Assembly (NCBI GenBank): GCA_016870475.1 | Contig: VGBO01000026.1 | Location: 1 to 32,540 of the forward strand | Length of the DNA: 32,540 nt | Direction of reading: 5' to 3' | DNA from: Actinomycetota bacterium | GTDB taxonomy: Bacteria > Actinomycetota > Acidimicrobiia > Acidimicrobiales > CAIXPF01 | Shown: positions 1 through 32,540 of the stretch, piece by piece | How positions within the stretch are numbered: position 1 is the first letter of the stretch | Layout: every line of letters starts with the position of its first letter | Notes under the pieces: generated by a model | What the model was told of the DNA's origin: nothing | What the model saw: the letters and a program-made list of their open reading frames with translations, nothing else | Databases searched by the model: none | Made by a program: the position numbers and the translations under genes

Positions 1-60
1 GCCCCGTGCCTTGAGGGCCCGGTGGAGATCGTCGGGCAGGTACACCTGGATCCGAGGCAT
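1..60 (-). CDS. N-terminus of ribbon-helix-helix (CopG/Arc-like) DNA-binding protein, truncated by window edge
   Basis: Reverse complement of 1-60 reads ATG CCT CGG ATC CAG GTG TAC CTG CCC GAC GAT CTC CAC CGG GCC CTC AAG GCA CGG GGC = MPRIQVYLPDDLHRALKARG, a typical RHH beta-strand plus helix 1 start. Not in the supplied ORF list because it is cut. Confidence 0.7.
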   Translation of the reverse strand, partial: MPRIQVYLPDDLHRALKARG

Positions 61-146
61 ACGCCTGAATATACGCCTATCTGGAGGGCGCGAGACCCCG
101 GGACGCCGTAGGGTGTGGGGGTCAACAACTTCGGTGAGGAGAAACC

Positions 147-1337
147 ATGAGCTCCAACGGCATCCGGGACAAGGTCGCCATCGTCGGCATGGGCTGCACG
201 CCCTTCGGCGAGCACTGGGACAAGTCGGTCGACGACATGCTCGTCGACGCGACCGAGGAGGCGTTCCGCACCTCCGGTATCGCCAAGGACCAGATCGACG
301 CGTTCTGGCTCGGCACGATGGGCTCTGGCGTCTCGGGCCTCACCCTCAGCCGCCCGCTGAAGATCGACTACAAGCCCGTCACGCGCCTCGAGAACATGTG
401 CGCGACCGGCTCCGAGGCCTTCCGCAACGCCTGCTACGCCGTGGCCTCCGGCGCCTACGACATGGTCATGGCGGTCGGCGTCGAGAAGCTGAAGGACTCC
501 GGGTTCTCCGGTCTCGTGATGTCCGGCGCGCCGGCCGACGGCACCGACCCGACCATCACCGCGCCGGCGACCTTCTCGCTGCTCGCCCCCGCCTACGGCA
601 ACAAGTACGGCGTGGACGAGGCCGAGATGAAGGACGTGATGACCCGCATCGCGTGGAAGAACCACAAGAACGGTGCGCTCAACCCGCGTGCGCAGTTCAA
701 GAAGGAAGTCGGCAAGGACGTCATCTGCAACAGCCCGCTCGTTGCGGGTCCGCTCGGCATCTTCGACTGCTCGGGCGTCTCCGACGGCGCGGCCTGCGCG
801 ATCATCGTGCGCGCCGAAGACGCCTACAAGTACACCGACAAGCCGCTGTTCGTGAAGGCGCTCGCCTTCACCGCCGGCCCGGCGTTCGGCCCGATGGACC
901 CCGACTACGACTACACGACCTTCACCGAGGTGGAGAAGTGTGCCGAAGACGCCTACAAGCAGGCCGGTGTCACCGACCCGCGCGGCCAGATCGCCATGGC
1001 CGAGGTGCACGACTGCTTCACCCCGACCGAGCTCGTCCTCATGGAGGACCTCGGCTTCGCCGAGCGCGGCACCGCCTGGAAGGAGGTCCTCGCGGGGACC
1101 TACGACCTCGACGGTGACCTGCCGGTCAACCCCGACGGCGGCCTCAAGTCCTTCGGTCACCCGATCGGCGCCTCCGGTCTCCGGATGCTCTTCGAGTGCT
1201 GGCTGCAGCTCCGCGGCGAGGCACCGCCGGAACGGCAGATCAAGACCGACAAGACGCTCGGCCTCACCCACAACCTGGGCGGTCAGCCGGGCGCCTGCGT
1301 GAGCTTCATCTCGATCTGGGGCACCGAGCTCGGCTGA
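147..1337 (+). CDS. Thiolase-family protein / acetyl-CoA acetyltransferase (SCP-x-like)
   Basis: 396 aa; VAIVGMGCTPFGEHWDKS N-terminus, NMCATGSEAFRNA, HDCFTPTELVLMEDLG, GGLKSFGHPIGASGLRM, HNLGGQPGACVSFIS. SD-like ggtgaggag upstream of ATG. Confidence 0.93.
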   Translation: MSSNGIRDKVAIVGMGCTPFGEHWDKSVDDMLVDATEEAFRTSGIAKDQIDAFWLGTMGSGVSGLTLSRPLKIDYKPVTRLENMCATGSEAFRNACYAVASGAYDMVMAVGVEKLKDSGFSGLVMSGAPADGTDPTITAPATFSLLAPAYGNKYGVDEAEMKDVMTRIAWKNHKNGALNPRAQFKKEVGKDVICNSPLVAGPLGIFDCSGVSDGAACAIIVRAEDAYKYTDKPLFVKALAFTAGPAFGPMDPDYDYTTFTEVEKCAEDAYKQAGVTDPRGQIAMAEVHDCFTPTELVLMEDLGFAERGTAWKEVLAGTYDLDGDLPVNPDGGLKSFGHPIGASGLRMLFECWLQLRGEAPPERQIKTDKTLGLTHNLGGQPGACVSFISIWGTELG

Positions 1338-1422
1338 GTCCGGGTCCGAACCCGTCGAATCGGTGGTGCCCGGCGGTCCGGCCGCCGGGCACCGTCGCGT
1401 CCGGGCCCTACCATGGCGCGTC

Positions 1423-1920
1423 GTGCCGGTGCCGCTGGTCCGCCCCTCGCTCGTGTGGGTCGTCGTCCTCGATGTCGCCGCCTGGGCGGTGTTGTCGACC
1501 GCGGTCGGGTACGCGGGCCACCGCCTCCCGGTGCGCTGGCTCACCCGGGACCGTGGGGTCCTGCGCCTGACGCGTGCCGAATCGCGCGGGACGCCGTGGC
1601 GGCAGCTCGGGATCCGCCGGTGGAAGGATCTCCTGCCCGAAGCCGGGGCGCTGTTCCCGGGTGGGGTCTCCAAGCGGGCCCTCGGCGGTCACGACGACGA
1701 GACGCTCGAGCGCATGACGCGCGAGACCCGACGGGCGGAGCTCGTGCACTGGACGCTGCTCGTCGCCTGGGTGCCGTTCCTCGCCTGGAACCCGCTGTGG
1801 CTCGCCGCCGTCATGGTGCTCTACGCCGTCGCGGCCAACGTGCCGTGCCTCGCCGCCCAGCGCTGGAACCGTGTGCGGCTCGTGCGTGTGCTCGCCCGTC
1901 GGGCCGCCCGCCTCCGCTGA
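1423..1920 (+). CDS. CrtO-like glycosyl-4,4'-diaponeurosporenoate acyltransferase family membrane protein
   Basis: GIRRWKDLLPEAGALFPGGVSKRAL ... RMTRETRRAELVHW ... YAVAANVPCLAAQRWNRVRL resembles staphylococcal CrtO (RKWKHKI..., [30 protein letters not shown]). Start placed at GTG 1423 because TACCAT lies 8 nt upstream. Confidence 0.72.
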   Translation: MPVPLVRPSLVWVVVLDVAAWAVLSTAVGYAGHRLPVRWLTRDRGVLRLTRAESRGTPWRQLGIRRWKDLLPEAGALFPGGVSKRALGGHDDETLERMTRETRRAELVHWTLLVAWVPFLAWNPLWLAAVMVLYAVAANVPCLAAQRWNRVRLVRVLARRAARLR

Positions 1921-1948
1921 GCGCGGTCGGTCGCGCCAGAATGGGAGG

Positions 1949-2419
1949 GTGATCGGCAACGTGCTCGTCGGCCTCGTGGCGTTCGTGGTCATGGAACCCG
2001 TCACCGCGCTGCTGCACCGGTACCTGTTCCACGGTCGCGTGGGCTACACGCTCCACCGCAGCCACCACGTGGCGGGCTCTGGTCGGTGGGAGGCGAACGA
2101 CCTGTACCCGGTCACGCTCGCCGGGGTGACGGTCACGGTGATCTGGCTCGGCGTGAGCGTCGGGTCGCTCGGCGTCCTCGCCCCGGTCGGCGCCGGGGTC
2201 ACGGCCTACGGCGCCGCCTACGCCTTCGTCCACGACGTGTACATCCACCGACGGCTGCCGATCCTCCCCGCGAAGGTCCGGCTGCTCGAACCGCTCCGTG
2301 AGGGCCACCGGATCCACCACCTCTACAGCGGTGCCCCCTACGGGATGCTCCTGCCGGTGGTCCCCGCCGCCTTGCGTCGGCGGGCGGAACGCACCGAGCT
2401 CGACCCGCTCACCCGCTGA
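1949..2419 (+). CDS. crtZ: Beta-carotene hydroxylase / fatty acid hydroxylase superfamily (CrtZ type)
   Basis: His-box pattern HRYLFH, HRSHH, HDVYIHRR, HRIHH in a ~156 aa membrane protein. Start GTG 1949 chosen over the upstream ORF start. Confidence 0.85.
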   Translation: MIGNVLVGLVAFVVMEPVTALLHRYLFHGRVGYTLHRSHHVAGSGRWEANDLYPVTLAGVTVTVIWLGVSVGSLGVLAPVGAGVTAYGAAYAFVHDVYIHRRLPILPAKVRLLEPLREGHRIHHLYSGAPYGMLLPVVPAALRRRAERTELDPLTR

Positions 2420-2424
2420 GCGGG
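2404..2424. terminator. Bidirectional terminator-like hairpin at crtZ/dxs convergent junction
   Basis: CCCGCTCA(2404-2411)-cccgc-TGAGCGGG(2417-2424), perfect 8-bp arms; crtZ TGA is inside the right arm. Confidence 0.5.
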
Positions 2425-2441
2425 CGCAGGTCCGGCGAGCG

Positions 2442-4295
2442 TCAGATCCCGAGCGCTGCGCGCACCGACGCCGTGACCCCCTCGGCGTCGAGGCCGAGTG
2501 AGGCGAGGATGTCATCGGCGCGACCGTGGGCGAGGAACGTCGTCGGGACGCCGAGCACGACGACCGGTGGCGCGGGCTGCCCCGGCGTCGCCGTCGCGGT
2601 GACGGCCGCAGCGATCGCGGTGCCGGCACCACCGTCACGGAACCCGTCCTCGATCGTGACCACGAGGTCGTGCGTGGCGGCGTCGGCGATCATCGCCGGG
2701 TCGAGCGGGGTGACGACCCGCACGTCCCAGACGGAGGCGTCGATGCCGGCGGCGTCGAGGCGGTCGGCGGCGTCACGTGCCGCAGCGAGCATCTTGCCAA
2801 CGCCGAGCAGCGCAACCCGCCGACCCGCGGTTCCGGCGGAGCGCACCTGCCGGGCGGCGAGCCCGCTGCCCACCTCGTCCTCGGCGACGGAGGGCGCCGG
2901 CGTCTTCGGCCAGCGGATCGCCACCGGCCCGCCGTCGAGCTCGAGAGCATCGTGGAGCATCACCTGCAGCTCCTGGTACGAGGAGGGGGCGAACACCGTG
3001 ATCCCCGGCACCTTCGTGAGCAGCACCATGTCGAGCACGCCGTGGTGGGACGGCCCGTCGTCGCCGGTGATCCCGGCACGGTCGAGACAGAACACGACCG
3101 GGAGGCGGTGCAGGCCGACGTCGTAGATGGTCTGGTCGATCGCGCGGGTGAGGAACGTGGAGTAGAGCGCGAGCACCGGACGCATGCCGCCCATCGCGAG
3201 GCCCGCGGCCATCGTGACGGCGTGCTGCTCCGCGATGCCGACGTCGAGGCATCGGTCCGGGAACCGCTCGATGAAGCCCAGGAGCCCGGTCGAGTCGGGC
3301 ATCGCCGCCGTGATCGCTACGAGATCCGGTCGGGCCTCACCCTCCTTCACGATCGCCTCGGCGAACGCCGCCGTGTACGACCCGGGCTTCATCGCCGAGG
3401 TGTCGTGCAGCTTCTTGACGTCGTCGTCCTCGGCGGGGCCGTAGCCGCGGCCCTTGTCGGTGAGCACGTGCAGTACGACCGGGCCGTCGTGCTCCGCCGC
3501 GAGGCGGAGGGCGGTCTCGAGCTCGCTGACGTCGTGCCCGTCGAAGGGGCCGGCGTAGCGCACGCCGAGATCCTCGAAGAACGCCCGCGGCTCCCACATC
3601 TGGCGGATCGCGGCCTTCGTGGCGTCGAGGCCGCGCTCGACCATCTCCGCACCGACGGGGATCTGGCGGATCAGGCGTCGCAGCCGGTCCTGCTGGCGGG
3701 CCGTCTCGGGGTGGATCCGCAGGCGGATCAGGCTCTCGGACAGGCGCGACACCGTCGGGGCGTAGGACCGGCCGTTGTCGTTCAGCACGATGAGCACCCG
3801 GCTCCCGGCGTGCCCGAGGTTGTTGAGGCCTTCGAACGCCATGCCGCCCGTCATCGCACCGTCACCGATGACGGCGACGATCCGGCGGTCGGTCACCCCC
3901 TGCGCGGCGAAGGCCGTCGACAGGCCGTGCGCGTAGGAGAGGATCGTCGAGGCGTGGCTGTTCTCGACCCAGTCGTGCTCGGACTCCGAGCGGCTCGGGT
4001 ATCCCGAGAGGCCGCCCGGCTGGCGCAAGGCGTCGAAGCCGTCGCGGCGTCCGGTGAGCAGCTTGTGCACGTAGGCCTGGTGGCCGGTGTCCCACAGGAT
4101 GACGTCGCGCGGCGACTCGAAGACCCGGTGCAGTGCGATGGTGAGCTCGACCACACCGAGGTTCGACCCGAGGTGGCCACCGTGGGTGGTGACGGCGTCG
4201 ACCACGACCGCACGCAGCTCGTCGGCGAGTTCGACGATCGCCCCGTCGTTCAACGAACGGAGGTCGCGTGGCGAGCGGACGGAGTCGAGAACCAT
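2442..4295 (-). CDS. dxs: 1-deoxy-D-xylulose-5-phosphate synthase
   Basis: MVLDSVRSPRDLRSLNDGAIVELADELR, HGGHLGSNLGVVELTIALHRVF, WDTGHQAYVHKLLTGR, GDGAMTGGMAFEGLNN, DVGIAEQHAVTMAAGLA. ATG 4295 fits the family better than the ORF start at 4403. Confidence 0.97.
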   Translation of the reverse strand: MVLDSVRSPRDLRSLNDGAIVELADELRAVVVDAVTTHGGHLGSNLGVVELTIALHRVFESPRDVILWDTGHQAYVHKLLTGRRDGFDALRQPGGLSGYPSRSESEHDWVENSHASTILSYAHGLSTAFAAQGVTDRRIVAVIGDGAMTGGMAFEGLNNLGHAGSRVLIVLNDNGRSYAPTVSRLSESLIRLRIHPETARQQDRLRRLIRQIPVGAEMVERGLDATKAAIRQMWEPRAFFEDLGVRYAGPFDGHDVSELETALRLAAEHDGPVVLHVLTDKGRGYGPAEDDDVKKLHDTSAMKPGSYTAAFAEAIVKEGEARPDLVAITAAMPDSTGLLGFIERFPDRCLDVGIAEQHAVTMAAGLAMGGMRPVLALYSTFLTRAIDQTIYDVGLHRLPVVFCLDRAGITGDDGPSHHGVLDMVLLTKVPGITVFAPSSYQELQVMLHDALELDGGPVAIRWPKTPAPSVAEDEVGSGLAARQVRSAGTAGRRVALLGVGKMLAAARDAADRLDAAGIDASVWDVRVVTPLDPAMIADAATHDLVVTIEDGFRDGGAGTAIAAAVTATATPGQPAPPVVVLGVPTTFLAHGRADDILASLGLDAEGVTASVRAALGI

Positions 4296-4338
4296 GGCGG
4301 ACACCCCACTTTCCGACCGTTCCGCCTGGCCAATGAAC

Positions 4339-5172
4339 CTACCCCGTCGTCGCGAGCTCCGCGGACCCGGACCGTCGTCGACGCACCAGCTCGGCGACCC
4401 CACGGCCGACGGCGAACACCGCGACGCCGCCGAGCGCGTCGATCCAGTAGTGGTTCGCAGTGACGACGATGGACACGAGGGTGAGCGGCGGGTAGGCCCA
4501 CAGTGCCACCCGGACCCGACGCCGCCGGGCGAGCGGGAGCAGCGCCGCCGTGCACCAGATCGACCAGCCGATGTGCAGGCTCGGCATCGCCGCGTACTGG
4601 TTCGAGATCGCGACCATCGTGTCGGAGCTGAACGACCACAGGGTCGGATGGGTCACCATCGTGTCGACGAACTGGTCGGCGTACACCAGCCCGCCGTAGG
4701 CCGCGCCACCGAAGGGGCCGCCCGCTGCCAGCAGGCGCGGGGGCATGAGCGGGAAGGCGCTGAACCCGATGAGCGCCGAGCCGGTCATCACGGCGAGCGT
4801 CGTGCGGCAGGTGCGGTACCGAGCGGGGGCCCGGCGGAACAGCAGCACCATCGCTGCGCCGGTGACGACGAAGTGGAGGGTCCCGTAGTACAGGTTCCAG
4901 AGGCGGATCACCGCTCCCGGCAGCGCGAGCACCAGATCCTGCATCGCCGGCTCGACGTAGGTGCCGAACGCCTGCTCGATCCGGATGACGAGGAGCGCGT
5001 TGTCGTAGGCGACCGACGGGTCGACGGCGGCCGACCCGAACTGGTTCCGCACCCACGAGTAGATGCCGTAGAAGACGAGGACGGTGGCGACCTCGACCCA
5101 CCAGCGGAGGCGCCGGGGCGCAGCGACGTCGTCCGTCGCGTCGACCGAACCCGGGCTCGCCGCCGTGGTCAG
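4339..5172 (-). CDS. PAP2-superfamily / inositol phosphorylceramide synthase-like integral membrane protein (probable CTG start)
   Basis: Called ORF starts at GTG 5052 (MRNQFGSAAVDPSV...; PSLHIGWSIW; NHYWIDALGG). The frame stays open upstream and encodes LTTAASPGSVDATDDVAAPRRLRWWVEVATVLVFYGIYSWVRNQF, which contains the expected first TM helix. The best available start is CTG 5172, overlapping the thioesterase TGA as CTGA. Confidence 0.7.
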   Translation of the reverse strand: MTTAASPGSVDATDDVAAPRRLRWWVEVATVLVFYGIYSWVRNQFGSAAVDPSVAYDNALLVIRIEQAFGTYVEPAMQDLVLALPGAVIRLWNLYYGTLHFVVTGAAMVLLFRRAPARYRTCRTTLAVMTGSALIGFSAFPLMPPRLLAAGGPFGGAAYGGLVYADQFVDTMVTHPTLWSFSSDTMVAISNQYAAMPSLHIGWSIWCTAALLPLARRRRVRVALWAYPPLTLVSIVVTANHYWIDALGGVAVFAVGRGVAELVRRRRSGSAELATTG

Positions 5173-5546
5173 CGGAGCTTCCCCAGGAACCGCTCGACGT
5201 CGACGGCGACCCGCCGCACCGAGCCGACGGCGAGGTCGGTGTCGCCGTCGTGGGCGCGCACGTCGAAGCGCAGCCGCGGGCCGTCGACCTCGACGAGCAC
5301 GGCCTCCGCGTGGACGGTCCGCCCGACGGCGGTCGCCGCGAGGTGGTCGAGCTCGACACGCGTCCCCACCGTGGTGCGGCCCGGGTCGAGGTGGCCGGCG
5401 AGCGCGGCGCAGGTCGCCTGCTCGCAGAGCGCGACGACCCGGGGCGTCCCGAGCACGGGGACGTCACCCGATCCGAGGGCGATCGCCGTGTCGGCGTCGG
5501 AGACGGTCAGCGAAACGGTCGCACACAGGCCGGGCACGAGGGACAC
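5169..5546 (-). CDS. Hotdog-fold thioesterase, fluoroacetyl-CoA thioesterase (FlK)-like
   Basis: MSLVPGLCATVSLTVSDADTAIALGSGDVPVLGTPRVVALCEQATCAALAGHLDPGRTTVGTRVELDHLAATAVGRTV. GTG 5546 preceded by TAGGGT at 7-nt spacing. Confidence 0.8.
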   Translation of the reverse strand: MSLVPGLCATVSLTVSDADTAIALGSGDVPVLGTPRVVALCEQATCAALAGHLDPGRTTVGTRVELDHLAATAVGRTVHAEAVLVEVDGPRLRFDVRAHDGDTDLAVGSVRRVAVDVERFLGKLR

Positions 5547-5552
5547 GGGAAG

Positions 5553-5559
5553 TACCCTA
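5553..5559. promoter_or_regulatory. Symmetric -10 element TACCCTA between thioesterase (-) and tldD (+)
   Basis: Plus reads TACCCT, minus reads TAGGGT (TA-nnn-TA symmetry). Minus copy is 7 nt from GTG 5546; plus copy lies upstream of the leadered tldD start. Confidence 0.4.
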
Positions 5560-5616
5560 GGGGGCACCGCGATGTTCCACCACGTCGCGCAACGCCCCGT
5601 CGGAACCGGAGGAACC

Positions 5617-7005
5617 GTGATCGATCACGACCTGCTGCGGCGAACGCTCGAGGTTGCGCTCGGCCGGGGCGGTGACTTCGCCGAGGTGTTCGTGGAGGAC
5701 GTCCGGACCTCGTCGGCCGGTTTCGACGACGGGCGCATCGAGGAGCTCGTCACCGGTCGCGACCGTGGTGCGGGCATCCGGGTCGTGGTCGGTGGCGGGA
5801 CGGGGTTCGCCCACACGGCGGATCTGACCGACACCGGCCTCGCCGAGGCTGCCCGGGTCGCGGCGGCGGCGGCGCGTGGTGCCGGCCCCGGCGGTCGGAC
5901 CGTCGGGCTCGACCGGTCGAGACGGAGCGACACGGTCGCGGTGCTCGATCCGGCGGACGTCCCCAAGGCCCGCAAGGTCGCCCTGCTGCAGCGGGCGGAC
6001 GCCGCAGCCCGCGCTGCCGGACCGGCGGTGGTGCAGGTGTCCGCCCGCTACGGCGACGCCCGGCGACGGACCGTGGTGGCGAACAGCGACGGGGTGGTGG
6101 CGGAGAGCGACCGGGTCACGACGAGCTTCAGCGTCGGTGTCGTCGCCCGCGGGGACACCGGGCTGCAGACCGGCAGGGAGAGCCTCGGCCGGGTCGCGGG
6201 GTTCGAGCTCTTCGACGACCACGACGTCGCCGAGCTCGCCGAGCGGGCGGCCGCACGGGCGGTCCGCAAGCTCGCGGCGCGTCCGGCACCGAGCGGCTCG
6301 CTCCCCGTCGTCATCGCATCCGGGTCGGGCGGGATCCTCTTCCACGAGGCGTGCGGCCACGGACTCGAGGCGGACCTCGTCGCCAAGGGCGCGTCGGTGT
6401 TCGCCGGGCGGCTCGGCCAGCAGGTGGCGAGTCCGCTCGTCACCGTCGTCGACGACGGCACGATGACCGGCGAGTGGGGGTACCTGCCCCTCGACGACGA
6501 GGGTCGGCCGGCCGCCCGCAACGTGCTGATCGACGGCGGGGTCCTCACCGACTACCTCTACGACCTCGTGCGGGCGCGCCAGGCAGGTCGTGCCGGCACG
6601 GGCAACGGTCGCCGGCAGAGCTACCGGCACCTGCCGATGGTCCGCATGACGAACACGTACATCACCGCCGGGACCACCGACCCGGCCGACATCGTCGCCG
6701 ACACCGACCACGGCGTCTACGTCGCCCAGCTCGGCGGCGGCCAGGTCGACACGGCGTCCGGCGACTTCGTGTTCGGCATGACCGAGGCGTACCTCATCGA
6801 GGGCGGTCGAATCACCGAACCGATCCGTGACGGCAACCTCATCGGCAACGGTCCGAACGCGCTCGCGGCCATCGACGCGGTCGGCAACGACTTCGCCATG
6901 GGTTCGCCCGGCACGTGCGGCAAGGACGGCCAGGGCGTGCCCGTCGGCACCGGGACACCGACGCTGCGGGTCCCCGCCCTCACCGTCGGCGGCACCGCGG
7001 CATGA
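5617..7005 (+). CDS. tldD: TldD-family metalloprotease
   Basis: GSGGILFHEACGHGLEADLV zinc motif (HEACGH), NTYITAGT, DFVFGMTEAYLIEGGRITEPIRDGNLIGNGPNAL. SD GGAGG before GTG 5617; the 972-aa ORF start is spurious. Confidence 0.9.
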   Translation: MIDHDLLRRTLEVALGRGGDFAEVFVEDVRTSSAGFDDGRIEELVTGRDRGAGIRVVVGGGTGFAHTADLTDTGLAEAARVAAAAARGAGPGGRTVGLDRSRRSDTVAVLDPADVPKARKVALLQRADAAARAAGPAVVQVSARYGDARRRTVVANSDGVVAESDRVTTSFSVGVVARGDTGLQTGRESLGRVAGFELFDDHDVAELAERAAARAVRKLAARPAPSGSLPVVIASGSGGILFHEACGHGLEADLVAKGASVFAGRLGQQVASPLVTVVDDGTMTGEWGYLPLDDEGRPAARNVLIDGGVLTDYLYDLVRARQAGRAGTGNGRRQSYRHLPMVRMTNTYITAGTTDPADIVADTDHGVYVAQLGGGQVDTASGDFVFGMTEAYLIEGGRITEPIRDGNLIGNGPNALAAIDAVGNDFAMGSPGTCGKDGQGVPVGTGTPTLRVPALTVGGTAA

Positions 7006-8348
7006 GCGCACCGGACCTCGATGCGCTCGCCGCCGACCTCGTCGGGCGGGCCGCACCCGGGGAGGGCCTCGAGGTCGCGGTGAGTCGGTCGACGTCGACG
7101 ACGGTCCGGGCGCATGGGGGCGACGTCGAGTCCTTCACGTCGGCGGAGTCCTTCGGCGTCGGGATCCGGGTGGTCGTGGAGGGCCGCGTCGGGTTCGCCC
7201 ATGCCGGTTCCTTCGACGAGGACGTGGTCGCCGACGCCCTCGCCGAGGCCCGCGACAACGCCACGTTCGCCGAGTCGGACCCCTGGGCGGGTCTCGCCGA
7301 ACCCGACGGCGTGCCGTCAGCGGCGATCGACCCGTGGTCCCCGGCGCTCGCCGCCGTGTCCGCCGATCGCAAGATCGCGCTCGCGCTCGACCTCGAGCGA
7401 GCGACCCGTGCGGCCGACCCGCGGATCCGGGGGGTGCGCGTGGCGACCTACGGCGATTCGGCGGCGGAGTGGGCGATCGCCTCGACCACCGGCATCCGCG
7501 CGACGTCGCGCGCGACGACGGCGTTCCTCAGCGTGCAGGCGCTCGCGGACGACGGCGCGTCGACCCACAGCGGGTACGGCGTCGACCTCGGCCGCGACCC
7601 CGATGCGCTCCGCCCCGACCGGGTCGCTGCGGAGGCGGTGCGGGAAGCGACCCGCCTCATCGGCGCAGCCCCGGTCCCCTCCGCCCGCGTCACCGTGATC
7701 CTCGACGCCCGTCGGGCGGCGACCCTGCTCGGGATCGTCGCGGCGACGCTGTGCGGCGACGCCGTCACCCGAGGACGTTCCCCGTTCGCGGACCGCCTCG
7801 GCGAGGTCGTCGCGTCGCCGCTGCTCGGTCTCTTCGACGACGCCACCGACGAGCGGTCCCCCGGCGCGGAGGCGGTCGACGGCGAGGGCCTCGCGAGCCG
7901 CCGCACGGCCCTGCTCGAGGGCGGGTGCCTGCGGGCGTTCCTCCACAACAGCTCCACGGCACGCCGCGCCGGGATCACGTCGACGGGGTCCGCGATCCGG
8001 GGGGCGCGCACCCTGCCGGGGGTGGGCGCGCGCGCCCTGCAGGTCGTCCCCGGCGACGGCGACCTCGACGAGGTGCTCGCCCGGGTGGGTGACGGGTTCC
8101 TCGTGCAGTCCATGCACGGCCTCCACTCGGGTGTGAACCCGGTGAGCGGGGACTTCTCCGTCGGTGCGGACGGTCTGTTGGTCCGGGGCGGGGCGCTCGC
8201 CGAGCCGGTGCGCGAGGTCACGATCGCCTCGACGCTGCAACGGCTGCTCACCGACGTCGTCGCCGTCGGCGGCGCGCTCGAGTGGCAGCCGAGCGGCACC
8301 GGGTCGGTCCCGCTCGCGATCGCGGACGTCGCCCTGTCGGGTCGGTGA
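7002..8348 (+). CDS. TldE/PmbA-family partner of TldD
   Basis: MSAPDLDALAADLVGRAAPGEGLEVAVSRSTSTTVRAHGGDVESFTSAES...; NPVSGDFSVGADGLLVRGGALAEPVREVTIAS. ATG overlaps tldD TGA (ATGA). Confidence 0.88.
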   Translation: MSAPDLDALAADLVGRAAPGEGLEVAVSRSTSTTVRAHGGDVESFTSAESFGVGIRVVVEGRVGFAHAGSFDEDVVADALAEARDNATFAESDPWAGLAEPDGVPSAAIDPWSPALAAVSADRKIALALDLERATRAADPRIRGVRVATYGDSAAEWAIASTTGIRATSRATTAFLSVQALADDGASTHSGYGVDLGRDPDALRPDRVAAEAVREATRLIGAAPVPSARVTVILDARRAATLLGIVAATLCGDAVTRGRSPFADRLGEVVASPLLGLFDDATDERSPGAEAVDGEGLASRRTALLEGGCLRAFLHNSSTARRAGITSTGSAIRGARTLPGVGARALQVVPGDGDLDEVLARVGDGFLVQSMHGLHSGVNPVSGDFSVGADGLLVRGGALAEPVREVTIASTLQRLLTDVVAVGGALEWQPSGTGSVPLAIADVALSGR

Positions 8349-8397
8349 AGGTGACCGGCTCCCTCGTCGGGGATGCGTCGATCTAACCTCGGGGACC

Positions 8398-9108
8398 GTG
8401 CGTCCAACCGAGGAGGGCATCGCCCGCCACCCGCATCTCGCCGAGGACCAGCCGGAGGGCCGGGTGCGCGTCGACCTGCACAGCCACACGATGTGGTCGG
8501 GCGACTCGACCACGACCCCGGACGAGCTCGTCGAAGGTGTCACCGCCGCCGGGATCGACGTGCTGTGCATCACCGACCACAACGCGCTCCGTGGTGCGGA
8601 GGAGCTGCAGGACCAGCTGCCGTGCCGGGTGGTGCTCGGCGAGGAGGTCAAGACCTACGTCGGGGAGATCATCGGCCTGTTCCTGACCGAGCGCATCCCG
8701 GGGAGCCTGCCGCCGGTCGAGGTGTGCGAACGGATCCGCGCACAGGGCGGGATCGTGTACATCCCCCATCCCTTCGACCCGATGCGTAACTGCCTGCAGG
8801 AGCCGGTCCTCCTCGATCTCGTCGAGCGCGGGCTCGTCGACGCGATCGAGACCTGGAACGGCAAGACCTCGCTGGCGCACCTGCAGCGTCGTGCGGCCGA
8901 CTTCGCCGCGGCGGTCGGCCTCCCCGGTGGCGGGGGCAGCGACGCGCACGTCGCCGAGGCCATCGGCGCCGCCTACGTCGAGATGCCCGACTTCAGCGAC
9001 GCGGCCACCTTCCTCGAGGCGCTCCGCGTCGGTCGCGTCGTCGGCCACCACTTCGATGCGCCCCGTCGGTGGCGGCCCCGGATCGTGCCGTCGACGTCGA
9101 TCCACTGA
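8398..9108 (+). CDS. PHP-domain metal-dependent phosphoesterase
   Basis: RVDLHSHTMWSGDSTTTPDELVEGVTAAGIDVLCITDHNAL, GGIVYIPHPFDP, GGGSDAHVAEAIGAAYV. GTG 8398 with TAACCT at 8-nt spacing. Confidence 0.87.
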   Translation: MRPTEEGIARHPHLAEDQPEGRVRVDLHSHTMWSGDSTTTPDELVEGVTAAGIDVLCITDHNALRGAEELQDQLPCRVVLGEEVKTYVGEIIGLFLTERIPGSLPPVEVCERIRAQGGIVYIPHPFDPMRNCLQEPVLLDLVERGLVDAIETWNGKTSLAHLQRRAADFAAAVGLPGGGGSDAHVAEAIGAAYVEMPDFSDAATFLEALRVGRVVGHHFDAPRRWRPRIVPSTSIH

Positions 9109-9125
9109 CCCCGCAGCGGGTCAGT
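9104..9125. terminator. Bidirectional terminator-like hairpin at PHP/mtnP junction
   Basis: ACTGACCC(9104-9111)-cgcagc-GGGTCAGT(9118-9125), perfect 8-bp arms; both stop codons lie in the arms. Confidence 0.55.
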
Positions 9126-9876
9126 CGAGCATCTCGATCGCCCGGAACAGGGCGCCGCGCACCGAGGCGATGTTCTGGCGGAAGAAGGCGAACACCTGCT
9201 CCTGGGTGACCGGTTCGACCGCCGGGTCGTCCTCGAGGCCGGCGTCGTAGTCGGTGACGAGCGCGACGCTCGCATAGGGGATGCCGGCCTCGACCGCGAG
9301 CGCGGCCTCGGGATAGTTCGTCATGTTCACGACCGACCAGCCCATCTGGCTGAACCACCGGGACTCGGCCGTCGTGGAGAACCGGGGGCCGCTGATCACC
9401 ACGACCGTCCCGGTCGGGTGGGTGACGACGTCCTGCTCGCGGCACGCCTGCACGAGGATCGACCGGAGTCGCTGGTCGTAGGGGTGGGCCATGGAGGTGT
9501 GCTGCGGTCCGGGGCCGTCGAAGAACGTGTCGGCCCGACCGGAGGTGCGGTCGACGAACTGGTCGATCACCACGAAGTGGCCGGGGGCGATCTCCGGCCG
9601 GAGCGACCCGGCGGAGCAGGGTCCGAACAGTGCCCGGACGCCGGCCTGCTGCATCGCCCACACGTTCGCCCGGAAGTTCACGCGGTGTGCGGGGAACTCG
9701 TGGTGACGGCCGTGGCGGGCGAGGAACACGACGGTCCGGCCGCCGATGCTGCCGTAGTGCAGCGGTGCGGACGGCGCGCCGTAGGGGGTCTCGACGGTGA
9801 CCTCGGTGACGTCGTCGAGGAACTCGTAGAGCCCCGACCCGCCGAGGACGCCGACGTCTGCGGGCGGGACCGCCAC
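9121..9876 (-). CDS. mtnP: S-methyl-5'-thioadenosine phosphorylase family protein
   Basis: VGVLGGSGLYEFLDDVTEV, VVFLARHGRHHEFPAHRVNFRANVWAM, GPCSAGSLRPEIAPGHFVVIDQFVDRT, GPRFSTTAESRWFSQMGWSVVNMTNYPEAALA. Confidence 0.92.
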   Translation of the reverse strand: MAVPPADVGVLGGSGLYEFLDDVTEVTVETPYGAPSAPLHYGSIGGRTVVFLARHGRHHEFPAHRVNFRANVWAMQQAGVRALFGPCSAGSLRPEIAPGHFVVIDQFVDRTSGRADTFFDGPGPQHTSMAHPYDQRLRSILVQACREQDVVTHPTGTVVVISGPRFSTTAESRWFSQMGWSVVNMTNYPEAALAVEAGIPYASVALVTDYDAGLEDDPAVEPVTQEQVFAFFRQNIASVRGALFRAIEMLD

Positions 9877-9877
9877 C

Positions 9878-10213
9878 TCAGTCGCCGCCAGAGGTGGATC
9901 CCGTCGCGGGCGTGGAGGAGGTCGAACCCGACGACGTTCCCTCCGACGACGACGACGTCGTCGAGGACGTGCTCGACGACGAGGTGTCCGACGAGGAGGT
10001 GTCCGAGGTCGTCGTGCGGCTGGCGGACGACGAGGACTTGCTGTCGGTCTTGTAGAAGCCGGAGCCCCTGAAGGTCACGCCGACGGGCGTGAAGACCTTC
10101 TTGACCGGCGCGGCCTTCTCGCAGTTGCAGACGGTCCGAGGGGGATCGGAGAACGAAGCCTGCTCCTCGAACTGCTTGTCGCACTCGAGACAGCGGTACA
10201 CGTACGTGGGCAT
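9878..10213 (-). CDS. FmdB-family zinc-ribbon protein with Ser/Thr-rich tail
   Basis: MPTYVYRCLECDKQFEEQASFSDPPRTVCNCEKAAPVKKVFTPVGVTFRGSGFYKTDS followed by ~50 aa of low-complexity S/T. mtnP starts 1 nt after its stop. Confidence 0.9.
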   Translation of the reverse strand: MPTYVYRCLECDKQFEEQASFSDPPRTVCNCEKAAPVKKVFTPVGVTFRGSGFYKTDSKSSSSASRTTTSDTSSSDTSSSSTSSTTSSSSEGTSSGSTSSTPATGSTSGGD

Positions 10214-10235
10214 CGGGGCGGCGCTCCTCGCGCAG

Positions 10236-10262
10236 TTAGCACTCGACAGCGGAGAGTGCCAG
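10236..10262. promoter_or_regulatory. CIRCE element (HrcA operator) upstream of fmdB-mtnP
   Basis: Plus: TTAGCACTC-gacagcgga-GAGTGCCAG. Minus (fmdB sense): CTGGCACTC-N9-GAGTGCTAA. The right arm is a perfect match to CIRCE consensus TTAGCACTC-N9-GAGTGCTAA. 22 nt separate it from the fmdB ATG; TACGCT -10-like hexamer abuts it. Confidence 0.85.
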
Positions 10263-10366
10263 CGTACCGCGGCGGCGGCGGGCGACCGAACTCGCCGGGT
10301 GTGACACCGACCCGGACGGGGCACGACCTCGCCACCGTCCCCGGAGCTGCCCGGCCGATTCCCGTC

Positions 10367-11176
10367 ATGCCCTGGTCGTCGCCCGTCGCCTCGGCTGCGG
10401 CCCGGACCGTCTCCGCGGCGGCGGCTGTCAACGGCGACGCCGGACCGGGACGATCGGTCCGCAAGGCGGTGATCCCCGCTGCGGGGCTCGGCACGCGGTT
10501 CCTGCCCGCCACGAAGGCGATCCCGAAGGAGATGCTGCCCCTCGTCGACGCTCCGGCGATCCAGTACGTGGTCGAGGAGGCGGTTGCCGCGGGGATCACC
10601 GACGTGCTGCTCGTGACGAGCCCGCACAAGAAGGCCATCGAGGATCACTTCGACCGCTCCTTCGAGCTCGAGGCCCGGCTCGCCGAGCGTGGTCGACACG
10701 ACGACGTCGCCGAGTTGCGTCGCCTCGCCGGGCTCGCCCGGATCCACACACTCCGCCAGGGGGAGCCGCTCGGGCTCGGCCACGCCGTGCACGTCGCCCG
10801 CCACGACGTCCTGCCCCTCGTCGGTCTCGTCGAGAAACCCGCACCCGACCAGGCGCCGTCCGACCTCGCGGTGATCGGTCGCTACGTGTTCACGCCGGCC
10901 GTCTTCGGGCACCTCGACGGGCTCGGGCAGGGCGCGGGAGGAGAGATCCAGCTGACCGACGCCATGGACCGCCTCGCCCGCGCCGACGGTCTCGACGGCA
11001 TCCGCTGCACCGGCGGTCGGTACGACCTCGGCGCGAAGCTCGACCACCTCCGTGCCACCGTCGACCTCGCGCTGCGTCGAGCCGACCTCGGCCCGGCCTT
11101 CGCCCGGTACCTCGCGGAGGTCGGCGGCGGCGGTCCCGACGGGTCGGGGAGCGGAGGGCCGCCGCTAGCGTCGTGA
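10367..11176 (+). CDS. galU: UTP-glucose-1-phosphate uridylyltransferase (GalU) homologue with internal deletion
   Basis: RKAVIPAAGLGTRFLPATKAIPKEMLPLVDAPAIQYVVEEAVAAGITDVLLVTS, QGEPLGLGHAV, VGLVEKPAPDQAPSDLAVIGRYVFTPAVF, GGEIQLTDAMDRLA. The central FAVLLPDD segment is absent. Exact start uncertain. Confidence 0.85.
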   Translation: MPWSSPVASAAARTVSAAAAVNGDAGPGRSVRKAVIPAAGLGTRFLPATKAIPKEMLPLVDAPAIQYVVEEAVAAGITDVLLVTSPHKKAIEDHFDRSFELEARLAERGRHDDVAELRRLAGLARIHTLRQGEPLGLGHAVHVARHDVLPLVGLVEKPAPDQAPSDLAVIGRYVFTPAVFGHLDGLGQGAGGEIQLTDAMDRLARADGLDGIRCTGGRYDLGAKLDHLRATVDLALRRADLGPAFARYLAEVGGGGPDGSGSGGPPLAS

Positions 11177-11178
11177 GC

Positions 11179-12402
11179 ATGATCCCCCTTGAGGTGGCCC
11201 GAGCCCGCGTGGTGGCAGGTTGCACCCCGCTCCGTCCCCGGCCGGTTGCCGTTCCCGATGCGGCGGGTCTGGTGCTCGCCGAGGAGGTCGTCGCCACCGA
11301 ACTGATCCCGCCGTTCGACAACACCGCCGTCGACGGGTTCGCAGTGCGGTCGGCGGACGTCGCGTCCGCGTCGCCGGCGACGCCGGTCGAGCTCGAGGTC
11401 GTCGCCACGGTCGCGGCCGGAGCCGTCGCCGACCGACCGATCGGCGCGGGACAGGCGATCCGGATCATGACCGGCGCACCGATCCCGCCGGGCGCCGACG
11501 CCGTCGTCATGGTCGAGGACACCTCGTCGTCGGACGGCGGCGCACGCGTCGCCGTCACGGCGGCGGTCGCGCCCGGAGCGGCCGTGCGTCCCGCGGGCGA
11601 CGACGTCCGACCCGGCACGGTCGTCTTCCGGGTCGGCGAGGAGCTCTCCGCCGCGCACCTGGGGGTCCTGCGGTCACTCGGTCGCAGCGAGGTCCTCGTG
11701 CACCCGCGCCCGCGAGTCGGCGTGGTCTCGACGGGGGACGAGCTGGTCGAGGGGCCGGCACCGCTCGGGCCCGGCCAGATCCGTGACTCCAACAGGGCCA
11801 CCCTGCTGGCGCTCGTCGCCGCGGCCGGCTGCGAGGCCATCGACCTCGGGCTCCAGCCCGACGTCGAGGCGACCATCGCCGCGGCGTTCGAGGACGGGGC
11901 ACGACGCTGCGACGCGCTGCTCTCCTCGGGCGGCGTGAGCATGGGCGACTTCGACTACGTTAAGCGGGTCCTCGACCGCGTCGGGGAGATGAACTGGATG
12001 CAGGTGGCGATCAAGCCGGCGAAGCCGCTGGCCTTCGGGCACGTCGGCGGCGTCCCCTGTTTCGGTCTGCCCGGGAACCCGGTCAGCTCGATGGTCAGCT
12101 TCGAGCTGTTCGCCCGACCGGGCCTCCGGCGTCTCGGCGGGCATCCCGACGACCGGCTCGTTCGCCGGCCGGTCCGCGCCGTGGCACCGGACGGGCTGCG
12201 TCGCACCCTCGACGGGAAGACGCACTTCCAACGGGTGGTCGCCGACTACGACCACGCACAGGCCGCCTATGTCGTCCGCTCCGCCGGCGGGCAGGGGTCC
12301 CACCATCTCGCCGCGATGGCGGCGGCGAACGCCCTCGCCGTCGTCCCCGACGGCGGCGGGGTCGAACCGGGCGGGCTCGTCGACGTTCTCCTGCTCCGCT
12401 GA
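11179..12402 (+). CDS. moeA: Molybdopterin molybdenumtransferase MoeA
   Basis: FDNTAVDGFAVR, IRIMTGAPIPPGADAVVMVE, VGVVSTGDELVEG, GQIRDSNRATLLALV, SSGGVSMGDFDYVK, GLPGNPVSSMVSFELF. Confidence 0.96.
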   Translation: MIPLEVARARVVAGCTPLRPRPVAVPDAAGLVLAEEVVATELIPPFDNTAVDGFAVRSADVASASPATPVELEVVATVAAGAVADRPIGAGQAIRIMTGAPIPPGADAVVMVEDTSSSDGGARVAVTAAVAPGAAVRPAGDDVRPGTVVFRVGEELSAAHLGVLRSLGRSEVLVHPRPRVGVVSTGDELVEGPAPLGPGQIRDSNRATLLALVAAAGCEAIDLGLQPDVEATIAAAFEDGARRCDALLSSGGVSMGDFDYVKRVLDRVGEMNWMQVAIKPAKPLAFGHVGGVPCFGLPGNPVSSMVSFELFARPGLRRLGGHPDDRLVRRPVRAVAPDGLRRTLDGKTHFQRVVADYDHAQAAYVVRSAGGQGSHHLAAMAAANALAVVPDGGGVEPGGLVDVLLLR

Positions 12403-12421
12403 CGGACGGTACGGTGGGGTC

Positions 12422-13405
12422 GTGACCGTGCCGCTCGTCGACGGGTTCGGGCGGGTCCACCGAGACCTGCGGATCTCGATCACCGACCGCTGCAACTTCC
12501 GCTGCTCCTACTGCATGCCCGAGGAGGGCATGACCTGGCTGCCGCGCACCGAGCTGCTGAGCTTCGAGGAGATCTTCCGGGTCGCGTCGGTGATGGTGGA
12601 CCGGTTCGGCGTCGACTCGATCCGGCTCACCGGCGGGGAACCGACCGTGCGTGCCCATCTGCCGACGCTCGTCGGGATGCTCGCCGACCTGCCCGTCGAC
12701 CTCGCCCTCACCACCAACGGCGCGACGCTTCGGGCCCTCGCGCCGGATCTCGCTGCGGCGGGGCTGCGACGGATCAACGTGAGCTGCGACTCGCTGCGAC
12801 GAGACCGCTTCGAGCAGATCACGAAGCGCGACCTGCTCGACAAGGTGCTCGACGGCATCGACGCGGCGCTCGAGGCCGGGCTCGCCCCGGTCAAGGTCAA
12901 CGCCGTCCTGATGCGGGGGGTCAACGACGACGAGATCCTCGACTTCGCCCGGTACGGCCGGGAGCGGGGCGTCGTCGTCCGCTTCATCGAGTACATGCCG
13001 CTCGATGCACAGGGGGCATGGGACAACGAGTCGGTCGTCACCTTCGACGAGATCCACCGTCGCATCGACGCAGAGTTCCCCCTCGAGGAGGTCCCGAACG
13101 GGTCCGCCCCGGCGGAGCGCTTCCGCTATCGGGACGGTGGCGGCGAGATCGGCATCGTGGCCTCGGTCACCCGCAGCTTCTGCGACCGCTGCGACCGGGT
13201 GCGGCTCACCGCCGAGGGGGCATTCCGCAACTGTCTGTTCGCGGTCGACGAGTTCGACCTGCGCGGCCTGCTCCGGTCGGGCGCCGACGACGACGCACTC
13301 GCCGACCTCATCGCCCGGGCGGTGGGCGCGAAGTGGGCGGGCCACGCGATCAACCAGGTGCACTTCATCCGGCCGACACGGTCGATGAGCCAGATCGGCG
13401 GCTGA
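12422..13405 (+). CDS. moaA: GTP 3',8-cyclase MoaA (radical SAM)
   Basis: [59 protein letters not shown]-terminal RSMSQIGG (conserved GG). Confidence 0.97.
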
Positions 13406-13440
13406 CCCCGCGGTGCCGGGGCACCCCTAGACTCCCCGCC

Positions 13441-13932
13441 ATGCCCGAAGGCCTGACCCACCTCGATCCGCTCGGCCGTGCCCGCATGGTGGACGTGACG
13501 CCGAAGGAGCCGACCCACCGCCGCGCGGTCGCCAGGGCGACGGTGTTCATGCGACCGGGGACGGCATCGCTGATCGCGCACGGGGCGGTCACCAAGGGGG
13601 ACGTGCTCGCCGTGGCCCGGGTCGCCGGGATCCAGGCGGCGAAGCGGACCTCTGACCTCATCCCGCTGTGCCACCCGCTGCTCGTCGGGTCGGTGTTCGT
13701 GAACTTCCGGATCGAGGACGGCCACATCGAGGTGGAGGCGTCGGTCGACACCGTCGACCGGACCGGCGTCGAGATGGAGGCGCTCACCGCGGCCTCGGTG
13801 GCCGCCCTCACGATCTACGACATGTGCAAGTCGGTCGACCGCGACATGACCATCGGCGACGTCGCACTTTGGGAGAAGACGGGTGGTCGGTCCGGGGTCT
13901 ACCGGCGCGAAAGCCCAGGTCAGAACCCCTGA
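13441..13932 (+). CDS. moaC: Cyclic pyranopterin monophosphate synthase MoaC
   Basis: [72 protein letters not shown]. Confidence 0.96.
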
Positions 13933-14043
13933 TCAGTGCCAGCCCTGGCGATTTTCGCTCGACGCCGGTAGATTCTTCTCACCTTCGCAGCGGGTCGACC
14001 TCCCGGTCGGACCGCAGTCCCGGTCAGTTCGAACGATCTCGAT

Positions 14044-14124
14044 CCGAGACGGCACGCGAAGCGTCGGAGCTCCCCCGACGGCCCCGGTCCACCGGGATCC
14101 CGTCCGGCCCCGACGCCGTCTCGG
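14044..14124 (+). ncRNA. Candidate structured 5' UTR element (long-range stem plus two hairpins)
   Basis: CCGAGACGGC(14044-14053) pairs perfectly with GCCGTCTCGG(14115-14124). Inside: CGTCGG-agctccc-CCGACG(14062-14080) and CCCGG-tcca-CCGGG(14083-14096). Immediately 5' of the GGGGAAGGA SD. Confidence 0.35.
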
Positions 14125-14137
14125 TGGGGAAGGATCC

Positions 14138-14683
14138 ATGGTGAGCATCGGCACGCTTCTCGTCCTCGTGTTCCTCGTCGGCATGTGGATCGCGCTCCTC
14201 GCGGGGCCGGTCATCCAGAGGAACGCCGCCGGACGGGGAGGTGATCCGATTGGCGCCCTGCTGCGCCGACTCGCCAGCCGCGACCGCTCCGTGCTCGACC
14301 GGCCGGGCGGCCTGCCGCTGCAGGACCGCACGTGGTTCGCCCAGGCGATCGAGCCGACCACGGTGGTCGGTGGAGCCCGGCCTGCGCCACGCCGTCCGAG
14401 CGGACGGTCGCGAGCCGCCGCGCGCCGCCGCCGTCAGATCCTGACGGGCCTTGGTGCGGTGTCGACGCTGTCGCTGCTGCTGTGGATCGCCGGCATCGGG
14501 GTCTTCGGGTTCCTGTTCGTGCTCAGCCTCCTGCTCCTCGTGGGGTACCTCGGTGCGATGCTGTACCTCTTCCAGCTGCACGCCGAACGTGAGATGAAGG
14601 TCGCCTTCCTCCCGCACCAGGGGCCGGTCCGGGCACCGACCGCGCTCGACGACTACCGCAGGACGGCACAGGGTCGTCGCTGA
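14138..14683 (+). CDS. Small hypothetical membrane protein
   Basis: MVSIGTLLVLVFLVGMWIALLAGPVIQRN...STLSLLLWIAGIGVFGFLFVLSLLLLVGYLGAMLYLFQLHAE: an N-terminal TM and two closely spaced TM helices. SD gggaagga. Confidence 0.75.
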   Translation: MVSIGTLLVLVFLVGMWIALLAGPVIQRNAAGRGGDPIGALLRRLASRDRSVLDRPGGLPLQDRTWFAQAIEPTTVVGGARPAPRRPSGRSRAAARRRRQILTGLGAVSTLSLLLWIAGIGVFGFLFVLSLLLLVGYLGAMLYLFQLHAEREMKVAFLPHQGPVRAPTALDDYRRTAQGRR

Positions 14684-14736
14684 CACCCCGGCTTGGTCCC
14701 CGGTGGTGACGGGTCGGCTAACATGTCCGGGCCCGT

Positions 14737-14813
14737 GGGGGTGTAGCTCAGTTGGCTAGAGCGCTACGTTCGCAACGTAGAGGTCGTGGGTTCGATTCCC
14801 ATCACCTCCACCA
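14737..14813 (+). tRNA. tRNA-Ala (anticodon CGC), CCA encoded
   Basis: GGGGGTG acceptor / CACCTCC-A-CCA; D arm gctcagttggctagagc; anticodon arm CTACG-TTCGCAA-CGTAG; T arm GTGGG-TTCGATT-CCCAT. G3:U70 Ala identity pair present. Confidence 0.95.
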
Positions 14814-14820
14814 CGATCGG

Positions 14821-14863
14821 GAACCGGTACCGGTGCGGCCATGAGTCCCCCCGGTACCGGTTC
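14821..14863. repeat. Perfect 13-bp inverted repeat enclosing the next gene's start codon
   Basis: GAACCGGTACCGG(14821-14833)-17 nt-CCGGTACCGGTTC(14851-14863). Each arm contains the 10-bp palindrome CCGGTACCGG. Confidence 0.9.
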
Positions 14864-16160
14864 TGCCGCGTCCGGGCCCGTCATCGGGCTCGTCGGCGTG
14901 GTGCACGTGGACGATCTCGAGCGGTCGCTCGTTGCCCGGGTCGTCGAGGCCGAACTCCGCCGCCGTCTGCCCGGGCACACGTTCCGGTGGTTCACGCCGG
15001 TCCCACCCGGTGCGCGCAGCCGGCGCATCGACCCGCACGCCGACGCGCTCGGGGACTGGGGCGAGGCCACCGTCGCCCGGCTCTCGGCGCTCGTCGACGC
15101 AACCGTCGCGGTCGGCCCGGACATCCACGACGACCCGGCCCGCTGCCTCTGGCGGGAGGGACTCCGGGACGACGGCGTCCGGTTCGCTGCCCCCTGGCAG
15201 ATCCTCGCCGGCGGACTCGGGCCGGCGTCGGGGATCCCCCACGCCTGGGCCGCCGTCTCGGTCCCCGTCGTCCCGGGACCCGAGCTCGCCGCTCGGATCG
15301 GGGACGTGGCGGAGGGGCTGCTCGCACGCGGTGTCGCCCGGCCCGGGGACGCGGAACGTCTGGCGGCTGCGGGCATCTCCGTGCCGGTCGAGATCGTCGG
15401 TGACCCGCTCGTCGTCGTCGACCGGCTATTCGCCGACGACGTGCTCGCCGAGCGGCGGGCGATGTTGCGACTCCTCGACATCCTGCCGGAGGGGGAGTAC
15501 CGGGTCGTGGGCGTCGACGGCGTCGAGGCGCTCGCCGAGGTGGTCGCGACGGTCGTCGCCGCAGACGCCCGGTCGGTGCGTGAGGTCGTCGTCGTCGACA
15601 CCGACGGGGGAGAGGCCGGCCGAGCGCTCGTGCGCTCGCTCGCCGAGACGCTCGGACGTGCCGTCCGTCGGGTCCCCGCCGCGGCCGGGGTGCAGGACGC
15701 CGTCGCGGTGCTGGCCGGTGCCGCCGACCACGTCGTGGCCGACGGCGCGGTGAGGTCGGTCCTCGATCTCTACCGGGTCCCACCCGCACCGGGCACAGCG
15801 GTGCCAGATACGCCCGACGATCCGATCGAGGTCCGCCGCGCCCGGATCGATCGCCACTTCGACGACCTCGCGGCGGCGCTCGGCCGGGCCACCGGCGGAG
15901 GACCCGACGAAGCGGGCGCCCGGGTCGCCCGCCTTCAGGCCGATCTCGAGGCTGCCTGCCGACGGGCGGAGGAGGCCGAGCGGCGTCTGATCCACGATCG
16001 TCGGGTGCTCGCTGCGGCGATGCGGCAACGACAGGCGGAGCTCGAACGGCGCGCCCGTGACGCCGAGGCATCCGTCGCTGCTCTGCTCGCTACCCGCACG
16101 TTCCGCTGGTCGGCCCGTGTGCGCGCGGTCGTCGGGAGGATCCGGCGGCGGACGCCGTGA
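14841..16160 (+). CDS. Hypothetical surface-polysaccharide protein, possibly polysaccharide pyruvyl transferase-like with C-terminal coiled coil
   Basis: Overlaps a GT2 gene by GTGA. C-terminus AACRRAEEAERRLIHDRRVLAAAMRQRQAELERRARDAEASVAALLATRTFRWSARVRAVVGRI resembles the coiled-coil tails of polysaccharide-cluster proteins. N-terminal assignment weak. Confidence 0.4.
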   Translation: MSPPGTGSAASGPVIGLVGVVHVDDLERSLVARVVEAELRRRLPGHTFRWFTPVPPGARSRRIDPHADALGDWGEATVARLSALVDATVAVGPDIHDDPARCLWREGLRDDGVRFAAPWQILAGGLGPASGIPHAWAAVSVPVVPGPELAARIGDVAEGLLARGVARPGDAERLAAAGISVPVEIVGDPLVVVDRLFADDVLAERRAMLRLLDILPEGEYRVVGVDGVEALAEVVATVVAADARSVREVVVVDTDGGEAGRALVRSLAETLGRAVRRVPAAAGVQDAVAVLAGAADHVVADGAVRSVLDLYRVPPAPGTAVPDTPDDPIEVRRARIDRHFDDLAAALGRATGGGPDEAGARVARLQADLEAACRRAEEAERRLIHDRRVLAAAMRQRQAELERRARDAEASVAALLATRTFRWSARVRAVVGRIRRRTP

Positions 16161-17239
16161 CCGTGCCGGTCGACGCCTCCGGACCGGTTCCGGACGTGAG
16201 CGTGGTCGTCGTCGCCTTCCGGAGCGGGCAGCACCTCGACGCTGCGCTCGGGGCGCTCTCCACGGCGGCCGCCGCTCCGACCTTCGAGGTCGTCCTCGTC
16301 GACAACGCCTGCCCGGACGGCAGCGGGGTGCAGGCCGCGGCGGCGCACCCGTGGGTGCGTCTCGTCCGCTCCGATCGGAACACCGGGTTCGGCGGGGGGT
16401 GCGAGCTCGGCGTGCTCGCCGCCCGGGCCGACGTCATCTGCCTGCTCAACCCCGACGTCGAGGTGGAGGCGGGGTGGCTCGGGCCGTTGCTCGACGGCCT
16501 CGACGCGGGTGCTGCGGCCGTCGCGTCGGTCGCCGTCGACAGGGGAGGTCGGGTCCTCGAGGCGGGGGCGGGGATCTACGGCGATGCCGAGGAGCCGTGG
16601 ACGGCCCCCTGCACCGAGGCGGCGGATCGGAGCGTGGACTACGCGTCGGCCGCCTGCCTGGCGTTGCGCCGTTCGACGTTCCGACGGGTCGGTGGGTTCC
16701 GTGCGGAGTACTGGCCGGCGTATTTCGAGGACGTCGATCTCGGCGTCCGGCTGCTGCCGCTCGGCGGGGTCCGGGTGGTGGCGGCGAGTCGGATCCTGCA
16801 CCACGTCGGCGGTGACGGCGCGCTCGCTGCCGCCGCGGCCCCCGTCTTCGCCCGCCACCATGCACGCTTCTTGGACCTGGTCCCCCGCCGAGCCCTGCGC
16901 GGCGGGTCGGGTCGACAGGTCGCCCTGCTCGACGACGGATCGGATCGGGTCGTCGCGGCGCTCGAGCGGTGGAGAGCGGCGTCGGCCGAGGTCGAGTTGG
17001 TCGTCGTCGTCCCCGCCGCGGGGCGGGCGCGCGACCTCGCCCCGGCGGCGGGACGTTGCAGCGCGGCGGTCGTGGTCGGCCCGGTCGAGCAGGCGCTCGA
17101 GGAGCGCTGGGGCGAGCTCGACACGGTCGTCGTGGTCGACGCCGCCGAGGCGCTCGCGCACGAGTCGGTGTTGACGCGGAGTCAGCCACAGGCACGTGTC
17201 GTCACCGTCGGTGGCGACGACGTGCCGCTCGGTGTTTGA
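16157..17239 (+). CDS. Family 2 glycosyltransferase
   Basis: DVSVVVVAFRSGQHLDAAL, FEVVLVDNACPDGS, RNTGFGGGCELGV, DVICLLNPDVEVEAGWL, GFRAEYWPAYFEDVDLGVRL. GTG 16157 overlaps the preceding TGA. Confidence 0.9.
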   Translation: MTVPVDASGPVPDVSVVVVAFRSGQHLDAALGALSTAAAAPTFEVVLVDNACPDGSGVQAAAAHPWVRLVRSDRNTGFGGGCELGVLAARADVICLLNPDVEVEAGWLGPLLDGLDAGAAAVASVAVDRGGRVLEAGAGIYGDAEEPWTAPCTEAADRSVDYASAACLALRRSTFRRVGGFRAEYWPAYFEDVDLGVRLLPLGGVRVVAASRILHHVGGDGALAAAAAPVFARHHARFLDLVPRRALRGGSGRQVALLDDGSDRVVAALERWRAASAEVELVVVVPAAGRARDLAPAAGRCSAAVVVGPVEQALEERWGELDTVVVVDAAEALAHESVLTRSQPQARVVTVGGDDVPLGV

Positions 17240-17447
17240 TCGACTGGAAACAACGGAAAACCGTGCATTTCCGGCGCACTACGACCCAAAGGAAATGCCC
17301 GCTCCCGGTGGCGCGAGGTGTTGCGATCGCCTACCGTGCCCCCACGGCGTCGTCCCCTGACGACACCGCAGACCGACCGGGAAAACGCCACCTCGGTGGA
17401 CGGCTCCAGGTCCGGCCCGGCCGGGGTGAGCGGATGGTCCCTACGGA

Positions 17448-17465
17448 CCGACCGCCCCCGGTCGG
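17448..17465. terminator. Terminator-like GC hairpin between convergent GT2 and CoA-transferase genes
   Basis: CCGACCG-CCCC-CGGTCGG, perfect 7-bp arms, no T tract. Confidence 0.45.
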
Positions 17466-17477
17466 GAACCCGGTCGG

Positions 17478-18665
17478 TCAGAACGCTCCGTCGGCGCGGA
17501 GGGCCTCGATCGCCGCCCAGTCGAAGCCCGCCTCGAGGAGGACGTCCTCGGTGTGTGCACCGAGCTCGGGTGCGACGACCCCCGGTTCGGCCGGGGTGGC
17601 GCTGAAGCGGATCGGGGAGCCGATGATCGTGATCTCCCCCCGGTCCGGGTGCTCGGCTCGTACCAGGTACCCGTTCTCCCACGCCTGGGGGTCGGCGACG
17701 ACGGCCGCATAGTCCTGCACCGGCGCCCACCGCTGGCCCTCGGCCCGCAGACGGTCGGCCCACTCCGCCGAGGTGCGCCGGAGGAAGATCGTCTCGAGTT
17801 CCTTCAGCAGCTCGGCGAGGTCCGCCGGGTCCATGAAGAGCTTGGCGTAGCGCGGGTCCTCGGTAAGGTCCGGTCGGTCGATCGCCCTCGTGAACCCCGC
17901 CCAGTTCGCGGTTGGCACGCCGACGACGGCGATCCACCCGTCGGAGGTCCGGAACAGGCGGTAGATCGATGCGATCAGCGGATGCCCGAGGTTCGGCCGA
18001 CCCGGCTGTCGACCGCTCAGCAGGTACGCCGTGATCTCCGACGCCTGCGCCCAGATCTGTCCGCCGTAGAGAGAGACGTCGACCCGCTGGCCGATGCCGG
18101 TCCGTTCCCGGTGGAACAGCGCAGTGAGCACGCCGATGACGAGGTTCTGTGCGCCGGCGTGGTCGGCGATCACGGCGGCGACCGGCGTGGGGTCCCCGCC
18201 GTCGACCCCCGTCGCCGAGATGAGACCGCCGACCGCCTGACCGGCGAGGTCGGCACCCTCCCGTGTGGCATCGGGCCCGACCGGACCGAAGGCGCTGCCC
18301 GCGCCGTAGACGAGTCTCGGGTTGATCGCCGAGAGCTCCTCGTAGCCGAGCCCCCACTCCTCCATGGTGCCGGGCTTGAAGTTCGACAGGATCACGTCGG
18401 CGGTGCGGACGAGCCCCTCGAGCGCCCGCTTCCCGCCGGGGGTGCGCAGGTCGAGGGTGATCCCCCGCTTGCCGCGGTTGCAGAGCTCGAAGTACCCGCT
18501 GCGGGGTTCACCGGGCGCGGCGGGGATCCACCGGGCGAGGTCGCCCACCCCGGGGAGTTCGACCTTCACCACGTCCGCACCGAGGTCGGCGAGCAGGACG
18601 CCCGCCTGCGGCCCCTGCACGATGATGGTGAGGTCGAGGACCTTGATGCCGTCGAGTGCGCCCAT
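17478..18665 (-). CDS. CaiB/BaiF family (class III) CoA-transferase
   Basis: MGALDGIKVLDLTIIVQGPQAGVLLADLGADVVKVELPGVGDLARW, NRGKRGITLDLRTPGGKRALEGLVRTADVILSNFKPGTMEEWGL, GQRVDVSLYGG. ATG 18665 preceded by CAGAAT at 7 nt. Confidence 0.93.
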   Translation of the reverse strand: MGALDGIKVLDLTIIVQGPQAGVLLADLGADVVKVELPGVGDLARWIPAAPGEPRSGYFELCNRGKRGITLDLRTPGGKRALEGLVRTADVILSNFKPGTMEEWGLGYEELSAINPRLVYGAGSAFGPVGPDATREGADLAGQAVGGLISATGVDGGDPTPVAAVIADHAGAQNLVIGVLTALFHRERTGIGQRVDVSLYGGQIWAQASEITAYLLSGRQPGRPNLGHPLIASIYRLFRTSDGWIAVVGVPTANWAGFTRAIDRPDLTEDPRYAKLFMDPADLAELLKELETIFLRRTSAEWADRLRAEGQRWAPVQDYAAVVADPQAWENGYLVRAEHPDRGEITIIGSPIRFSATPAEPGVVAPELGAHTEDVLLEAGFDWAAIEALRADGAF

Positions 18666-18754
18666 GGGGGACATTCTGCTGTCCGGCCCGGCCGCGTGCT
18701 GCGCTCGTGGCGGTGTGCCCCTCGCCGTCGCATCCGGTGGCTACCGTCGGGCCC

Positions 18755-19759
18755 GTGCAGCCCGCAGTCGTCACCCGCCGGACCGTGGTGGACCTCGACT
18801 TCGAGCCGGACCTCGTCACCGTCCGGCACGCCATCGACGGCACGGTGGTGGGCGATCGTGCGGGGCGGGAGCTCCGGTGGGCGACGGTGACCCCGGTCGG
18901 CATCGGGTCCCTGCACCTCCGCCGCTCCGATGCCCGACGCGTTGAGGTCACCGCCTTCGGCGCCGGTGCGGACTGGCTCGTCGAGCAGACCCCGCGGCTG
19001 CTCGGCGCCGCCGACGACGTCGAGGAGCTGCGTCGCGACCTCCTCCCGCCGCAGCTCGCCCGGCGTCCGGTGCCGCGGATCGGCCGGACCGACCGGGTCG
19101 TGGAGTCGATGGTCCCCGCCGTGCTCGGCCAGAAGGTCCAGGCGACGCTCGCCAACCGGTCGCTCCGACTGCTGGCGGCACGGTTCGGCGATGCCGCTCC
19201 CGGGCCGGGAGAGCTCCGGGCCACCCCGTCCGCCGCACGACTCGCCGACCTCGCCGTCCACGACCTGCACCGGTGTGGGGTGGAACGCAAACGGGGAGAC
19301 ACGATCCGGCGCGCGGCGCGCCTCGCGTTCCGACTCGAGGAGGCGGCCGGGCTCGGACCGGAGGTGCTCGAGGCGCGGTTGCGTGCCGTCCCGGGCATCG
19401 GCCCGTGGACGTCCGCCCTCGTCCGCCTCGGCGCCACCGGCGATCCCGACGCGGTGGAGGTGGGCGACTTCCATCTGCCGAACACCGTCTGCTGGGCCCT
19501 CGCCGGTGAGGAACGCGGCGACGACCGGCGGATGCTCGAACTCCTCGAGCCCTTCCGCGGGCACCGCGGGCGGGTCGTCCGGATGATCAGCGCGCTCGGC
19601 CTGCGTGCCCCACGCCGCGGCCCGCGTCTCGAACCCCTGCCGGTGGACCGGTACGACGGCCCCGACCGCGATGCCGTGTGGTTCCGTGACCGTGGCCCCG
19701 GCGGGGGTGGCTGGCGGGACCGCCCGCTCGATGCCGCCGCTCGCAGCCGCTCACGCTGA
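18755..19759 (+). CDS. AlkA-like DNA-3-methyladenine glycosylase (HhH-GPD)
   Basis: VPAVLGQKVQ, LRAVPGIGPWTSALVRLGATGDPDAVEVGDFHLPNTV (HhH plus catalytic Asp region). GTG 18755 with TACCGT at 7 nt. Confidence 0.82.
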   Translation: MQPAVVTRRTVVDLDFEPDLVTVRHAIDGTVVGDRAGRELRWATVTPVGIGSLHLRRSDARRVEVTAFGAGADWLVEQTPRLLGAADDVEELRRDLLPPQLARRPVPRIGRTDRVVESMVPAVLGQKVQATLANRSLRLLAARFGDAAPGPGELRATPSAARLADLAVHDLHRCGVERKRGDTIRRAARLAFRLEEAAGLGPEVLEARLRAVPGIGPWTSALVRLGATGDPDAVEVGDFHLPNTVCWALAGEERGDDRRMLELLEPFRGHRGRVVRMISALGLRAPRRGPRLEPLPVDRYDGPDRDAVWFRDRGPGGGGWRDRPLDAAARSRSR

Positions 19760-19765
19760 GAGCGG
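19747..19765. terminator. Bidirectional terminator-like hairpin
   Basis: CCGCTC-acgctga-GAGCGG between convergent stops; plus-strand TGA (19757-19759) is in the loop. Confidence 0.45.
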
Positions 19766-20284
19766 TCAGTCCTTCTCCGAGGCGACGGTCGTGCCGGCCT
19801 TCGGCCCGGCGACCGGATCGTCCGCCGACCAGGGGAACAGGATCCACTTGTCGGTCTGCTTCCACACGTACTCGCAGGTGATCACCGAGTGCGGCTTCTC
19901 GTACAGCACCGCGGTGCGGACCTCGCCGACCTTGCCGGCGGTCATGTCGCGGACGAGCTGCAGGGTGTTCCCCGTGTCGGCGACGTCGTCGACGACGAGG
20001 AACTGCTTGTCCTCGAGATCGACGAGATCGAGGTAGGGGGGCAGCACGACCGGCACCTCGAGTCGGCTGTCGACGCCCGTGTAGTACTCGACGTTCATCA
20101 CGAAGGTGTTCTTCACCGAGAGGGCGTAGCCGATGCTCCCCGCCGGGATCAGGCCACCGCGCGCGATGGCGAGCACGACGTCGGGCTGGTAGCCGGATGT
20201 GGCGACCTGCTCCGCGAGCGACCGCACTGCCTCGCCGTAGACACTCCACGTCATGATCTCGTACTTGTCGGCGGGCTCGGACAC
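19766..20284 (-). CDS. Purine (hypoxanthine/xanthine-like) phosphoribosyltransferase
   Basis: PDVVLAIARGGLIPAGSIGYAL and PRPP loop FLVVDDVADTGNTLQLV. GTG 20284 with SD AGGAGGA. The larger ORF to 20917 reads antisense through panB. Confidence 0.9.
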   Translation of the reverse strand: MSEPADKYEIMTWSVYGEAVRSLAEQVATSGYQPDVVLAIARGGLIPAGSIGYALSVKNTFVMNVEYYTGVDSRLEVPVVLPPYLDLVDLEDKQFLVVDDVADTGNTLQLVRDMTAGKVGEVRTAVLYEKPHSVITCEYVWKQTDKWILFPWSADDPVAGPKAGTTVASEKD

Positions 20285-20340
20285 GGTTCCTCCTGGGGGG
20301 CGGGCGCCAACGTTAGATCGGGCGGACCCGGGCAACGCGG

Positions 20341-21180
20341 TCAGCCGTCGCGCAGGCGGTCCGCCACCTCGGCGGACACGTGGTAGGTCTCCGCGTCGGT
20401 GGGGAACGCGCCGGTTCGCACGTCCGCGGCGTAGCGGGCGATCGCCTCGGTGGCCGCCGCGCCGAGCTCGGCGTAGCGGCGCACGAACTTCGGGCGGACG
20501 CGGTCCTCGAACCCCAGCAGGTCGTGGAACACGAGCACCTGCCCGTCGCAGCCGGCGCCGGCGCCGATGCCGATCGTTGGCACGTCGATCGACGCCGTCA
20601 CCAGATCGGCGACGACGTCGGGAATGCCCTCGAGCACGATCGCGCAGCAACCGGCCTCGGCGAGGGCCACGGCGTCGGCGACGAGGGCACGTGCCGCATC
20701 CACATCCTTCGCCTGCACCCGAAAGCCGCCCATCGCATTGGTCGACTGCGGGGTGAGCCCGAGGTGGCCCATCACCGGGATCTCCGCGTCGAGGATGGCG
20801 CGGATCATCCGCAGCCGCTTGCGGCCCCCCTCGAGCTTCACGCAGGTGGCACCGGCCCGGACGAGGAGGGCGGCGTTGCGCACCGACTCCTCGACCGATA
20901 CGTGGTAGCTCATCCACGGCAGGTCGCCGATGACGAGCGCGGCCGGCCCGGCGCGGCGCACAGCGGCCACGTGGTAGGCGATGTCCTCGGTGCGGAGCTG
21001 GAGCGGGTCGTCGTACCCGAGCACCACCATCGCCACCGAGTCGCCGACGAGGATCAGGTCGACACCGGCGGCGTCGGCGACCCGTGCGCCGGGCGCGTCG
21101 TACGCCGTCACCATGACGAGCGGCGCAGCGCCGTCACGCACCTTGTGCCGGGCGAGCGCCGGCACGGTCAGAGCGGTCAT
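20341..21180 (-). CDS. panB: 3-methyl-2-oxobutanoate hydroxymethyltransferase
   Basis: VMVTAYDAPGARVADAAGVDLILVGDSVAMVVLGYDD, GDLPWMSY, VKLEGG, GHLGLTPQS, IGIGAGAGCDGQVLVFHDLLG. Confidence 0.97.
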   Translation of the reverse strand: MTALTVPALARHKVRDGAAPLVMVTAYDAPGARVADAAGVDLILVGDSVAMVVLGYDDPLQLRTEDIAYHVAAVRRAGPAALVIGDLPWMSYHVSVEESVRNAALLVRAGATCVKLEGGRKRLRMIRAILDAEIPVMGHLGLTPQSTNAMGGFRVQAKDVDAARALVADAVALAEAGCCAIVLEGIPDVVADLVTASIDVPTIGIGAGAGCDGQVLVFHDLLGFEDRVRPKFVRRYAELGAAATEAIARYAADVRTGAFPTDAETYHVSAEVADRLRDG

Positions 21181-21192
21181 GTCGATCCGTCC

Positions 21193-22050
21193 TCAGTCCG
21201 CGTGGACACCAAGGTTGTCGATGAGTCGAGCCGGTCCCACCTGGGCCGCGACCAGCAGGCGCACCTCACCCCGCAGGGAGGCGGGTCGCTCGAGGGTGCG
21301 GGCATCGACGGCAGCCACGTAGTCCATCGTCGCACGTGGCTCACCGGCCAGCACGCTCGACATCGTCGCCTCGATCGCATCCGGTGACCGTTCGCCCGCG
21401 GCGATCGCCGCAGCGCCGGCGTCGAGGCAGTGCTTCAGCGCCGGCGCCGCCGCTCGGTCCTCGGGGCCGAGGTACACGTTGCGGCTCGACATCGCGAGCC
21501 CGTCGGCCTCCCGGATCGTCGGGCACCCGACGACGGTCACCGGGAACGACAGGTCGTGGGCCATGCGGCTCACGACGAGGAGCTGCTGGTAGTCCTTCTC
21601 GCCGAAGTACGCCCGGCACGCCCCGGCGATCGCGAACAACTTCGCGACGACCGTCGCCACCCCGTCGAAGTGACCCGGGCGGCTCGCACCGTCGAGGGTC
21701 GCGGTGATCTCCCGCACCGAGACCGTCGTGAGCACCGGCCCGGACGGGTACATCTCCTCGACGTCGGGGGCGAAAACGATGTCGACCCCGTGCGCCTTGG
21801 CCAGCGCGAGGTCGCCCTCGAGGTCACGGGGATAGGTCGAGAGGTCCTCGTGCGCAGCGAACTGCAACGGGTTCACGAAGATGGTGGCCGTCACTGAGCC
21901 GCACTCGGCTCGTGCGGCGTCCATGAGGCTCGCGTGCCCGGCATGGAGGTAGCCCATCGTGGGGACGAGCCCGATCGTGCGCCCGGCATGCCGCGCCTCG
22001 TCGTGCGCGGCGCGCACCTCGGCGATCGTGCGGAGCAGGCGGACCGTCAT
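21193..22050 (-). CDS. panC: Pantothenate synthetase (pantoate-beta-alanine ligase)
   Basis: GLVPTMGYLHAGHASLMDAAR, ATIFVNPLQFAAHEDLSTYPR, YFGEKDYQQLLVVSRMAHDL, VGCPTIREADGLAMSSRNVYL. Confidence 0.97.
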   Translation of the reverse strand: MTVRLLRTIAEVRAAHDEARHAGRTIGLVPTMGYLHAGHASLMDAARAECGSVTATIFVNPLQFAAHEDLSTYPRDLEGDLALAKAHGVDIVFAPDVEEMYPSGPVLTTVSVREITATLDGASRPGHFDGVATVVAKLFAIAGACRAYFGEKDYQQLLVVSRMAHDLSFPVTVVGCPTIREADGLAMSSRNVYLGPEDRAAAPALKHCLDAGAAAIAAGERSPDAIEATMSSVLAGEPRATMDYVAAVDARTLERPASLRGEVRLLVAAQVGPARLIDNLGVHAD

Positions 22051-22835
22051 GCGACCTCGCTGGCGTCGTCCCCGGCCGCCTCACGATCGGCGACGAGGCG
22101 GTCGGCCTGATCGGCGAGCGCCCGGTAGGCGGCGTGCTCGTCGAGGGGCAACGCGTCGAGGTGTCGGGCGACGGTCGCCCAGTCGCCGCGTGCGACCGGC
22201 CCGGTGAGCGCCGCAGCGGGACCGAGTCGCCGCACGTTCTCGAGCGTCTGCGCGGCGAGGTCGAGGTAGGCGTCGAGGGGCACACCGGCGACCTCGGCGA
22301 TGCGTTCGACCTGACCGAGCAGGGCGACGAGGTGGTTCGACGCCACGCATGCCGCGGCGTGGTAGCGAACCCGCTGCCCGGCGGGGACGTGGAACGGCCG
22401 TCCACCGAACGCGGCGACGATCTCGGTCGCGAGCGCGTCGCCGTCGACAGCGAAGGCGCAACGGTCGCGCAGGCGGTCCGCCCCGACGGACGGATCGGGG
22501 ATCGACGCGAGCGGGTGCAGCGACGCTCGCCGGGCGTGCGGCTCGAGCGTGTCGAGCGTGTGGGTGCCCGACGTGTGCGCGATCACCGTGGAGGCGACGG
22601 GCTCGATGAGCGCCGCGGTCCGACGGATCGCATCGTCCGGCGTCGTCACGAGGACGAGATCGACGCCGGCGGCAGCGCTCCTCGGGTCGTCGTCGCGGCC
22701 GAGGATCCCGGCGACACGCCACCCCGCCGCACTCAATGCGGACGCGAAGGACAAGCCGACGCGCCCGGGTCCGATGATCCGCACCGATCGCACCTGCTCG
22801 GCCCCCCTCAGAAGCTGCGTTCGCGGACCGCGCAT
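22047..22835 (-). CDS. Rossmann-like / DUF2520 domain protein (candidate ketopantoate reductase)
   Basis: VRIIGPGRVGLSFASALSAAGWRVAGILGR; TTPDDAI; IAHTSGTHTLDTL; HPLASIPD; YHAAACVASNHLVALLGQVERIAEVAGV. Stop overlaps the panC ATG (ATGA). Confidence 0.82.
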   Translation of the reverse strand: MRGPRTQLLRGAEQVRSVRIIGPGRVGLSFASALSAAGWRVAGILGRDDDPRSAAAGVDLVLVTTPDDAIRRTAALIEPVASTVIAHTSGTHTLDTLEPHARRASLHPLASIPDPSVGADRLRDRCAFAVDGDALATEIVAAFGGRPFHVPAGQRVRYHAAACVASNHLVALLGQVERIAEVAGVPLDAYLDLAAQTLENVRRLGPAAALTGPVARGDWATVARHLDALPLDEHAAYRALADQADRLVADREAAGDDASEVA

Positions 22836-22922
22836 CGTTGCCGCTCCGGACCCCCCCGGGCAAGCCGTGGTGACCTCTGCCACGTGTGGTGACGCCGGGT
22901 TCCCCGACCTACGCTGCCCGCC

Positions 22923-23885
22923 GTGGCGCTCGGTGTGGACGGTGTGCAGGTCGGCGTGTGGACGCACCCGTCGGTGCCGACCGGGTGCACCGTGGTGCTC
23001 CCCCCGGCCGGGACCGTCGGCGGCAGCTCCGTGCGCGGCGGCGCGCCCGGCAGCCGAGAGACGCCGGCGCTGTCGCCGACCGGCTCGGTGAGCGTCTGCC
23101 ATGCGGTCCTGCTCACCGGCGGGAGCGCGTTCGGGCTCGCCGCTGCAGACGGGGTCATGGCGTGGTGCGAGGAACGCGGTCGCGGGTTCGAGCTCCCCAC
23201 GGCGACGGTGCCGATCGTCGGCGCCGGGGTCGTGTTCGACCTGCGGGCCAAGGACCAGCCGCGCCCCGACGCCGCCGCCGGTCGGGCCGCGTGCGACGCC
23301 GCGACCGAGGACGACCCGCCGATGGGCAGCGTCGGTGTGGGTGCCGGTTGCGTGGTCGGCAAGACCGCAGGACGGGACTGGGCGACCAAGGGCGGCCAAG
23401 GGTGGGCGGTGGCCCGCGCCGGGTCGGTCAGCGTTGGGGCGTTGATGGCCGTGAACGCCGTCGGTGACGTGCTCGACGAGTCCGGGGCGGTGCTCGCCGG
23501 CGATCGGGCGCCCGCCGATGCGGCGCGTTTCCCGGCGACCCCGTTCAGCGAGCTCGGCGGGTGGGGTGGCGCGGCGGCCTCGGCGAACACGGTGATCGGG
23601 TGTGTCGTCACGAACGCGACGCTCCGCAAGGACGAGGCCTGCCGGGTCGCCGACCTCGCCCACAGCGGGATCGCCCGGTCGGTCCGCCCGGCGCACACCT
23701 CCGCCGACGGCGACCTGCTGTTCGCGCTCGCGACCGGTGCGATCGAGGGGTCGGTCGATCTCGTCGCCGACCTCGCCGCCGCGGCGGTCGCTGCGGCCGT
23801 GCGGGCCGCCGTGCGGGCGGCGACGCCGATCCCCGGCGTCCCGGTCGACCCGCGAGCCGACGGAGGCGCCGTCAGTCGACGGTGA
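22923..23885 (+). CDS. P1-family (DmpA/BapA/NylC-like) Ntn-type peptidase
   Basis: GVQVGVWTHPSVPTGCTVVLPPAGTVGGSSVRGGAPGSRET, LLTGGSAFGLAAADGVM, GSVGVGAGCVVGK, ANTVIGCVVTNATLRKDEACRVADLAHSGIARSVRPAHTSADGDLLFALATG. Confidence 0.9.
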   Translation: MALGVDGVQVGVWTHPSVPTGCTVVLPPAGTVGGSSVRGGAPGSRETPALSPTGSVSVCHAVLLTGGSAFGLAAADGVMAWCEERGRGFELPTATVPIVGAGVVFDLRAKDQPRPDAAAGRAACDAATEDDPPMGSVGVGAGCVVGKTAGRDWATKGGQGWAVARAGSVSVGALMAVNAVGDVLDESGAVLAGDRAPADAARFPATPFSELGGWGGAAASANTVIGCVVTNATLRKDEACRVADLAHSGIARSVRPAHTSADGDLLFALATGAIEGSVDLVADLAAAAVAAAVRAAVRAATPIPGVPVDPRADGGAVSRR

Positions 23886-25431
23886 TCTGCACCCGGTGCC
23901 AGCCGGTGGCACCGTCGGGGGCGACGTCCTGTTCGACCTGCGTCTGGGTCTCCCCCTGCCCGTCGGTGGCGCGGACCCGGATGCGGTGCAGCCCCGGGGT
24001 GGCCTCCCAGTCGAGGAGCCACTGCACCCACGTGGCCGGGCCGGCACCGCCGGCGAGTCGCGCCCGCTGCCAGGGGCCCTCGTCGACGGACACCTCGACC
24101 GCCCGCACCCCCCGGACCGGGGCCCAGGCGACCCCGGCGATGGTGGTCCGCCCTGCGGCGAGGCGGGTTCCGGCCCGGGGGACGTCGATGCGGGACTGGG
24201 TCTTGATCGGTCCGAGCTTCGCCCATCCCCGGGGGACCCAGTAGCCGTTGCGGTCCCAGGGGACGAGGTCGATCGCGGCGAGCCACTTCGTCGCCGACAC
24301 GTACCCGTAGATGCCCGGGACCACGAGCCGGGCCGGGAACCCGTGGCGGTAGGGGAGCGGCTCGCCGTTCATGCCGACCGCCACCATCGCCGCACGTCCG
24401 TCGAGGGCGACCGACGTGGGGAACCCGGCCGTCCACCCGTCGACCGAGCGGCTCATCACCTGCTCGCCCTCGGCGAGGACGCCCGCCTCCTCGAGCAGAC
24501 GGGCGAGGGGTACGCCGGTCCAGCGGGCGTTGCCGACGAGCTCGTCGCCGACCTCGTTCGACACGCACGCGAGGGTGATCTCCTCCTCGACGAGCGGCAT
24601 CTCGAGCAGGTCGGCGTAGCGGAGGGTCCGGGGTCGCTGCACGAGCCCACCGATGTCGAGTGTCCAGCCGGCGACGTCGACCCGCGGGACGATGAACGCC
24701 GTGTCGATCCGGTAGAAGGCGTCGTTCGGGGTGACGGCCGGCGAGAGCCCGGGGACGACTCCGTCGAAGGTGGACGTCGCCACCGGGCCGCGCACCGTGG
24801 GCGCAGGGAGGGCACCGACCGGTGGCGGGGTCGCGGGTCCCCACGAGCGGATGCGGCGCACGGTCGCCGGGGCGAGTACTGCGAACGCACCCCCCGCCGC
24901 GGCGAGCCCGAGGAAGCTTCGTCGGGTGCCGGGCGGGTCGAGCGGCGACGCCGTCGGGGCGTCGACCCCCTCTCCGTCCCGTGCGGGCCGGCCACCCCTC
25001 GCCGCGCGCACGAGCACCCCGGTCGTCACGGCTCCGGCGACGCCGGCGAGCAGCGCCGCGACACCGGAACGGAACGGTGCGTCGATCGTCCCGGCGGCGA
25101 GCGCTCCGATCACCGCGCACGGAGCGGCGACCGCCCACGGCAACCACGGTCGCCGGGCCGTCCGCCGTCCCGTCGCCGCGCCGACGGCCGCGAGCACGGC
25201 GAGGACGGCGAGGACGACGACCGGTTTCGTGAACGGGGCGAATGCGTCGATGCCGGCCCGCAGCACCGCGCCAGGGGCACGGTCGACGACCGCGTCGGCG
25301 ACGGCGGCCACGGGCGACGGCGAACGGAGGACGACGGCGGCGACGTCGCCGGTGGCGCTGCCGACCGCGGCGCCGACCACCCCGCCGAGCGCGGCGGCGC
25401 CGGCCGCCTTCCGGCGGGGCGCGCTCGTCAT
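23872..25431 (-). CDS. Membrane-anchored molybdopterin-dependent oxidoreductase (sulfite oxidase-like)
   Basis: N-terminal TM helices, RRSFLGLAAAGGAFAVLAP; then YRIDTAFIVPRVDVAGWTLDIGGLVQRP, ITLACVSNEVGDELVGNARWTGVPLARLL, YGYVSATKWLAAIDL. ATG overlaps the upstream stop (ATGA). Confidence 0.9.
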   Translation of the reverse strand: MTSAPRRKAAGAAALGGVVGAAVGSATGDVAAVVLRSPSPVAAVADAVVDRAPGAVLRAGIDAFAPFTKPVVVLAVLAVLAAVGAATGRRTARRPWLPWAVAAPCAVIGALAAGTIDAPFRSGVAALLAGVAGAVTTGVLVRAARGGRPARDGEGVDAPTASPLDPPGTRRSFLGLAAAGGAFAVLAPATVRRIRSWGPATPPPVGALPAPTVRGPVATSTFDGVVPGLSPAVTPNDAFYRIDTAFIVPRVDVAGWTLDIGGLVQRPRTLRYADLLEMPLVEEEITLACVSNEVGDELVGNARWTGVPLARLLEEAGVLAEGEQVMSRSVDGWTAGFPTSVALDGRAAMVAVGMNGEPLPYRHGFPARLVVPGIYGYVSATKWLAAIDLVPWDRNGYWVPRGWAKLGPIKTQSRIDVPRAGTRLAAGRTTIAGVAWAPVRGVRAVEVSVDEGPWQRARLAGGAGPATWVQWLLDWEATPGLHRIRVRATDGQGETQTQVEQDVAPDGATGWHRVQITVD

Positions 25432-26837
25432 CGTGAGGCCTCCTCGTAGACGAGGAGGCGGCGGTGGACCTGTCCCGACACGGTGAGCGGGAGTTCGTCC
25501 ACGATGGCCTGCGCGAGGGGCCGGGCGTGCGGGGCGACGGCGGCGAGGCGTTCGGCGAGGTCGCTGAGGAACGGTGGGTCCTCCGGGTCGGTGGGGACGG
25601 TCACCGCCACGGCGATGGAACCGCGGACCGGGTCGGGCCGTGGGACCACGGCGACCTGGTGCAGCCGGGGGTCCTCGGCGAGTACGGCCTCGACGTCGGC
25701 GGGGTGCACCGGCGCCCCGTCGACGGCGAACGTGTCGCCGATCCGTCCCGAGGGTCGGGGTCGGCCCGGGTGATCGGCCTCCGCGACCCGGTCGCCGGTC
25801 GCCCACCCCTGCGGGGTCCGCGGCGCGCGCCCGCGCGCCCGGACTGCCGTTCCGGGCCCTTCGACCGTGATCTGCGCGGGTCGTTCGCCGTCGTGCAGGA
25901 CCGCTCCGACGACCCCGTCGACCGTGTCGTCGTCGATGCTCACCCACCCACCGGCCTCGGCTGCGGTGTAGCGGCGCTGGACGGTCGCGCCGAACCGTGC
26001 ACCGATCCGCCGTAGGGCGGCGTCGGTGACCGGTCCTCCGGTCGCGATCACGGTGCCGACCTCGACGTCGTCGCCGTCGACGCCGAGGACCCGTCCGAGC
26101 TGGCCGATGCCCGCCCACAGCACGTCCGGTCGCCGGTCGGCGAGGTCGGCCGTCGCCCGTCGGGGCGCCCACCGGTCGGTGCAGATCACGCTCCCGCCTC
26201 CGGCGAGCGCTCCCAGCACGAACCGGAGGGTCGGTCCGTGAGCGACGGGGGTCCACACGGCGGCCCGTCCACCACCGAGAGGCGGGTCGGCGCGCAACCA
26301 GAACCGTTCGAGCTGGGTGGCGGTGTAGGCGAACACCCCGGGCTCCCCGGTTCCGCCGGTGCTCGGCACCCACAGCTCTGCGGTCGCCCCGACGAGCGGC
26401 TGGTGGGCGGTCCGCTCGTCGAGCGGTGCCTCCTCGCCGTGGCCGCAACCGAACGCGGCGAAGGGCAGGGGTGCGGCCGGGTCGACGAGGGCGGCCCGGT
26501 CCCGGAGCGGAGAGGGCAGCGACCGGTCGCCGATGACGAGGTCGGCGGCGAGCAGGTCGGCGGCGGCCTCGAGCTCGCGAGGCCACCAGTCGAGGAGCAG
26601 CGGTGCGGCGGTCGCGCCGGCGGCGAGCACGGCGAGCGTGGCGGCGACCTGCGTCGGTCCCGACGGGAGAGCGACGGCGACGACCCGGCCGGGCCCGATC
26701 CCGCGACGCCGGAGGCCTGCAGCGAGCGACGCAACGAGCTCGGCGAGGCTGTGGTGGTCGAGTGGTGCTCCGACGCCGCCGAGGACGGCCGGTCGGTCGC
26801 CCCGCCGGGCGAGGTCGCCGATGGTGCGGAGTATCAC
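25428..26837 (-). CDS. ANL-superfamily AMP-dependent ligase-like protein with degenerate catalytic motifs
   Basis: VVAVALPSGPTQVAATLAVLAAGATAAPLLL, GWATGDRV, GRIGDTFAVDGAPVHPADVEAVL. A3-like STGGTGEPG and A10-like LPLTVSGQVHRR lack the usual lysines. Confidence 0.85.
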   Translation of the reverse strand: MILRTIGDLARRGDRPAVLGGVGAPLDHHSLAELVASLAAGLRRRGIGPGRVVAVALPSGPTQVAATLAVLAAGATAAPLLLDWWPRELEAAADLLAADLVIGDRSLPSPLRDRAALVDPAAPLPFAAFGCGHGEEAPLDERTAHQPLVGATAELWVPSTGGTGEPGVFAYTATQLERFWLRADPPLGGGRAAVWTPVAHGPTLRFVLGALAGGGSVICTDRWAPRRATADLADRRPDVLWAGIGQLGRVLGVDGDDVEVGTVIATGGPVTDAALRRIGARFGATVQRRYTAAEAGGWVSIDDDTVDGVVGAVLHDGERPAQITVEGPGTAVRARGRAPRTPQGWATGDRVAEADHPGRPRPSGRIGDTFAVDGAPVHPADVEAVLAEDPRLHQVAVVPRPDPVRGSIAVAVTVPTDPEDPPFLSDLAERLAAVAPHARPLAQAIVDELPLTVSGQVHRRLLVYEEASR

Positions 26838-26854
26838 GGTCGGTGCCCGTTCAC

Positions 26855-27313
26855 TCAGCGGGGCGTCAGCTCGACGCTCACCCGCACGCCGGACAGCGCC
26901 GTGTCGGTGAACGTTCGCACGACCTTCACCTGGTCGGTCTCGATGTACACGGAGGTTCGCTGCGTGCCGCTCTCGTCGGCCACGACCCGGTCGGTGGGCG
27001 TCCACCCGGCGGCGGCGACGGCGGCGTCGACCTCGGCGACGACCTTGTCGTACGGCCGGTCGACGAGCCAGGTGACCGACCGACCGATCGGCACGGCGCC
27101 GGTGTCCGGCCGGGCGATGTAGTTGATGATGATCGCCCCTGCCGGTGGGGTGAACTCCGCCGGGAACCAGCTCGGCACCGTGGATGCGACCGGCCGCACG
27201 TCGTCCGCGATGCCGGTCGGCCCGCTCGTCCCGCCGCAGGCGGCAAGGACCGACACGGCGAGGGCGAGGGCCATCGTGCCGATCGCCGTCCGACCGTTCC
27301 GGCTCCGTTCCAC
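26855..27313 (-). CDS. Putative lipoprotein
   Basis: MERSRNGRTAIGTMALALAVSVLAACGGTSG signal peptide with lipobox VLAAC; no further domain recognised. Confidence 0.72.
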   Translation of the reverse strand: MERSRNGRTAIGTMALALAVSVLAACGGTSGPTGIADDVRPVASTVPSWFPAEFTPPAGAIIINYIARPDTGAVPIGRSVTWLVDRPYDKVVAEVDAAVAAAGWTPTDRVVADESGTQRTSVYIETDQVKVVRTFTDTALSGVRVSVELTPR

Positions 27314-27418
27314 CGCTCTATTCTTCCCGGCCCGCGGCCCGTGTGCCGACCCCGCCGCGCCCGAGGGGCCGACGTCCCCGCGCTTGCGGTCGGCTCCGGC
27401 CCGGCGGAGACTGGGCGG

Positions 27419-27715
27419 GTGATCATCCGTGTCGACCGTGGCGGCCCTTCCCTGCTCGAACCGGAGGACTGCACGAGGTTCCACGTCGACGTCGTCGACC
27501 CCGTCGGCGGCGACGAGGTGCTCGGCCTGCTCGGCACGTGGTCGGCGGGTGGCGACGGATCCCACGTGTGGATCCGGATCGAGGCGCTGCGGGTCGCGGT
27601 GGCGGGTCGTGTGGGCCCGACGTGGGAGTCCGACTTCGCGGGAATGGTCTCCTACGCCGCGTCGAAGGGCTGGCTCGACGAGTCGGGTTCGGCGATCCGG
27701 GCGCATCTCGCCTGA
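27419..27715 (+). CDS. Small conserved-looking hypothetical protein (98 aa)
   Basis: MIIRVDRGGPSLLEPEDCTRFHVDVVDPVGGDEVLGLLGTWSAGGDGSHVWIRIEALR...; GTG 27419 with GAGACT at 6-nt spacing; convergent with DUF983. Confidence 0.65.
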   Translation: MIIRVDRGGPSLLEPEDCTRFHVDVVDPVGGDEVLGLLGTWSAGGDGSHVWIRIEALRVAVAGRVGPTWESDFAGMVSYAASKGWLDESGSAIRAHLA

Positions 27716-27727
27716 GTCGCCGCAGCG

Positions 27728-28126
27728 TCAGGGCGCGTACCTCGGGTCGAGCTCCTCGAGGGTCGCGGGGCGCATGCCGAGGTCGACGGCGGTCCAGACG
27801 AGCTGGGAGAACGGCCAGAACAGGATCGGCATCCCCACGGCGGTGCCGATCCCGGCGGTCATCATCGGCACCATGGGCACGTGCGGGTAGGTCACGATCG
27901 CACCGACGACCACGACGATGGCGAGCACCCCGAAGCTCACGATCGTGTTCACGCCGACCCCGCCGACCCAGTGGCCGGCGACCCGGTCGGTGCGCAGGCC
28001 GCAGGTCGGGCAGCTCTCCTCGAGGCGGAACCAGTTCGCCAGCACCCCGCGGGTGCCGCACTGCGGGCAACGGAGGGTGAGCGCCCGGAGAGCGAGCGCC
28101 AGGTAGGACGGTGTTGCGAGGGCCAC
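27728..28126 (-). CDS. DUF983 zinc-ribbon membrane protein
   Basis: LRCPQCGTRGVLANWFRLEESCPTCGLRTDRVAGHWVGG followed by two TM helices. Confidence 0.88.
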   Translation of the reverse strand: MALATPSYLALALRALTLRCPQCGTRGVLANWFRLEESCPTCGLRTDRVAGHWVGGVGVNTIVSFGVLAIVVVVGAIVTYPHVPMVPMMTAGIGTAVGMPILFWPFSQLVWTAVDLGMRPATLEELDPRYAP

Positions 28127-28213
28127 CCGACGATCGTAGGCCCCCTGCCCCGACGCCCGGCGAAGTATCGTCGGGAGGCCCGCGGGGGGCGGACGGACGA
28201 CGGAGGACGATCG

Positions 28214-28414
28214 ATGGGCTGGCGTGTCGTGGTCGACATGGACCTGTGCGAGTCGAACGCGGTGTGCATGGGCATCCTGCCCGACGTCTTCGAGGTCCGC
28301 GACGACGACCTCCTCTACGTGCTCGAGGAACGGCCGGCCGACGCCGATCGCGCCAAGGTCGCCGAGGCGGTCGCCCGCTGCCCCAAGCAGGCGATCCGCA
28401 TCGCCGAGGACTGA
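28214..28414 (+). CDS. Small ferredoxin (3Fe-4S/4Fe-4S type)
   Basis: 66 aa: VVVDMDLCESNAVCMGILPDVFEVRDDDLLYVLEE...VARCPKQAIRI. SD ggagga. Confidence 0.9.
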   Translation: MGWRVVVDMDLCESNAVCMGILPDVFEVRDDDLLYVLEERPADADRAKVAEAVARCPKQAIRIAED

Positions 28415-28420
28415 GCGGGG

Positions 28421-29644
28421 TTGGCCCCCGCCGGCCTCCCGCGTCGGATCGTCGTGGTCGGCGCGTCGCTCGCCGGCTGGAACGCCGTGCGCGCGCTGCG
28501 TGCCGAAGGGTTCGACGGCGAGTTGACCCTCGTCGGTGAGGAGCCGCACCTGCCCTACGACCGTCCGCCGCTGTCGAAGGACTACCTGGCGGGTCGGGTC
28601 GACCGCGGCCGGCTCGATCTGACCGCACACGACGACGTCGATGCCCTCGCCCTCGATCGTCGGCTCGGGATCGCCGCCACCGGGCTGGACCTCGGTGACC
28701 GCATCCTCCGGCTCGGCGACGGGACGGACCTGTCCTGGGACGGGCTCGTCGTGGCGACCGGGGCCCGGGTCCGTCGACTTCCCGGCACGGAGGCCCTCGC
28801 CGGCGTCTTCGCCCTGCGGACGCTCGAGGACGCCGACGCGCTCCGTGCCGATCTCGCCGGCGGACCCCGTCGGGTCGTGGTCCTCGGCGCCGGCTTCATC
28901 GGGCTCGAGGTGGCGGCCACGGCGCGCCTCGCCGGCCACGACGTCACCGTCGTCGAGGCGGCGCCGACCCCGCTCGTGCGCTCGGTCGGCGAACTCGTCG
29001 GCCGCACGGTCGCCGAACTGCACCGGGACCACGGTGTCGACGTCCGTCTCGGAGTCGGGGTCGAGGGGATCGAGGGTGAGGCACGGGTCACCGCCGTGCG
29101 GCTCGCCGACGGGACGCGCCTCCCCGCCGACGTGGTCGTCGCCGGGATCGGGGTCGTCCCCGCGGTCGACTGGCTCGACGGGTCGGGGCTCGCCGTCGAC
29201 AACGGCGTGCGCTGCGACGGTACGTGCCTCGCCGCACCCGGTGTGGTCGCCGCGGGCGACGCAGCGACGTTCCCGAACGCGCTCTTCGACGACGAGGTGA
29301 TGCGGGTCGAGCACTGGGACCACGCCATCGCGATGGGGGCCTTCGCGGCGCGGCGGCTCCTCGCCGGCGACGGCTGGGACCCCGCCGAGCGGTTCGCCCC
29401 GGTGCCGTTCTTCTGGTCCGACCAGTACGACCGCAAGCTGCAGTCCGTCGGCAGGATCGGCCCAGGCGACGAGGTGGAACTGTTCGACGGCGATCCCGCC
29501 GAGCGTCGCTTCGTGACCGTGCACGTGCGGGACGGCCGGGTGGTCGGCGCCTTCGGCATGAACCGTCCGCGGCACGTGATGCGCCTCCGGGGGCTGATCG
29601 CGGAGCGGGCCGATCTCGACCGGGTCCGGACCGAGCTCGCGTGA
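28421..29644 (+). CDS. NAD(P)H-dependent FAD ferredoxin reductase
   Basis: RIVVVGASLAGWNAVRALR, LPYDRPPLSKDYL, LVVATGARVRRLPG, VVLGAGFIGLEVAATARLAGHDVTVVE, VVAAGDAATFPN. TTG start. Confidence 0.92.
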   Translation: MAPAGLPRRIVVVGASLAGWNAVRALRAEGFDGELTLVGEEPHLPYDRPPLSKDYLAGRVDRGRLDLTAHDDVDALALDRRLGIAATGLDLGDRILRLGDGTDLSWDGLVVATGARVRRLPGTEALAGVFALRTLEDADALRADLAGGPRRVVVLGAGFIGLEVAATARLAGHDVTVVEAAPTPLVRSVGELVGRTVAELHRDHGVDVRLGVGVEGIEGEARVTAVRLADGTRLPADVVVAGIGVVPAVDWLDGSGLAVDNGVRCDGTCLAAPGVVAAGDAATFPNALFDDEVMRVEHWDHAIAMGAFAARRLLAGDGWDPAERFAPVPFFWSDQYDRKLQSVGRIGPGDEVELFDGDPAERRFVTVHVRDGRVVGAFGMNRPRHVMRLRGLIAERADLDRVRTELA

Positions 29645-30138
29645 CCGAGGAGGTCGTCGAGTGGATCGGCGACGACGGCGCGGTGCTCGGCGTCGTGGCG
29701 CGCCGGAGGATGCGGGCGGACGTGCTCCGGCACCGGGCCGTCTACGTGGTCGTCACCCGCACCGACGGGCGCCTCGTCGTGCACCGGCGCGCCGACCACA
29801 AGGACGTGTGGCCCGGTCGCTGGGACGTCTGCTTCGGCGGGGTGGTCGCTGTCGGCGAGACGTGGGACGCAGCCGCGGCGCGGGAACTCGCCGAGGAGGC
29901 GGGGATCGAGGGCGCCGACCTGGTCCGGATCGGTTCGTTCGACCATCGCGACCTCGACGTGGCGGTGCAGGGTGTCGTCTTCCGTGTCGTCACCGACGAC
30001 CGGGTCGTGCCCGTCGACGCGGAGGTCGCGGAGGTGGCCGAGGTCGCCGCCGGTGACCTCGCCGAATGGCTCGCGGCGACCGACGTGTGCCCGGACAGCG
30101 TCGCCGGCGTCGTGCCGTTGCTCGTCGCGTCGACGTGA
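29641..30138 (+). CDS. NUDIX hydrolase
   Basis: GGVVAVGETWDAAAARELAEEAGI Nudix box; MRADVLRHRAVYVVV N-terminus. GTG overlaps the preceding TGA. Confidence 0.9.
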   Translation: MTEEVVEWIGDDGAVLGVVARRRMRADVLRHRAVYVVVTRTDGRLVVHRRADHKDVWPGRWDVCFGGVVAVGETWDAAAARELAEEAGIEGADLVRIGSFDHRDLDVAVQGVVFRVVTDDRVVPVDAEVAEVAEVAAGDLAEWLAATDVCPDSVAGVVPLLVAST

Positions 30139-30149
30139 GCGCGACGGCG

Positions 30150-30164
30150 TGACCGGGCCGGTCA
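30150..30164. terminator. Palindromic terminator-like dyad at NUDIX/pepN junction
   Basis: TGACCGG-G-CCGGTCA; pepN stop (30162-30164) is in the right arm. Confidence 0.4.
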
Positions 30165-32540
30165 GGCGAGCGCGGACCTGAGCGACGGTCCCGCTCGGCC
30201 GGCGACGGCGACGTGCACGCCGAGCTTCTCGAGGGTCTGCTCGACGCTGCGTGCCCCCTGGGCGACCGGGTGGGCGGTGAGGAACGTCGTGACCGCGTCG
30301 GCGAGCGCCGGATCGGTGATGGTGGTCACCGTCGAGACCATCCGACTGATGCTGTTGGAGGGGAACCGCTCGCAGAGGACGTCCCAGTTCGCGGCGACGA
30401 ACGCCCAGACCTCGGTGGCGCGCTCCCGGTTCGCGATAGCCCGGGCGATCACGAACGGCGCGTCCTGGGTCTTCACGTCGCCGTCGCGGCAGCGTCGGAG
30501 GGTGCGGTCCATGCATGCGGCGTCACCGAAGTCGGCGAGCGCGTACAGGTAGCGGCGGGCGTCCTGGGGGGTCGCCGCGGTGTCGGCGCGTCGCAGGTGG
30601 GTCTCCCACTGCCCGACGTCGCCGACCGCCGCGGTCACGTTCACGGCGGCGGCGAGCAACGCCGGGTCCGCCGCGGGGTCGTCGAGGAGTCGTTCGGCGC
30701 GGCGCAGGACCGCGGGGTCGCGTCCGAGGGTGCCGGCGAGCCCGAACAGCGTCGCCCGGAGTTCGCGACGCCGGTCGTCGTCGTCGGCGGCGGCCTCGTG
30801 GCCGACGACGTCGAGCGCCGGTCCGGCGAGGTCGACGACGACCGAACGGAGGCGGGCGAGGTCGTCGCCCTGCACGAACCGGGCCAGCCCGCCGAGCACC
30901 CCGGCGATCCGCTGCCAGACCGAGAGGTCGTCGTCGTCGGCGAGCTCACGACACAGGGCGAGCACGGCGGCGGCGTCGGTGCGCCCGGCGAGCAGCGCCG
31001 CCCAGGCGTCGTCGACGAGCGCGTACCGTTCGATCGGCGCGAGCAGGTCCTGCGCCCGGGTCGTCAGCGCCCGGCGGCCGGCGTCGTCGTAGTGCACCCG
31101 GAAGAACCCGTGCCCGCCGGCGTTCACGACGACGGCGTCGGCGGCGCCACCGAGATCGATCGTCGTCGTCTCGGCGTCGAGGAGGGTCCGCAGACCTTCA
31201 CGACGACCGCCACGGACCACGTCGACGATCACCGGGACGTGCCAGCGTCCGTCGCCGCCGCCCGCGTAGCGGAAGTGCTCCTGGCGGAGCTCGAGCGAGG
31301 TGCGGTCCGCGCCGGTGGACGCGTCGACGAGCGGGAACCCGCCCTGGAAGATCCAGGTGTCGGCGAGCGCCCGGACGGGTTGGCCGGTCGCCTCCTCGAG
31401 CGCGTCCCACAGGTCGGTGGTCTGGGTGTTCGCGTAGGCGTGGCGGCTCAGGTAGCGGTGCACCCCGGCGCGGAACGCCTCCTCCCCGAGGTACTGCTCG
31501 AGCATGCGGACGATCGCCGCACCCTTCTCGTAGGTGAGGATGTCGTACATGCCCTCGGCATCGGCCGGGGAGACGACCTCGAACTCGATGGGGCGGGTCG
31601 ACGCGAGCGCGTCGGTGTCGTAGGCGGCGGTCTTCATGAGACCGAAGTCGACCCACCGCTTCCAGTCGGGCCGGAACGCGTCGGTCGCCTTCATCTCCAT
31701 GAACGTGGCGAAGGCCTCCTTCAGCCACAGGCCTTCCCACCACGCCATGGTGACGAGGTCACCGAACCACATGTGGGCGATCTCGTGCGCGATGACGTCG
31801 GCGGCACGCTGCAGCTCCGGCTGGGTGGCGGTCGCCGGGTCGATCAGCAGCAGGACCTCCCGGAAGGTGACGCACCCGAGGTTCTCCATCGCTCCGAACG
31901 CGAAGTCGGGCACGGCGACGAGGTCGAGCTTGTCGCCCGGGTACGCGATGCCGAAGTACTCCTCGAAGTACCGCAGCGAGAACGCCCCGGCCTCGAGAGC
32001 GAACGACGTGAGGTGCCCCTGCCCGAGCGGGTGGACGATGCGCAGCGGCGTGCCGTTCACGTCGACCGGTTCGGTCGCCTCGAGGGGGCCGACGATGAAC
32101 GCGAGCAGGTACGTCGACATGACCATCGTGTCGGCGAACCGGATCCGGACCCGGCCGTCACCCGTCGGGGTGCGCTCGACCTCGGGGCCGCAGGACAGCG
32201 CGAACAGCTCGTCGTCGACGACGAGGGTGACGGCGAACGTGGCCTTCGCGTCGGGCTCGTCCCAGCAGGGGAACGCCCGTCGGGCGTTCGTCGACTCGAA
32301 CTGCGTCGTCGCGATCGTTCGTTCGACGCCTTCGTGGTCTCGGAACGTCGACCGGTAGAAGCCGCGCAGCTTGTCGTTGAGCACCCCGCGGAACCGGCAG
32401 TGCAGCTCGTGCTCGCCGGCGGCGACGGTGCCCACGAGCCGGAACGTCACCCGTTCGGTCGCCTCGTCGAACTCGGCGGTGGCGGCGACGCGTTCGCCGA
32501 CGGCCGTGCGCACCCACGCCTCCTCCACGGACAGTTCGAT
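30162..32540 (-). CDS. pepN: Aminopeptidase N (M1 family), 5' end outside the window
   Basis: GAMENLGCVTFRE, VIAHEIAHMWFGDLVTMAWWEGLWLKEAFATFME (HExxH-18-E), TTQFESTNARRAFPCWDEPDAKATF. Frame continues to the window edge (IELSVEEAW). Confidence 0.96.
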   Translation of the reverse strand: MELSVEEAWVRTAVGERVAATAEFDEATERVTFRLVGTVAAGEHELHCRFRGVLNDKLRGFYRSTFRDHEGVERTIATTQFESTNARRAFPCWDEPDAKATFAVTLVVDDELFALSCGPEVERTPTGDGRVRIRFADTMVMSTYLLAFIVGPLEATEPVDVNGTPLRIVHPLGQGHLTSFALEAGAFSLRYFEEYFGIAYPGDKLDLVAVPDFAFGAMENLGCVTFREVLLLIDPATATQPELQRAADVIAHEIAHMWFGDLVTMAWWEGLWLKEAFATFMEMKATDAFRPDWKRWVDFGLMKTAAYDTDALASTRPIEFEVVSPADAEGMYDILTYEKGAAIVRMLEQYLGEEAFRAGVHRYLSRHAYANTQTTDLWDALEEATGQPVRALADTWIFQGGFPLVDASTGADRTSLELRQEHFRYAGGGDGRWHVPVIVDVVRGGRREGLRTLLDAETTTIDLGGAADAVVVNAGGHGFFRVHYDDAGRRALTTRAQDLLAPIERYALVDDAWAALLAGRTDAAAVLALCRELADDDDLSVWQRIAGVLGGLARFVQGDDLARLRSVVVDLAGPALDVVGHEAAADDDDRRRELRATLFGLAGTLGRDPAVLRRAERLLDDPAADPALLAAAVNVTAAVGDVGQWETHLRRADTAATPQDARRYLYALADFGDAACMDRTLRRCRDGDVKTQDAPFVIARAIANRERATEVWAFVAANWDVLCERFPSNSISRMVSTVTTITDPALADAVTTFLTAHPVAQGARSVEQTLEKLGVHVAVAGRAGPSLRSALA

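Follow-up and report, generated by a model that had tools for sequence, protein, structure and literature searches.

The inverted repeat upstream of fmdB in this stretch of DNA is a genuine CIRCE operator, and it is very likely that HrcA represses a joint fmdB-mtnP transcript from it, with fmdB encoding a chaperone of the Ruc type and mtnP coming under the same control by co-transcription. The arrangement is conserved and essentially expected, and its biology is already known from Mycobacterium tuberculosis. The following features of the window (the whole stretch of DNA analysed, 32,540 nucleotides) carry the argument:

9121 to 9876, minus strand: mtnP, S-methyl-5'-thioadenosine phosphorylase, 251 codons (NF005876, TIGR01694)
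9878 to 10213, minus strand: fmdB, most likely a ruc-type gene, 111 aa (TIGR02605 and PF09723 above cut-off)
10236 to 10262, minus strand: CIRCE operator, 16/18 to consensus, core 12/12, 9-nt spacer
10261 to 10266, minus strand: TACGCT, a -10-like hexamer overlapping the operator at its 5' end (direct reading)
10256 to 11176, plus strand: divergent galU (TIGR01099 match 68-185)

CIRCE is a symmetric inverted repeat, and its classical sites precede groESL and hrcA-dnaK. At positions 10236-10262 of the window it was read directly as TTAGCACTC-N9-GAGTGCCAG; on the minus strand (10262-10236, the sense of fmdB) it reads CTGGCACTC-TCCGCTGTC-GAGTGCTAA. Scoring was performed against the consensus TTAGCACTC-N9-GAGTGCTAA, and the two mismatches to it both lie in the arm farther from fmdB. 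A single copy of the core GCACTC-N9-GAGTGC is present in the window, and none appeared in 100 dinucleotide shuffles. Direct reading and this shuffle control bear out the dyad that the first-pass annotation had placed 22 nt before the ATG of fmdB (10213-10211). The genome (98.7% complete) was scanned for further copies, a check which the same annotation had proposed, allowing up to three mismatches and using the reversed pattern as control. Exactly three sites were found (control: none), located before groES-groEL (L001), a second groEL (L002) and fmdB; the two chaperonin sites are perfect, in contrast to the two mismatches at fmdB. The repressor that such a reading presupposes is encoded in the genome (PF01628, E 3.2e-45; TIGR00331, 272.8 bits versus a cut-off of 197.2), as hrcA is in 108 of 119 sampled genomes of the class. 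Here the gene order is hrcA then dnaJ, and the whole-genome scan at up to three mismatches found no CIRCE at this pair.

The fmdB protein consists of a zinc ribbon (C8, C11, C29, C31) and a Ser/Thr-rich tail, as read from the translation, and its earlier identification as an FmdB-type zinc-ribbon protein holds in view of the TIGR02605 match. For M. tuberculosis, direct repression by HrcA has been reported for ruc (Rv0991c) and three Hsp60/Hsp10 genes, and Ruc becomes far more abundant at 45 degrees as well as when hrcA is mutated (PMC7448276). Ruc combines an N-terminal four-cysteine zinc ribbon with a disordered tail and acts as a redox-regulated chaperone; the oxidised protein binds unfolded proteins, which are passed on to the Hsp70 system (PMC7448276). 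The first-pass view that the operator controls fmdB "rather than a chaperone gene" is therefore not tenable, since Rv0991c/Ruc is itself an HrcA-repressed, heat-induced chaperone, and with it falls the idea of a CIRCE without a chaperone target (PMC7448276). The fmdB of the window is most likely a ruc orthologue, an assignment that is well supported and is based on synteny, regulon and domain content rather than on a phylogeny. As fmdB thus most likely encodes a Ruc-type chaperone, the operator would control a chaperone gene after all; a Ruc-like chaperone activity of the window protein is suggested by analogy. Two Mycobacterium-group genomes (L090, L111) carry galU-moeA beside CIRCE-fmdB, as does the window. 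No literature joining HrcA and FmdB by name was found; the relevant paper speaks of Rv0991c/Ruc.

The second gene of the predicted transcript starts with a GTG (9876) only 1 nt past the stop of fmdB (10213-9878), just as first annotated, and its product matches the MTA phosphorylase profiles above their cut-offs (NF005876, 320.3 bits versus 306; TIGR01694, 287 versus 274.85). Most likely mtnP would simply be carried along on the fmdB transcript. In the class sample mtnP lies closely downstream of ruc at 12 of 28 CIRCE-bearing genes versus 10 of 51 CIRCE-less ones. Because the adjacency also exists without CIRCE, any heat control of mtnP would come by co-transcription, and HrcA control would follow where ruc and mtnP share a transcript. 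The same counts, which make the linkage independent of HrcA, also fit a scenario in which HrcA controls fmdB only and mtnP is expressed mainly from its own promoter, outside the heat-shock response. We regard this scenario as possible but rather unlikely: the 1-nt gap, together with mtnP starts within a few nt of the ruc stop in the relatives G227, G340 and G380, suggests a single transcript with coupled translation. Co-transcription of mtnP with fmdB, as the gene arrangement suggests, is accordingly the reading that we prefer. A literature search for a tie of MTA phosphorylase to both heat shock and HrcA found none.

At the promoter, TACGCT (10266-10261, minus strand) is present as the first-pass annotation had described, but it does not lie immediately before the dyad; it overlaps the dyad's first two bases. 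TANNNT clusters at the dyad's 5' edge in the aligned CIRCE-fmdB regions (at least 118 in the contig scan described below). Among the 118 aligned matches listed, it stands at offset -5 in 73 and at offset -4, the register of TACGCT in the window, in 11. Within the family of the window, five of six genomes show TACGCT or TAGGCT at the operator edge. No -35 element could be established for the fmdB promoter from the aligned CIRCE-fmdB regions. HrcA sitting on the dyad would cover the -10/start region of this promoter and would keep the fmdB-mtnP transcript silent until the repressor is inactivated by heat or by folding stress; HrcA binding and heat induction at this operator are predictions from sequence. 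With hrcA present, the dyad conserved before orthologous genes and the -10-like overlap conserved as well, the earlier proposal that the fmdB promoter carries a CIRCE/HrcA operator is supported.

CIRCE is symmetric and the divergent galU adjoins it, so the palindrome might act on galU, either instead of fmdB or together with it. This is very improbable. Across the class, GalU homology starts some 0.1 to 0.9 kb from fmdB, whereas CIRCE keeps a short distance to the fmdB start in most loci and the conserved -10-like element is directed at fmdB. The varying distance of galU, set against a CIRCE that stays near fmdB, disfavours galU as the operator's target, and fmdB remains the gene to which we assign it. 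The divergent galU-moeA neighbourhood is common to many ruc loci. In the window, the listed GTG start of galU falls inside the operator, and the GalU homology begins near residue 68 of the listed frame. Independent of the operator, we observed that the galU product of the window is without about 60 internal residues, including an LLPDD-containing stretch, when compared with its nearest relatives (L122, L127), with the frame kept; the product may have lost its function, or the gap may stem from an assembly error.

The conservation counts that follow are uncorrected for relatedness. CIRCE precedes fmdB in all six genomes of the family of the window, and in their alignment (n=6) the arms of the dyad are clearly set off from flanks of low conservation. 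Within the order, the site was recovered in 69 of 114 scored genomes (out of 140 with a match, the omitted ones being mostly weaker matches) versus 0 of 2280 shuffled upstream regions at the threshold; about 40% of the scored genomes are without a recognisable CIRCE before fmdB. Upstream scores in the class sample are bimodal: 29 of 82 Ruc-type genes reach at least 14/18 and the remainder 12 or less, a fraction that is slightly too low because the split between Ruc-type genes and short paralogues was made by motif and two of the 82 (L231, L235) look short-type. None of the 17 short FmdB paralogues in the class sample reaches 14/18, the one of the genome itself included. This second FmdB (L223, contig C21, 19786-19920) is of the QRPM type, measures 77 aa and is without CIRCE. 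The exact-core pattern was present in 19 of 296 class genomes, the control pattern in none. Finally, a contig scan of one genome per species for CIRCE 10-40 nt before a ATGCCNACNTA start yielded at least 118 stretches, a non-random sample. The matches listed belong mostly to Actinomycetota (Acidimicrobiia, Nocardioides, Dietzia, Nesterenkonia, Mycobacterium group) and also include Riflebacteria, Ignavibacteriales, Armatimonadota and others. Nearly all of them start FmdB proteins, the exceptions being three without a recognisable FmdB start (L019, L067, L107) and two without a tblastn match (L017, L058). Four public MAG records (L006, L035, L072, L122) are titled Bifidobacterium breve or Ferrithrix thermotolerans; their proteins resemble other Acidimicrobiia, and the titles are probably wrong.

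Despite its two mismatches to the consensus, the dyad could by this evidence (six of six in the family, 69 of 114 in the order, nothing in 2280 upstream or 100 window shuffles) hardly be a functionless chance palindrome, an explanation that we reject with near certainty. The conservation before orthologous fmdB genes that the first-pass annotation had suggested examining was thus found in family and order alike, and HrcA regulation of fmdB is strongly supported by it.

The zinc ribbon itself varies. In the window (10058-10213) it follows the pattern C8-x2-C11-N17-C29-x1-C31, that is, with a CxC second knuckle in contrast to the CxxC-N17-CxxC of Ruc. The CxxC-N17-CxC form is found in four of the six family members (G000, G227, G340, G360); in the genome of the window and the latter three, the second knuckle reads CNC or CIC. 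A sister family (f2) and Ilumatobacteraceae-like MAGs possess a Ruc orthologue that is without the ribbon cysteines (for example in L105, L130 and L243); its serine-rich tail is retained, as is galU next to the gene. One such protein scores 17.2 bits with the Pfam ribbon model versus a cut-off of 34.4. Cysteine-free Ruc, with the sequence MPTYVYKFVETGET, was seen in loci that still have a CIRCE (L105, L130, L243, L006, L035, L072, L076, L078, L042, L025 and similar ones); in the order sample, one of five cysteine-free Ruc genes has a CIRCE. A wider scenario strikes us as improbable: in this order, selection would have tied MTA phosphorolysis, as a stress function, to the HrcA control of ruc, and the loss of all ribbon cysteines in the sister family, some members of which keep the operator, would imply a Ruc chaperone that acts independently of redox state.

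Our results extend the compact HrcA regulon known from M. tuberculosis, made up of the chaperonins and Ruc, to Acidimicrobiia as well as to many further Actinomycetota. They also support reading Ruc-type FmdB genes as heat-shock chaperone genes, and a conserved CIRCE helps to distinguish these from the short paralogue of FmdB. Whether Ruc depends on its redox switch could be put to a natural test with the orthologues that are free of cysteines.

Compared with the classical CIRCE sites of groESL and hrcA-dnaK, the dyad described here has the same inverted repeat and 9-nt spacer but differs in standing before fmdB/ruc. In M. tuberculosis an HrcA site likewise lies upstream of a small zinc-ribbon gene, and the remaining HrcA targets there, groES and two groEL genes, are mirrored by the three-site set found here. 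In contrast, the downstream gene is Rv0990c (Hsp22.5) in M. tuberculosis and mtnP in the window, and the last ribbon cysteine is C32 in M. tuberculosis Ruc (positions taken from primer names, PMC7448276) versus C31 here. For M. tuberculosis ruc an overlap with SigH has also been reported (PMC7448276).
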